Source of the DNA: Flavobacteriales bacterium UBA4466 | GTDB lineage: Bacteria; Bacteroidota; Bacteroidia; Flavobacteriales_D; Sanyastnellaceae | DNA length: 64,000 nt | Reading direction: 5' to 3' | NCBI GenBank assembly: GCA_905182895.1 | Contig: CAJJDD010000004.1 | Span: 1-64,000 of the forward strand | In this document: positions 1-64,000 of the stretch, in pieces | How positions within the stretch are numbered: the stretch's first letter is position 1 | How the letters are laid out: each line of letters opens with the position of its first letter | Notes under the pieces: model-generated | Database searches by the model: none | The model's input: the letters and a program-made list of their open reading frames with translations, nothing else | What the model was told of the DNA's origin: nothing | Translations under genes and position numbers: made by a program

Positions 1-116
1 AAAAGGTATTTTCTAGCGAAACAGGAGAACAAATGACATTAATGATCAAAGATGATGATGGTCATATCATTGAATTTAAATCTTTTGAAAACATAGAATC
101 TGTATTTAAAAAATAA
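1..116 (+). CDS. VOC (glyoxalase/bleomycin-resistance) family protein, 3' end only
   Basis: Only the last 37 codons lie in the window, in the frame starting at base 3 and ending at TAA 114-116. The tail reads MTLMIKDDDGHIIEFKSF then ENIESVF. It resembles the last beta strand of VOC-fold proteins, where a D-x-DG-x-x-(I/L)-E-F motif carries the final metal-ligand Glu. The next gene starts 10 bases downstream, so the two may be co-transcribed. The rest of the protein is outside the window, so the substrate cannot be inferred. Confidence 0.5.
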   Translation, partial: KVFSSETGEQMTLMIKDDDGHIIEFKSFENIESVFKK

Positions 117-126
117 CTGAAGAAAA

Positions 127-1089
127 ATGAGCGATTACCTTGAGGGAATACCAACTGTAGATTTAAACCTTTTCTTAAATGGAACTGACTCTGAAAAAAA
201 TGAGTTCGTTAATCAATTGGGAAAAGCATATGAAGACATTGGCTTCGTAGCAGTGAAAAATCATCTAATTTCTGACGTTGAAATAGGCGCTTTATATACA
301 GAAGTGAAAAACTTCTTTAGCCTATCCCAGGAGGTGAAAACCTCTTATGAAATAGAGGGTTTAGCAGGCCAGAGGGGATATATTTCTTTCGGAAGAGAGC
401 ATGCCAAAGATTCAAGTGCTGGAGATCTAAAAGAGTTTTGGCATTTCGGGCAGGAAGTTGTGGATGGTGACCCTATAAAATCTCAATATCCTGATAATGT
501 TTTCACAAAAGAAACGCCTGATTTTCATGAAGTAGGCCTAAAAGCATACAAATCACTTGAGACTACAGGAAAGCACATGCTTAGAGCTATTGCGATTTTT
601 CTTGGATTAGACGAATCTTTCTTTGATGGTAAAATTCACAATGGCAATAGCATACTTAGACCTATTCATTACCCTCCAATAACTAGCGAGCCTAAATCAG
701 CTGTAAGAGCAGGTCAACATGAAGATATAAATCTTATCACTCTTCTTATTGGAGCTTCTGCAGACGGATTAGAAGTTTTAAACAAAGATAACGAGTGGGT
801 AGCTGTAACAGCATTGCCAGATAGAATAGTAGTAAATGTGGGTGACATGTTACAAAGATTAACTAACGACCGTCTCAAAAGCACGACTCATAGAGTAGTA
901 AATCCGCCTAGAGAAAAGTGGGGAACTAGTCGTTTCTCTATCCCTTTTTTCTTACACCCTCGAAGTGACATGAGGTTGGACTGTCTTGAGAATTGTATAG
1001 AACAAAACCAGACTCCTAATTACTCACCTATCAGTGCAGGAGAATTTCTAGACCAAAGACTAAAAGAAATAGGCCTAAAGAAAGGATAA
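127..1089 (+). CDS. Isopenicillin N synthase-like 2-oxoglutarate/Fe(II) oxygenase
   Basis: This intact 320-residue protein belongs to the non-haem iron, 2-oxoglutarate-dependent oxygenase family (IPNS-like). The N-terminal DIOX_N-type region has IPTVDLNLF and a following DIGFVAVKNH. The iron-binding facial triad is visible as H198-x-D200 in GQHEDINLITLL and H255 in STTHRV. The 2-oxoglutarate-binding R-x-S is R269/S271 in TSRFSIPFF. Length and order are normal for the family, and the reading frame is unbroken. The gene follows the VOC gene by 10 bases and is followed by a 114-base gap before the giant repeat gene. The substrate cannot be told from sequence: related enzymes act on amino acids, peptides and small metabolites. 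Confidence 0.85.
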   Translation: MSDYLEGIPTVDLNLFLNGTDSEKNEFVNQLGKAYEDIGFVAVKNHLISDVEIGALYTEVKNFFSLSQEVKTSYEIEGLAGQRGYISFGREHAKDSSAGDLKEFWHFGQEVVDGDPIKSQYPDNVFTKETPDFHEVGLKAYKSLETTGKHMLRAIAIFLGLDESFFDGKIHNGNSILRPIHYPPITSEPKSAVRAGQHEDINLITLLIGASADGLEVLNKDNEWVAVTALPDRIVVNVGDMLQRLTNDRLKSTTHRVVNPPREKWGTSRFSIPFFLHPRSDMRLDCLENCIEQNQTPNYSPISAGEFLDQRLKEIGLKKG

Positions 1090-1165
1090 GAAAGCCTCTA
1101 AAACCCCTACACACATGTGTTTGTCGATGGTTGCCAATAGTTAGTCGCGTTAAATCTAAATTCTA

Positions 1166-1173
1166 TATATTTG
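1166..1173 (+). promoter_or_regulatory. Possible Bacteroidota -7 element of the giant repeat gene
   Basis: The octamer TATATTTG matches the TAnnTTTG -7 consensus of the Bacteroidota housekeeping sigma factor, 30 bases before the ATG at 1204. The nearest upstream TTG (1131-1133) is 32 bases away, longer than the usual 17-23, so only the -7 half is supported. Confidence 0.35.
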
Positions 1174-1203
1174 TTATTAGATTTACCCTAATCAAAATCA
1201 ACC

Positions 1204-2811
1204 ATGAAAAACAAACTATTATCGGTTTTGTTAGCACTTTGCTGTGTGACAGGATTCTCTCAACTGGACGGTATATACGTCGAGTCCCACCCATTGTCCG
1301 GTAGTATAGGAGCTACAGATTTTAATGGATTCTCAAGCTATAGAATATATGCTCAATTAGAAAACTCTACTGACAGACTATTAACAGTCATAGGTTCAGA
1401 ATCTTGTCCTTTAGATATTAGCACGACTGGACTATTTTACAAAAACTTCGCTGCTTCTGTTAATACTGGTAATGGAATATCTTCATTCATTATTCCTTTT
1501 CTTCCTGAATTAGAATTCTCAAGTTTTGTAACTATAGGAAATGTGACTGATGCGGCAGCAGGAATCCCCAGAATTGAAGACCCTTCGGGTAGCGTGCCGT
1601 TAACCGGTGGATCCACAAGTATATTGAATGGTTCTGCCGATCCACTAGATGTCTGGGAACCTACTTTTAACGCTGGTGGAAATATTAGTATCAATGGATT
1701 TAACGGAAGTAGTTGGTACACTTTACCGGGAGCACCAAATGCGCTTGGAAAAGGTGTCAATAATTCTGTTTGTCTTGGACAATTTACAACTCAGGGAACT
1801 TTTTCTTTTAACATTAATTTAGGTGTTTTCCCTGAAGGCGAAGGGGAAATACCTTATACTAATTGTAGCTCTCCTGGTCTTGGACTAACCTATCCAGTTC
1901 TGGATATAGAAGGATGTACAGATGAAAATGCATGTAATTATGACCCTTTCGCTACTATAGAAAATGATTCTTGCTCGGAGAATGATAACTGTGGAGAATG
2001 CGGAGGTGATGATTCTTCTTGCACTGGTTGCACGGAACTAACCGCTTGTAATTATGATTCTCAAAACACAATTCCTGCTCCAGAAACCTGTGATTTCGAA
2101 ACCTGCTATGGCTGTACAAATCCAGATGCATGTAACTATAACGATACCGCAACTTTAGAAGATAATTCTTGTGTTTTATTAAACGCTGGGTTTATTAGCC
2201 TTTCAGGGGCTACTAACACATACTGTGTAGGTGACGGAGTTCCTGATGAACTGTCCGTGTCAAGTGCCTTCTTCGAAGGACCTAATCACCTTTATATTTT
2301 GACTAGCTCAGATGGAACGGTACTCCTTTCTCAAGAAAGTAATCTGATTAATTTCGAACCTCTTCAAGCTGGAGTCTGTTTAATTACTAGGTATACATTT
2401 GATAATAATGCCGATCTAACAGGATTAAACACTTCTACTTTTTCAGGATGTTTTGAACAGACTAGTTCTATTTCGATAACTAAGAACCAAGGAGGTTGTT
2501 CAGATTCAGAAGCAGCTAATTTCCAGTCTGGTGTTACTTGTAGTGATGATCAGTCTACGTGTATTTATAGTGTTCTAGGTTGTACCGATGAAAATGCATG
2601 TAATTATGACCCTTTTGCCGATGAAGATGATAACACTTGTCTTCAATTAGATGCTTGTGGTAACTGCGGCGGAACAGAAACTGCAGGATGTCTAGATTCA
2701 AATGCCTGTAATTACGACCCTACTGCTACTTGTGATCCTAATGAAGATTGTCTAGAACTTGACGTTTGTGGTGATTGTGGTGGAAGTCGGTATCGCGGGT
2801 TGTACAGATGA
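1204..2811 (+). CDS. Giant repeat protein, N-terminal segment (signal peptide, unique domain, divergent repeats)
   Basis: This is the first uninterrupted stretch of the giant gene (535 codons). Residues 1-20 form a signal peptide ending TGFSQ. Residues 20-235 form a unique domain with no motif I recognise. From about residue 237 there are divergent units: GCTDENACNYDPFATIENDS, then GCTELTACNYDSQ, GCTNPDACNYNDTA, and later GCTDENACNYDPFADEDDN and GCLDSNACNYDPTATCDP. The frame is lost at 2783-2791, where GGAAGTCGG stands for a Ser-Gly pair written AGT GGT in some units and AGC GGT in others. The apparent end RYRGLYR is therefore a frameshift product, and the protein continues into array A. Confidence 0.75.
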   Translation: MKNKLLSVLLALCCVTGFSQLDGIYVESHPLSGSIGATDFNGFSSYRIYAQLENSTDRLLTVIGSESCPLDISTTGLFYKNFAASVNTGNGISSFIIPFLPELEFSSFVTIGNVTDAAAGIPRIEDPSGSVPLTGGSTSILNGSADPLDVWEPTFNAGGNISINGFNGSSWYTLPGAPNALGKGVNNSVCLGQFTTQGTFSFNINLGVFPEGEGEIPYTNCSSPGLGLTYPVLDIEGCTDENACNYDPFATIENDSCSENDNCGECGGDDSSCTGCTELTACNYDSQNTIPAPETCDFETCYGCTNPDACNYNDTATLEDNSCVLLNAGFISLSGATNTYCVGDGVPDELSVSSAFFEGPNHLYILTSSDGTVLLSQESNLINFEPLQAGVCLITRYTFDNNADLTGLNTSTFSGCFEQTSSISITKNQGGCSDSEAANFQSGVTCSDDQSTCIYSVLGCTDENACNYDPFADEDDNTCLQLDACGNCGGTETAGCLDSNACNYDPTATCDPNEDCLELDVCGDCGGSRYRGLYR

Positions 2812-5800
2812 TACAGCTTGTAACTTTGATCCTGCAGCTACTTGTAATCCTGATAATGCCTGTCTAGAACTTGACGTTGTGGTGATTGTGGTGGTAGTCG
2901 GTATCGCGGGTTGTACAGATGATACGGCTTGTAACTTTGATCCTGCAGCTACTTGTAATCCTGATAATGCCTGTCTAGAACTTGACGTTTGTGGTGATTG
3001 TGGTGGTAGCGGTATCGCGGGTTGTACCGATGATACGGCTTGTAACTTTGATCCTGCAGCTACTTGTAATCCTGATAATGCCTGTCTAGAACTTGACGTT
3101 GTGGTGATTGTGGTGGTAGCGGTATCGCGGGTTGTACCGATGATACGGCTTGTAACTTTGATCCTGCAGCTACTTGTAATCCTGATAATGCCTGTCTAGA
3201 ACTTGACGTTGTGGTGATTGTGGTGGTAGCGGTATCGCGGGTTGTACAGATGATACGGCTTGTAACTTTGATCCTGCAGCTACTTGTAATCCTGATAATG
3301 CCTGTCTAGAACTTGACGTTTGTGGTGATTGTGGTGGTAGTGGTATCGCGGGTTGTACAGATGATACAGCTTGTAACTTTGATCCTGCAGCTACTTGTAA
3401 TCCTGATAATGCCTGTCTAGAACTTGACAGTTGTGGTGATTGTGGTGGTAGCGGTATCGCGGGTTGTACCGATGATACGGCTTGTAACTTTGATCCTGCA
3501 GCTACTTGTAATCCTGATAATGCCTGTCTAGAACTTGACAGTTGTGGTGATTGTGGTGGTAGTGGTATCGCGGGTTGTACAGATGATACAGCTTGTAACT
3601 TTGATCCTGCAGCTACTTGTAATCCTGATAATGCCTGTCTAGAACTTGACGTTTGTGGTGATTGTGGTGGTAGTGGTATCGCTGGTTGTACCGATGATAC
3701 GGCTTGTAACTTTGATCCTGCAGCTACTTGTAATCCTGATAATGACTGTCTAGAACTTGACGTTTGTGGTGATTGTGGTGGTAGTGGTATCGCTGGTTGT
3801 ACAGATGATACAGCTTGTAACTTTGATCCTGCAGCTACTTGTAATCCTGATAATGCCTGTCTAGAACTTGACGTTTGTGGTGATTGTGGTGGTAGTCGGT
3901 ATCGCGGGTTGTACCGATGATACGGCTTGTAACTTTGATCCTAATGCTACTTGTGATCCTGATAATGCCTGTCTAGAACTTGACAGTTGTGGTGATTGTG
4001 GTGGTAGCGGTATCGCGGGTTGTACCGATGATACGGCTTGTAACTTTGATCCTGCAGCTACTTGTAATCCTGATAATGCCTGTCTAGAACTTGACGTTGT
4101 GGTGATTGTGGTGGTAGTGGTATCGCTGGTTGTACAGATGATACAGCTTGTAACTTTGATCCTGCAGCTACTTGTAATCCTGATAATGCCTGTCTAGAAC
4201 TTGACGTTGTGGTGATTGTGGTGGTAGTGGTATCGCTGGTTGTACCGATGATACGGCTTGTAACTTCGATCCTAATGCGACTTGTGATCCTGATAATGCC
4301 TGTCTAGAACTTGACGTTGTGGAGATTGTGGTGGAAGTGGTATCGCTGGTTGTACAGATGATACAGCTTGTAACTTCGATCCTAATGCGACTTGTGATCC
4401 TGATAATGCCTGTCTAGAACTTGACGTTTGTGGTGATTGTGGTGGAAGTGGTATCGCTGGTTGTACAGATGATACGGCTTGTAACTTTGATCCTGCAGCT
4501 ACTTGTAATCCTGATAATGCCTGTCTAGAACTTGACGTTGTGGTGATTGTGGTGGTAGTCGGTATCGCGGGTTGTACAGATGATACGGCTTGTAACTTTG
4601 ATCCTGCAGCTACTTGTAATCCTGATAATGCCTGTCTAGAACTTGACAGTTGTGGTGATTGTGGTGGTATCGGTATCGCGGGTTGTACCGATGATACGGC
4701 TTGTAACTTTGATCCTGAATGCTACTTGTAATCCTGATAATGCCTGTCTAGAACTTGACGTTGTGGTGATTGTGGTGGAAGTCGGTATCGCGGGTTGTAC
4801 CGATGATACGGCTTGTAACTTTGATCCTGCAGCTACTTGTAATCCTGATAATGCCTGTCTAGAACTTGACAGTTGTGGTGATTGTGGTGGTAGTCGGTAT
4901 CGCGGGTTGTACCGATGATACGGCTTGTAACTTCGATCCTGCAGCTACTTGTGATCCTGATAATGCTTGTCTAGAACTTGACAGTTGTGGTGATTGTGGT
5001 GGTATCGGTATCGCTGGTTGTACCGATGATACGGCTTGTAACTTCGATCCTGCAGCTACTTGTAATCCTGATAATGCCTGTCTAGAACTTGACGTTTGTG
5101 GTGATTGTGGTGGAAGTGGTATCGCTGGTTGTACAGATGATACAGCTTGTAACTTCGACTCCTAATGCGACTTGTGATCCTGATAATGCCTGTCTAGAAC
5201 TTGACAGTTGTGGTGATTGTGGTGGTAGTGGTATCGCTGGTTGTACAGATGATACGGCTTGTAACTTCAATCCTAATGCGACTTGTGATCCTGATAATGC
5301 TTGTCTAGAACTTGACAGTTGTGATGATTGTGATGTCAATGATAATGTTCTTTGTACTTTTAGTTATACTACTGCTAACTTCCCTTCCAATCTAAATATC
5401 TCTAATGGTGAGGTATTATGCATAACCAGTGATGTCACTGCAACAGTAGGTTCCATAAATGTTTTTGCTGGTGGAATGATTAAAATTTCTGACAATTCAA
5501 CTTTTACAGTTCAAGGAGCTTTAAATGTAGTTCCTAACGGAAGAATCAATTTAGAGGGCTGCAACTCTGATATTTTTATTGATGGCAACTACTCTGGCGG
5601 TAGCTTTAACGACTGTGACATATACAGATACTGTGAAGAGTGCAGCAATGAGAGCATTAATTCTGGTGTTCCTGTTGACTTAGGTTACTTTGTAACTACG
5701 GCTGCTGCTTCATGGGTTGATGTTTGTTGTTGTGATGGCTTTGAAACTGCTGGCTGTACGGATTCTGAAGCTTGTAATTTCGACCCAACTGCAACACTTG

Positions 5801-8800
5801 ATGATGGCTCTTGTCTAGAACTTGACGCTTGTGGTGACTTGTGGTGGAAGCGGCTACTCGTAGGTTGTACGGATTCTTCTGCTTGTAACTACGACTCTAC
5901 TGCATCTTGTAATGACGGTTCTTGTTTGACTGAAGACTGTGAAGGTACTTGTGGTGGAACGGCTACTGAAGGTTGTACGGATTCTTCTGCTTGTAACTAC
6001 GACTCTACTGCATCTTGTAATGACGGTTCTTGTTTGACTGAAGACTGTGAAGGTACTTGTGGTGGAACGGCTACTCTAGGTTGTACGGATTCTTCTGCTT
6101 GTAACTACGACTCTACTGCATCTTGTAATGACGGTTCTTGTTTGACTGAAGACTGTGAAGGTACTTGTGGTGGAACGGCTACTGTAGGTTGTACGGATTC
6201 TTCTGCTTGTAACTACGACTCTACTGCATCTTGTAATGACGGTTCTTGTTTGACTGAAGACTGTGAAGGTACTTGTGGTGGAACGGCTACTGTAGGTTGT
6301 ACGGATTCTTCTGCTTGTAACTACGACTCTACTGCATCTTGTAATGACGGTTCTTGTTTGACTGAAGACTGTGAAGGTACTTGTGGTGGAACGGCTACTG
6401 TAGGTTGTACGGATTCTTCTGCTTGTAACTACGACTCTACTGCATCTTGTAATGACGGTTCTTGTTTGACTGAAGACTGTGAAGGTACTTGTGGTGGAAC
6501 GGCTACTGTAGGTTGTACGGATTCTTCTGCTTGTAACTACGACTCTACTGCATCTTGTAATGACGGTTCTTGTTTGACTGAAGACTGTGAAGGTACTTGT
6601 GGTGGAACGGCTACTGTAGGTTGTACGGATTCTTCTGCTTGTAACTACGACTCTACTGCATCTTGTAATGACGGTTCTTGTTTGACTGAAGACTGTGAAG
6701 GTACTTGTGGTGGAACGGCTACTGTAGGTTGTACGGATTCTTCTGCTTGTAACTACGACTCTACTGCATCTTGTAATGACGGTTCTTGTTTGACTGAAGA
6801 CTGTGAAGGTACTTGTGGTGGAACGGCTACTGTAGGTTGTACGGATTCTTCTGCTTGTAACTACGACTCTACTGCATCTTGTAATGACGGTTCTTGTTTG
6901 ACTGAAGACTGTGAAGGTACTTGTGGTGGAACGGCTACTGTAGGTTGTACGGATTCTTCTGCTTGTAACTACGACTCTACTGCATCTTGTAATGACGGTT
7001 CTTGTTTGACTGAAGACTGTGAAGGTACTTGTGGTGGAACGGCTACTGTAGGTTGTACGGATTCTTCTGCTTGTAACTACGACTCTACTGCATCTTGTAA
7101 TGACGGTTCTTGTTTGACTGAAGACTGTGAAGGTACTTGTGGTGGAACGGCTACTGTAGGTTGTACGGATTCTTCTGCTTGTAACTACGACTCTACTGCA
7201 TCTTGTAATGACGGTTCTTGTTTGACTGAAGACTGTGAAGGTACTTGTGGTGGAACGGCTACTGTAGGTTGTACGGATTCTTCTGCTTGTAATTACGACT
7301 CTACTGCATCTTGTAATGACGGTTCTTGTTTGACTGAAGACTGTGAAGGTACTTGTGGTGGAACGGCTACTGTAGGTTGTACGGATTCTTCTGCTTGTAA
7401 TTACGACTCTACTGCATCTTGTAATGACGGTTCTTGTTTGACTGAAGACTGTGAAGGTACTTGTGGTGGAACGGCTACTGTAGGTTGTACGGATTCTTCT
7501 GCTTGTAATTACGACTCTACTGCATCTTGTAATGACGGTTCTTGTTTGACTGAAGACTGTGAAGGTACTTGTGGTGGAACGGCTACTGTAGGTTGTACGG
7601 ATTCTTCTGCTTGTAACTACGACTCTACTGCATCTTGTAATGACGGTTCTTGTTTGACTGAAGACTGTGAAGGTACTTGTGGTGGAACGGCTACTGTAGG
7701 TTGTACGGATTCTTCTGCTTGTAATTACGACTCTACTGCATCTTGTAATGACGGTTCTTGTTTGACTGAAGACTGTGAAGGTACTTGTGGTGGAACGGCT
7801 ACTGTAGGTTGTACGGATTCTTCTGCTTGTAATTACGACTCTACTGCATCTTGTAATGACGGTTCTTGTTTGACTGAAGACTGTGAAGGTACTTGTGGTG
7901 GAACGGCTACTGAAGGTTGTACGGATTCTTCTGCTTGTAATTACGACTCTACTGCATCTTGTAATGACGGTTCTTGTTTGACTGAAGACTGTGAAGGTAC
8001 TTGTGGTGGAACGGCTACTGTAGGTTGTACGGATTCTTCTGCTTGTAATTACGACTCTACTGCATCTTGTAATGACGGTTCTTGTTTGACTGAAGACTGT
8101 GAAGGTACTTGTGGTGGAACGGCTACTGAAGGTTGTACGGATTCTTCTGCTTGTAATTACGACTCTACTGCATCTTGTAATGACGGTTCTTGTTTGACTG
8201 AAGACTGTGAAGGTACTTGTGGTGGAACGGCTACTGAAGGTTGTACGGATTCTTCTGCTTGTAATTACGACTCTACTGCATCTTGTAATGACGGTTCTTG
8301 TTTGACTGAAGACTGTGAAGGTACTTGTGGTGGAACGGCTACTGAAGGTTGTACGGATTCTTCTGCTTGTAATTACGACTCTACTGCATCTTGTAATGAC
8401 GGTTCTTGTTTGACTGAAGACTGTGAAGGTACTTGTGGTGGAACGGCTACTGAAGGTTGTACGGATTCTTCTGCTTGTAACTACGACTCTACTGCATCTT
8501 GTAATGACGGTTCTTGTTTGACTGAAGACTGTGAAGGTACTTGTGGTGGAACGGCTACTGAAGGTTGTACGGATTCTTCTGCTTGTAATTACGACTCTAC
8601 TGCATCTTGTAATGACGGTTCTTGTTTGACTGAAGACTGTGAAGGTACTTGTGGTGGAACGGCTACTGAAGGTTGTACGGATTCTTCTGCTTGTAATTAC
8701 GACTCTACTGCATCTTGTAATGACGGTTCTTGTTTGACTGAAGACTGTGAAGGTACTTGTGGTGGAACGGCTACTGAAGGTTGTACGGATTCTTCTGCTT

Positions 8801-11681
8801 GTAATTACGACTCTACTGCATCTTGTAATGACGGTTCTTGTTTGACTGAAGACTGTGAAGGTACTTGTGGTGGAACGGCTACTGAAGGTTGTACGGATTC
8901 TTCTGCTTGTAATTACGACTCTACTGCATCTTGTAATGACGGTTCTTGTTTGACTGAAGACTGTGAAGGTACTTGTGGTGGAACGGCTACTGAAGGTTGT
9001 ACGGATTCTTCTGCTTGTAATTACGACTCTACTGCATCTTGTAATGACGGTTCTTGTTTGACTGAAGACTGTGAAGGTACTTGTGGTGGAACGGCTACTG
9101 AAGGTTGTACGGATTCTTCTGCTTGTAATTACGACTCTACTGCATCTTGTAATGACGGTTCTTGTTTGACTGAAGACTGTGAAGGTACTTGTGGTGGAAC
9201 GGCTACTGAAGGTTGTACGGATTCTTCTGCTTGTAACTACGACTCTACTGCATCTTGTAATGACGGTTCTTGTTTGACTGAAGACTGTGAAGGTACTTGT
9301 GGTGGAACGGCTACTGAAGGTTGTACGGATTCTTCTGCTTGTAATTACGACTCTACTGCATCTTGTAATGACGGTTCTTGTTTGACTGAAGACTGTGAAG
9401 GTACTTGTGGTGGAACGGCTACTGAAGGTTGTACGGATTCTTCTGCTTGTAACTACGACTCTACTGCATCTTGTAATGACGGTTCTTGTTTGACTGAAGA
9501 CTGTGAAGGTACTTGTGGTGGAACGGCTACTGAAGGTTGTACGGATTCTTCTGCTTGTAACTACGACTCTACTGCATCTTGTAATGACGGTTCTTGTTTG
9601 ACTGAAGACTGTGAAGGTACTTGTGGTGGAACGGCTACTGAAGGTTGTACGGATTCTTCTGCTTGTAATTACGACTCTACTGCATCTTGTAATGACGGTT
9701 CTTGTTTGACTGAAGACTGTGAAGGTACTTGTGGTGGAACGGCTACTGTAGGTTGTACGGATTCTTCTGCTTGTAACTACGACTCTACTGCATCTTGTAA
9801 TGACGGTTCTTGTTTGACTGAAGACTGTGAATGTAACAGTGGAAGTAATTATCAATGCATAGATGATATTCCAGCAGGAGATGCTAGTGATATAGTTATT
9901 ATTGAAACTTGTGGAACCCCATCTATTACATGGACAGAAACAAATACTGGTTCTGGATGTTCGTCAGATCCTTACAGTCTTACCAGAACATTTACTATTG
10001 TAGACGAAAGCGGAACAGCTACGTGTGATATAGTAAATACGGCTGAAGATACAGAAGCCCCAGTAATGACTCTGCCCGATGACATCTCTGCTGAAATTAC
10101 ATGTGCAGAAAAAACACTAGACTTATCGGATGCTGTTGAAGATACAAATGAGGAAGCTGCTGCTAAAATAGTATCAAAGAAGAGTTATTCAGCTTATTAA
10201 ATATTGTACCTATTAATGTAACAGATAATTGTGACGATGACGTGCAGTATGTCGCTAATAACTTAGTTCCAATTGTACATGATGGATGCGTTGATTACGA
10301 AGGATCTACTAATGTGAGGTACAGTATCATTTGTTATTTCTCAGCTACAGATGATTGCGGAAATGAAGCAGAAGAAGTCTTCACTGTATTAAACATCGTA
10401 GATAATACTGCTCCAGTAACACCAGAAGCACCAGAAGAAGAAAATGTTCAGTGTGCATCTGAGGTATCTGCCCCTATTGAATTAACTGCTCTCGATGATT
10501 GTCAAGGACCTATTACCGTGAGCCCATCGGAAGTTATAACTCCTGGAGAGTGTGACAATCAATTTACAATGGTAAGAACTTGGACTTTTATTGATGCTTG
10601 TGGAAATGATTCTAGTGTTTCACAAACTATTAATGTAATTGATGAAACTGCTCCAATACTCTCTGGATTACCGGATTCTGAGTTAACTCTCAACTGTCAA
10701 GACGAACATCCTGAATTACCATTGGTAATTGCTGATGACAACTGTGACCTCAATGTTCAGGTAGAATTTACAGAAGTCTATACTGGATTCCAACCTGACC
10801 CAGAGGCTTACGAAACCTGCGAGGGAATTCAGCCTCTAAATGCATCTGCCGACTGGTCTATGGCTTTATTCGGGCTTCCGGGACATGACGATGAAGAAGC
10901 GTACTATAACACGATTTTCTCTCAAGTCTCATTTTATGATGACAACGGAAATGGGTTAGAGGCATTATTAACTGGTACAGTATACGACCAATCAAATCCA
11001 AATGGAGGATGGCACATGTACATTCCTCTTACCGCAGGAATGGGCTGGGACGCCTGGTCTGCTATTGAAGGAAACTCTTATAAAGATGACTTCAATTTGG
11101 CTGGGAATGCATACCTCGATTGGACTTACTACTTAGTTAATTCGGAGGGTGCCTATGTAGAAGGATGGGGAGATTTAGAAGGGTCTTATTTAGACATTTC
11201 GCATACTCCTATCGACAACTCTATAGGATGGCAGCATGGTGTAGGAGCTAATAATGTAGGTCCGCACTTCGGTTTAGGAGGTTGGATGGCTTTTGAGGGT
11301 TTCTATCAAAACACTTCTTTAGAAATAGCTGAAGATGTACAAGGTGCTGGTGATGTAGCTATAGACTTGAACTGCTGTCCTACGTACTTATTCACTAGAA
11401 TATGGACCGCTATAGATTGTGTAGGAAATGAGTCATCATTCTCTCAAGAGATCACTGTTTTGGGAACAGATGCTCAAGCGGCATTGTTTTGTTTAGCAGA
11501 TTTCAACTTTGATGGTTACAGAACAACTAATGATCTTGCGATTCTATTAATTGATTATGGATGCTTTTCAGGAGACTGTGCATGTGACTTAACCGGTGAC
11601 GGCTTCACATCATCTGCAGATCTTGGAATATTTTTAGCACTGTACGGAATCCCATGTGAAAATGCTGATTCTGAAGATTAA
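1204..11681 (+). CDS. Giant secreted six-cysteine-repeat protein (whole gene, reconstructed)
   Basis: This is one gene of about 3,490 codons, broken in the raw sequence by several one-base indels. It begins with a signal peptide (MKNKLLSVLLALCCVTGFSQ). Then come: a unique domain of about 230 residues; divergent CTDxxACNYD units (about 1912-2795) interrupted by a second unique segment; array A (2798-5338, about 23 units of 37 residues); a short unique segment (5339-5750); array B (5863-9830, 37 units of 36 residues); Ig/HYR-like segments; and a dockerin-like EF-hand pair at the C-terminus. Every repeat has six cysteines, which suggests disulphide-knotted modules on an extracellular stalk. The CTDxxAxNYDxxA motif recurs in secreted proteins of marine Bacteroidota, with no established function that I know of. 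I infer a cell-surface or adhesive role. A strong terminator follows at 11705. Confidence 0.75.
2798..5338 (+). repeat. Tandem array A: about 23 units of 111 bp encoding a 37-residue six-Cys repeat
   Basis: Units start at the GGT of GGTTGTAC (2798, 2909, 3020, 3130, 3240, 3351 ... 5239). The nominal period is 111 bp. The span from first to last unit start is 2441 bases against 2442 for 22 exact periods, so the many one-base gains and losses almost cancel. The unit reads GCTDDTACNFDPAATC, then NPDNACLELD, then VCGDCGGSGIA. Cysteine spacing is C-x5-C-x7-C-x5-C-x5-C-x2-C-x7. Variation is confined to a few spots: GTT/AGT (Val/Ser) before CGDCGG, GCAGCT/AATGCT (AA/NA), and AAT/GAT. The frame breaks eight times at GACGTTGTGG, where neighbouring units have GACGTTTGTGG or GACAGTTGTGG. 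The unit count may be wrong if copies were merged in assembly. Confidence 0.9.
5089..10200 (+). CDS. Giant repeat protein, middle segment carrying array B
   Basis: This is the longest open stretch of the giant gene (1703 codons). The correct frame is entered at about 5160, after the break at GACTCCT (GAC/GAT superposed). It holds the last two array A units, a unique segment (5339-5750) rich in beta-strand-like sequence (NGEVLCITSDVTATVGSINV), and one divergent unit. A possible further break lies at 5836-5840, where LWWKRLL replaces the expected CGGSAT. Thirty-seven array B units follow, then an Ig/HYR-like start (TEDTEAPVMTLPDDISAEI). The stop at 10198 is a frameshift product. In the other frame the sequence continues LLNIVPINVTDNCDDDVQ into the next segment. 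The methionine at 5089 is not a real start. Confidence 0.65.
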   Translation: MTFVVIVVEVVSLVVQMIQLVTSTPNATCDPDNACLELDSCGDCGGSGIAGCTDDTACNFNPNATCDPDNACLELDSCDDCDVNDNVLCTFSYTTANFPSNLNISNGEVLCITSDVTATVGSINVFAGGMIKISDNSTFTVQGALNVVPNGRINLEGCNSDIFIDGNYSGGSFNDCDIYRYCEECSNESINSGVPVDLGYFVTTAAASWVDVCCCDGFETAGCTDSEACNFDPTATLDDGSCLELDACGDLWWKRLLVGCTDSSACNYDSTASCNDGSCLTEDCEGTCGGTATEGCTDSSACNYDSTASCNDGSCLTEDCEGTCGGTATLGCTDSSACNYDSTASCNDGSCLTEDCEGTCGGTATVGCTDSSACNYDSTASCNDGSCLTEDCEGTCGGTATVGCTDSSACNYDSTASCNDGSCLTEDCEGTCGGTATVGCTDSSACNYDSTASCNDGSCLTEDCEGTCGGTATVGCTDSSACNYDSTASCNDGSCLTEDCEGTCGGTATVGCTDSSACNYDSTASCNDGSCLTEDCEGTCGGTATVGCTDSSACNYDSTASCNDGSCLTEDCEGTCGGTATVGCTDSSACNYDSTASCNDGSCLTEDCEGTCGGTATVGCTDSSACNYDSTASCNDGSCLTEDCEGTCGGTATVGCTDSSACNYDSTASCNDGSCLTEDCEGTCGGTATVGCTDSSACNYDSTASCNDGSCLTEDCEGTCGGTATVGCTDSSACNYDSTASCNDGSCLTEDCEGTCGGTATVGCTDSSACNYDSTASCNDGSCLTEDCEGTCGGTATVGCTDSSACNYDSTASCNDGSCLTEDCEGTCGGTATVGCTDSSACNYDSTASCNDGSCLTEDCEGTCGGTATVGCTDSSACNYDSTASCNDGSCLTEDCEGTCGGTATVGCTDSSACNYDSTASCNDGSCLTEDCEGTCGGTATEGCTDSSACNYDSTASCNDGSCLTEDCEGTCGGTATVGCTDSSACNYDSTASCNDGSCLTEDCEGTCGGTATEGCTDSSACNYDSTASCNDGSCLTEDCEGTCGGTATEGCTDSSACNYDSTASCNDGSCLTEDCEGTCGGTATEGCTDSSACNYDSTASCNDGSCLTEDCEGTCGGTATEGCTDSSACNYDSTASCNDGSCLTEDCEGTCGGTATEGCTDSSACNYDSTASCNDGSCLTEDCEGTCGGTATEGCTDSSACNYDSTASCNDGSCLTEDCEGTCGGTATEGCTDSSACNYDSTASCNDGSCLTEDCEGTCGGTATEGCTDSSACNYDSTASCNDGSCLTEDCEGTCGGTATEGCTDSSACNYDSTASCNDGSCLTEDCEGTCGGTATEGCTDSSACNYDSTASCNDGSCLTEDCEGTCGGTATEGCTDSSACNYDSTASCNDGSCLTEDCEGTCGGTATEGCTDSSACNYDSTASCNDGSCLTEDCEGTCGGTATEGCTDSSACNYDSTASCNDGSCLTEDCEGTCGGTATEGCTDSSACNYDSTASCNDGSCLTEDCEGTCGGTATEGCTDSSACNYDSTASCNDGSCLTEDCEGTCGGTATVGCTDSSACNYDSTASCNDGSCLTEDCECNSGSNYQCIDDIPAGDASDIVIIETCGTPSITWTETNTGSGCSSDPYSLTRTFTIVDESGTATCDIVNTAEDTEAPVMTLPDDISAEITCAEKTLDLSDAVEDTNEEAAAKIVSKKSYSAY
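5863..9830 (+). repeat. Tandem array B: 37 units of exactly 108 bp encoding a 36-residue six-Cys repeat
   Basis: Unit starts run 5863, 5971, 6079 ... 9751. The distance 3888 equals 36 x 108 with no indel at all; the 37th unit is cut short at ECNSGS. The unit reads GCTDSSACNYDSTASC, then NDGSCLTEDCEGTCGGTATV. Cysteine spacing is C-x5-C-x7-C-x4-C-x4-C-x3-C-x7. Units are almost identical at the DNA level. Two sites vary. The codon before GC is GTA in units 4-19, 21 and 37 and GAA in units 2, 20 and 22-36, with CTA before unit 3. The Asn codon is AAC in units 1-13, 17, 25, 32, 34, 35 and 37 and AAT in the others. The clustering shows recent expansion by unequal exchange or slippage. Confidence 0.97.
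10242..11681 (+). CDS. Giant repeat protein, C-terminal segment (HYR/Ig-like and dockerin-like)
   Basis: This is the 479-codon tail of the giant gene, in a different frame from the preceding piece because of an indel before 10198. The true frame can be followed back to about 10165, so the methionine at 10242 is not a real start. It contains Ig/HYR-type segments (SATDDCGNEAEEVFTVLNIV and WTFIDACGNDSSVSQTINVI), a unique domain (about 10800-11340), and another short beta segment (TAIDCVGNESSFSQEITVL). It ends with two EF-hand-like dockerin motifs, ADFNFDGYRTTNDLAILLIDYG and CDLTGDGFTSSADLGIFLAL. No typical T9SS sorting domain is visible, so the dockerin-like pair may be the anchoring or targeting element. 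Confidence 0.75.
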   Translation: MQYVANNLVPIVHDGCVDYEGSTNVRYSIICYFSATDDCGNEAEEVFTVLNIVDNTAPVTPEAPEEENVQCASEVSAPIELTALDDCQGPITVSPSEVITPGECDNQFTMVRTWTFIDACGNDSSVSQTINVIDETAPILSGLPDSELTLNCQDEHPELPLVIADDNCDLNVQVEFTEVYTGFQPDPEAYETCEGIQPLNASADWSMALFGLPGHDDEEAYYNTIFSQVSFYDDNGNGLEALLTGTVYDQSNPNGGWHMYIPLTAGMGWDAWSAIEGNSYKDDFNLAGNAYLDWTYYLVNSEGAYVEGWGDLEGSYLDISHTPIDNSIGWQHGVGANNVGPHFGLGGWMAFEGFYQNTSLEIAEDVQGAGDVAIDLNCCPTYLFTRIWTAIDCVGNESSFSQEITVLGTDAQAALFCLADFNFDGYRTTNDLAILLIDYGCFSGDCACDLTGDGFTSSADLGIFLALYGIPCENADSED

Positions 11682-11704
11682 GAAAGCAACAAATAATTAA
11701 TAGT

Positions 11705-11734
11705 AAAAAGGGAAGCATTATGCTTCCCTTTTTT
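11705..11734 (+). terminator. Rho-independent terminator after the giant repeat gene
   Basis: A perfect stem AAAAAGGGAAGCA / TGCTTCCCTTTTT with a TTA loop, followed by further T residues, lies 23 bases after the stop codon at 11679-11681. Confidence 0.85.
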
Positions 11735-11813
11735 GCTTAACATTAATTAATATCTTCAATAAAACTAAAAGAGTCAACTGGCGTTAATTTTGATATAGAA
11801 AAATTACTAAAAG

Positions 11814-13264
11814 ATGAAAAGATTAATCAGCTTCACAGCAGCAGCATTCATTGGAGGGCTTTTTGCCTTAATGGCTTCTACCTATTTCTTATCCGATTCA
11901 GAATTAATTTCTTATGGAGATCGAGGTAATACAGCGGCTTCCAATTTCAACTATGTAAGTCACCCCTCTTCTAGCATTATGCCTGTAAGTGATTTCACCA
12001 TGGCAGCCAGTAAAACTGTAAATGGTGTAGTTCACGTAAAGACAGAGATAGAAGTACAAAACGCATATAATCCTTGGGCTGATTTCTTTGGCGATGGATC
12101 GGGTATAGAGCCTTATGTACAAAAAGGTTCTGGTTCCGGAGTAATAATCTCAGATGATGGTTATAGTTATTACTAATAACCATGTAATCGAAGGGGCTGA
12201 CAATATCGAGGTAAGTATGAATGACAACCGTTCATATAGCGCAGAACTAATAGGGACAGACCCTACCACCGACATAGCTGTGTTAAAAATAGAAGGCTCT
12301 CATTTTCCTTCTCTTAAAATAGGCGATAGTGAGGCAGTAAAAATCGGTGAGTGGGTATTAGCCGTAGGAAACCCCTTTGATTTAACCTCTACAGTTACCG
12401 CTGGAATAGTAAGTGCTAAAGGAAGAAATATTAATCTATTAAGTTCAGACCCAGGAAGAGAAATCTTCCCTATAGAATCATTTATTCAAACAGACGCTGC
12501 AGTGAATCCTGGCAATAGCGGTGGTGCTTTAGTTAACACCAATGGAGAATTAATTGGAATAAATACGGCTATTGCTTCTAGAACTGGTTCGTTTTCTGGG
12601 TATAGTTTTGCCGTACCAAGCTCTATAGCATCTAAAGTAGCCGAAGACTTAATAAAATATGGTCAAGCCACAAAGGGCTTATATAGGTGTTAGAATAAGG
12701 CCTGTAACGGAAACGTTGGCAAATGATTATAATTTACCGAACGTAAAAGGAATTCACGTCAACTCCCTTACTGAAAATGGAGCGGCTTATGATGCAGGAA
12801 TAAAATCTGGTGACGTTATACTTCAAATTAATTCTAAAGATTTAGTCTGTTCCTCAACTGCAAGAGCAGATAAGTAAATATAGACCTGGTGACAATGTAA
12901 CCGTGACGGTTTGGAGAGGAGGCATTGAAAAGAAGATTTTGGTGGAATTACGAGATAATGACGGAGGTACTAGTCTTAAGTCTTCTGACAAGTCAGAAAT
13001 AAAAGAAATTTTAGGCGCTCAGTTTTCCAATGTTTCTGATGAAACTAAAACTAAACTTGGAATAACTGGAGGAGCCCAAATTAAAGAATTGCAACGCGGA
13101 AAAATTATATACAAATAAAAAAAGGATTTATAGTTTCGAAAGACGGTAATGACATTAATAGCTCTGCCGATTTAGAAAACCTCTTGGAGAACAGAAGTGG
13201 AGGAATTCTTCTTGAAGGTGTCTATGAAAATGGAACCAAAGCCTATTACGGATTTGGTTTGTAA
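11814..13264 (+). CDS. HtrA/Deg-family periplasmic serine protease (frameshifted)
   Basis: This trypsin-like Deg protease works in envelope protein quality control. An N-terminal membrane anchor or signal (MKRLISFTAAAFIGGLFAL) is followed by the protease domain, then PDZ1 (YIGVRIRPVTETLANDYNL) and PDZ2 (from LGAQFSNVS). The catalytic triad is visible: His at 12181-12183 (TNNHVIEGA), Asp at 12271-12273 (TTDIAVLK) and Ser at 12517-12519 (NPGNSGGAL). The frame breaks near 12165, 12676, 12842 and 13110. At 12676 GGCTT superposes GGC/GGT plus T, and at 12842 TTAG superposes TTA/TTG, so the gene is probably intact in the cell. The reconstructed length, about 483 codons, is normal. A terminator follows. 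Confidence 0.85.
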
Positions 13265-13285
13265 AACCCCACAAAATATTTTCAT

Positions 13286-13317
13286 AAAGCCGTTTTCCTA
13301 GAGAACGGCTTTTTTTA
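13286..13317 (+). terminator. Rho-independent terminator after the HtrA-like gene
   Basis: The stem AAGCCGTT (13287-13294) pairs with AACGGCTT (13304-13311), followed by a run of T. Confidence 0.85.
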
Positions 13318-13348
13318 TTTCTTCGAGAATGAATTCGCTAATTCAAGT

Positions 13349-13356
13349 TAAATTTG
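13349..13356 (+). promoter_or_regulatory. Possible -7 promoter element of gap
   Basis: TAAATTTG matches the Bacteroidota TAnnTTTG -7 consensus, 61 bases before the gap start codon. No clear TTG -33 element was found at the usual distance. Confidence 0.35.
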
Positions 13357-13416
13357 CACTATAGGACTTTCAATGAAAAAGTCGGAATATTTTAATAATT
13401 ATAACCAACATTCAAA

Positions 13417-14871
13417 ATGTCAAATTCAGTATTAACTCAAGAGACTTACAGCAATGAACTTGAAGTCTATGTTAATCAGGAAAGAGCAGCTGTAGATTTA
13501 ATTCATTCAATAGGTAAACTTATGTTTGAAAAATCGATAGAACTAGTTCTTTTCAGAAATCATCTAGTGGATACGAGTATAACGGAGATTCTTCGTTTAC
13601 ATAAATATTCTGCAGAAATGGTTGGAAAGCCTATTAGTGTTTTCGACTCAGCAGAGTTAGCTCGCGAAATATTTAATATGGACCTAGCTCCTGCTAAAAT
13701 CGATATCGGAAAGTTGGCCGATGAATGGTTAAGTGAAAGAGAAACATATAAATCGACCAAAGATTTTCTAGAAGATAAATTCCAAAACTTTCTCACTACT
13801 GAAAGTAAGCCGATGGAGCCAGAGAGATGTAATTCTATACGGGTTTGGTAGAATAGGAAGGTTGCTAGCTAGAGAATTAATTAGTCAAGCAGGTAAAGGA
13901 CAGCAGTTAAGGTTAAGAGCTATCGTTATGCGCTCAGTAGATGAGTTATCTATGAGCAAAAGAGCCTCACTACTTGAAAATGACTCTGTACATGGACGAT
14001 TTAAAGGAACTGTAGATACAGATTTCGATAACTCATGCTTAATTATAAATGGACAACGCGTAAACATGATTGGTGCTTCTGACCCCAGCTCTATCGATTA
14101 CACGAAATATGGTATTTCTAATGCACTAGTTCTAGATAATACAGGTGCTTTTAGAGATAAAGAAGCGCTTAGTTTACACCTAAAGTCTAAAGGCGTAGCC
14201 AAAGTTATATTGACCGCTCCTGGAAAAGGAATTCCTAATATCGTATACGGAATTAACCATCGAAATTTGGATATAGAAAAAATGAATATTTTTTCAGCCG
14301 CTAGTTGTACTACAAATGCCATCTCTCCTATTCTAAAAGTAATGGATGATGCATTTGGTGTAAAGTCAGGCCATATAGAAACAGTTCATGCCTACACCAA
14401 TGACCAAAACTTATTAGATAACATGCACAGCAAATCGTAGAGGAAGGATTTGCATTAACAATTACAGAAACAGGAGCTGGAAAAGCTGTTACTAAAGTAA
14501 TTCCTTCTTTGGATAAAAAACTTACTGCCAACGCTGTAAGAGTACCTACTCCTAATGGCTCATTAGCCATAATGAATATAGAATTAGGTGAAAAAGTAAC
14601 TAAAGCTCAAGTTCAAGAGTTAATGAAAACTAATGCGCTAAAAGGAGAATTAGTGAACCAAATCTTTTATTCCATTAATGAAGAACTCGTTTCTAATGAT
14701 ATTATAGGAAATGAACTGCTGCTCAGTATTTGACAGTAAAGCAACTATTGTTACTGAGGATGGTGAGGATATAGTACTTTATGTTTGGTATGACAATGAG
14801 TATGGGTATAGAAACAAGTTATAAGGTTAGCTAAATACATAGCTAAGGTTAGAAGAAATATCTATTATTAA
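13417..14871 (+). CDS. gap: Glyceraldehyde-3-phosphate dehydrogenase, long Bacteroidota form (frameshifted)
   Basis: This NAD(P)-dependent enzyme of central carbon metabolism oxidises glyceraldehyde-3-phosphate to 1,3-bisphosphoglycerate. It is the long form, with an N-terminal extension of about 135 residues (ERAAVDLIHSIGKLMFEKSI) before the Rossmann motif YGFGRIGR. The catalytic Cys is at 14306-14308 in SAASCTTNAISPI, with its partner His in ETVHAYTNDQNLLDNMH. The true C-terminus, in the last frame, is VWYDNEYGY then RLAKYIAKVRRNIYY, ending at TAA 14869-14871. Breaks lie near 13820 (CCAG = CCA/CCG), 14435-14460 (several bases lost from the YRRGR region), 14725 and 14815. The reconstructed length of about 484 residues fits the family. 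Confidence 0.88.
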
Positions 14872-14893
14872 TAGCTCATCTCACAAAATCACT

Positions 14894-14926
14894 AAAGCCG
14901 TCAAGAGTATTCCTGACGGCTTTTTT
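14894..14926 (+). terminator. Rho-independent terminator after gap
   Basis: The stem AAGCCGTCA (14895-14903) pairs with TGACGGCTT (14914-14922), followed by T6. Confidence 0.85.
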
Positions 14927-15143
14927 ATTAGCCTGTAAATCTATTTTCTGAGCCACAAAGATCCCCAGTTTTTTATCACATCCCACAAAGCATGATATTA
15001 AGGATGTACCAAAAATGAATAAAGAGGTAGATTATATTTAATGGAAACATTTAGCTTACGTGCTTTAAATTGTTCGTTAGACATATCCTTAAAAACAACT
15101 AATCTATAATTGAGTAGACCATTAATAATTCACGACACGCTAA

Positions 15144-15746
15144 ATGATGTACTTTTTATATGAAAGAGATTATTTGTTGAAGACTCTATATTTTCTATTT
15201 ATTCCAATACTTTTTATGAGTTGTGGAGAATCAAACTCCAAAAACACTTCGCCTCAAGAAGGAAAAACTCCCATCAAAACCGCGCCTCCAAGGAATCCCA
15301 TGGGAATAGCAGATTTAATATACCCAGGTGTATACAAGTCTCTGGAAAGACTAGAAGTTGAAAAGTTTTACTATACACAATTAAATAACACAAAAACATT
15401 TAAGCTAGAGAACGTAACATTCTCAGAATCGCACACATTAATAGATGAATCTAAAAATCATAAAGTATTCCTACAGAAGTATAAAATGAATACCACTATA
15501 GGATTAGACAGCGCTTCTGCCATTTCTGGTTTTCAGATCATAAAAAAAATCGCATTAAAGTCCGATAATCAAGCAACCATAAACGAAGATTTATATGAAG
15601 TTTCGTATCAAGACAAAAAACAAATAATGATTATTCAGGATGAGAATAACGAATATTTCATTTTACCGGAAATATTCTTAACAGAAGAAAGTGCTACCGA
15701 ATTTGATTTTGAAAAAGTAAAAAAAGAATTGAACCCTACTCAATAA
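15144..15746 (+). CDS. Lipoprotein of unknown function
   Basis: This protein of up to 200 residues has a hydrophobic stretch (TLYFLFIPILFMSCGES) with a lipobox-like F-M-S-C, so it is probably a lipid-anchored envelope protein. The ATG at 15144 places the cysteine at about residue 27; a TTG at 15177 is an alternative start. The mature part is hydrophilic (SNSKNTSPQEGKTPIKTAPP) and then folds around KFYYTQLNNTKTFKLENVTF. I do not recognise a domain. It is flanked by the gap terminator and by a convergent lipoprotein gene. About 215 bases before it hold no gene that I can support. Confidence 0.6.
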   Translation: MMYFLYERDYLLKTLYFLFIPILFMSCGESNSKNTSPQEGKTPIKTAPPRNPMGIADLIYPGVYKSLERLEVEKFYYTQLNNTKTFKLENVTFSESHTLIDESKNHKVFLQKYKMNTTIGLDSASAISGFQIIKKIALKSDNQATINEDLYEVSYQDKKQIMIIQDENNEYFILPEIFLTEESATEFDFEKVKKELNPTQ

Positions 15747-15879
15747 AGTCGTTAATCATATCTTTATATACCTTCTGTAACTCTTTAGGTTTTTTATGGT
15801 CATAAGTGCCTGGCTTTCTATCTCCATAAACTAATTCAGAATGAATAGGACGATTTACTTTAGTCAAGCTTGTAGCCAT
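15736..15879 (-). CDS. Possible small protein, 47 residues
   Basis: A short minus-strand frame starts at ATG (15877-15879) and stops at 15736, just inside the end of the preceding lipoprotein gene. It reads MATSLTKVNRPIHSELVYGD, then RKPGTYDHKKPKELQKVYKD. The composition is protein-like (charged, no long low-complexity run). It may be a real small protein or the tail of a gene eroded by indels. There is no homology that I can name. Confidence 0.25.
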   Translation of the reverse strand: MATSLTKVNRPIHSELVYGDRKPGTYDHKKPKELQKVYKDMINDFIE

Positions 15880-15953
15880 TAGCTTCAATTAAAGAAAAGA
15901 TATTTAGTTTGTCCCATTAAAAAACTATTTAAAATAATTTTACTTGTTGTAAA

Positions 15954-16481
15954 TTAGGGTTTTCTATTCCAATAACCCAATCTTGTTTCTAACTTTACAG
16001 CAGGGACAGAATCTATTTTAAATGCTGCAATGGACACTTTGCAATTAACCCCTAATATGGTAGTGTCAGCTATAGGCTCTGAAATAATCATTTCAAGCAT
16101 CCCATCTAAAAAACTAGAAACGTCTAACGCCTCCATTTCACAACTATAATTTCCAGACATATTTTCCAATGTTTGAAATATCACTTTCTCTTTTTCATTC
16201 GCATAAAATCTATTGCAGATAACATTCATCTTAGAGTTCATTTCTCCATACAACTCATGCTTTCCAATAATAGCCTTATACTCTGTCGGAAACCATTTTA
16301 ATAACGTTTTATCCTTAATAAATGGAAACTCTACCGAATAGACAACTTCCAAATTAGACTTCGATTCTGCAGCCTCAGAAGAATCAGACTCAGTAGCACA
16401 AGAAAAAAATAATATGCTAACTGTCAGTGACACTAAAGCAAATAAAAGTTTGGAGGATTTCAGCATTGAGAATTTTTTCAA
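15954..16481 (-). CDS. Lipoprotein of unknown function, possible DUF4412-like
   Basis: A 175-residue lipoprotein. A signal region (SSKLLFALVSLTVSILFFSC) with the lipobox F-F-S-C is followed by a Ser/Glu-rich linker. The body looks like a beta-sandwich (EVVYSVEFPFIKDKTLLKWF), with a conserved-looking TTILGVNCKVSIAAF. That last motif, 'gyxCkk' style, recalls proteins annotated DUF4412 in this phylum; this is a resemblance only. The end at RLGYWNRKP may be a frameshift: in the next frame the sequence continues DWVIGIENPNLQQVKLF to a stop at 15929. It is convergent with the lipoprotein gene at 15144. Confidence 0.6.
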   Translation of the reverse strand: MKKFSMLKSSKLLFALVSLTVSILFFSCATESDSSEAAESKSNLEVVYSVEFPFIKDKTLLKWFPTEYKAIIGKHELYGEMNSKMNVICNRFYANEKEKVIFQTLENMSGNYSCEMEALDVSSFLDGMLEMIISEPIADTTILGVNCKVSIAAFKIDSVPAVKLETRLGYWNRKP

Positions 16482-16631
16482 TATTACACTAAATTGAATA
16501 AAATATAGTCTTCTAATTCTAGACTTCCTAGATTCTTATTGTGAGTAACAAAGAGAATTTGAATCCAAAACCATCATAAAAGAACTGCTTGCAGGGTTAC
16601 ATTTGTATTAATCCTTAGAGTGAATACAGCC

Positions 16632-17530
16632 ATGAAAGTAATAAATGAATATGCTAAATTAAAGCGCGTTATTCTTGGTTCGTCTAAATCTTTCGGAGGG
16701 ACACCTGAATTATCTGATGCTTACGACCCTAAGTCCAAAAAGCATATCAAAAATGGTACTTTCCCTACCCAAGAATCCATAGATGAAGAGATGGGAGGGT
16801 TTTTCAATGTTCTAAACAAGAACGGAATAGAAGTACTTAGACCAAAGATTATCGATGATTACAATCAAATTTTCGCGCGAGATATAGCTATTGTAATCGA
16901 TGATAAATTTGAAATTGCAAATATGATTAATGATAGAAGTAGAGAACTTGATACTCAAAGAAAAAATTAGTGATTTCTCAAAAGACAACATTATTGAAGC
17001 TCCAGAAGGAGTGAGATTTGAAGGAGGAGATATTATGCCACACAACGAATATCTTTTTATCGGTTATTCTGAACCGGAAGATTTCCTTAATTTCAGCAAT
17101 TAATCCATATCCAGATTTTGTAGCATTTTTTAAAGAATCTGCAAAAAAACGGACAGAATCTTTTGAGCTTAAAAAAAGTGATACAGACCCTAAGATGAAC
17201 GCACTTCATTTAGACTGCTGTTTCCAACCTTTTGGATTGGGTCATGCCATTATTCACAAAGAGGGCTTTAAAAACCCAGAAGATGCGGAATGGCTCATAA
17301 ATTACTTTGGTGAGGAAAACTGTTTATTTATAGATAGCGAACAGATGTATAACATGGGCGCCAACCTCTTTTCTATAGATAAAGACCATGTTATTTCAGA
17401 GATTAACCTAGAACAAACGAATACTTTTTTAGAATCTAAAGGATACACCGTTGAGAAAATAAAATATAGCGAGATAGCTAAAATGGAAGGGCTTTTAAGA
17501 TGTTCAACAATGCCGTTAATTAGAGATTAG
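16632..17530 (+). CDS. Arginine deiminase/amidinotransferase-superfamily protein (frameshifted)
   Basis: A guanidine-group-modifying enzyme of the pentein fold. The start ATG at 16632 (MKVINEYAKLKRVILGSS) is preferred over the GTG at 16620. Motifs: an acidic/His region RFEGGDIMPHNEYLFIGYSE, NALHLDCCFQPFGLGHAIIH, and the C-terminal nucleophile Cys in LLRCSTMPLIRD. The frame breaks near 16965 and 17085; the pieces join to about 300 residues, normal for the family. The stop is followed 12 bases later by ctlX, and argS comes next, so an arginine/citrulline-linked operon is likely. Hydrolysis of arginine, methylarginine or agmatine cannot be distinguished here. Confidence 0.75.
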
Positions 17531-17542
17531 ATAGATTCTTAA

Positions 17543-18485
17543 ATGCCCAAACAGCACACCTCTAAAATACTAATGATCCAACCAGTTAGCTTCAGAATGA
17601 ATGAGCAAACTGCGGTGAATAATTATTACCAAAAAGCACTCGAAAGCTTAACTCCAGAAAACGTTCAAGAAAAAGCACTACTAGAGTTCAATGGTTTCGT
17701 TAACAAACTTGAAGATAAAGGAATAAACGTTATAGTTATAGAAGACACCTTAAACCCCGACACTCCAGACTCTATCTTCCCTAACAATTGGATTTCATTT
17801 CATGAAGATGCTCGAGTAGCCTACTACCCTATGTTCGCTGTGAACAGGAGAGCAGAAAGAAGAGATGACCTTATAGAGATTATCCGAAACAATTATGGTT
17901 TATCGGTAAAAGAAATAGTAGATTTTACTGAATTTGAATCACACGATAAATTCCTAGAAGGAACTGGCAGCCTAGTGCTAGACAGAGAAAATAAAATTTG
18001 CTACGCAGCTATTTCAGTAAGAACTGATAAGGCAGCAGCAGTACAATTTTGTGAGCAGTTTGGATATACCCTTTGCAGTTTTTCAGCGTTGCAAAGCGTA
18101 GAGAACGAAAGAAAACCGATCTACCATACAAATGTAATGATGTGCGTAGCCGATAAGTATGCCGTAATCTGCTTGGACACATTAGACAACCTGGATGAAC
18201 GTATGGATGTGATTTCTGCTCTAGAAGATTCCGGAAAAGAAATTATCGAAATTAGTGAGGAGCAAAAAGAACATTTCGCAGGAAATATGCTTCAAGTTAT
18301 GAATGAAGATGGAAAACCATATTTGGTGATGTCCACTTCAGCCCATCAAAGTTTAGAAGAAGAACAAATAGCTAAACTAGAGTCGTTTAACCCCATAATA
18401 CATAGCGCATTAAATACAATTGAGACATATGGAGGGGGAAGTGCTAGATGTATGATGGCAGAAGTGTTTTTACCTAAAGATTTAA
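17543..18485 (+). CDS. ctlX: Citrulline utilization hydrolase CtlX
   Basis: A pentein-fold hydrolase of about 313 residues. It opens with TSKILMIQPVSFRMNEQTAVNNYYQ, which is characteristic of CtlX. Further motifs are SIFPNNWISFHEDARVAYYP, EGTGSLVLDRENKICYAAIS, YHTNVMMCVADKYAVICLD and the C-terminal catalytic GGGSARCMMAEVF. In the raw sequence the frame runs straight into argS (to 18676). I place the real end at TAA 18483-18485, because CCTAAAGATTTAA is Lys AAA/AAG superposed and resolves to LPKI-stop. argS then starts 11 bases downstream at 18497. CtlX members are associated with citrulline or N-substituted arginine degradation. Confidence 0.8.
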
Positions 18486-18496
18486 CCCCAACCTCT

Positions 18497-20272
18497 ATGG
18501 ACATAGATTACAAAGTGGCTTCTAGCGCGGCTAAAGCATTATTAAAACTATACTCATCTAATATCTCTGTTGATTCTATTCAAGTACAAGAGACTAAAAG
18601 GGAATTTGAAGGAGATATAACTGTCGTGGTTTTTCCATTTTTAAAAATGTCCAAAAGTGAAAAGTCTTTAATTTAAAAGAAAAAGTTGATGAGGTTGCTG
18701 GTTTTAATGTAGTAAAAGGATTCTTGAATTTAGAAATTACACAAGAATACTGGTACAGTTTCTAAATAATGCACTAGACAAACCATCGTACGGATTTAAA
18801 GAAAGAAATTCCGAGAATGAAGTTATGGTGGAATACTCCTCTCCTAACACAAACAAACCTTTACATCTAGGCCATCTCAGAAATAACTTTCTCGGGTATT
18901 CTGTAGCGAAAATCCTAGAGGCTAATGGGCATAAAGTCCAAAAAGTTCAAATTATAAATGACCGTGGTATTCATATCTGTAAAAGTATGATCTCATGGAA
19001 AAATTATGGAGAAGGAGAAACTCCAGAAACTAGTGGTCTTAAAGGAGACAAATTAGTAGGTAAATACTACGTGAAGTTTGATCAAGTTTACAAATCTCAA
19101 GTGGCCGCGCTCATAGAGGAAGGAAGCGATAAAGAGACTGCAGAAAAAAACGCGCCTATTATAGATGAAGCCAGAGAGTTACTTCAGAAATGGGAAAACA
19201 AAGACCCTGAAACCCGAGCACTATGGGAAATGATGAACTCATGGGTATATAAAGGCTTTGAACACACGTACCGAGAAATGGGTGTTACCTTCGATAAACT
19301 CTACTATGAATCTGACACGTATACCTTTACGGGAAAGATGATTGTTGAGGAAGGGCTGTATTCAAAAGGACGTACTTTACTTAAAAAAGACGACGGTTCT
19401 GTTTGGTGCGACTTATCCTCAGAAAAGATGGATTCGATGAAATTAGCTTGTCCTGAGAGGAGATGGAACTGCGGTTTACATGACTCAAGATATAGGAACG
19501 GCCATTCTGAGGTATCAAGATTACCCAGACTTAGCCTATCAAATTTACACAGTAGGAAATGAGCAAGAGCACCACTTTAAAGTATTGTTTACTATTCTTA
19601 AAAAACTAGGATATCCATTTGCAAGTGAGTGTTTCCACTTTGAGTTATGGAATGGTAGATTTACCTGAGGGTAAAATGAAAAGTCGTGAAGGGACTGTAG
19701 TTGATGCCGATGATTTGCTGGAAGAGATGATAGCCACAGCTAAATCTATCTCTGAAACTCAAGGAAAACTCAGTGACTTATCAGAAGAAGAAAAAGCTGA
19801 TACCTTTAAAAAGATTGGTTATGGGGCATTAAAGTATTTCTTACTCAAAGTAGATCCTAGAAAAGGAATGATGTTTAATCCTGAAGAGTCTGTAGATTTC
19901 CAAGGAAACACCGGACCGTTTATTCAATACACATACGTAAGAGCTCAGGCAGTTATAAAAAAAGCAGGAAAAGTAGTAAAACCGACTATGACTAACCTTC
20001 TTCTCTCACCAGCTGAAAAGAAAGTAATTAAGACATTGCATGATTACCCATCTGTAATTCAAGAAGCCGCTAAGCTTTATAACCCTGGAGTATTGTCTAA
20101 TTATATTTTCGAACTAGTAAAAGATTACAACTCTTTTTATCAAAGCACCAATATTTTAAAAGAAGAAAACCTTGACCTAGTAGACTTTAGACTTAATTTC
20201 TCAAGCTTAACCGCTCGAGTAATCCATAGCGGGATGAAACTTCTAGGAATCGATATGCCGGAAAAGATGTAA
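18497..20272 (+). CDS. argS: Arginyl-tRNA synthetase (frameshifted)
   Basis: A class I aminoacyl-tRNA synthetase that charges tRNA-Arg. The N-terminal add-1 domain begins MDIDYKVASSAAKALLKLYS. The HIGH motif is HLGH at 18864-18875 (NTNKPLHLGHLRNN). The KMSKS-equivalent is MKSREGTVVDADD from 19676, as usual for ArgS. The C-terminal anticodon-binding helix bundle ends RVIHSGMKLLGIDMPEKM. Breaks occur near 18672, 18757 (AGTTT = AGC/AGT), 19440 and 19638 (CACTTT = CAC/CAT). Total about 592 codons, normal. An essential gene with at least four frameshifts is strong evidence that the breaks are not biological. It is convergent with dapA. Confidence 0.9.
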
Positions 20273-20283
20273 ATAAAAGTTCG

Positions 20284-21164
20284 TTATACTATTGAAGACA
20301 AAGCATCCAGACTAGCTTTAAATCTACTTTTCAATAACTGATTAGCCGAAACTAAGGGTAACCTTACTTTATCAGTACACATATCATGGAACTCCATAAG
20401 AGCTTTTATCCCAGCTGGGTTACCTTGTTCGAAAAGCATGGGAATAATCTCTTCCAGAACATTGAAGACTACGGCAGCGGATTCATACTCTTTGGATTCA
20501 CAGAAACGCACCAAACTTGAAAACAAATCTGGACAAGCGTTTCCCATTACAGAAATAACGCCAATACCTCCAGCTTTCATGACCGGTATAGTTAATCCGT
20601 CATCACCACTAAAGACATCAAAACCTTCAGGAGCATTATTAATAATCTCCATCATTTGAGCTAAATCTCCACTAGCCTCTTTTATAGCTACTATATTCGG
20701 AACCTCTGATGCTATTCTTATAGAAGTCTTAGCTTCCATATTAGAAGCTGTTCTTCCCGGGACATTGTATAAAATAATAGGCAAAGGAGTCGATTCTCCC
20801 AACGCCTTAAAGTGTTGATATAAACCCTCTTGAGTTGGTTTGTTATAATATGGACTAGCAGACAGAATTGAGCTCACTCCTTGGGTCTTAAAGTTTCTTA
20901 ACTCCTCGCAAACTGCAGCAGTATTGTTTCCTCCGATTCCATAAACTACAGGAACTCGACCAGCATTAGTTTTAATCACATGACTTGATAATTCTTCTGC
21001 TCCTGTATCGCGAATTAAAGCCATGTTTTTTTTATCATTACCACTAAAAAATCCACCTCCATAGAGCCTGGGCTTTCTGTAAGATTTCCCAGAGAATCAA
21101 AGTCAATGGACAAGTCATTTTTAAAAGGAGTAATCATAGCCACTCCAAGCCCTTTTATCTTCAT
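20284..21164 (-). CDS. dapA: 4-hydroxy-tetrahydrodipicolinate synthase (damaged N-terminal region)
   Basis: This enzyme condenses pyruvate and aspartate semialdehyde on the route to lysine and diaminopimelate. The open stretch 20284-21024 holds GRVPVVYGIGGNNTAAV, the Tyr motif ILYNVPGRT and the Schiff-base Lys in IVAIKEASGD. The true start is ATG at 21162-21164 (MKIKGLGVAMITPFKNDLSI). Between them, DFLVVM is not followed by the expected G-T-T-G-E-S. Instead there is an unrelated segment reading, in the downstream frame, GNDKKNMALIRDTGAEELSSH. The segment is about the right length but lacks the two catalytic-relay Thr residues. Total length is normal. The start codon directly abuts the stop of the upstream DUF6913-like gene. 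Confidence 0.85.
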
Positions 21165-21719
21165 TTATTTAAAACTTAGTTTGGATAAGTAATATTCTGC
21201 ATGCTTTAAAAATTCATCTTCTCCAGCAGATTCAGGTAAATCTATAACTATATCCATAAGACCTTCATACGGATTTCCTGCTTTACCCACCTTACAACTG
21301 ATGTCAGATGCTCCTATTAGTAAGCCCAAAGGAATACATTTTTCGTGGCTTAAGTCTATTAGAACATCAAATTTCCTCAAATTCAATTCTGTTATAGTCT
21401 TTGCCGGTTTTAACCTCCAAGAAAGATCCGTTCTGGTAAAATAGTCAAGCTCCTTATAATGAGCGAAATATTCCGGCAATTCAGTTTCTTGGACATCTGA
21501 GTAAGCTAAACTTAAAACATCTCTAACTCCATACTCTCCCTTAAGATGTTGAATGAATTTCTTTTTTTTCTTAAAATCAGCTTCGCCTGAATCTTGGTAT
21601 ATTATAAGAACTGAAGGGTTTTCATTAAGATTACTCCCCTTCTTAGTCCGACTAACATCAGCTATTCCAGCTGGAAACAAACTACTAAATTTATGTTTAA
21701 GTGTTAATAATACGCTCAT
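21165..21719 (-). CDS. DUF6913-like protein upstream of dapA
   Basis: I prefer the ATG at 21717-21719 (MSVLLTLKHKFSSLFPAGIA), giving 184 residues; the frame is open up to 21845. The mid part is VLIIYQDSGEADFKKKKKFI and the end is IVIDLPESAGEDEFLKHAEY. This is a Bacteroidota-restricted family of unknown function. It contains LIDLSHEKCIPLGLLIGAS. Its stop codon touches the dapA start, so the two are translationally linked. I assign the family from pattern memory and the dapA neighbourhood, not from a search. Confidence 0.65.
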   Translation of the reverse strand: MSVLLTLKHKFSSLFPAGIADVSRTKKGSNLNENPSVLIIYQDSGEADFKKKKKFIQHLKGEYGVRDVLSLAYSDVQETELPEYFAHYKELDYFTRTDLSWRLKPAKTITELNLRKFDVLIDLSHEKCIPLGLLIGASDISCKVGKAGNPYEGLMDIVIDLPESAGEDEFLKHAEYYLSKLSFK

Positions 21720-21923
21720 AAAACATGTCCTCTGAAGTGTACAAAAATAGCTCAGATTATCTTCTACCCGCACCATTTTCAACAACTTCTTTAGCATGCT
21801 AAACGTTGTGCTATTATAATATTGAAATGAACTGAATATACCCATATTGCTCAGAGCACCTAAAAGATAATTTATATAGTGTTATATCCTAAACACTTGT
21901 AGGGATTTTCCGTCAACGTTTTA

Positions 21924-23227
21924 TTAATTAAGATTCTCTTTATATATATACGTTTTTTGAGGAGTACGAAAAGGTCTGTATAAATAATATACTTCATCGG
22001 CATAAACCTCTACTCTTTCTGGATAATCATACGTCAAATTTTGAAATTCCCCAAGCTCCCCAGAGCTTAACTCGATTCTTCGCAGAACACCTGTTCTGCC
22101 CTCTAAATATTGAGCGTATAACTCTCCAGTAATATCATCTTGAATAATTCGATTTTGAAATTTACTCCTTTGTCTAGATGGGTTTATGTTAGTTCCTACT
22201 TCGCGTTGCAACGCTCCTTCTATATTATAAACCATCATTTTCTCTTCCACCAAATTAAAAACATAAATAGAATCATGCACAAGAAAAGATGGAGCATAGA
22301 GAGGCTCGAATAAAATAGAATTATGAAAACCATTCATATAGCCCGAAATTATTTCTTTGTCAATTCCAGTTTTCAGTTCCATTCTGTAAGCATTCAATTT
22401 TTCTCTAGGAATTAAATTTCTGTACTGCGCTCTAAAAGTGTGCATAAGTAATTTATCTTCTATAGAGCACATTAAGCGAAGGCTATCTTCTTTCATCAGA
22501 TAGTACTCAAACGCTGGGAAAGTGGGGTCGAAATTATTAACCAATTTAATATCGCCATTTACGCTTAAAGAAAGTGGCACTGGACTCTGGAAATCTACTC
22601 CTTCGTCTACACCTACTAGCTCTATCTCTTCATTAACATCAGTAATAAAAAATCTACCTTTTAGAGTTTGAAGAAAACACTGGTAGAATTCATCTTTATG
22701 CAGATTTAATACTACAAGTTCATTTTCAAAAGGCATCACTTTAAAAATATCTCTTTCAGTTATTTGACCTTTTAAAATAATACTTCTTAAGCCAAGCCTT
22801 CTGGCTTAAATAGTTGTTTTTTCTCATTAGTTAACACTAGTAGGCCATCCTCAAAGAACACAAAGTCACTAGCATGAAACTGCTCGTTTTTATAAACTAT
22901 TTCTGGAAGTTTATGACTACGAACAGACGCCTCAGGAAGTTTGGTTCTTTTCTTTATTAAAATTACTTCGTAAGTATTCGCACCAGTGAAGTAAAGAATA
23001 AACTCCTCATGTGAGATATGAGACATATATACTTTCTGCACATTCACATTAGTCAAGTAGATTTCTCCATTAGTGTCAGAAACGCCAATTAGAGCCCCAT
23101 CAGAAGACGAACAGTTAACCCCCACTAATGGTGATTGATTTTCAGAAAACACTTGAATGACATAGCTTTCCTGTGCCTTCAATGATAAAGAGATTAAAAG
23201 AATAGATACCAGGGTGATTATCTTCAT
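21924..23227 (-). CDS. Secreted protein with carboxypeptidase-like regulatory domain and propeller-like C-terminus (frameshifted)
   Basis: The signal peptide starts at 23227 (MKIITLVSILLISLSLKAQ). It is followed by a CarboxypepD_reg-like beta domain (VFSENQSPLVGVNCSSSDGA) and a region of short repeated beta strands (FVFFEDGLLVLTNEKKQLF). The raw frame stops at 22787. The next piece joins as LFKPEGLGLRSIILKGQI if TTGGC (22792-22800 region) is read as Leu TTA/TTG with its third base dropped. The second piece (ELVVLNLHKDEFYQCFLQTL ... YADEVYYLYRPFRTPQKTYI) looks like a beta-propeller. The joined length of about 434 residues is plausible. It follows ilvE (54 bases away) on the same strand. No specific function assigned. 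Confidence 0.6.
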
Positions 23228-23281
23228 ATTTATGTAGATGAAAATATAATCAAGATTCCACAAATATTAAGATACGTTGTT

Positions 23282-24355
23282 CTATAAAACTTTATGAACC
23301 CAGCCGAAGGAATCTTCCTGCTCTCCTCTTTTTAATGATTCTAAAAAGTCAGATGCACGGTTTGAGAATTCCCAATCGTTAACATCCTGGAGCTTATAGA
23401 TCTTTCCTCTGTAGCCAATGCTTTCAATTCTCGCTATAGTCGCGGCAGTTCCAGCACCGAATACTTCATCCAAAGTACCATTTTCCAGATGGTTTACTAT
23501 TTCTTGAACCTCGATCATTTTCTCTTCTACTTCGTAACCCCATTTATCTGCTAGCTTGAGAATTGAGTCTCTCGTAATACCTGAGAGAATACTATCACTT
23601 ACTTTAGGAGAAAAGATTTTATTACCAGATCTGAACATAATGTTCATAGTCCCGCTTTCTTCAATGTACTTATGCTCTATAGCATCTGTCCAAACTAACT
23701 GATCAAACCCTTCTTCTTGAGCTAGCTTAGCAGGATATAAAGAAGCTGCATAATTACCCGCAGCTTTAGCAAACCCTGTCCCCCCTCTTACAGATCTAGA
23801 AAAATGTTCTTCTATCTTGACCTTTACTGCACCTGAATAATATTTATCCACCGGAGCCATAAAAATCATGAGTCTATACGTATTGGACGGTTTGACACCT
23901 ATATATTCGTCAGTGGCAAAAAGAAGTGGTCTTATATAAAGGGAACTGCCTCTTTTTTTTGGAATCCATGCTGAATCGATACTTACTAATTGTTTAATCG
24001 CATCTACGAATACATCTTCAGGAACTGATGGCATGCACATTCTAGCAGCGCTTACATTTAATCTTTTAGCATTTTGTTCGGGTCTAAATACAAACACCTC
24101 ATCCTGGTCGTTTTTATAAGCCTTTAAACCTTCGAAGATAGATTGTCCATAATGCAGCACAGAAGTGGCGGGATGCATAACCAAGGCCTCAAAAGGTTTG
24201 ATGTCAGGCATTCCCCATTCGCCATCCTTATAATCCATAATTAACATATGATCAGTAAAAACTTTACCGAATTGAATATTATCAAAATCCAAAGACTCAA
24301 TTTTAGATTTTTCTACTCTTCTAATATTTATTTGAGATGTCAAATTATCTTGCAT
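23282..24355 (-). CDS. ilvE: Branched-chain amino acid aminotransferase
   Basis: An intact 357-residue class IV PLP aminotransferase that interconverts branched-chain amino acids and their 2-oxo acids. Motifs: the N-terminal block FGKVFTDHMLIMDYKDGEW; SIFEGLKAYKNDQDEVFVFR; the RPLLF segment; the PLP-binding Lys in GGTGFAKAAGNYAASLYPA; the cofactor loop YIEESGTMNIMF; and the C-terminal GAGTAATIARI. The length and motifs match the IlvE class II form. It has a good Bacteroidota promoter at 24421-24448. Confidence 0.95.
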   Translation of the reverse strand: MQDNLTSQINIRRVEKSKIESLDFDNIQFGKVFTDHMLIMDYKDGEWGMPDIKPFEALVMHPATSVLHYGQSIFEGLKAYKNDQDEVFVFRPEQNAKRLNVSAARMCMPSVPEDVFVDAIKQLVSIDSAWIPKKRGSSLYIRPLLFATDEYIGVKPSNTYRLMIFMAPVDKYYSGAVKVKIEEHFSRSVRGGTGFAKAAGNYAASLYPAKLAQEEGFDQLVWTDAIEHKYIEESGTMNIMFRSGNKIFSPKVSDSILSGITRDSILKLADKWGYEVEEKMIEVQEIVNHLENGTLDEVFGAGTAATIARIESIGYRGKIYKLQDVNDWEFSNRASDFLESLKRGEQEDSFGWVHKVL

Positions 24356-24420
24356 AGATCACATTTATCCTCCATTTACATAAATCTAGAATCTACTTAT
24401 GTTACTTGTTAAAAGCGCTG

Positions 24421-24448
24421 CAAAAGTAAGAATTATTAGCTGGCACAA
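24421..24448 (-). promoter_or_regulatory. Housekeeping-type promoter of ilvE
   Basis: Read on the minus strand, TTG (24446-24448) is followed after exactly 17 bases by TACTTTTG (24421-24428), matching the Bacteroidota -33 TTG / -7 TAnnTTTG consensus. It lies 66 bases upstream of the ilvE start codon. Confidence 0.6.
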
Positions 24449-24493
24449 GACCAGAAAGTATCATGGAATTGTGTATCACTTACACAGTGCTTT

Positions 24494-25162
24494 TTAAGCA
24501 GGGTTAAATAAAAACCTATTGGGGCTAATTATTTTAGACTTAACAGCATACATTACTATAGCCGCAGTATTATTAACTCCTAATTTAGCCATAATATTTT
24601 TTCTATGAGTGTTTATAGTGTGGCTTGATAAGAAAAGCTTGTCAGCGATCTGAGAATTGGTGTATCCTTCAGAAATATACCTAACCACCTCCAATTCCCT
24701 ATTCGAAAGTTTAATAGGTTCGCAAGTGAACTTTTCAGTATCGATTTCTTCTATATCGATACTCTCTAACTGTATAGCCTCTAAAATCTGACCACAGAAA
24801 AAAGCCTCTCCACCAGCAGTGGCACGTACGGCATCAGTTATCTCCTGTATGCTACATGATTTTTTCACATATGACTTCACTCCTGCTTTGATTGCAGAAA
24901 CAATAGTTAATCCACTCTGCTCATTAGTGATAGCTAATATATTCTCGTTTTTCATAACAGCTCTAGATTGATTTACAGTATCTATAGTAAACCCTGAAGA
25001 GACAAAGTCTATTAGTAATACATCACACGTTTTTAACGCCTCTGACTCAAGCAACGTCTTTGAGTCACTGACTATCAAAGAAATATCTACTTCAGGAGTA
25101 GAAAAAGTTCTGATCAACCCTTCTAATATTAATTCACTACTATCTGCTATTACTAACTTCAT
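24494..25162 (-). CDS. Response regulator, NarL/LuxR-type
   Basis: An intact 222-residue protein. The N-terminal receiver-like domain begins MKLVIADSSELILEGLIRTF, with an acidic pair and the phospho-acceptor-region Asp in CDVLLIDFVSSGF. The C-terminal LuxR/GerE helix-turn-helix is LSNRELEVVRYISEGYTNSQ, then LFLSSHTINTHRKNIMAKLG. This is the usual design of two-component output regulators. No cognate histidine kinase lies beside it. A TATCTTTG -7-like element (25185-25192) precedes the gene. Confidence 0.88.
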   Translation of the reverse strand: MKLVIADSSELILEGLIRTFSTPEVDISLIVSDSKTLLESEALKTCDVLLIDFVSSGFTIDTVNQSRAVMKNENILAITNEQSGLTIVSAIKAGVKSYVKKSCSIQEITDAVRATAGGEAFFCGQILEAIQLESIDIEEIDTEKFTCEPIKLSNRELEVVRYISEGYTNSQIADKLFLSSHTINTHRKNIMAKLGVNNTAAIVMYAVKSKIISPNRFLFNPA

Positions 25163-25281
25163 TACTTATAATGATTCTAAATAGCAAAGATAAATGTGTT
25201 CTGCTATAAACACGAATGAAAATACACAAGTTATTAAATACGGATATATTAAGCCATCTGATGCCTTTATAATCACAATTG

Positions 25282-26151
25282 TCATTGTAGGGCTTTAAAA
25301 GCCTCATCCAAAAACAAGGATCGTTCTGTATATCTATTTGAGAAATGTCCTAGACATAACTTTTTTACATTTGAATTTTTAGCCGCTAAAGCAGCTTGCT
25401 CTGCTGTAGAATGGAAAGTATCCTTAGCTCGGTCTATCTTGTCATTTAAAAATGTACTCTCATGATATAACAAGTCAGCATTTTCAAGTAACTCTATCCC
25501 CTTGGTTAATGGAGCTGTATCACTCATGAAAGCGAATTTCCTAGAGGGAAAAGGCGGAAGAGTGCAATTCTTAGAATAAAGAGTTTCTCCACCTTCTCTA
25601 AAAACATCATCACCATTTTTTAACTTCAGTATTTCTTCTATACTCAACTCATGCTGGTGAATTTTAGCCTTAACAATTCTATTTTTCTTCACTTTTTCTA
25701 CAAAGATAAATCCGGTAGTAGGTATTCTATGATTCAGAGGCAATGAGTGAACTAAAATCGTATTGTCCTCGTAGATCAATTCAGGGTTTTCAGTTTGAGT
25801 AGGATGAAATTCATACTTATATCTCAAATAAGACTGGCTCACCTTTATATTTAAATCGATTAGCGCGTGTAGTTCAGGCGGGCCATAAATATGAAGAGTT
25901 TTGGTTCTTCCTAACAAATGCATTGAACTCATCAATCCAAAAAGACCTAAATAATGATCCCCGTGTAAATGACTAATAAAAACATTAGAAATACGTTGGA
26001 ATTTAAATTTGAATTTCCTGAGCTGAATTTGTGTCCCTTCTCCGCAGTCTATCAAGAAAAGTTTATCATGAATATTCAGTAATTGAGAAGTCGTGTTGCT
26101 TTTCAAAGTAGGTGTAGCTGCTGAACATCCTAATATATTTACCTCAAATTT
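25282..26151 (-). CDS. rnz: Ribonuclease Z
   Basis: A metallo-beta-lactamase-fold endonuclease that processes tRNA 3' ends. I choose the start MKFEVNILGCSAATPTLKSN at 26151; an upstream ATG at 26181 would add ten residues and overlap the terminator hairpin of the gene before it. Motifs: the zinc-binding HLHGDH (SHLHGDHYLGLFGLMSSM), SLPLNHRIPTTGF, FMSDTAPL, and HESTFLNDKIDRA with HSTAEQAA. The length of 289-299 residues is normal for the short bacterial form. Confidence 0.93.
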   Translation of the reverse strand, partial: KFEVNILGCSAATPTLKSNTTSQLLNIHDKLFLIDCGEGTQIQLRKFKFKFQRISNVFISHLHGDHYLGLFGLMSSMHLLGRTKTLHIYGPPELHALIDLNIKVSQSYLRYKYEFHPTQTENPELIYEDNTILVHSLPLNHRIPTTGFIFVEKVKKNRIVKAKIHQHELSIEEILKLKNGDDVFREGGETLYSKNCTLPPFPSRKFAFMSDTAPLTKGIELLENADLLYHESTFLNDKIDRAKDTFHSTAEQAALAAKNSNVKKLCLGHFSNRYTERSLFLDEAFKALQ

Positions 26152-26158
26152 CATGCAC

Positions 26159-26190
26159 AAAAAAAGCCGCTCGTTAGACAAGCGGCTTTG
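26159..26190 (-). terminator. Terminator hairpin after the T9SS protein gene
   Basis: On the minus strand AAAGCCGCTTG pairs with a GAGCGGCTTT arm (short loop TCTAAC) and is followed by a T run. It lies 15 bases after the stop of the gene at 26205 and just before the rnz start. Confidence 0.75.
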
Positions 26191-26204
26191 AAAAAAAAGT
26201 TTAT

Positions 26205-27005
26205 TTACTTATTTACTATAAATCTCTTTGTCACTTTAAAGCCATTAAAATCGATGTTATAGAGGTAAACCCCACTATCTAAATCAGAGGCGTTAATAGC
26301 TATTTTATTAAATCCATTCCCTAAAGTGATTGTTTCACTTTTCTTTTCCTCTCCTAACAAATTGAAAATTTTAAAATACGCAATCCCAGCTTGTAAAGCA
26401 TCGAATTGAATCAACCCTTTTGTTGAAATAGGATTAGGACTAATTCTAACCTCTTCTAAAGGTTTTTTGATATCTTCAATACTGTTATCCGTTTCTACTG
26501 TAATAGTATAACCTTCATAGTTAAACGGAAATTCTAAAGGGACATCAAAACCTCCTAGAGAAGTAGTCACATGTACATTAGCGTCAAGAGTAATACTGAA
26601 ATCTCCAGCAATCAATGGTGTCCCCGATAACAACCCACATCCAGACTGTCCACCAAGAAACGTACAAGGGTTTGTACTTGTCCCTCCATTATTACATGAC
26701 AGATTCAATCCAAACTCTTCTGGAGTGTATGAATTCATTCCTTGGGTTATAGTGATACTGGCTAATAAAACCGAATCAACTGGAATATCTTGTCCATCTA
26801 TAATGGCACTTGCATTATCAGGAACTAGAATATAAATCACTTCTGAGTAAGGCTCATTTAAGATGGCATTTGAGAAGCCCTCTCCTAACTCAGGATCAGG
26901 ACTAACTCCATACTCAGTGTCTCCCCAATCATAATCGTCTGTGCATTGACCTAATGAGACTAAAGTAAATGCTAATGCACTTATAAAAAGTAATGTTTTT
27001 TTCAT
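26205..27005 (-). CDS. Secreted protein with T9SS C-terminal sorting domain
   Basis: An intact 266-residue protein. The signal peptide is MKKTLLFISALAFTLVSLGQ. The body, of unknown function, contains VIYILVPDNASAIIDGQDIP and a Cys-rich loop (NPCTFLGGQSGCGLLSGTP). The last 80 residues are a type A Por/T9SS sorting domain: RISPNPISTKGLIQFDALQA, then YFKIFNLLGEE and SGVYLYNIDFNGFKVTKRFI. It would be exported by Sec and carried to the cell surface by the type IX system. The body resembles proteins annotated as putative lipid-binding or IgA-like in this phylum, but I make no assignment. Confidence 0.8.
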   Translation of the reverse strand: MKKTLLFISALAFTLVSLGQCTDDYDWGDTEYGVSPDPELGEGFSNAILNEPYSEVIYILVPDNASAIIDGQDIPVDSVLLASITITQGMNSYTPEEFGLNLSCNNGGTSTNPCTFLGGQSGCGLLSGTPLIAGDFSITLDANVHVTTSLGGFDVPLEFPFNYEGYTITVETDNSIEDIKKPLEEVRISPNPISTKGLIQFDALQAGIAYFKIFNLLGEEKKSETITLGNGFNKIAINASDLDSGVYLYNIDFNGFKVTKRFIVNK

Positions 27006-27006
27006 T

Positions 27007-27369
27007 TTAAAGATTCTTTTCTACCTCTTCCAGATAAATTAAATCTACAGCTTCGCTTGCTGTAGGCACTATTTTTAAAACAGAATCGAGTTGAGAAATA
27101 CTGATCAACTTAGAAACAGCATCTTGGAGACCACAAAGGACAAAAACTCCTTCAGACTCTTTACAAAGTCTATTGGCTACAAGAACCGCACTCAACCCAC
27201 TAGAGTCACAATATCTCGTTTCAGATAAATCTAAAATGATATTCTTATTTCCACTCTTACTCTGAAGAACAAACTCTCCCTTTAACTCAGGTGCGTGAAG
27301 AGCATCTAATTTCTCCACTTTTGACTTTACTACAGTCACCTTGTCTTTATGTTCTATCTCGAATTTCAT
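27007..27369 (-). CDS. STAS-domain protein (anti-sigma factor antagonist-like)
   Basis: An intact 120-residue STAS domain. It contains KSGNKNIILDLSETRYCDSS followed by GLSAVLVANRLCKESEGVFV. The Asp-Ser-Ser at the start of helix 1 carries the usual phosphorylatable Ser position of SpoIIAA-like proteins. No anti-sigma kinase is adjacent. The gap to the T9SS protein gene is one base, so they are probably co-transcribed. A CAAAGATA (TATCTTTG on the minus strand, 27394-27401) is a likely -7 element. Confidence 0.85.
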   Translation of the reverse strand: MKFEIEHKDKVTVVKSKVEKLDALHAPELKGEFVLQSKSGNKNIILDLSETRYCDSSGLSAVLVANRLCKESEGVFVLCGLQDAVSKLISISQLDSVLKIVPTASEAVDLIYLEEVEKNL

Positions 27370-27421
27370 TTAATATACTAAAAGGGTTCACAACAAAGAT
27401 ACCTTTTTTTCGGTTTAGAGG

Positions 27422-28365
27422 CTACCGTTTTATGTGACTTGCTAACAAGTAAATGACAGCCATTCTTATAGCCACTCCATTTTCCACTTGCTGAAGCACC
27501 ACAGAATGCTCACCCTTATTAAACTTCACTTGTAATTTCTACTCCTCTATTTATGGGGCCAGGATGAAGTATTGGTGGATCATTTTTTGCCTTTATCAAC
27601 ACCAACTTAGAAGATGGAGCAATGTACTCTCTTAAACTAGGGAAGTTTGGAACTTCTTTATCAGAACTTGCTTGACGTTCAATCTGAATTCTTAGCATAT
27701 TGACTGCATCTGCCCATTCTACAGCTTTCACCAAATCATACTCTACTTGTACACCTAATTCTTTTATGTGTCTAGGTATAAGGGTAGCTGGACCACAAAC
27801 CATAACTTCAGCCCCTTGCTTTTGTAGGCAGAAGATGTTAGATAACGCAACTCTAGAATGCTTAATATCTCCAACAATAGCTACTTTTTTACCTTTTAAA
27901 TCTCCAATTTTCTCTCTGATAGAAAAGGAATCTAATAAGCCTTGAGTAGGGTGCTCATGAGTTCCATCCCCGGCATTTACAATAACTGTATTCGTGTTTT
28001 CTTTAAGGAAATGCGGTGCCCCAGGACTGGAGTGACGCATAACCACCATGTCAATTTTCATGCTAAGGATATTATTGACAGTATCTATCAATGTTTCTCC
28101 TTTTTTTACTGATGAGCCAGATGAGCTAAAATTGACTATATCAGCACTCAATCTTTTCTCGGCCAACTCAAAACTCAGTTTGGTGCGAGTTGAATTTTCG
28201 AAGAAAAGGTTAGCTATTGTTACATCTCTCAAGGAAGGTACTTTCTTAATAGGCTGATTAATTACCTTCTTGAATTTCTCCGGCATGATGAAAAATCAGC
28301 TGTATATCTTCTGGCGTAAGCTGCTTAATTCCGAGCAGATGCTTTACACTAAGTGAGTTATTCAT
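27422..28365 (-). CDS. pyrB: Aspartate carbamoyltransferase catalytic subunit (frameshifted)
   Basis: It catalyses the committed step of pyrimidine synthesis (carbamoyl phosphate plus aspartate). The carbamoyl-phosphate motif FFENSTRTKLSFELAEKRL, then SVKKGETLIDTV, VMRHSSPGAPHFL, NAGDGTHEHPTQGLLDSFSI and ILHPGPINRGVEI are all present. The start is ATG 28363-28365 (MNNSLSVKHLLGIKQLTPED). A break at 28278-28284 (GCCGGAG = Ala GCC/GCG before GAG) and one at 27521-27526 (GAAGTTT = Glu GAA/GAG before TTT) split the gene. The true end is VVLQQVENGVAIRMAVIYLL, then ASHIKR, with the stop at 27422-27424. It overlaps the end of pyrR by 8 bases. Confidence 0.9.
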
Positions 28366-28907
28366 CTGTTGACGTGTGTAAAATTACTTTATCTGGTTCT
28401 CCATCTATCTTCCATTTAACTAGAACCCTTTGGCTAGCTATAGAGTCTACTGATTTACCTACATACTTAGGGTTTACTGGCACCTGAAGAGAGAACCTTC
28501 GTTCTATAAGAACTAATAATTCAATGGCATCAGGTCTACCAAAAGCTAGAAGCGCATCAAAAGCAGATCTAATGGTTCTTCCAGTAAAAAGCACGTCATC
28601 CACTAGAATCACTCTTTTCCCTTCTATTAAAAAATCTATTTTGGTCGTATTGGCTAAAGAGAGTTTTCTCTGATCTTCTAAAGTCATCTCTAAAAAAAGT
28701 GATGTCCAATGCTCCATATTGCAACGCAATTTTGGGCGCTATTTTTTTCAACCTCCTATAAATAAGCTCAGCTAGCACGACACCTCTAGGCTGAATACCT
28801 ATTATAACAGTGTTTCTGAAATCATCATGATTCTCTAAGAGTTCATAACATAGTCTGTTTATGACTAATTCAAATAATTTTTTATCTAAAAGTACTTTTG
28901 GTTTCAT
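28358..28907 (-). CDS. pyrR: PyrR bifunctional regulator/uracil phosphoribosyltransferase (frameshifted)
   Basis: PyrR regulates pyr operon expression in many bacteria and has uracil phosphoribosyltransferase activity. The start is MKPKVLLDKKLFELVINRLC at 28907. The PRPP-binding loop is RVILVDDVLFTGRTIRSAFD. Further motifs are VIIGIQPRGVVLAELIYRR and DITFFRDDFRRSE. The two pieces join across 28655-28661, where CTCTTTA is Leu CTC/CTT before TTA, giving KTLLANTTKIDFLIEG. About 183 residues, normal. The pyrR-pyrB overlap shows one operon. A TATATTTG -7-like element sits only 9 bases before the start codon (28916-28923), which would give a nearly leaderless mRNA. Confidence 0.9.
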
Positions 28908-28975
28908 CAGTAGTGCAAATATAAAGCAGATTGGAGAAGCTAAAGGATACTTCAAGCTTCTAATTTTTTCGCAAA

Positions 28976-29005
28976 AAAAATCCCGCTATAAATAGCGGGA
29001 TTTTA
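28976..29005 (-). terminator. Rho-independent terminator after rpsA
   Basis: A near-perfect stem AAAATCCCGCTAT / ATAGCGGGATTTT with a two-base loop and a run of T on the minus strand, 23 bases after the rpsA stop. Confidence 0.85.
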
Positions 29006-29027
29006 AATATATTGTGTGACTTAAGCT

Positions 29028-31454
29028 TTACGCTTTACCACCATCTAGTTCATCTTGCCACTTCTTTAACTCATCCCATTTACCTTCTGCAGCCATTTTA
29101 GCTTGAGCAGGCCATGTTTCAGTTACGTGGTTTCCTCTTACTCCTGAAATAATCTCAGAGATTTTCTCAGCAGCACTGTCAGATAACTTAGCGAAAGTAT
29201 CGATCCCTGCTTCGGCTAGCGTAGAAGCTATTTTAATATTATTCTTTGTCTTTAGCTTCAGCGCTCTCTTGGCTTTTGCAGGAGCTTCTTTTGCAGGAGC
29301 TTCTTTTGCAGGAGCTTCTTTTGCAGGAGCTTCTTTTGCAGGAGCTTCTTTTGCAGGAGCTTCTTTTGCAGGAGCTTCTTTTGCAGGAGCTTCTTCGCGA
29401 CAGGAGCCTTTTTAGAACCTGTATTTCCACTTTCCATTTCAGCTTTCAAACTAGCAAGAACACCTAAATCACCTAGAGTGGCTTTTTCTGTTTTATCATT
29501 TACTCTAGCTAATGCAGCATTTGTCTTTTTGTTCGCCCCTCCTGCATTAGTTTTACCTCCTTTGTTATCTCTAACTGGAGCTTCTTCCTCTGCTGAATAA
29601 GTTCTCACATGAGACACTGCTATTCTTTTAGCGTTCTTATTGAAATCAGTTACAATAAAATCAAGAGTTTCATCAAGATCTGCTTGAGAACCATCTTCTT
29701 TCTTCAATTGCTTAGCTGTTACATAACCTTCTACTCCGTATGGTAAAGCTACTATAAATTGACTTCCTTCTTTTCTAACTATAGTTCCTTGATGCTTAGA
29801 TCCATTAGAGAACACAGTTTCGAATACATCCCAAGGGTTTTCTTCTAACTGCTTGTGACCTAAACTAAGCCTTCTGTTTTCTTTATCTAACTCAAGTACT
29901 ACTACATCTAATTCTTGATCTACCACACAGAATTCAGAAGGATGCTTGATTTTATTCCCATCATTCCTTGAAATATGAATCAATCCATCATCAGATCCTG
30001 TCCATAGAAGCCCTTCTTTAATTGGGGATTCTGCTGCTGCAAAAATGGTACAATAATATTCAACTGAGGTATTATCTGGAACCAATTGCTTAATACCTAA
30101 TGACATTTTTCTTTCTTCTCTATCAAGAGTTAAGATTACTGTCTCTACTGCATCTCCAACTTTCAAGAAGTCTTGAGCACTTCTTAAATGTTGACTCCAG
30201 CTCATTTCACTAACGTGAACTAAACCTTCTACTCCTGCAGCTATTTCTATAAACGCTCCATAATCAGCTAAAACAACTACTTTTCCATTAACCTTGTCTC
30301 CAACGTTTAGGTTTTCGTCTAACGCTTCCCATGGATGAGGAGATAATTGCTTAAGACCTAATGCAATTCTCTTCTTATCATCATCGAAATCTAAGATTAC
30401 AACATTTAATTTCTGGTCTAATTCCACGATTTCCTCTGGGTGATTAATTCTACCCCAGCTTAAATCAGTAATGTGAACTAGGCCATCTATACCACCTAAA
30501 TCGATAAACACACCGTAAGATGTGATGTTCTTCACTTGACCTTCTAATACTTGTCCTTTCTCTAGACCTCCTATGATTTGTTTCTTTTGCTCTTCAAGCT
30601 CAGCCTCTATTAGTGCTTTATGAGAAACTACTACGTTTTTGAATTCATGGTTGATCTTAACCACTTTGAATTCCATTTGCTTACCTACGTATACATCATA
30701 ATCTCTAATAGGCTTAACATCAATCTGAGAACCTGGTAAGAATGCTTCTAAACCGAACACATCTACTATAAGTCCACCTTTAGTTCTACTCTTAACTAAT
30801 CCTTTTAAAATCTCGCCATTTTCAAGTGCTCCGTTAATTCTATCCCAACGCACTGTGCATTCTTGCCGTTTTGTGAGAAACAACTAACTGACCGTTTCTG
30901 TCTTCTTGCTGTTCCACAAAAATAGGCACTTCATCACCTATTTTTAATTCAGAATTATATCTGAATTCAGATGCCTGAACTACTCCTTCTGATTTAGAAC
31001 CAATATTTACTACTATTTCTTTTTTACCTATATCTACAATAACACCGGTAATTACAGATTTTTCAATAAGCTCTGATATAGTTCCTGTGTAAGTGTTTTC
31101 TAATGCAGAATAATCATCTTTAGAATATGCAGCTACAGAATCATCAGTAGCATCCCAATCAAATGATTCAGCAGGGCTATTAAATTCGAACACAGCAGTA
31201 TCACCTTCACCAACCATCTTAGTAGCTGAGTCATCAGCTTCCATTTTTGGTTTTTCAGTAGGCGCTTCTTCAGCTACTACAGCTTCTTCAACAACAGCAG
31301 TTTCTTCAGCAACTACAGTTTCTTCAACCGCTTCTGTTACTTCTTCAACTTTTTCTGTGATTTCTGCAGCGGATTCTACTGCTTGAGGAGTCTCTTGTGT
31401 AGATTCTACAGGGCTTTCGTCCTGTTTCTCTACTTTTTTATTTTCTTCAGCCAT
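29028..31454 (-). CDS. rpsA: 30S ribosomal protein S1 (frameshifted, with foreign patch and HhH-like tail)
   Basis: S1 binds mRNA on the 30S subunit through repeated S1/OB domains. The start is at 31454, with an acidic N-terminal tail (VEEVTEAVEETVVAEETAVV). S1 domains include GVIVDIGKKEIVVNIGSKSE, GVFIDLGGIDGLVHITDLSW and GAFIEIAAGVEGLVHVSEMS. A break at 30847-30851 (GCGTT = Ala GCG/GCT) is followed by WDRINGALENGEIL. In the fourth domain, about 29952-30073, the residues YYCTIFAAAESP and GLLWTGSDDGLIHIS are not S1 sequence. The C-terminus has a KEAPA linker (15-bp repeats), then a helical tail IASTLAEAGIDTFAKLSD to TWPAQAKMAAEGKWDELKKW, stopping at 29028. That tail resembles the C-terminal extension of L21 in this phylum. 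Confidence 0.88.
29278..29397 (-). repeat. 15-bp tandem repeat, 8 units, in the S1 linker
   Basis: Eight head-to-tail copies of GCAGGAGCTTCTTTT (plus-strand reading); the last copy ends TTCG. In the frame that continues to the real stop at 29028 it encodes KEAPA five-residue units, a typical flexible linker. The other two frames give KLLQK and SSCKR, which are artefacts. Such repeats are prone to copy-number change. Confidence 0.9.
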
Positions 31455-31524
31455 TTGGGGCTTTTAAAATTGTATTCTAGACTACGGTGATCTAGAAGAG
31501 TTAAATAACTTATTTCCGCTATAA

Positions 31525-31556
31525 GCTCCCTTATTTTTTAAGGGAGCGCGAAAGTA
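31525..31556 (-). promoter_or_regulatory. rpsA promoter -7 element and 5' leader hairpin
   Basis: On the minus strand TACTTTCG (31549-31556), a near match to TAnnTTTG, is followed at once by a strong hairpin GCTCCCTTA / TAAGGGAGC (31525-31547). A transcript starting about 7 bases after the -7 element would begin at this stem. The hairpin has no T-run, so it is not a terminator; a role in rpsA mRNA stability or autoregulation is inference. Confidence 0.35.
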
Positions 31557-31631
31557 GTTATTTTATACTAGAATATCCACTATAGCGGCTAAAAAGAGGG
31601 ACAAAACCTTCAGATGTATCTCTGATTTACT

Positions 31632-33284
31632 TCAGTGCTTTCTTTCTACAAGTTTTTCTAGAAGAACAGAAGAAGAACTGTTCACTCGCAAGAGGTATAA
31701 CCCCGCAGGCATACCGAACAAACCTAACTCTTTACAATTGAACGACTTAACTATTAACTCCTCCTGCTAGCGTATACAACTCAAGAACCTCAACTTCTTC
31801 ACTGAAAAACACTTTCTCCGCTGCAGGGTTAGGATAAAATGATGGCAGAAGTCTCTCCACATCAGAAACGGAAACAGCTCCGTGATTTGAATACTCTGGT
31901 GTACTAGCTTCTGGAATAAAGTAAATCCAATTACCCTCTCCATCCTCTTCTCTTCCCCAACTCACATCCTCAGATTGGACTGGAAATGTTTCTGAATCTG
32001 CTACAGTGAAGTTATCTCTAGAGAGCAGCACCAAAGTTTCTCCTGAGGATCCAAGTTTAAAATCAGTATGCCTCACTCCTTGTTCCTCATCGTTGTCTGC
32101 CCAAAAAAGAAGAAACCCTTGCGCAGGAACAGTAACTGAATCTGGATAAGTAGACGGAACCTGCCATGAACCACCACCAAGATTATCTGTTAAATGATAT
32201 CCAGATAAATCGACAGGAACATTATTCGGATTATAAATCTCAATCCAATCCTCATACTCACCGAGATTATCTGTTGTATCTAAAGCATTCACAGCCATGA
32301 TTTCATTTAAATACAGCTCTTCAGGAAATATTATCTCTAACTGATTAGTGACATCCGGAGTAGGAATGTCAAAAGCGATATAATTACTAGACCCATCTAC
32401 ATCACTTCCATAACTTTCGTCTAAAGGAATAGTTGAATTAAAAAAAGATCTACAAAAAATACACGTTAATCAATAAAATAAAGTTTAATAGATCCAGAAG
32501 TAGACAGTTCAAAATTAGTATGTAGCAAACCCTCCAAACTTTGATCATCACACCAAAACAGCTTATGATTATCACTTTCTATAACCGAGGCATTAGGGTT
32601 TGTGTTCTCTATAGTAAACTGAGCTTCTCCATCATTAAAATCTATAATATATCCTGCCAAATTCACTTGATAAGCATTTGGATTGTATAGCTCTAGCCAA
32701 GGCTCATACACTCCGCTTTCATCTGCTATGGTAGTTGCATTTAAAGGTTGTATTTCATTGATATGAATTTCTTGTAGCTCTGGAGTAATAACCTGATTAG
32801 TCGCATTAGGAGTAGGAACTGAAAAGAACTGAAACTGAGGGGATCCGTCTGTTTCTCTACCGTAAGAGATATCATTTTCTTGATCTGCAAATTGCACCGC
32901 ATCGGCTATAAACTCACCGTCTGACATAACTAAAGCGATAGACTCTCCTCCTGCACTAAGCGAAAAGCCTAAATGGTTAACACCTTGTTCTGGAGTACCG
33001 TCTGCCCAAAACACTCTATATCCATTGGCAGGGATAGTTGTTAAGTCTTCATCACCAAACTCTATTAGATGTAAAGTCGTATTAGATAAGTCATCTGTAA
33101 AGTATCCACCAGCTATATTTATGGCCACGTTAGAAGAGTTGTAAATTTCTATCCAATCATCATATTCACCAAACTCATCAGCTAAAAAACTATCGTTTCT
33201 GGCCATGACTTCATTTATAACTAACTGCCCGTTAAGGCTGAAGCTTATGATGGCTAAAGCACCAATTAAAATTATCCGTTGCAT
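31632..33284 (-). CDS. Secreted protein with repeated lamin-tail domains and T9SS sorting domain (frameshifted)
   Basis: The signal peptide is MQRIILIGALAIISFSLNGQ. Three lamin-tail (LTD) beta domains follow, recognised by INEVMARNDSFLADEFGEYD-DWIEIYN, INEIQPLNATTIADESGVYE-PWLELYN and LNEIMAVNALDTTDNLGEYE-DWIEIYN, each ending with a GESIALV/GSIKLY/GETLVLL strand. The T9SS tail is LLPSFYPNPAAEKVFF to GLFGMPAGLYLLRV. Breaks lie near 32466 and at 31752-31758 (GTTAATA = Val GTT/GTA before ATA), which restores LAGGVIVKSFN and a stop at 31632. LTD domains in bacterial surface proteins are thought to mediate adhesion or act beside nucleases. Confidence 0.75.
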
Positions 33285-33340
33285 TCGCTTTTGATTTTAA
33301 GAAATACAAAATAAAACCATTTTAGCCTACAATACTTGGT

Positions 33341-33348
33341 TAATTTTG
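33341..33348 (+). promoter_or_regulatory. Possible -7 promoter element
   Basis: TAATTTTG matches the TAnnTTTG consensus, 22 bases before the start codon at 33370. A -33 TTG is not clear. Confidence 0.35.
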
Positions 33349-33369
33349 TGAGCATTAATCATTACAAGA

Positions 33370-33927
33370 ATGCCTGAAAGTAAGAATATAGGAAAGAGAA
33401 TTAAATTCAACAGAGATTCTAATCAAATGTCTATTTCCATAAATCAGCGAGTTAAACTCTGGAAAGAAGGGTTGATATTTGGATGGGTGGCTGTTTGGGT
33501 GATTTGTGGATTCTTCTTCGTTTCCCAATATTTTATTTCTGAAGATGAAAAGCAAAAGCTATTTATAATCGCGTTTTTAGGTTTTTGGCTCTATCTACTT
33601 TTTAAGGCAATGCAGATTTTAATTTGGAGGGTATCAGGAAGTGAGGATATCGTTATTCAAAAAGGAGTACTCAACTACAAAAAATCATACGCTGGAATTG
33701 GTAAAGTAAAAAAGATGGAAATAAATAGCATTTCTAATTTAGGCTTAGTGAAATATGGCGAAAAATCTTTTAAGAAGAGCTACGAAAGCTACTTCTGGAG
33801 CATGGGAGCCGAAAAAATCGGATTTAACTCTGCTAAAAGGCACATTTTAATCGGGATGCAATTAGAAGATAAAGATGCTAAACTACTGTTAGAACTCATT
33901 AACTCTGGAGTCAAGAAATTCAAATAA
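33370..33927 (+). CDS. Small membrane protein of unknown function
   Basis: A 185-residue protein with two adjacent transmembrane helices (GLIFGWVAVWVICGFFFVSQ and LFIIAFLGFWLYLLFKAMQI). A cytoplasmic C-terminal domain of about 95 residues (SEDIVIQKGVLNYKKSYAGI ... HILIGMQLEDKDAKLLLELI) resembles small PH-like or DUF-type membrane-associated folds. I do not recognise the family. It is intact and transcribed divergently from the lamin-tail gene. Confidence 0.65.
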   Translation: MPESKNIGKRIKFNRDSNQMSISINQRVKLWKEGLIFGWVAVWVICGFFFVSQYFISEDEKQKLFIIAFLGFWLYLLFKAMQILIWRVSGSEDIVIQKGVLNYKKSYAGIGKVKKMEINSISNLGLVKYGEKSFKKSYESYFWSMGAEKIGFNSAKRHILIGMQLEDKDAKLLLELINSGVKKFK

Positions 33928-33999
33928 CACTTAAAGCGTTAGTCGGCTAGAGAAAGTGTTCCTCTATTCCAAGTGCTTTTAGTTATGCTTTTATTGTTT

Positions 34000-36681
34000 T
34001 TAAAGTAATGTGCTATTCTTATCTATAACCTTGGAGTATGTCTCTATCTTATTACCAAGTTTTACTGTTCTTTCTATTACAAGCTTTCTCCCTTGATTTA
34101 TTTCGAAACTTCTCTCAGTTACTCCCTCAGCTAAATCTTCTGTCCCTTGAACGGAGTTATAGTCATCGTACTCTTTTTCTTGACCAATGTTTACATTAAA
34201 GATCGCTTCTCTATCTATTCTGCTCTGCAATGCTGCATTTCCTTGCTTAGAATCCTGAAACAACTTAATGTCTTCCTTAACTGCATTTACGTCGCCTTCA
34301 TTCCCTTTTCTAGAATTCTCTGTCTCACTTCTTTTATCTGCTTCAGCTCTCTTTTGATCATCAATTTTCTCAGAGTTGACCATTATTCTTTCATCTTGTA
34401 AGTAGGTGTTCTCTTTTACGAATTTGGTCCTATTTGCTTTAACCTCATTATTCGCTTTTTCAGATTCTTGCCTTAGGTTTCCTACATCGTCATCGCTTTT
34501 CCCCAATCTCTCCTTTGCTCTATCTACTTCGTATTGATTGTCTTTCCTTAAAACTGCACCTTTCTCTTTATATCTGTTTCCTGCTTTTATTAGGTCTTTT
34601 TTGGAATCATCCACTTTTTCTTTATTCGCTAGAACTGCCTGCCTATTCTTCTCATTGGCATTGGAAGCATTATCACTCTTAACGCCTTCTAAAACGAATG
34701 AAGCGTTTGTCCTGCGGTCTTGAGCTATATTTCCTGACTCTTGGACTTTTCTATTATTGTCCTTTTCTCCTGAGTCAAAGTTCTCTCTTTTATCTTTGTG
34801 GTCATTTTCATTATCAGCATACATTCTTTTTATGCTGTTTTTTGAAGCTTGTAGGTCTGCCGAAGCATCTTTAGCTATGTCTTGCGCGCTGTCTCCTTTA
34901 TCTTTTAACCAAGCTGTGTAAGCATCTTTCTGTTCTTGCGTTTTGGAGTTTATTTCTTTGACAGCATCTAGCTTTTCTTGCTTATAAAACTCTTCTGCTT
35001 GCCTTTCTGCTTCGGTATCTATGTTACTTGATAAATTTCTTCTGCGTTCTTCTACCTACTTCCTTTTTTCTTCTCTCTTCTGCTAGGAACCGCTCTTTAT
35101 CAGCCAACTCTTTTTCCAGTTTCCTTTTTTCTTCGTCAGCAGCAGCCTCTTTTAATTGTTTTTCTCTTTCAAACTCTGCTAACCTATCCTTCTCTTTAGT
35201 CTCTGCATCAGCATTTTCCAAAGCCTCCTGAGCTTCCGTTTCTTGGTCGGCTAACAACTCGTTAATCCTTTTTATTCTTTGATTCGGATACTTTTCATTT
35301 GGCTTAACATCCAGAGCCCTTTCATAAGCTTCTTTAGCTGCCGTTAGTTCTTTTGATGTAAACAAGTCGTTCCCTTTATCTATGAAAGTTTTGGTATTCT
35401 GCATCTAACTCATTACCTGCACTTGTCTCTGCATTCTTTAATTTTTCTTGTTCTAGCTGCTCTATTCTCTTTTGAGCTAACTTAATTTGTTCAACAGGAT
35501 ATTCTTCCGATGGAAAAATTTCTAACGCTTGATTATATTGATTTATACATAAATCGTAATCTTCACCTGAAAAAGAAACCTCTGCTTTAGCTATTATGTC
35601 ATCATATCTTTTCTGCTGAGCCTCTTCTGCATCTTCTGCAGAAAGCAGCGCATCTAATTTCTCTTGAGCTTCTGCTAGCTTCTTTTTCATTTCCTTATCA
35701 TCAAAAATGATGTCTCGAGCTAACTTGAAGTTATCGACAGCAGACTGGTATTCCTCTGAGTTCATCGCATTATCTCCAGCGACTATGAATTCATCGAACT
35801 TCTTTCTATCCTCTGCTGCAGCTATTAATCCTTCTAACTCTAGGATTTTATCTTTAGGCTCCCTTTCTCCTGGCTTTAATGATTTAGCCTCTAAAAATTT
35901 CGTCATGGATGCTTCATAATCCATAGAGTTAATCAAAGCGTTTCCATCCTTAATGGCTGCTTGATATTGTGCTTCTAACTCTACATCTTTATTTTGCAAC
36001 GCCAGTAATTCCTGAGCCTCTTCTAATTTCTCCTGAGCTTCTAACTCATCTGGAAATAAATTCAAGGCAGCTGCATAGTTACCTATGGCTTGGGCATACT
36101 TCTCCTTGGTTAGGTCATCACTTCCCTGAATCATTAGGTCGTCAAACCTATTCCTTTTCTCTTTTTCTGCCAAGCCCAAGTTTTGAAGCCTGATATTTTC
36201 AGCGTCCACCTTATTCATGATCTGCCTTGTGTAATCGAAATCAAACTCAATAGCATTTCTTTCAGCATCATATGCAGCAATACCGATTGGCTCATCTAAT
36301 ATGGCTTTATTAAATCCTTCTATGTATGCAAAAAGAGACATATCCAAGTCGAGTTTAAAACCTCCCTCTTGGTCTTCTTCTGGAATATACTTCGTGTTAA
36401 TTTGAATTTTCTTACCGACATAATCAGATTTTGAGAAATTAATCTCATACAAGTGACCTAGCGGTAAGTCAAATTCAAATTTAGAACTACCAGAGGTGGT
36501 ATAAGAGTCAAACGTTTTACCGTCCTGCGTTACCTGAACCAGAACAGATTCTAATTTATGATTAGTCTCCAATTCTTTAACTGCACCATAGATATGGATA
36601 TCTTCTTGTGACCAAGAAATTATTCCTAGAAAAAGAAATATAAACTGTTAAAAGAAATTTTATTTTAAGTTTACCTTGCAT
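34000..36681 (-). CDS. Large TPR-like/coiled-coil envelope protein of unknown function (frameshifted)
   Basis: The pieces join to about 890 residues. A signal peptide (ATG at 36679-36681; MQGKLKIKFLLT then FLFLGIISWSQE after an early indel) leads to a beta domain resembling CarboxypepD_reg (VQVTQDGKTFDSYTTSGSSK). At least five TPR-like repeats follow (KEKYAQAIGNYAAALNLFPD, NSMDYEASMTKFLEAKSLKP, NSEEYQSAVDNFKLARDIIF, SGEDYDLCINQYNQALEIFP, KELTAAKEAYERALDVKPNE). Then come long charged coiled coils (EREKQLKEAAADEEKRKLEK) to the end at 34000. Breaks fall near 36620, 35390, 35030 and 34830. The arrangement suggests an extended periplasmic scaffold. I cannot name the family. Confidence 0.65.
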
Positions 36682-36735
36682 ATTTGTTTGATAACAAATT
36701 TCCACCAAAACTTGGTGGAATTATAACGTAAAAAT

Positions 36736-37845
36736 ATGAATTTTAGTTATTGGGAAAGGCAGTTTATTACCGATAGAGCTGATTTAATAATCATAGGCGG
36801 TGGTATTACAGGACTATCTGCTGCTTATCACACACGACTTCTACACCCCGAATGGAAAATAGTGGTTTTAGAAAAATTCCCTATTAGCACCGCTGCTAGC
36901 ACTAGGAATGCGGGTTTCGCGTGTTTCGGGAGTGCTGGAGAATTAGTAGATGACCTCGCTTCTGGGATGAGTATGAATGAGGTTTTAACCTTGGCAGAAA
37001 AAAGATATAAAGGGCTGCTTTTATTGAGAAAAACTTTAGGTGAGTCCAACCTTGATTACTTCCCATGTGGTGGAACTGAGCTTTTTGATTTTTCTCAAAA
37101 AAACGAATTCAAAACCGTATGTCACTACTTAGAAGAGCTAAATAATTCACTAATGCTTATTACAGGAGAAGATTTCACTTACAAAACCACCGATGTCCCA
37201 GGCTGTTTAACTGGATATGAAAATGCGATATCTAATTCTTTAGAGGGAAAACTTAATCCTGGAAAAATGATACAGGCATGGAGAAAATTATGTCAAGAAA
37301 ATAATATTGAAATTTACTGTGGCGCAGAAGCCAAAATTCAAGAAGGGTCTAAGAATGTCTTATTTGGGAATCATCTTATTCACTCCAACCAAATAGCCGT
37401 TTGCACAAATGGTCTCACTAATTCTATGATTCCTAAACTCAAAGTTATGCCTGCTAGAAATTTAGTGCTTCTAACGGATAAACTTCCTACAATAGACTTA
37501 CCCTCGACTTATCATCATGATAAAGGATATATCTACTTCAGAAAAATAGATGACAGAATTCTTATAGGTGGAGGTAGAAATAAATTCATGAACACAGAAT
37601 CGACTTCTAAATTTAAAGTAAATGAACAGCTTAAGGGGTATCTCTTAGAGTATTTGAAAAATCATTTCCAAGTTGAGAAAGAGTCAGTTTCTCAGGAATG
37701 GACAGGAATTATGGGGGTAGGTAATTCTAAAAAAGTGCTTATAAAAAGATTAGATGAGACGACTGTAACAGGTGTGAGGCTCGGAGGAATGGGGATAGCC
37801 ATAGGCACTTTAGTAGGAAAAGAAGTAAGCGAGCTACTTCGCTAG
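36736..37845 (+). CDS. FAD-dependent oxidoreductase, DAO family
   Basis: An intact 369-residue flavoenzyme. The dinucleotide-binding motif LIIIGGGITGLSAAYHTRLL lies near the N-terminus and is followed by VVLEKFPISTAASTRNAGFA, the region binding FAD in DAO enzymes. The C-terminus TVTGVRLGGMGIAIGTLVGK closes the FAD site. The family oxidises amines or amino acids (glycine oxidase, D-amino acid dehydrogenase and similar); the substrate is unknown. Its stop overlaps the end of miaA on the other strand by 12 bases. Confidence 0.85.
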   Translation: MNFSYWERQFITDRADLIIIGGGITGLSAAYHTRLLHPEWKIVVLEKFPISTAASTRNAGFACFGSAGELVDDLASGMSMNEVLTLAEKRYKGLLLLRKTLGESNLDYFPCGGTELFDFSQKNEFKTVCHYLEELNNSLMLITGEDFTYKTTDVPGCLTGYENAISNSLEGKLNPGKMIQAWRKLCQENNIEIYCGAEAKIQEGSKNVLFGNHLIHSNQIAVCTNGLTNSMIPKLKVMPARNLVLLTDKLPTIDLPSTYHHDKGYIYFRKIDDRILIGGGRNKFMNTESTSKFKVNEQLKGYLLEYLKNHFQVEKESVSQEWTGIMGVGNSKKVLIKRLDETTVTGVRLGGMGIAIGTLVGKEVSELLR

Positions 37846-38724
37846 TAAGTCTTTTGTGTGAGCAACTATAGCATTAAAACCCTTAGGATTAAACCACTCT
37901 ATTTCTTTATATCGCTTGAACCAGGTAACTTGTCTTTTAGCAAACCTTCTTGAGTTTCTTTTCACCAACCTTACAGCCTCTTCCATGTCATACTCTCCGC
38001 TGTAACTAGCAAAAAACTCCCTGTAACCAACTGTCTGCAGTGAGTTCAGATGTTTCATCGGCATTACTGACTTAACCTCATCTAATAAGCCATCATCTAA
38101 CATAGCATCAACTCTTCTATTTATTCTATCGTAAAGCTCTTCCCTGTCTCTATTGAGACCAATAATTACACTTTGGAAAGGTCTTTCTTTTTTTGAAGAA
38201 GTTCTGAGTTTAGAATACTGTTCACCAGAAACTTTGCAGACCTCAAGGGCTCTAATTAAACGCTGCGTGTTATGAATATCCATGGCAGCATAATGCTCTG
38301 GATCTATTATTTTTAGTTCGTTTTGAAGGGTTTCAATGCCGTCACTCACAAGTAATTCATTGAGTTCTGCTCTTACACTTTCAGAAGACGGTAAATCATC
38401 TAAACCGTATAACAAAGCACTCACATATAAACCAGAGCCACCTGTACAAATACAAACATTATTACTCTGAAAGTAAGCCCCTAAGAAACTTAAAGCATCT
38501 CTCTCGAAATCTCCTGCGCTGTATAACTCTTGGAGTGGAAGAAAGTCAATGAAGTGATGTTTAGCCTGAGATAACTCTTCTTTAGAAGGTTTGGCGGTAC
38601 CTATAGAAATATCTTTATAGAATTGACGAGAATCCGCAGAAATAATCTCACAGCCCAACTCTATGGCTAACTCTATAGCTATAGAAGTTTTCCCCACCGC
38701 AGTAGGACCTACTATAAATATCAC
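37834..38724 (-). CDS. miaA: tRNA dimethylallyltransferase
   Basis: It adds dimethylallyl to A37 of tRNAs reading U-starting codons. The P-loop is MIFIVGPTAVGKTSIAIELA. The DSRQ motif is ISADSRQFYKDISIGTAKPS, followed by HHFIDFLPLQELYSAGDFE. Further motifs are CICTGGSGLYVSALLYGLDD, NTQRLIRALEV and the C-terminal LQTVGYREF with KRNSRRFAKRQVTWFKR. The 296 residues are intact and of family length. It is the last gene of a likely operon with the two genes just upstream (8- and 11-base gaps). Confidence 0.95.
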   Translation of the reverse strand: MIFIVGPTAVGKTSIAIELAIELGCEIISADSRQFYKDISIGTAKPSKEELSQAKHHFIDFLPLQELYSAGDFERDALSFLGAYFQSNNVCICTGGSGLYVSALLYGLDDLPSSESVRAELNELLVSDGIETLQNELKIIDPEHYAAMDIHNTQRLIRALEVCKVSGEQYSKLRTSSKKERPFQSVIIGLNRDREELYDRINRRVDAMLDDGLLDEVKSVMPMKHLNSLQTVGYREFFASYSGEYDMEEAVRLVKRNSRRFAKRQVTWFKRYKEIEWFNPKGFNAIVAHTKDLLAK

Positions 38725-38732
38725 TGTTTCTT

Positions 38733-39320
38733 TTACACCCTCTTCATTGATCGAATTTTTTGCCTTGTAGCTTTGAGAATAGTCTGCTCTTCATCACCAT
38801 CCATTTCATCTAGTAATTTATCAATCTCGGCCAAAGATTTATCAACAGAACCCCATAAGCCACCAAGATCTATATCATCGAATAAATCGACTTCTTTAGA
38901 ATCTTCAGATGGAGCCTTACCCAACTCAAACGAAATTAAAGGATAGTCGAGTTCAGGTTTGGCTTCTGAAAGTTCAATAACTTCTACATAAAAACACCAC
39001 ATTCTGAGAAAATCATACACGTATAAAAAACGCTCATGCTTCTCTTTGATGTGTTCTTTAAGTACTAAATCATTCATGGCTAACCCCGGGGCTTCATTCT
39101 CGGCCCCTCCCATATCTATCAAAGGAAGCTCCTCTCCTTTTTCCCAAAGTTCATCACTTCTATAAAAAGATGCCATTTCTACTCCAGAAAAACCAAAACT
39201 TTGCTGAATACATTCGTGAAGGTTTATAAAAGAACAATCATCTTGAATTTCTATATCTCTTATTACGTCTTCTTCAGTATCGAGAATAATCCTGAACTTG
39301 AATATTTTTTCTTCTGACAT
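38733..39320 (-). CDS. pRiA4b ORF-3-like / IS1096 passenger TnpR-like family protein
   Basis: An intact 195-residue protein. FKFRIILDTEEDVIRDIEIQ, then SFINLHECIQQSFGFSGVEM and FLYVYDFLRMWCFYVEVIEL, match the pRiA4b_Orf3 fold, in which a core YDFGD-type strand is here YDFLR. The C-terminal acidic tail (EIDKLLDEMDGDEEQ) is typical for the Flavobacteria version. Despite the family name there is no sign of transposition here; it is a chromosomal gene in a miaA operon. Function unknown. Confidence 0.75.
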   Translation of the reverse strand: MSEEKIFKFRIILDTEEDVIRDIEIQDDCSFINLHECIQQSFGFSGVEMASFYRSDELWEKGEELPLIDMGGAENEAPGLAMNDLVLKEHIKEKHERFLYVYDFLRMWCFYVEVIELSEAKPELDYPLISFELGKAPSEDSKEVDLFDDIDLGGLWGSVDKSLAEIDKLLDEMDGDEEQTILKATRQKIRSMKRV

Positions 39321-39331
39321 TTATATCTTTT

Positions 39332-39664
39332 CTATAAAGCGCTTTTTAAACTCTCAACCGAAATCACACTATGACTAGCATGATAAAACACCTCTTCATT
39401 ATTTACACCTATTAACTGAGGAGATTGATGAATGACTTCAAGCTTTTCTGCTATTTCATTAGAAACTTCTCTATGCTTAATTAGATCCAAAAAGTACGGC
39501 TGAACCTCATCAGGAGAAATATCCCATGACATCTCCAAACTCTTTTTAGCCATCATGCTCACTGAACATCTGTTACTATGCTTGAAAATTACGACTTTTT
39601 TATCTCTACTTTCTTCTATCGCTTCGCTTAAATCAGCCAAAGACTCCATCTTTTTCCAGTTCAT
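39332..39664 (-). CDS. ytxJ: Bacillithiol system redox-active protein YtxJ
   Basis: An intact 110-residue thioredoxin-fold protein. VVIFKHSNRCSVSMMAKKSL has the single-Cys C-S-V-S active site of YtxJ. QPYFLDLIKHREVSNEIAEK and the cis-Pro loop VIHQSPQLIGVNNEEVFYHA complete the pattern. YtxJ is found in bacteria that use bacillithiol, where it may act as a bacilliredoxin-like monothiol protein. It sits upstream of the pRiA4b-like gene and miaA on the same strand. Confidence 0.85.
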   Translation of the reverse strand: MNWKKMESLADLSEAIEESRDKKVVIFKHSNRCSVSMMAKKSLEMSWDISPDEVQPYFLDLIKHREVSNEIAEKLEVIHQSPQLIGVNNEEVFYHASHSVISVESLKSAL

Positions 39665-39816
39665 ACTACATGATTAAAATCCAACGTCAAAATTACTACT
39701 ATTTAGGTATAGATAGTATTCCTTTTTTCATATCAATCAGTAAAAATTAGTGTTTATAAATTCAGCATAATGAAAGGCTTTAATATTTAGCTTTGCGCTT
39801 GTAAATTAAAAAAAAT

Positions 39817-40335
39817 ATGGATACTAGAATAATCAAGGGAATAATAGTAGCTGCGATTTTAGCTTGGAGTATATATAATTTTACTCAAGGAAATATTGGC
39901 TTTGGAATAATGCTTCTTTTACTGGCGGGATTAGCTGGCTTCTTAGTTACACGAAGCATAAGACTAATTATAGCCTTCATTTCACTTAGAAGAGGAAAAA
40001 TGGAAAGTTGCTTAACTTGGATTAATCGTGTAAATCCAGATAAATTATTCCCTAGATTTGGTTACTTTTATTATTTACAAGGCCTAACATCAGTTCAAGG
40101 TGGTGGACAAGGAAGCTTAACTAAAGCTGAAGTGATGTTTAAAAAATCTCTTTCTAACGGACTAAGACTTGACTTAGACAAGGCTACAGCTAAGCTTCAA
40201 TTGGCAGTAATCGCGATTAGCAAAAGAAAGAAAAGAGAAGCTACGAATCTATTATCAGAAGTTAAAAAACTTGACAAGAGAGGAATGATGACTGCCCAAA
40301 TCAAGCAGGTAAAAGAAGGTCTTAGAAGAATCTAA
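39817..40335 (+). CDS. Membrane protein with TPR-like tail, unknown function
   Basis: A 172-residue protein. Two N-terminal transmembrane segments (GIIVAAILAWSIYNF and FGIMLLLLAGLAGFLVTRSI) are followed by a cytoplasmic helical domain (LTWINRVNPDKLFPRFGYFY, TKAEVMFKKSLSNGLRLDLD) that looks like degenerate TPR hairpins. A TAGCTTTG -7-like element lies at 39788-39795. The 3' end overlaps the end of the convergent small gene by 4 bases. The family is not recognised. Confidence 0.65.
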   Translation: MDTRIIKGIIVAAILAWSIYNFTQGNIGFGIMLLLLAGLAGFLVTRSIRLIIAFISLRRGKMESCLTWINRVNPDKLFPRFGYFYYLQGLTSVQGGGQGSLTKAEVMFKKSLSNGLRLDLDKATAKLQLAVIAISKRKKREATNLLSEVKKLDKRGMMTAQIKQVKEGLRRI

Positions 40336-40637
40336 TCGGCCTTATTCGAATCTTTTTCTTTTAGTTTCTGGAGCTCTGAAAGGTATACTAGACTTTTATT
40401 CTTCAATACTTTAGTTAACATATTTAACTCTTCTTTGGCAGATGCTTCATCTTTAGAGCTTTTAAGCGAATGCAGCTGGTTTACAAAAGTCTCATTATCC
40501 GATCGAATGTTCTTTATCATCTTATTCAAGTAATCTGAATCTTGAGGATAATTCACTGAATGATGAAATGCTTTCTCCATAACATCATTCATAATATTAT
40601 CAATAGCATTTCTAACTAATTGAATTTTTTCGAGCAT
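40332..40637 (-). CDS. Small helical protein of unknown function
   Basis: A 101-residue, predominantly helical and charged protein (MLEKIQLVRNAIDNIMNDVM ... SLVYLSELQKLKEKDSNKAD) without signal peptide or membrane segment. I do not recognise it. It is intact and convergent with the preceding membrane protein gene. Confidence 0.5.
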   Translation of the reverse strand: MLEKIQLVRNAIDNIMNDVMEKAFHHSVNYPQDSDYLNKMIKNIRSDNETFVNQLHSLKSSKDEASAKEELNMLTKVLKNKSLVYLSELQKLKEKDSNKAD

Positions 40638-40753
40638 TGAAGTTAAGGTAAGGGCTGAGTTACACTATTTAATTAACCAACGTGTAAATTATGCAATTAA
40701 TGCATACTATCCAAATTCTTGTTTACAACTCACTACTCAAACCCAAGCAAACA

Positions 40754-42728
40754 CTAGTAATTCAACACCTTTTCTATAGAGACTTGGAGCCTACTTTTAG
40801 CCATGAATTGGTTTTCTTTGGCTGCATCAAAAGGAACAGGTGTATCCAAACTAGCACATCTGACAATAGGAGCATCTAAATATTCAAAACAGTTTTCTTG
40901 AATTATTCCTGCTAACCACCAGTAGATCTTCATGTAGACTTAGACCGCTATTTGTTTTTCTAACTGAGGCGTAAACAGTTTCTGTAGTCTAGAGGCTGCT
41001 AAGCGTGCGCAGATCTACAATCTCTACAACATCCTGAAGTCCAAGTGCTGCAGAAGCATTTATTGCCCAATGCACTCCCATACCATAGGTAATTATAGAC
41101 AAGGCTCTCACCCTTTTTAACCACATTGGCCTTACCAAATGGAATAGAATAATATCCCTCAGCTACTTCTGCTGAAATACTCCTGTACAATCCTTTATGT
41201 TCAAAAAACAACACAGGATTAGGGTCTTCAAAGGACCTAATTAGCATTCCTTTAGCGTCTTCAGGAAATGCAGGATAAGCGATTTTTAACCCAGCCACAT
41301 GAAAGAACCAAGCTTCATTCGACTGACTGTGAAACGGACCTGCTGCCATTCCTCCACCTGTGGGCATTCTTATTACTACATCAGCATTTTCTCCCCATCT
41401 GTAATTTAGTTTGGCTAGGTTATTTACTATTTGGTTAAAACCACAAGTAGCAAAATCTGCAAATTGCATTTCCATCATGGACTTTACCATTCCATTTATA
41501 GATAGCCCAAGCGCAGACCCTACGATGGCTGACTCACATAATGGAGTATTTCTCACTCTTTCCTTACCAAACAGGTCTACGAACCCGTCTGTTACCTTAA
41601 ATACTCCGCCATACTCTGCTATATCTTGCCCCATAAGAACTAGATTATCATGCTTTTTCATAGACTCTTTTAATCCATCTGTGATGGCATCTATAAACCT
41701 CATTTCTGATTTATTAACCCCTGGCTCTATTGCTTCTTCATTAATAGGGACAAATACATCTCCTAACTCTTCTTCTAAATTCACATTTATAGCGGGTTCA
41801 GCTAACGCCCTTTTTAAATTTATGTTTATTTCTTCCTTAATTTTCTCTCTATACGATTCGTTCTCCTCTTTATTTATTATCCTATTTTGAAGCAGATACG
41901 CTTCAAAACAGTCTACCGGGTCATACTTCTCCCATTTTTTAATAAGTCCTTCTGGATAATATTTAGTTCCACTAGCTTCTTCATGACCTCTAATTCTAAA
42001 AGTTTTAAACTCTACCAGCACTGGCCCGTTTCCTCTTCTACATATTTTAGCGGCTTTTTTAACCGTACTCAACACATTCTATTGTTTCCATTTATAGAGA
42101 ATTTTTCAATTTTATAGCCTATGGCTTTGTCTGCAAATGATTCACATTTAAACTGCTCTGATGAAGGCGTAGAAAGACCCCATTGATTATTTTCCACACA
42201 AATAACTACAGGTAAATCCCATACTGCCGCTACATTAACAGATTCGTGAAAATCACCTTCGGAAGCACCTCCATCTCCTGTAATCACAAGAGTGGCTTTT
42301 TTACTTTTCTTTAATTTATGGGCAAGAGCGATACCATCAGCTACTCCTAATTGAGGTCCTAAATGAGATATCATGCCCACTATGTGATGTTCCATAGACC
42401 CAAAATGAAAAGATCTGTCTCTACCTTTAGTAAAACCGTTTGCTTTTCCTTGAAATTGACTAAAGAGGCGTTCCAATGGGATTTCCCTTGTTGTAAACAC
42501 GCCTAAATTCCTGTGCATTGGAAGAATAAATTCATCCTCATCTAATGCCAAAGTTAATCCTACAGAAATAGCTTCTTGGCCTATTCCTGAGAACCATTTA
42601 GAAATTTTGCCTTGTCTTAACTGACTCAGCATCTTTTCTTCAATTAGTCTTGGTTTCAGTAAAGCTTTATAAATTTCTTGAAGCTCCTCATTCTCAAATC
42701 CTCTTCTATTGTAACGCATATTTACCAT
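40754..42728 (-). CDS. Dehydrogenase E1 component, alpha and beta fused (2-oxoisovalerate type, frameshifted)
   Basis: The thiamine-diphosphate-dependent E1 of a 2-oxo acid dehydrogenase complex, with alpha and beta subunits in one chain. Alpha half: SKWFSGIGQEAISVGLTLAL, the TPP motif TGDGGASEGDFHESVNVAAV ending in ENNQWGLST, and FRIRGHEEASG. Beta half: MRFIDAITDGLKESMKKHDN, GQDIAEYGGVFKVTDGFVDL, NTPLCESAIVGSALGLSING and VIRMPTGGGMAAGPFHSQSN. Breaks lie near 42070, 41090, 41000 and 40930. The reconstructed end ASLDTPVPFDAAKENQFMAK, then LQVSIEKVLNY, stops at 40754. About 658 residues. E2 and E3 genes are not in the window. Confidence 0.85.
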
Positions 42729-42806
42729 GGTTGTGAGTAGGTGGTCAAAAGTAGTGATTCGGTTTTCTCATAGAGACCCTTTCAAACTGTATTTTTGAAT
42801 TTATAT

Positions 42807-44387
42807 ATGCCAAAAATTATTCAAATATCTGTACCACCTGAAAAATCATTCGAAGAAGAATACATTTTTCACCTAGCTCTCTCTAAAAGCGGTCTGTATG
42901 AGAGCGATGTGAAGGATTGGTATATTAAAAAACGCTCTGTTGATGCTAGAAAAAGACCGGTTAAAATTCAATTAGCCGTAGCTCTCTTCGAAAAAGGAGA
43001 AGAAATCGTCAGTCCTTTACAGGACATTGTTTTTAAAAACGTAGCGAATGCGGAGCCTGTTCACATAATCGGAGCTGGTCCGGCGGGAATGTTTGCAGCT
43101 TTAGCCTGTATAGAACATGGGCTAAAACCTATCGTTTTTGAGAGAGGAAAAGATGTTAGGTCTAGAAGAAGAGACCTAGCTAAGCTAAATAAAGAGCATG
43201 TCTTAAATCCTGAATCCAATTATTGTTATGGAGAAGGTGGTGCTGGCACATACTCGGATGGGAAGCTTTATACGCGCTCTACTAAACGGGGAGACGTGAA
43301 TAAAGTTCTCAGCCTATTAGTTCAGCATGGAGCAGACCCCGAAATAATGGTTGATGCCCACCCACACATTGGAACCAACAAACTCCCTAGTATTATTACT
43401 GCTATTCGAGAAACTATCTTGAACTATGGAGGAGAATTCAATTTTGAACATAAGTTGACTGATTTGGAGATGGAAAAAGGTGTATTGCAACGCTTAGAAA
43501 TTAATAGCTCTAAAAAAATAGAAACATCTGAACTAGTTCTAGCCACTGGACATTCAGCCCGAGATATTTTCGAACTACTTCACCGAAAAGAAATTAAAAT
43601 CGAGTACAAACCTTTTTCTTTAGGGGTTCGAATAGAACACCCGCAAGAACTCATTAATAGTATTCAATATCATGGCGAACGTTCTTCAGTATATTTACCT
43701 CAAGCTTCATACAGTTTAGTTCATCAAGTGGACGGTAAAGGCGTTTACAGTTTCTGCATGTGTCCAGGTGGAATTATAGCTCCATGCGCCACAGAACCTG
43801 GATCTGTGGTTAGTAATGGCTGGAGTCCTAGCAAAAGGAACAATCCCTACGCAAACTCTGGAATGGTGGTAGAAGTGGATGATGAGCTTACAGATGCTTA
43901 TGCTTCTTTCGGTCCTCTGCGTGGATTGAAGTTTCAGGAAGAAGTAGAAAAAACGTGTTGGGAAGCAGGAGGTAAAACTCAAGCACTTCCGCTCAAAGAT
44001 TACTTGATTTTATACATGGAAAGGACAGTGTAGACCTACCTAAATGTTCTTATATACCCGGGGTAAAAGCAGCTAGAATAGATGAACTATTGCCTAAACA
44101 GATTGCGCATAGACTTCAAAAAGGGTTTCTAGAGTTTGGTAAAAAATTGAATGGATTCTTAACTAATGAAGCTTTAATAGTGGCTCCTGAAAGTAGAACT
44201 TCTTCTCCTGTGAGAATACCTAGAACTCCAACCTTAGAGCACGAAGAAGTTAAAAACTTATATCCCTGTGCTGAGGGAGCTGGATATGCTGGAGGAATTA
44301 TGTCTGCTGCTATCGATGGTATGAGAGTAATAGCGGCCATTAAACAAAAAAAGGAAGGCATACAGCCCTCCACTCTCTCAATTGTAA
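42807..44387 (+). CDS. FAD-dependent protein (BaiN/HI0933-unrelated NAD(P)/FAD family, frameshifted)
   Basis: A flavoprotein of about 527 residues. The start MPKIIQISVPPEKSFEEEYI at 42807 is preferred to the ATG at 42795. An N-terminal cap (DWYIKKRSVDARKRPVKIQL) precedes the Rossmann motif VHIIGAGPAGMFAALACIEH. Then come CYGEGGAGTYSDGKLYTRS, LVLATGHSARDIFELLHRKE and FSFLGVRIEH-type FSLGVRIEHPQELINSIQYH. The frame breaks at 43989-43993 (CCGCT = Pro CCA/CCT-type third base lost before GCT), restoring QALPAQRLLDFIHGKDSVDL. The C-terminus is PCAEGAGYAGGIMSAAIDGM. Another one-base slip in the A7 run near 44350 would end it at TAA 44385-44387. Function unknown. Confidence 0.8.
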
Positions 44388-44406
44388 ATAATTACTCGGT
44401 ACAGGA

Positions 44407-46475
44407 CTACTCATTTCCTCCTATTATATTTAAAGCCTCCTCTAATGAAATGAGCTTTCCATTAAAAAGTCCTTTTAATTCTGCCTCCTCCACTCCTTGC
44501 TTCATGAATATTTTGCAATGCTTTTTTTGCGGCATCGTAGGTGATCAAATTCTCCAAACATATATCGAGTAACTCCGTTCATCCTTTATGGGCTGAACAC
44601 TACCTAGCTCTAATAACTTCTCTAGTCCTTTCAGTTGGGATATCGTTTGCATACTCAGCCCAATTGAATTTGGAATTTTATAAATCTAGGATCAATAGAA
44701 TTATTCTCTTCATCATAAGTAAGGTCTTTAGCTGAAGGTGCTACATCCATTCCAGCATTAAACAACGTTATTCTACTCCCATCTCTGTAAGCTGTAATAA
44801 ATGCATCTTCAAAACCTTGAGTCAAAAGTTCTATTTTTCTTTTTTCGGCACTTTCAGTATCGTTATAAGATTCGGTCATATATCGAGTTAGACCGTCATC
44901 ACCAGAAAGAAATAATAAATCATCTACCCCTGTGAATATATTATCTGATAAATCATATCTAAACGCTCCTACTTGAACTCTATAGACAACCGCTTTAGAC
45001 CCTTCATATTCAAATAGCGTTCTATCTCTCTCTAAAATTATTTCATTTAACAATCCTGTTTCGGCATCTACATCTAACCTTTTTCCGCCTTTTTCCAATT
45101 GCACCGAACCTAATAAACCTTTTTCCGCTAAATTTAATTTCTTGTGTACAGCCTCAGGTAAAGTTTCAAATCTCCTATTAAAAATCCTTCTTCTCCATTT
45201 TCATTAGTAGCTCTAACATTTCCCTCTGCTAAGATGGAGTTAATTTCAGACTGATTCATTCCTCTCTTATTTGGTAAAATTAGAACTGTAAAGTTTTGTT
45301 TGTTTTTTTCACCTTCAACTTTATTGTATAACTCATCAAATTCATTAGCCCCTAAAGAGTCTATCCAAACCATATACTTATCGAAGAACATTTCGTCTTC
45401 TATAGCTACACCATACTCATCTACTAACCATCCGTTTTCTGTGGCGGGCTCATCATCTTTGTAATCTGCTACTCCATCATTATCAAAATCTAAAGCATCC
45501 CTTTTCATCTACATTTATTCCTTCTGGATGCCCTAAACAATCATCATCTAAATCAGCAACTCCATCTTTATCTGAATCCCACAACTCATAGGAAAGAAAT
45601 TCTTCTCCGTTTTGATCAAGCTCAACATCAAAGTTTGGTCTCTTCTTAGTAGGAATGTGTAAATCGTAACTCAGAGAAAGAGAAGAATGTAAGAATCTAT
45701 CTTTCTTTCCATCACTAGATGATCCCGAATCATTAACGTTGTCTGCTAAATCATTCATATTAAAGAATAATGTGGTTCCTAGCTGTCCTTTTAAATGTTT
45801 ACTGAATTTGAAATTAACTCCTGCAGATAAAGGGATACTTATAGTTCTGTCTGGGTATGTACCATTCTCACCTTTATTTAACCCTCTTAAGTCAGTTTCA
45901 TATACATAATCTCTTTTCACCATTATAGCGTCATGAAGGTTGGGAGCTGATTCAGGAAGACTCATTAGACTTCCGTCTGACCATAGATTGTATTCATTCC
46001 CTTGAGCATCGAACAAATCAGCTTTAGACAAGAATTCGAAACTTGATATACCAGTTCCTATATAAGGCTGCAAGTAAGTTGATTTGGGTAAAAAGTTTTC
46101 AAAATTATAAGTCAAAAGAGCTGTTCCTCCAGTAATCTCACTCTGAAAATTATTTAGCATATCTAACCCTGGCTCATTAACAGTAACAGTACTAAGAACT
46201 GCTGAAAATGATAAATCCAAAAAGTAATTGACAGGCACCTGCACGCCTAAGCTTAAGGCTAAACTGGAGTTAAATGGATTGTTCGTCTCAGTTTTATTGC
46301 CAGTATCTCCATAAAAAGTGAAGGTTCCAATTCCTAAACCGACCATAGGCCTCAGTTTATTGGGAGCTGAATTTATAATTTCGTCCTCCACCTCTAACTG
46401 GAGCAAATCTGATTGAGAATTGGCTGTTAAACAGGCAACTAAAGGCATAAATAGCAAACATAATATTCGAAGCAT
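44407..46475 (-). CDS. Outer-membrane barrel protein with TSP3 repeats and SPOR-like C-terminal repeats (frameshifted)
   Basis: The signal peptide is MLRILCLLFMPLVACLTANS. A barrel-like region of about 250 residues (RPMVGLGIGTFTFYGDTGNK, LQPYIGTGISSFEFLSKADL) follows. Calcium-binding thrombospondin type 3 repeats (DSDKDGVADLDDDCLGHPEG, DFDNDGVADYKDDEPATENG) then lead to at least three SPOR-like modules: FTVLILPNKRGMNQSEINSI with FLIGDFETLPEAVHKKLN; VVYRVQVGAFRYDLSDNIFT; and YSIYVGEFDTYDAAKKALQN. The true end is LISLEEALNIIGGNE, stop at 44407. Breaks lie near 45500, 45155 (GATTTGAA = Asp GAC/GAT), 44660 and 44530-44570. SPOR modules bind peptidoglycan in other proteins, so this may tether the outer membrane. 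Confidence 0.7.
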
Positions 46476-46589
46476 GATAATTTATTTATAATTCTACCTT
46501 GATTATACGCCTACAAATGGTATAAGTTTCTTTTGTGAAGGATTTAATGAGGGTTCTGAATTAGTTTTGTGGCTTAAAGCCAAAATCTG

Positions 46590-48685
46590 TTGAGTTATAT
46601 TCCTGAACAAACCATTAAAGACTTAGAGTTTGATTTAATCAGACTACTGCTGCATGACAACTGTATTTCTGACACAGCTAAACTCAGGATGGTGGATTTA
46701 ACTCCAATAACTGATTTTGACACTTTAGAATTAGAATTAAAACGCCTAAACGACTTAAAATCGATTAGAGTAGAAGGACTTCCTTTTCCAGCATTAGACT
46801 TTGAAGAAATAGAAGATGAGTTAGAAACTTTAGAAAACAGACACAATGTTCTTCCAGAAGAGAGCTTCTTTAAGATCAAGCTCTTATCGGAACTTATAAA
46901 TAGAATATTATTCTTTTTTTCAGATAAAAAATCTAGATTTCAGTTTCTTAAAGAACTTACCGCTAACCTATATCATACAGATGATTTAGTTAAGGCTATA
47001 AATAAGGTATTCGATGCTAAGGGAAAAGTAAAAGATGACGCTTCACCTGAATTGTTTAAAATTCGTCAGGATAAGAAAACCACCAGGAATAGAATTAACG
47101 TCAACTTCGATAAACATCTAAGGTCACTTCAGAAAAAAGGAATTCTCGCTGATAATAATGAGACATTCCTTCATGGAAAAAGAGTACTCTCCGTCATAAG
47201 TTCATATAAGAGAAGCGTAAGTGGAAATGCTCTTGGGAATAGCAAGACCGGAAATGTAACCTACATTGAACCCTCTTTAAACATACCCCTGAACCATGAG
47301 TATGAAATGCTTAGAGATGATGAGCGCCAAGAGATTTTTAAAATACTTAGGGAACTGACCTATGCCGTAAGAGAACATCTTCCTTTACTACAAGAGTATC
47401 AGCGTCTAATATGAAACCTTTATCATGCGAAGTCCAAACTAGCCATTCAGCTTAGGGCTAACTTACCAAAACTATCAGAAAACTCTGAAATAGAGTTAAT
47501 CAATGCCTACCACCCTATTCTATTAGTCACCAATGACATTAATAGAAAGCCTACTATGCCCCAGAGCATTCTATTAGACAAATTCAATAGAATGATAGTT
47601 ATTTCTGGCCCAAATGCTGGTGGAAAAAGTATTACCTTAAAAACAGTAGGGCTTCTTCAGCTTATGTTTCAGAGTGGCCTTTTAATCCCTGCAGACGCTA
47701 ATAGTAAGATAGGCGTGTTTCATAATATACTCACAGACATAGGAGACAACCAATCTATAGAGAACCAACTCTCCACCTATAGTTATCGCCTAAAAAGGAT
47801 GAAGGAATTTCTAGAGCGTAGCAATAAGAAAACAATGGTACTGCTAGATGAGTTCGGAACTGGCTCAGACCCTGAACTAGGTGGAGCTATGGCAGAGGTT
47901 TTCTTTGAAGAATTGTATAACAAGAAGGCGTTTGGAGTAATTACCACTCATTACTCCAACATAAAGCTAAAAGCGGATAAGCTTCAGAATGCAGTAAACT
48001 GCTGCATGCTTTTTCATGACGAACTTCTTGTGAATTTAAATTATCTGTAGGAATGCCCGGCAGCTCTTTCACATTCGAGGTAGCAGAGAAAAATGGGATT
48101 CCTTTGGAACTCATAGCTAAAGCTAAAGCTAAGTTGGATTCTAAAAAGGTTGATATGGATAAACTTCTATCTGCATTGCAAAAAGAAAAGTCTCAGCTAG
48201 AAATCATAAATAAACAATCAATTGAAAGCACTGCAAATGCGAAAAAAGCAGAGAAAAAATTCATTGATAAGAAAGATGCTCTTGATCAAAAAATTGCTAC
48301 ACAAAGAAATCTAGCCGAGGAGAATAATCAATTCATAACTCGAGGAAAGAAAGTGAGTAGCTTCATTGAGAATTTTGACACCAGATCTAAGAACAAAGAA
48401 TTACTGGCTGATATTAGAAAATACTTAGCAGTAGAAAAAACAAAAATTATTCAACTTCAAAGTCAAACAGCCCTTAAAGTTAAATCTCAAGCTAAAGCTG
48501 ATTCGAAGAAGAATATAGTTCGACAAAATGACGAGCAGAAAAAAATCAAAATTGGCTCTAAGGTTAGGCTTATCGGTGCTAAAATGCTAGGTGATGTCAT
48601 AGAGAAAGACGGGACTGAAGTTACCGTTCTCTTTGGGAATTTAAAGACCAAGCTAAGTGTTCAGAAATTAAGGCTTGTAAGATAA
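46590..48685 (+). CDS. MutS2-like DNA-binding ATPase lacking an Smr domain (interrupted)
   Basis: A MutS-family ATPase of about 698 codons. Walker A is VISGPNAGGKSITLKTVGLL and Walker B is MVLLDEFGTGSDPELGGAMA, with the ABC-type helix STYSYRLKRMKEFLE and THYSNIK between and after. The C-terminal coiled coil ends in an SH3-like segment KVRLIGAKMLGDVIEKDGTE; no Smr nuclease domain follows. The start is TTG at 46590; no ATG fits. An in-frame TGA at 47412-47414 interrupts EYQRLI-NLYHAKSKLAIQLR with the frame unchanged across it. A frameshift at about 48030 (GTGAA = Val GTA/GTT before GAA) restores LLVEFKLSVGMPGSS. MutS2 acts on recombination structures or collided ribosomes in other bacteria. Confidence 0.8.
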
Positions 48686-49079
48686 TCTACCAGAGCATTA
48701 AACAACGCCTTTGTGCACTTGCCCTAAACCCTCTGTTGAGTAGTCTTATAACTCCCACACTAAGAGGTTACTCCTGAGTATATTAGTCAGTTATTGAACA
48801 TTGCAAGACGAAATAAGACTTAGAAAGTAATAGAAAAAAAAGGTGATAACAGATTTCATTCATAATGACACGAAAACAATGATAGCTGACCGATCAATCT
48901 GTAAACAATCGAATATTTAAATGAAGATTTTAGATCTCCAATTACTTGATAGATTTAACATATGTTTGAACCTATGGTTCAGTGAAATTCAACTTTTAAC
49001 ACAAATACGTTAACCTTTTTGGCACAAAAATAGTATCATTAACATTACATTAGTCTTAAGTCACTAGAAAACATATACA
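48686..49079 (+). other. Gene-free stretch between mutS2-like gene and S41 protease gene
   Basis: 394 bases without a supportable gene on either strand. It is AT-rich, with no clear hairpin terminator and no tRNA-like arm. The S41 protease promoter must lie here, but no TTG-N17-23-TAnnTTTG pair is convincing. Confidence 0.5.
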
Positions 49080-50679
49080 ATGAAAAAAATAGTCGGTACT
49101 TTATCTCTTCTCTTCATTTTCGGGATTGGGTATTCTCAAGAGTTAAATGAAAAAACTACTACCGAAAAATTCAACAAGCTTCTATACTATGTAAACAACC
49201 TTTACGTAGATAGTGTAGACGCGGAAGAACTGGTAGAGATAGCGATAATCAAGATGCTAGAAGAGCTAGATCCTCACACCAGTTATATCCCTGCTGATGA
49301 GGTAAAGAAAGCAAGTGAACCACTAAAAGGAAATTTTGATGGAATAGGAATTCAATTCAATGTATTAAAAGACACCATATTCGTAGTACAAACTATTTCT
49401 GGTGGGCCATCTGAAAAGATTGGGCTCATGGCTAATGATAAAATAATTACTGTGGATGGAGAGTTAGTGGCTGGAATTAATATTCAAAACTCTGATGTAG
49501 TAAAAAAGTTGAAAGGTCCCAAGGGAACTGTAGTTAATGTGGGAGTTAAAAGAGGTAAATCTAAAGAATTATTAGATTTCATCATTACGAGAGATAAAAT
49601 TCCAATTCATTCTGTAGATGCCTCTTATATGGTAGCTTCTAAAACAGGCTACATCAAGGTGAACCGATTTAGCGCTAATACTGAAGAAGAAATGACCAAT
49701 GCTTTAGTCCAACTTAAAAAAGAGGGAATGGAAGATTTAATTTTAGATCTTCAAGGAAATGGAGGTGGATATTTAAATACTGCCATCTGGATGGCAGATG
49801 AGTTTCTTTCAGACGATAAATTAATAGTTTATACGGAAGGGAGAGCATTCACAAGAGATAATAGATATGCTAAAAATAAAGGTGTGTTTGAAAAAGGAAG
49901 ACTCGTAGTTCTGATAGACGAAAGCTCAGCTTCTGCGAGTGAAATAGTATCGGGAGCTATACAAGATTGGGATAGAGGAATGATCGTGGGAAGAAGGTCT
50001 TTCGGAAAAGGTCTAGTTCAAAGGCCAATAGCTCTACCTGATGGTTCTGAGATAAGGTTAACAATGCAAAAGTACTACACACCTTCTGGAAGATGTATTC
50101 AAAAGTCTTATGATGATGGTATAGAGGCATACAGAAAAGAAAAACGAGAAAGGTATGACAGTGGAGAAATGTTTAGCTTGGATAGCTTGGACTTACCTGA
50201 TTCACTTAAATACTATCACCAGCACTAAAAGAACTGTTTATGGAGGTGGAGGTATTTTACCCGACATTTTTGTAGCTTTAGATACTACAGAGACTTCTGA
50301 GTACTTCGGGAAATTAGTTAGAAGTGGTATTATAAATACTTTTGTTTTGAACTATATGGATGCTAACAGAAGTAAGCTAGACAAGAGTTACAAATCTCTA
50401 AACGATTTTAAAAGGAAATTTACCATCACCGGTGATTTAATGGATGAATTAATAAAAGATGGTGAAGCAGAGGAAGTAGCCTATGACAAAGAAGGTTTCA
50501 ACACCTCAAAACGAGTATTAGAAATTAGAATGAAAGCTTTAATAGCCAGGAGCCTCTATGGAAGCAGTGCTTTTTATGAAGTAATTAATGATTTAAACGA
50601 AACATTACAGGCTGGAATAAAAGCATTGGAAGACGGCAGTTATGAAGGATTAAATCTAGCGTTTAAAGATTTCAAGTAA
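49080..50679 (+). CDS. S41-family C-terminal processing protease (frameshifted)
   Basis: A periplasmic tail-specific protease (CtpA type). The signal peptide is MKKIVGTLSLLFIFGIGYSQ. The N-terminal LLYYVNNLYVDSVDAEELVE is followed by a PDZ domain (GIGIQFNVLKDTIFVVQTIS, GPSEKIGLMANDKIITVDGE). The protease domain is GYIKVNRFSANTEEEMTNAL, DLILDLQGNGGGYLNTAIWM, with the catalytic Ser in IDESSASASEIVSGAIQDWD and Lys in GRRSFGKGLVQ. The frame breaks at 50214-50220, where TATCACC is Tyr TAT/TAC before ACC; the resolved text is YYTSTKRTVYGGGGILPD. The joined length of about 533 residues is normal. Confidence 0.9.
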
Positions 50680-50714
50680 GTGATTTATTTAATTAAATTT
50701 GTACCCATTAATCG

Positions 50715-51275
50715 ATAAAGAAAATTTTTTATCAAATTAAGGACTTCGTTGTTATATTCGCTGTAGCTGCAGCATTCATTGGAGGAACTACTCTTACTTC
50801 ATGTGGTGAGGAAAGTACTGGTGAATTTAGAAAAGTAGAGGATAGCACTGAAATTGCTGGAGCTGACGCTAAAAAAGTTAAGGCTAAAAAAGAAGACAAA
50901 AGAGGAAAAGATGCTACTCCTGAATACACAGGCCCTGTAACTTCGTATACCGTTAATGAAGAAATGCATGATTTTGGTGAAGTAGAAAATGGAAGTCAAA
51001 ATCCATTCACTTTCGTAATTACTAATACTGGAGATAACCCATTGGTTATCGAAAAAGCAAAAGGAAGTTGTTCTTGCACTGTCCCTAAGAAACCAGAAGA
51101 TCCTATTATGCCAGGTGAATCAGGAGAAATAGAGGTTACATTCAAGCCCAAGCCCTCTCAAGCTGGAAAAGACATTACTCAAGTAGTTACTTTAACTGCT
51201 AACACTGAGCCTAGAGATACAAAATTAAAGATAAAGGCAAAAGTACAACCAAAGGAAGAAGAGGAAGCTCAATAG
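50715..51275 (+). CDS. DUF1573 lipoprotein without a normal start codon
   Basis: The C-terminal DUF1573 (ASH-like Ig fold) is MHDFGEVENGSQNPFTFVIT, then ITNTGDNPLVIEKAKGSCSC and a PGESGEIEVTFKP strand. The frame is open upstream to 50715 and encodes a lipoprotein signal, IKKIFYQIKDFVVIFAVAAA with lipobox TLTSCGEES. The natural start should be MKKIF..., but the codon at 50715-50717 is ATA and the first in-frame ATG is 50964, well inside the domain. A G-to-A consensus error, or a rare ATT/ATA start, explains this. A terminator follows. The family is common and abundant in Bacteroidota; function unknown. Confidence 0.8.
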   Translation: MKKIFYQIKDFVVIFAVAAAFIGGTTLTSCGEESTGEFRKVEDSTEIAGADAKKVKAKKEDKRGKDATPEYTGPVTSYTVNEEMHDFGEVENGSQNPFTFVITNTGDNPLVIEKAKGSCSCTVPKKPEDPIMPGESGEIEVTFKPKPSQAGKDITQVVTLTANTEPRDTKLKIKAKVQPKEEEEAQ

Positions 51276-51303
51276 GCTTTCTTCAATCTTAAAAGATTGT
51301 GCA

Positions 51304-51337
51304 AACCGTCTTAGCTTCGCTAAGGCGGTTTTTTTAT
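51304..51337 (+). terminator. Rho-independent terminator after the DUF1573 gene
   Basis: AACCGTCTTAGC pairs with GCTAAGGCGGTT (one G-U pair) around a TTC loop, followed by T7. It may serve the convergent PCD gene as well. Confidence 0.85.
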
Positions 51338-51589
51338 TTAGAAAAGCTCTGAATCCTCTCCAAGTATTCCATTTATCTCTCCTGCTAACACCCTATCCTT
51401 TTCTGTAATGCTATTCCCAGACTCGTGTGTACATAATTCTATGGTTACTACATTATAGACGTTATGCCATTCTGGGTGATGATTAGACTTCTCAGAAATG
51501 AAAGCTACCCTTGTCATAAAAGTAAATGCTTCCTGAAAATCTTTGAACTTAAACTGACGCACTAACTTGTTATCGATTTCTTGCCACAT
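51338..51589 (-). CDS. 4a-hydroxytetrahydrobiopterin dehydratase (PCD/DCoH)
   Basis: An intact 83-residue protein. The signature EKSNHHPEWHNVYNVVTIEL contains the catalytic His pair and the conserved H-P-x-W. PCD dehydrates 4a-hydroxy-tetrahydropterin formed by aromatic amino acid hydroxylases; no hydroxylase gene is in the window. Slightly shorter than most members (about 95) because of a short N-terminus. Confidence 0.92.
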   Translation of the reverse strand: MWQEIDNKLVRQFKFKDFQEAFTFMTRVAFISEKSNHHPEWHNVYNVVTIELCTHESGNSITEKDRVLAGEINGILGEDSELF

Positions 51590-51674
51590 GATAAAACTGT
51601 TTATACAAAGGTAAATTTGAATCCGCTCGAAATTGAATGCTTAATTTTACCTTTTTAAAACCACATTCTTAATA

Positions 51675-52892
51675 ATGATTCCATTTTCCCCACCTCGAAT
51701 AGATAACCTGACCATAGAAGCGGTAACCAACGTGCTTGAATCTGGATGGATAACGACTGGTCCAGCAACCAAAAAATTCGAAAAAAATATAGCGGAATAC
51801 ATTCAAGTTTCTAGGGTTATCTGCCTGAACTCATGGACGAATGCCGCAGAACTTTTTTTAAGGTGGTACGGAATTTCAGAGGGTGATGAAGTGCTCGTTC
51901 CTGCCTACACTTATGCTGCATCCGCCAACATCATATTTCACCTAGGAGCCACTCCTATTCTGGTAGATTCGGAGAAAGGAAAATTTAATCTTGATTTAGA
52001 AGATTTAGAAAGGAAAATCACCTCAAAAACCAAAGTAATAATGCCTGTAGACATAGGTGGATTCCCCTGTGACTATGAGGCTATAAAAGACATAATCCTT
52101 AGAAAATCTCCACTATTTATTCCGAAAAATGATAACGAGAAGAAACTGAACAGGATTCTACTTTTCTCTGACGCAGCACATAGCTTAGGAGCTACTATAA
52201 ATGGAAGACCAGCGGCTATTTACTCCGATGTGAGCTGTTTTAGCTTTCATGCGGTAAAAAATCTTACAACAGCAGAAGGCGGTGCTTTGGGCTTCAACCT
52301 TCCCGAAAACTTCGATAGTGAAGAACTTTATAAGGATCTCAATATTTATTCTCTGCATGGACAAACAAAAGATGCCTTATCCAAAACGAATTCTGGGAGC
52401 TGGAAATATGACATTATTCATGCAGGATATAAATGTAATATGACCGATCTTCAGGGAGCTATAGGCCAAGTAGAACTGGATAGATATGAATCTGAGACAT
52501 TAGTGAAAAGAAAAAGCATCTGTAATTCATATCACGATGGTTTTAAGGAAGAGTCCTGGTACATAGCGCCTCCAATGGTTACAAAGACTAAAGAAACTTC
52601 ATACCATTTATTCCAACTAAGAATAGATGGCTTTACAGACTCTCAAAGAGATTTAGTGATAAACGAATTAAGAGATAAAGGGATTAGTACAAATGTTCAC
52701 TTTATGCCACTGCCCTTCTTTACTTTCTATAAAGAGAAAGGATATCAAATAGCTGATTACCCAAATGCCGTTAACTCCTACACCACCGAAATTTCTTTAC
52801 CTGTGTTTTATGACCTCACGAATGAACAACTAGGCTATATCGTACAGACTGTTAAACAAGTGATTAAAGATATTACAGATGACGAAGCGTAG
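51675..52892 (+). CDS. DegT/DnrJ/EryC1/StrS family sugar aminotransferase
   Basis: An intact 405-residue PLP enzyme that aminates keto-sugars for surface polysaccharides or glycoproteins. MIPFSPPRIDNLTIEAVTNV, then ESGWITTGPATKKFEKNIAE, are typical. ALFLRWYG-type and GDEVLVPAYTYAASANIIFH strands follow. The PLP Lys is in SCFSFHAVKNLTTAEGGALG, and HAGYKCNMTDLQGAIGQVEL is conserved. It overlaps the sugar transferase gene by 14 bases, a tight pair for making and attaching an amino sugar. A TAAATTTG element at 51612-51619 may be its promoter. Confidence 0.93.
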   Translation: MIPFSPPRIDNLTIEAVTNVLESGWITTGPATKKFEKNIAEYIQVSRVICLNSWTNAAELFLRWYGISEGDEVLVPAYTYAASANIIFHLGATPILVDSEKGKFNLDLEDLERKITSKTKVIMPVDIGGFPCDYEAIKDIILRKSPLFIPKNDNEKKLNRILLFSDAAHSLGATINGRPAAIYSDVSCFSFHAVKNLTTAEGGALGFNLPENFDSEELYKDLNIYSLHGQTKDALSKTNSGSWKYDIIHAGYKCNMTDLQGAIGQVELDRYESETLVKRKSICNSYHDGFKEESWYIAPPMVTKTKETSYHLFQLRIDGFTDSQRDLVINELRDKGISTNVHFMPLPFFTFYKEKGYQIADYPNAVNSYTTEISLPVFYDLTNEQLGYIVQTVKQVIKDITDDEA

Positions 52893-53463
52893 TTTTGATA
52901 TAATTATGAGTGCATTAGGAATGTTTTGTCTAAGCCCTCTATTACTTCTATTAAGTTTAGCCATTATTCTAAATTCCGGTTTTCCCGTTTTTTACTTCCA
53001 AGAAAGAATAGGAAAAGGAGGTCATGCTTTTAAATTAATAAAATTTAGAACTATGAGAACAAACTCAAAAGGGCTCCAGATAACCTTAGACAAAGACCCA
53101 AGAATTAGTGGTATAGGAAGTGTTCTTAGAAAGTATAAGCTAGACGAGCTGCCTCAACTATTAAATATTTTTTTCGGCCAAATGAGCTTCGTAGGCCCAA
53201 GACCTGAAGTCAGAAAATACGTAGAACTGTACACCGCAGAAGAAAAAAAAATAATATCCATAAAACCTGGATTAACAGGGCTAGACTCTCTTAATTATTC
53301 TCAGGAAAGTGAATTACTGAAAAACACGATAGACCCTGAACATACATACATTACTGAAATTCTTCCTGAAAAAATAAAACTGAATTTAGTGTATCTAGAA
53401 AAAAGAAGCTTCGGTTATGACATTTCGATTATTCTAGCCACCATCAAGAAAATATTTTCTTAG
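52879..53463 (+). CDS. Sugar transferase (small monotopic phosphoglycosyl transferase, PglC/WcaJ C-terminal type)
   Basis: An intact 194-residue protein. The N-terminal re-entrant hydrophobic helix is SALGMFCLSPLLLLLSLAII. The catalytic core is FYFQERIGKGGHAFKLIKFR, then KYKLDELPQLLNIFFGQMSF with the DE dyad, VGPRPEV and IKPGLTGLDSLN. It transfers a sugar phosphate from a nucleotide sugar to undecaprenyl phosphate, the first step of lipid-linked glycan assembly. With the overlapping aminotransferase it forms a minimal glycan unit; the rest of the locus is not here. Confidence 0.92.
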   Translation: MTKRSFDIIMSALGMFCLSPLLLLLSLAIILNSGFPVFYFQERIGKGGHAFKLIKFRTMRTNSKGLQITLDKDPRISGIGSVLRKYKLDELPQLLNIFFGQMSFVGPRPEVRKYVELYTAEEKKIISIKPGLTGLDSLNYSQESELLKNTIDPEHTYITEILPEKIKLNLVYLEKRSFGYDISIILATIKKIFS

Positions 53464-54353
53464 CTATTCGTCTTAATCCTTGCAAAAACATTCTGCAATT
53501 CTCTCAAACCTTCTACTTTAAGTTCGTCTCCTTTTTCTTGGAAACCAAAAATGAGGTTGTTTATCAGACGGTTTATGATATCACTGTTATCACATGGTTT
53601 ATAGAACTTAACCTTTTCGGGTAGATTCAAATGAAATAAGAATTCATCTATTTCATTTTTATGGATTACAGTTCCATCTGAGAAAGGGTTTATGTAAAAT
53701 AAGATGCCATTCTCTGCCACCGTCTCGTCTAGCATAGAAGCTATTCCATGCTCATCCATATAGCATAGTATAAAGTGGTTTGGTAGATTAACTCCGTAAA
53801 TAGGAATATCTAAACTATTGGCTAGCACCTGATATAGAATGGCAAGTGAAAGAGGACTTCCTTTTTTACTACTTAACACATCACCTAAAAACGAATTATT
53901 AGGAGAGGTGTAATTTGATTTATTTCCGCTAAAACCATGCACATTAAAAAGAATGTGATTCATGATTCTCACCTTCTCAAAACCTGTAAGATTATCATTT
54001 AACTCTAGCCAGACATCTTGTCTAATTCTAGTAATCTCTTTTCTAATGAGGTCAGGATTATAAGAAGGATACTGAAACTGATTAATTAAAAGAGCGCCTT
54101 CCAGAAGGTCTTTTTCTTCTGAGGCATGCCACTCCTTCATTTTTTCAGAAATCGATTCTAATTGAATAGACTGAATAAGCTGGTCTATTCTATCTATGTA
54201 CAAAGGCCCGAAGCTGGAAGTCTCCCTCTCCTTTTCGAGCTTAGGAATTACATCAGCACCATAATTTTTAATTTCAGATTTCACCTGAGAGAATATTATT
54301 TCATCAGGGTCTTCAATTAAAGATATCAGTGCATCTATCTGATTTGTGATCAT
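53460..54353 (-). CDS. Transglutaminase-like SirB1-family protein
   Basis: An intact 297-residue protein. ALLINQFQYPSYNPDLIRKE, then VHGFSGNKSNYTSPNNSFLG and SSKKGSPLSLAILYQVLANS are the SirB1/transglutaminase-like core. PIYGVNLPNHFILCYMDEHG gives the His-containing strand; the usual Cys of active transglutaminases is not in its place (GSPLSLA). The role is unknown. It overlaps the sugar transferase gene end by 4 bases (convergent). Confidence 0.8.
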   Translation of the reverse strand: MITNQIDALISLIEDPDEIIFSQVKSEIKNYGADVIPKLEKERETSSFGPLYIDRIDQLIQSIQLESISEKMKEWHASEEKDLLEGALLINQFQYPSYNPDLIRKEITRIRQDVWLELNDNLTGFEKVRIMNHILFNVHGFSGNKSNYTSPNNSFLGDVLSSKKGSPLSLAILYQVLANSLDIPIYGVNLPNHFILCYMDEHGIASMLDETVAENGILFYINPFSDGTVIHKNEIDEFLFHLNLPEKVKFYKPCDNSDIINRLINNLIFGFQEKGDELKVEGLRELQNVFARIKTNS

Positions 54354-54436
54354 ATTTTACAAGTAGAGAAAGGTTGACTCCAAATGTATATGCGAATCTT
54401 CCTATGGAATTACCTGTAGTTTTTACTTCTTAACAG

Positions 54437-55314
54437 CTAACTGCTCAAACTATTAAGAGCTCTATCTATCAGCGAATTAACTGCTTCTTCAGGATTTAAA
54501 CTAAACTCCTTATTTATTCTATTTGCTAGTATGACACACAGTGTTAAATGAGAGTGCCCAAGCATTTTAGACAATGCATAGATGCCTGATGTCTCCATTT
54601 CGAAGTTGGTAACACTCATTCCATGAGAAGAAAAAGACCTGTAGCTCTCTTCTATTTCGGGGTTCCTTAACCGCCCTCTCAGCTCTCTGTTTTGTGGGCC
54701 ATAAAAACCATTGGCTGTTATGGTAATCCCTTTATGATTATATACTCCTTCAAATTTATCAAGAAGGTGTTTAGAAGCCATCACTGCGTATGGTGAAGCT
54801 ACTTTCTCAGGCCATCCGCAATCCTGCGAAAAACGATCAGCCATGGCTAATTCATCTTGAGAAAACTCAAAATCATAAAAATGAGGAACACCATCCATTC
54901 CTATAGCAGCCGCGGAGCAAACTATATCATGTAACTTGATCTTAGGATCCAGAGCTCCAGAGGTGCCCAACCTAAGAAAATTCAACTTCCTTAACACTTT
55001 ATTAACCAAACGAGTATTTGGATTTATATTGACCGCAGCATCCAATTCATTTATTACAATATCTATATTATCACCCCTATACCTGTACTTACCACAGAAA
55101 TCTCTTTGGAATTATATTCCCCTGTTTGAATACAGAATTCTCTAGAAGCAGTGGAAAAACGAACGGAGTCAAATCTAGAAGTAATCACTGCGACTCTATC
55201 TGGATCACCCACTATAATAATATCATCTGCTAAATCCTCTCCTTTAACACCTAAATGATAAACCGATTTATCTGGCCTTAAGATGAGTTCAGATTCAGAG
55301 AAATATTTTTCCAT
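54437..55314 (-). CDS. Nucleoside (uridine-type) phosphorylase (frameshifted)
   Basis: It cleaves a nucleoside with phosphate for salvage. The phosphate-binding motif is DIIIVGDPDRVAVITSRFDS, and the substrate region is ISVVSTGIGVDNIDIVINEL. The base and ribose sites are LGTSGALDPKIKLHDIV and NFEMETSGIYALSKMLGHSH. The frame is lost at 55070-55074, where GTGAT is Val GTA/GTT with its third base missing before GAT. The joined length of 292 residues is normal. It may be uridine phosphorylase, but specificity is not certain. Confidence 0.85.
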
Positions 55315-55420
55315 TGATTTTAATTTTAATGTAAATGTACTAGTAATAGATAATTTTGAATATTATTTATGCGTTGCAACGCAAATAAACCTAAAACCTT
55401 ATTAATAAAAATTTTTGTGA

Positions 55421-55449
55421 TTGGAATTCGCAGGAAGATTTTAAATTTG
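55421..55449 (+). promoter_or_regulatory. Housekeeping-type promoter of the TlpA-like gene
   Basis: TTG (55421-55423) followed after 18 bases by TAAATTTG (55442-55449), matching the Bacteroidota -33/-7 consensus, 77 bases before the start codon. Confidence 0.55.
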
Positions 55450-55526
55450 GCATTAGGATTGTTAAACAAGGTTAAGCAAAACAACTAATTTCAAACTCAA
55501 ATTGTCTAATAGACAGATTTTATAAA

Positions 55527-57030
55527 ATGAAAAAATATTTATTAGCTATTCTAGTACTCTGCAGCATGGGAATGCAGGCACAGAATCATACTATTAAAGG
55601 GAAAATTAACGGGTTAAATGAAAATGACTCGGTCTACCTGGCACAGTACCTTGGTAAAAGTTTATTCTACAATGACACTGCGGTAGTCAAGTCTGATGGC
55701 TATTTCACCTTCGAAGGAAAACCTTATGAGTTAGGCGGTAAATATGCTATAGTAACTCCTGGCCCTAAATTATTGGAGGTTCTCCTTGATAGCGAAAATT
55801 TGCTTTTCGAGTCAGACCAAGAGAATTTAGATTTCAATATGAATGTAATAGAGTCTAAAAACAACCAAATTTTTTATGATTACAAAAGGTTCTTAGGTCA
55901 GAAAAATACTGAAAGAGGTCCCTGGGACATTATAGCTAAGGACTCGCTATCTGACTGAAAAAGAAGTAAAGAATGCTAGAGAAGAAATAGGCAAGTTGAC
56001 GGAAGAAGTAATCAACTATCAAAAGAGAATTATCGGGGAAAACAAGGAGATACTCGTAGGTAAGATGATCAATATGTCTATGGATATAATAGTTCCTGAC
56101 GCTCCTAAAACAGCAGAAGACGAACGTCAGTGGAGATATAAATATTACAGAAACCATTATTGGGATAATGTAGACCTCACAGACCCTAGACTAGTTAGAG
56201 AGCAAGCTTTTCATAGAGTACTGGAAAAATATTTGAGTACTGTTTTACCTCAAATACCTGATACCATCGTAGCCGAAGGAGGAAAATTACTAGAAAAAGT
56301 AGCGGCTAATTATGACATGTACAAGTATACTCTTCACCAGATAACTTATCTCACAGAAACGAGTAAGATTATGTGCATGGATAGGGCTTTTGTAGCTATA
56401 GTAAACAAGTATTATAAAACAGGAAAAGCAGATTGGTTAGACGAAGAGAAATTAGCTAAAATTATAGAAGGCTCGGATAAGAAATCTAAAACCCTGTGTG
56501 GTGAAGTTGCTCCTAATATTATTCTTCCAGACGTTACTGGAGAAGAATGGATAAACATGCATGACATAGATGCTGAATATTTAGTTGTAGCTATATGGGA
56601 GCCTGGATGTGGTCATTGTAAAAAAGAAATGCCTAAACTCCAGGAAGTTTATAAACAGTTTAAATCTAAAGGTTTAGAGGTAGTAGCTGTCAATAATGAA
56701 CTTGAAAATGAAGATTGGATTAAATTTGTAGAAGAAAAAGAACTCGACTGGATAAACATCAGTGATAATCCTGAAATAAATAATAGTGAAAATGCCAGAC
56801 AGTTGATTCTAGATGGAACCACTACACTGAATAGTTTAAATTTCAGAGCTATGTATAATATCACCAGCACTCCTCAAATTTATCTTTTAGATAAAAACAA
56901 AGAGATTCTGGCCAAGCAACTGAACTCCGAACAATTAGAAGGTATGTTGGAAAACTTATTAAACAATCCAAATGACTTTCCGATTAAAGAAATCAAAGTA
57001 ATACCTGAAGAAAAAAAGAAGTTTAAATAA
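55527..57030 (+). CDS. TlpA-like thioredoxin-fold protein with DUF4369-type N-terminus (frameshifted)
   Basis: The signal peptide is MKKYLLAILVLCSMGMQAQ. A DUF4369-like domain (GKINGLNENDSVYLAQYLGK) and a helical DUF5106-like middle region follow. The C-terminal thioredoxin domain carries the C-x-x-C motif in VVAIWEPGCGHCKKEMPKLQ and the cis-Pro region ITSTPQIYLLDKNKE. Such proteins are periplasmic thiol-disulphide oxidoreductases. The frame breaks at 55947-55953, where CTATCTG is Leu CTA/CTT before CTG; the resolved text is AKDSLLTEKEVKNAREEIG. About 500 residues. Confidence 0.85.
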
Positions 57031-57056
57031 AAAAAAGCGCCTTAGCGCCTTTCTTC
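57028..57056. terminator. Weak possible bidirectional terminator
   Basis: AAAAAAGCGCCTTAGCGCCTTT between convergent genes. The GCGC/GCGC stem is short and the flanking A/T arms have one bulged base, so support is weak. Confidence 0.3.
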
Positions 57057-57081
57057 TTGTACTATTTCAAAGTATCTGTTC

Positions 57082-60000
57082 TTACTCTTTTATTACTTCG
57101 AGTTTTTCACTGAAAAATGAACCTTCACTATCTAGGGCGCTAATCGAATAAACGCCTGATGATAAGTTAGAGATGTCTATTTGAACAAAACCATTTTTAG
57201 TTAGTTGTGAGACAACCATTTTTCCTTGATTGTCATATATGTAAACTTCCTCAATAGTTAAACCTAAGAAGTCTATCGATATTTTATTACTCGCAGGGTT
57301 AGGATAAACTAAGAAATCTACTTTACTCTCTTCTGTTATATTAACCACAGGCTGAACCCCTATAGTGAATACTCCCAAACCAGTAAAGTCTATATTGGCA
57401 GACCAAACCCCTCCATCATTCGTTAATGGCACGAAAGAAGGAGTTAACCCTAACTCGAATGTAGGATTTTCTAGATAGACGATTCCTGGCTGCACTCCAT
57501 TATCTAAAAATCCTGTTTCATCATAAACCTGAACCAATACTGAACCCACGTCACCCGTTTCTTCATAACCCCAAGTTCTAGCTATTCTTCCACTCAAGAA
57601 TACATCATCACCCCAAGCCCACTCTAAATCGCCATTTCCTGTTCCCCATAAAAGAAACTCTCCATCATCGATATCACTAGGCTCACTCATTCTTATAATT
57701 CCTCTTCCCTGCGCATCTAGGTGCTTATCATACTCCGTAACCTGACCTATACCTGCTACTTCTTCATTATATAATTCATCTTGCGTATATCGCTCTAATC
57801 CATCTGCGGAGCACCGTACTTACTCGATAGATAATTTCTTACAAGTATCGTATGGGTATCATATAAACGCTCAGAATACATAATCTGCTCAGCTATCAAA
57901 CCTGCTCCATATCTATTACCAAAATCTCTTCCGAAGTTAACTTCTACCACATCCTCCGAATCCCTAATCACCTCATTTACAAATCTTCTATCTACATTCC
58001 CGTTCACATAACTATCTAAGAATTTATTGGCAGAATTATTATGGTACTGCATTCCGTGAATAGTAGCCGTATTTATACCGGGAACGAATGTTGTGTTTAG
58101 CCCTAATGTTTCATTATTCATGTTATCGTAAATAATACCTGTAGTATTAAATCCATCTTTCCAAGGATGTACTATGAATCCATTAGCCTCTCTAGCAGAA
58201 GCCAACCAGCCGTATTCGTTCCATAGCGTATAACCGTCAGGGTTATTCTCAGCACTAGCTACTAAAAACGCAGTCAGGTTTTCTTTTACTCTTACTTCAT
58301 CCGTTCGTAAAAAGGCACTGTCTCCAGTGAGTAAAAATGCCGGTTGACCATTAAATAAATCAGAGTTTTCAACGTAAAATGGTTTGTGCACATCTAAGTT
58401 CTGCGTTGCAATAGCTCCATTTCCACTCACATCTTCCCAATACCCCACTAAATCTCCATCAGCAATACTAGTATCACCCTCTTCATTATATAAGCCTTCA
58501 TTAGCCATAAACCAATAAGAAAGTTCATCCTGATTACCAACACCTCCAGGGCCATATATACCCAGTGGTTCTGGACTTTCATTATAAGCTATAGAAAGCA
58601 CGTAACTCTCTTCTGTAAGGGTTCCTAATTCATCAGTAGCCACATCATTAGGAATATAAACCGTAACCTCTCCGAAAACCAAAGGCGTAATGGTTAATTC
58701 ATAATTCACAGGACCTCCGGTTAAATCTGTTATAGACGCATTAGTCACTATAATTTCATCTATAGTTAGCGTCTCCGCAGAGACATAGTTTAGGTTTTTA
58801 TAGAACTTTACATCCATAGTCGTTTCTCCATAAATCTCACCTGATTCATTCTGTGGAATAATAGATGCTTTGGCTGGGAAGTAATATGTCTCTGAGTCAT
58901 ATAAATCAGACTCCCATAATCCTCTTCCATAGGTAGCTCCTCTTATTCTACTTGACTCTATATCTTCTCCGTAATATATTTCCAGTTCATTAACATTTAC
59001 AGCCGGAGGTAAATTTCCTCCAGAAAACGGAACCCACTCCGTCATAGTAGCATCCTTGAAGAAAACTCCCAATTCGGTACCAATGTACAATCCCTCATCA
59101 GAGTTTTTGTCATACACAATACTATTTATAACTACATCTGGGAAATTCTCATCTGTCATTAATTCCCATGAGTCTCCTTTATCTGCACTTTTATAAACCT
59201 CTCTAAAAAACGCCATATAAAGAATATTCTCATCATAAGGATGCGCCTCTAAATCATCTATAGTTAAATTGAATTGCGGAAGGCTAGTCGATAAGTTTAT
59301 CCATTCAGATTCGGGATCATTAATATTGTCTTTTCTAAATAGTTTTCTCGTCAATTTAGAAATATACATTGTCTCAGGATTAACTATAGACTGACAGATT
59401 TCATTAATATTAGCTCCATCGTTACTAATTAAATTCTGTGACATTCTTTCCCATTCTACATCATCTATATTTTGAGTTTTAATGTTATCACATCTCCAAA
59501 GGTTTAAATAACCTAAGAACATGGTATTTGAGTTTGAGTTATCTAATTTATATGGAGTTACCCAAAGACCATTTTCATCTATACCACCTAACCCATTTCT
59601 ACCGCAAGCCTGAGCAGAATAATTCGGGCCAGTTCTTCTAATTTCACCGTTTTGAATGGCTCCATAAAAATAATCAGGATCTTCCTGGTCGTACATACAC
59701 TCCATTCCATCTGCTCCTATTCTTCTTTCCCATTTAGTCCCTATCCACTCACTTGTCCCATTATCCTGAAAACCGGTAAGTACATTATTTACTGAATGGG
59801 GAGACTGTCCTAGCTTATACATTTGACTTATCACCATTCCATTGGACTGGTCTTTCCATACTGTATTATTTTCTCTCTCGTAGATACCTCCATCATTGCC
59901 TAACCAATAATTCCCCGTGTGCGGACTGAATGCACTCGCATGGTGATCTACATGCACATAGTTGTCAGAGGCCTCAAGCCACGTAACTCCTCCATCTTGT

Positions 60001-61160
60001 GACCTCAACACTCTAATTCCTGCTACATAAACATCCAACGCATCATTGGGGTTAACTGCTATGGTTAAATCATACCACGCCTGACCTCCACTGGCGTCAT
60101 TAGACCAACCTAAAATATTAGGAGAATCTGACATTTCTTCCCATGTCTCACCAGCATCAGTACTTCTAAACAATGCTCTAAAATCAGTAGAGTTGGCAGC
60201 ACATACATAAACCCAATCCGGCTCTGCAGGAGTGACCGCTATTACCGACCTAGAGGAAAATGAAATACTTCCAGACTGATATTCGAATGTAACACCACCG
60301 TTCGTACTTTTATAAAACGAAGTACTCCCAGTAGCATAAACTATATCTGGATTTGTAGGGTGAAGCTTGATATCTTTAAAATTATTAGTTGGAGAAACCA
60401 ACGACCACGAATTTCCTCCACTTGTAGTTCTATATACTCCGTCATTAGAAGCGGCCAGAAGTATATCCGTATTATCTGGGTTCACCACCATCATCCCTAC
60501 CACCACATCGGGCATACCAAACCCTGGTGAACTCCAAGTTTCTCCGCCATCAACAGACTTCCAAACACCTAATCCTGGCGCATCAGCAGAGTCTCTATCT
60601 CCTGTCCCTATATATATAATATCTGGATTATTCGGATCTACTATTATAGCGGAAATCCCCAGAGTTGGCAAATCATCTGTGAGAGACTCCCACCATTGTC
60701 CACCATTTGTAGTTCTCCATAACCCTCCTGCTGGAGCTCCTGCGTAAATAGTAAGAGGATCCGTAGGATGAAATTCTATAGCACTTACTCTTCCTACACC
60801 TGGAATATCATTTCTAGTAGTAGCTCCATCTAAAATAGGGCCTAACTGCTCCCAATTCCCTGACAAAGATCTCTGAGCTGTATATTCCTGAACTTGCCGA
60901 TACACGTCATTATACTGAGCAGCCGAACGAATGGTACCATCTTCATTTAATCTTTTCTGAGCCCAATACTCCCACCTTTTAAACGGCTTATAGCCGTCTC
61001 CTTTTTCGTGCTCTTTTCCTTCCCAGTATTCATTAAATTGGGATTGCAGCTCGTAAAAATTTGTAGTGGGGTCTTGCATAAGCGCAGTCCAATCGGGATG
61101 GTCATCTTGTGCAAAGAGGGAAAAAGAAATTAGAATAAATAAAGGGGTAAGAAATCTCAT
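57082..61160 (-). CDS. Large secreted BNR/sortilin-like repeat protein with T9SS sorting domain (frameshifted)
   Basis: About 1,360 residues. The signal peptide is MRFLTPLFILISFSLFAQ. A beta-propeller of BNR/VPS10-like repeats shows W-T-S-V-D-G-G-E-T-W strands (LGVWKSVDGGETWSSPGFGM, ALFRSTDAGETWEEMSDSPN, EVYKSADKGDSWELMTDENF). A LamG/concanavalin-like domain is seen in PEPLGIYGPGG ... NEYGWLASAREANGFIVHPW. The C-terminus is a type A T9SS domain (VDFLVYPNPASNKISIDFLG ... SSGVYSISALDSEGSFFSEK). The frame breaks at 57796-57800, where GATTA is Asp GAC/GAT before TTA, restoring APQMDLERYTQDELYNEEV. Probably a surface-exposed hydrolase or adhesin; substrate unknown. Confidence 0.82.
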
Positions 61161-61260
61161 TTAAGAAGGTATTTCTTCCAAATTTAATTCAACTGGGTGG
61201 GTAAAGGTGTACAAATTATAAATTATTGCCTTGTAATGTTTAAATCCCAATTCATCACAT

Positions 61261-61668
61261 CTACCATTCCTTTCCGGAAATATAAACAGTCCCTTTAAAA
61301 TGAGCTACTTCCACATCATATTGGTTAGTAATCCTAATGTGATAAATTCCGATTTTATGGTTCAAACTAACCTCGTTTACATCTGTAGTTAGTACGTCAT
61401 TTAAAAATACTTTTTGAACATGACTAATACTAGTCTCAACACTCACGGCCTGTCTTCCATGAGCATTAGCAGAAAACGCAAGAGCGCTATCTCCGAGAGC
61501 ATAAGCGATGCCACCATGAGCTATTTCAAACCCGTTTAACATCTCTTCCTTGATGCTTATTTTCAGATTCACTTTACCTTTTTCAAGGTCAATCACCTCT
61601 AAACCCAACCACTTGCTAAAGTGATCCTTAGACAGCATAAGCTCTACTATTTCATCGGGCTTTTTCAT
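61261..61668 (-). CDS. PaaI-like hotdog-fold thioesterase
   Basis: An intact 135-residue hotdog protein. EEMLNGFEIAHGGIAYALGD contains the H-G-G active-site turn, and SANAHGRQAVSVETSISHVQ the conserved strand. These enzymes hydrolyse acyl-CoA or phenylacetyl-CoA-type thioesters. The start overlaps the end of the ABC exporter gene by 4 bases, so the two are co-transcribed. No phenylacetate pathway genes are present, so I give no symbol. Confidence 0.87.
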   Translation of the reverse strand: MKKPDEIVELMLSKDHFSKWLGLEVIDLEKGKVNLKISIKEEMLNGFEIAHGGIAYALGDSALAFSANAHGRQAVSVETSISHVQKVFLNDVLTTDVNEVSLNHKIGIYHIRITNQYDVEVAHFKGTVYISGKEW

Positions 61669-63415
61669 GGACTCTCTTGGAATTGAAGTTCGAACAACTT
61701 CTTATACTGACCGTCATGGCTGAGAAGTTCTTTGTGAGACCCATGCTCTATTATTCTACCCTTTTCTAAGACAACTATTTTATCTGCTTGTTGGATTGTA
61801 CTTAATCGGTGTGCGATAATTATAGACGTTCTACCCTTAGTTAACTTCTCTATTGCAGACTGAATAAGCTCTTCACTTTCAGTATCTACAGATGATGTAG
61901 CTTCATCTAAAACGAGAACGGAAGGATTTGCTACATAAGCTCTAATAAATGCTATTAACTGCCTCTGACCAGAACTGAGCATCACTCCTCTTTCTTTCAC
62001 ATTATAATCATACCCTCCTGGAAAGAAAATAAATTTATCAATCCCAGCTATTTTAGAAGCTTCTATTATCTGCTCTTCAGTTGCTTTATTACTAAGGGTA
62101 ATGTTATTGTAAATGGAATCTGAAAATAAGAATACTTCTTGGAGAACTACACTTATCTGAGACCTTACAGCATCAAGCGTATATTTTCTTATATCCTGGT
62201 TATCTAGTGATATGGTTCCTTCTTGGAATTCATAAAATCTGCTAAGAATATTAACGATAGAGGATTTACCAGCTCCTGTAGCACCTACAAAAGCTACTGT
62301 TTCTCCTGATTTCACTTCCAGATCTATTTCTTTAAGGACATAATTATCTTCTACATAAGCAAAAGACACTTTATCGAACGAAATGTTTCCTTCTAGCTTT
62401 CTATCTAAGGTTCCAGTGTCATTTAGAAGCTCATCTCTTTCAAACATCGTAAACACTCTTTCTGCATTTACTATTCCCATCTGAAGGACATTAAACCTAT
62501 CTGCTAGCATTCTTATAGGTCTGTAAAGCATATTAATAAAGAGTATCATAGCTATTAAAGCTGGAATCGTTAGCTGCGCAGAAAGAACTTCTCCTGCACC
62601 ATACCAGAGCAATAGAGCCATGCTAGTAGCGGACAGAAGCTCTACGAATGGAAAAAACACTGCATAAGCCCACACAGATCTAATGTGTGCATCTTGATGT
62701 TCCTTATTTATCTGTTTAAATTTTTCATATTCTCTCTTTTCTCTATTGAACAATTGGATGATAGACATCCCTGTAATATGTTCTTGAGTGAATACATTTA
62801 TCTTATTCGCTTGGTTACGCACTTCAGTGAAAGCTTTTTTAATGGTCTTTTGGAAAATTCTGGTTCCAATCAATAATACAGGGATCGGAATTAACACCAT
62901 CAAGGTGAGTTCCACACTAATAAACATCATAGCTGAAATTACCACAATGAGTTTAACTATATCTCCTAGAATAGTTAAGATTCCATTGCTAAATATCTGA
63001 GCTATACCGTCAATATCGCTTATCAATCTTGTAACAAAAGACCCAACGGGTGTTTTGTCAAAAAATTTAAGTCGAAACTTGAGCACTTTTCTATAGAGCT
63101 TTTCTCTTAAGTCGAGTGTAACAGACTGAGCCACTAGATTAGATAAATAGGTTTGATAGTATTGAAGAACTGTTTCAATCATAAGGACGCCTAGCATTCC
63201 TAGAAAATAGGGAACTAAAACAGACGCATCATTATCCTCAAATGCATTATTAAGCCCGTTTTTTATAAGAAAAGGTCTAACCACACTTAAAAATGCAAGA
63301 GACAGGATTATGATTCCCGTGAGGATAAATGTATTCTTGTATGGCCCTATCCCTTTGAAAACTTTCCAGAGAACTCCAAAATCAAATACTTTTCCTGTGG
63401 CCGTTTTTTACTCAT
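61665..63415 (-). CDS. ABC exporter, fused membrane and ATPase domains (frameshifted at start)
   Basis: A half-transporter of the MsbA/lipid-exporter type, about 583 residues. The true start is ATG 63413-63415 (MSKK, then TATGKVFDFGVLWKVFKGIG after one indel). Six transmembrane helices include LTGIIILSLAFLSVVRPFLI and VLLIGTRIF. ATPase motifs: Walker A AFVGATGAGKSSIVNILSRF, Q-loop QISVVLQEVFLFSDS, signature MLSSGQRQLIAFIRAYVANP, Walker B VLVLDEATSSVDTESEELIQ, H-loop IIIAHRLSTIQQADKIVVLE. The substrate is unknown; lipids or drugs are typical. It overlaps the truA end by 8 bases. Confidence 0.9.
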
Positions 63416-64000
63416 TAATATATGGATACTTAATCTTAACTAAATATAACCCTTGTGCAGGAGCTGAAAGTCCGGCTTCACTCCTGTTTTGACTCTTTAT
63501 AATTTCTTGGAACTTGGATAGTGAAGTAACCCCTTGCCCCACGCTCATAAGCGTTCCTACTAATGCTCTTACCATATTTCTTAAGAACCTATCTGCAGTA
63601 ATGTGAAAAATCAACTGACCATCTTTCTGCTCCCAGCATGCCTCTGACACATCGCATAACATGGTTTTATTGTCAGAACCTGCTTTGCAAAAAGCTCCAA
63701 ATTCTTTAGTAGAAAGAAGAAGATCAGCAGCCTGCATTCATTGCTGCTATATCTAAGTCTAATCTAAAATAATGTGACAGTCCGTTTACGAAAGGATTCT
63801 TCTTTTGATGAATCCAGTATTCATAAGAACGCGCTGAAGCATCAAATCGAGTGTGTGCCTCACGAGCTACTTCTCGGATTCCATGGATACTGATATCTAA
63901 TGGAAGAATACCGTTTAAAGCATAAGCCAACTTTTAAATCTTCTAATCCTTCATGGTCAAAATGAAGAAAAAACTGTTTGGCATGAACTCCTGCATCTGT
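63408..64000 (-). CDS. truA: tRNA pseudouridine synthase A, N-terminus cut by window edge (frameshifted)
   Basis: It makes pseudouridine at positions 38-40 of tRNA. The catalytic Asp is in TDAGVHAKQFFLHF at the window edge. LAYALNGILPLDISIHGIRE, HTRFDASARSYEYWIHQKKN, the RFLRNMVRALVGTLMSVGQ helix and the end AGLSAPAQGLYLVKIKYPYI are typical. Two breaks are visible: 63931-63937 (AAAAG = Lys AAA/AAG) and 63730-63735 (GCAGGC = Ala GCA/GCG before GCT). The first 50 or so residues lie outside the window. Confidence 0.9.

Follow-up and report, generated by a model that had tools for sequence, protein, structure and literature searches.

The CTDs of the T9SS have been divided in reviews into types A, B and C (PMC10202324, PMC12618676), and a word search of the text of these two reviews returned no instance of dockerin. 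T9SS CTDs (PF18962/TIGR04183, TIGR04131 and the ChiA type) are strictly C-terminal and are carried by dozens of Sec-exported, multidomain surface proteins in a Bacteroidota genome. In these respects they resemble the C-terminal tail of the giant protein considered here, which is encoded near one end of a 64,000-nucleotide stretch of DNA (the window) from Flavobacteriales bacterium UBA4466 (the source genome). They differ from it in structure, since T9SS CTDs are Ig-like sandwiches or type B or C sequences whereas the tail has a predicted dockerin fold of 27-60 residues. The dockerins of types I and II resemble the tail in sequence profile and predicted fold, and the tail of the window protein has two calcium-type loop-helix repeats. 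However, classical dockerins have two repeats whereas many relatives of the tail have only one, the tails always occupy the last residues of their proteins, the window tail falls below the Pfam Dockerin_1 cut-off and the source genome has no cohesin match.

The long repeat arrays that precede the tail have their closest described relative in an animal protein. The linker of MPEG1/perforin-2 (PDB 6u2j, 6u2k and 6sb3) has been described as a small folded element postulated to be EGF-like (PMC7593815) and as a truncated EGF-like hinge (PMC6989145). It shares with the repeated unit, here termed the bead, a 22-residue core, GCTDxxxxNFxxxAxxDDGSC. In MPEG1 this core occurs once, between pore-forming domains, and has two core cysteines, whereas the window protein has 60 copies with extra cysteine pairs and is without a MACPF domain. 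Ig-like domains of the HYR_4C family (PF23237) are also present beside the arrays but make up only one part of the protein.

We consider it somewhat probable that the window protein is a secreted, disulfide-beaded surface stalk whose sorting or anchoring depends on a C-terminal signal with a dockerin fold; the route, calcium binding, receptor and stalk function are all putative. An earlier sequence-only reading of the window had taken such a structure to be undescribed in function. This agrees with the absence of a corresponding family from the libraries searched and with the open-access literature searched, which yielded no account of the protein and in which neither the bead nor the use of a dockerin tail as a signal was described.

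Organisation and integrity of the gene

The + strand from 1204 to 11681 forms a single gene of about 3,490 codons, which together specify about 429 cysteines, beyond the more than 350 that had been claimed. The product consists, in order, of a signal peptide, an N-terminal domain, the A units, the B units, HYR-like domains, a 230-residue domain and the dockerin-like tail. The N-terminal sequence MKNKLLSVLLALCCVTGFSQ (1204-1263) reads by eye as a Sec-type signal peptide, as had been proposed. The N-terminal domain that follows (1264-1911) is also found in paralogues and relatives and, like the C-terminal 230-residue domain, gave no match in Pfam or in PDB profile searches. Divergent single units with an inserted non-repeat stretch, recognised by core count (1912-2796), lead into array A (2798-5349), in which a 111 bp unit with the spacing C-x5-C-x7-C-x5-C-x5-C-x2-C is repeated 23 times. 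Between the arrays lie a non-repeat domain (5353-5748), whose sequence pattern resembles the N-terminus of the paralogue in L044, and one divergent unit (5749-5862) with an indel near 5840. Array B (5863-9849) consists of 37 units of 108 bp with the spacing C-x5-C-x7-C-x4-C-x4-C-x3-C. It is followed by an HYR/Ig-like stretch (9850-10418) whose frame is broken once, between about 10170 and 10240, by the HYR_4C domain (10419-10637; Pfam, E=1.5e-16), by the 230-residue domain (10773-11489), which is found in several copies per genome in 46 of the 61 sampled genomes of the source organism's family, and by the two repeats of the tail (11490-11657), which ends 7 residues before the stop codon. The neighbouring genes on the same strand, a 2OG-Fe(II) oxygenase upstream (127-1089) and an HtrA/DegP-type protease downstream (11814-13400; family named by reading the sequence), served as markers of synteny.

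As assembled the gene is not one open frame, its longest open pieces being 1204-2811, 5089-10200 and 10242-11681. Array A contains 15 single-base indels across its 23 units and these are confined to four sites, each at or beside a column that differs among unit variants (GACAGTT and GACGTTT appear as GACGTT, AGT and AGC as AGTC, and GCAGCT and AATGCT as GAATGCT). In array B, where the variants differ by isolated substitutions, there are no indels inside the 37 units. Because all of the array A indels fall where unit variants differ, as the merging of variants would give, this strong pattern suggests that the frame breaks are assembly artefacts produced by consensus merging. The assembly is indel-prone beyond the arrays, as the HtrA gene is likewise frameshifted, and the exact unit numbers rest on this one assembly. 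The many breaks in array A, with the further one near 10200, might instead be real and mark a decaying pseudogene. This is highly improbable and was rejected given the coincidence of the indels with sites of unit-variant difference and an intact frame in a congener, G447, which is clean across the C-terminal 680 codons, including the stretch broken in the window; the breakage of a neighbouring housekeeping-type gene (HtrA) in the same assembly also argues against it.

In G447 the gene is divided between two contigs. Contig C35 carries the upstream oxygenase and then the N-terminal part of the gene (75% identical over the N-terminal region), and ends at the start of the array. Contig C6 begins within B-type units and stays open in a single frame across the HYR-like domains and the C-terminal domain as far as the tail, the C-terminal domain being 97% identical to that of the window; HtrA and then GAPDH lie beyond. 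Both gene ends and the gene order, with the oxygenase before and HtrA and GAPDH after, are thus conserved between the window and G447, and the claim of one gene of 10.5 kb is confirmed despite the broken frame. The physical linkage of A to B units is seen in the window alone because the array is unassembled in G447.

The bead and its cysteines

Unit starts run from 2798 to 5239 in array A (n=23) and from 5863 to 9751 in array B (n=37), and Tandem Repeats Finder reported 111 bp x 23.5 and 108 bp x 37.0. The earlier count of about 60 six-cysteine modules is therefore borne out by the 23 A and 37 B units, and by core count the two spacings are exactly those claimed; about 7 more single cores lie outside both arrays. 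The core of the bead is GCTDxxACNYDxxAxxDDGSC.

Evidence for the pairing of the cysteines came from 1,251 distinct cores, in which related sequences were left unweighted. C16 was accompanied by C8 in 272 of 289 cases (odds ratio 11, p=2e-35). When C8 and C16 were both present or both absent the number of linker cysteines was even in 369 cores and odd in 64, and when C8 was present alone it was odd in 238 and even in 106 (parity contrast p=6e-56, again unweighted for relatedness). The dependence of C16 on C8 and the linker parity are both expected if all cysteines pair within units, and these sequence statistics support three intra-unit disulfides in each A and B bead. From conservation and covariation we infer that a C2-C21 bridge closes the core. 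A single-sequence AlphaFold model of five B units was too low in confidence to use (pLDDT 41), and with a pTM of 0.39 the predicted structure does not fix the geometry from bead to bead.

The arrays may have arisen as an evolutionary by-product, tandem copies of a widespread linker module that were expanded by slippage and whose length has no special function. The near-identity of the B units (6 variants among 37) would fit recent expansion, and array length varies widely between relatives. However, every B unit has kept its frame and all six cysteines, the parity rule is common to the whole bead family and long arrays are also present in near-complete genomes (31 cores in L117), so that we regard an origin of this kind as quite improbable and retain the reading of the arrays as a stalk.

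No family in Pfam, NCBIfam or PHROG covers the bead core, and Pfam scans of the window protein and its relatives gave no match to an EGF model. Matches in relatives to mucin C8-3, ADAMTS_CR_3 and DUF4468 in Pfam were set aside as short coincidences of cysteine pattern rather than homology, PHROG matches of 16-17 residues were not accepted as family membership, and literature searches with the letters of the motif returned chance matches only. A profile of 49 cores from the source genome, however, matched residues 331-352 of MPEG1/perforin-2 (E=2.4e-6). The predicted structure of the bead superimposed on MPEG1 6u2k at 0.6 A over 24 columns, a match that is non-significant alone (E=5.5). By its profile match the core of the bead is a relative of the animal MPEG1 linker termed 'EGF-like'. 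The bead would then connect, at the level of structure, surface proteins of bacteria and proteins of marine phages with the hinge of a pore-former of animal immunity, a module whose origin and fold have so far been only loosely termed EGF-like.

The dockerin-like tail

The EF-hand pair of dockerin type proposed in the sequence-only reading corresponds to two dockerin-type loop-helix repeats at the C-terminus of the window protein. No match to Pfam Dockerin_1 above the gathering score was obtained for 10242-11681, and this model matched 4 of 30 relatives (best E=0.0014). The tail profile A4 detected dockerins in the PDB with greater significance (2y3n_B, 7.6e-13; CelS, 1.1e-6). An AlphaFold model of the C-terminus of a paralogue in the source genome (L045) was of high confidence (pLDDT 87), and its top Foldseek match was again the dockerin 2y3n_B (probability 1.00, 1.0 A over 52 columns, target TM 0.79, E=0.012). 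By profile and by the predicted fold of the paralogue, the tail is a true dockerin homologue. A single recognisable repeat was present in 60 of 108 relatives.

Among tail ORFs in the retrieved loci 101 of 108 tails ended within 7 residues of the stop codon, most of them at exactly one. As these loci had been selected by the bead, the count was repeated in 20 tail-selected stretches of a near-complete genome, M30B41, where 43 of 43 tails ended within 7 residues of the stop. The tail is a strictly C-terminal element.

Within the sample of the order the tail was found in all but one genome of the source organism's family, often in 40-90 copies and in many genomes in at least 56, and in other families of the order it was found 0-3 times per genome. 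Because it is strictly C-terminal on dozens of proteins per genome in the family, the tail seems to be a signal of general use in sorting or anchoring and not a part of the window protein alone. The possible calcium-binding anchor of the earlier reading is upheld in so far as the tail is a dockerin homologue, but it is not peculiar to this protein.

The tail occurs alongside conventional T9SS signals: M30B41 has 136 type A tails in addition to 91 matches to the dockerin-like tail, and the source genome has 55 type A tail matches. In two further genomes with beads there were 57 and 33 type A tails and zero dockerin-like tails. The type A motif was found on none of 101 dockerin-tail ORFs, neither PF18962 nor TIGR04183 matched the C-terminus of the window protein (10242-11681), and the Pfam and NCBIfam T9SS models gave no match to the dockerin-like tail. 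An M36 peptidase close to the NCBIfam family 'T9SS-dependent M36' (794 bits) ends in bead units and the tail, which we take as a probable case of signal swap. A search for SprA_N gave no match in the source genome (63% complete), but this search matched nowhere at all.

The main rival to a sorting signal is that the tail is an ordinary dockerin, which would dock in a calcium-dependent manner on cohesin-like domains of surface proteins in a non-cellulosomal scaffold. This would account directly for its dockerin sequence and predicted fold. Cohesin matches are present in 9 of 61 genomes of the family, five of them above the cut-off, and one locus (L224:433-2403) encodes a protein in which several cohesin-like domains are combined with a two-repeat tail at its own C-terminus; next to it lies a protein that has both dockerin-like repeats and a type A tail. 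Against this, the Pfam cohesin model (PF00963) had no match in the source genome (63% complete) or in three sampled congeners, searches that could overlook divergent cohesins, nor in G023, G012 and G047, each with at least 56 tails. The single repeat of many tails also argues against docking on cohesins, as does the fixed position of the tail at the last residues where docking modules elsewhere may sit internally. We therefore think cohesin docking unlikely, although a serious competitor to the sorting signal that we prefer, and the absence of cohesins from tail-rich genomes led us not to adopt a cellulosome.

A proposed model for export and anchoring

If the tail is a sorting or anchoring signal, the protein would enter the periplasm by means of its Sec signal peptide, and there or outside the cell the bead disulfides would form. 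Each unit of about 36 residues would fold into a bead with three disulfides (C2-C21, C8-C16 and a linker pair, CxxC or CxxxC), and sixty beads in two arrays are predicted to make a long protease-resistant rod or chain that would hold the N-terminal domain at a distance from the C-terminal domain and the HYR-like domains before it. The outer membrane may be crossed through the T9SS or by a parallel route. The calcium-type tail would act as a C-terminal sorting or anchoring signal in parallel to the type A CTD of the T9SS, and would fix the protein to the outer surface through a putative receptor and presumed calcium binding. The adhesive fibre and the protective filament suggested earlier are possible functions for such a stalk.

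A bolder proposal, which we put forward tentatively and hold to be plausible but short of probable, is that dozens of proteins per genome in one family of marine Flavobacteriales use the tail as a C-terminal signal of a new class for secretion or anchoring, either as a fourth T9SS type or in a separate surface-attachment route, and that the beads are disulfide-rich building blocks of a new kind for giant surface stalks. The tail is a candidate for an address label or cell-surface anchor of a new kind. If it does direct sorting, export could be predicted for dozens of giant surface proteins in marine bacteria that are abundant and uncultured, and a calcium-type switch would explain their fixation to the cell in sea water.

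Other bead proteins

Within the source genome the bead unit is present at many other loci on more than 10 contigs, including paralogues that share the C-terminal domain. Elsewhere the core was found in 152 of 295 sampled Bacteroidia genomes, and the bead was found at more than 550 sites in the genome collection, the majority of them in uncultured marine Flavobacteriales. The description of a giant, cysteine-rich, stalk-like exported protein with a calcium-type C-terminal module is supported, but the window protein is not a lone structure.

The bead is also present on viral contigs with virion-like neighbour genes. On several of these, including L063 and L067, bead cores occur in marine tailed-phage-like proteins, some of them beside baseplate-type genes. 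On L077 and similar contigs labelled as viral, the product of one gene among phage-like genes combines beads with a type A T9SS tail, and these contigs may be either host sequence or the site of a phage-borne surface protein.

At another locus of the source genome (L054:4325-7459; C4, about 68,324-71,458, - strand) bead cores are combined with PKD domains and a lysyl oxidase domain (PF01186, 2.7e-26). Lysyl oxidases are enzymes of a type that in animals cross-links the extracellular matrix. Lysine is absent from the A and B units, which are therefore not obvious substrates for such an enzyme. In M30B41 a run of giant bead genes, each with a terminal tail, lies on one strand within about 95 kb (G001:C2:730000-830000, L167-L171).
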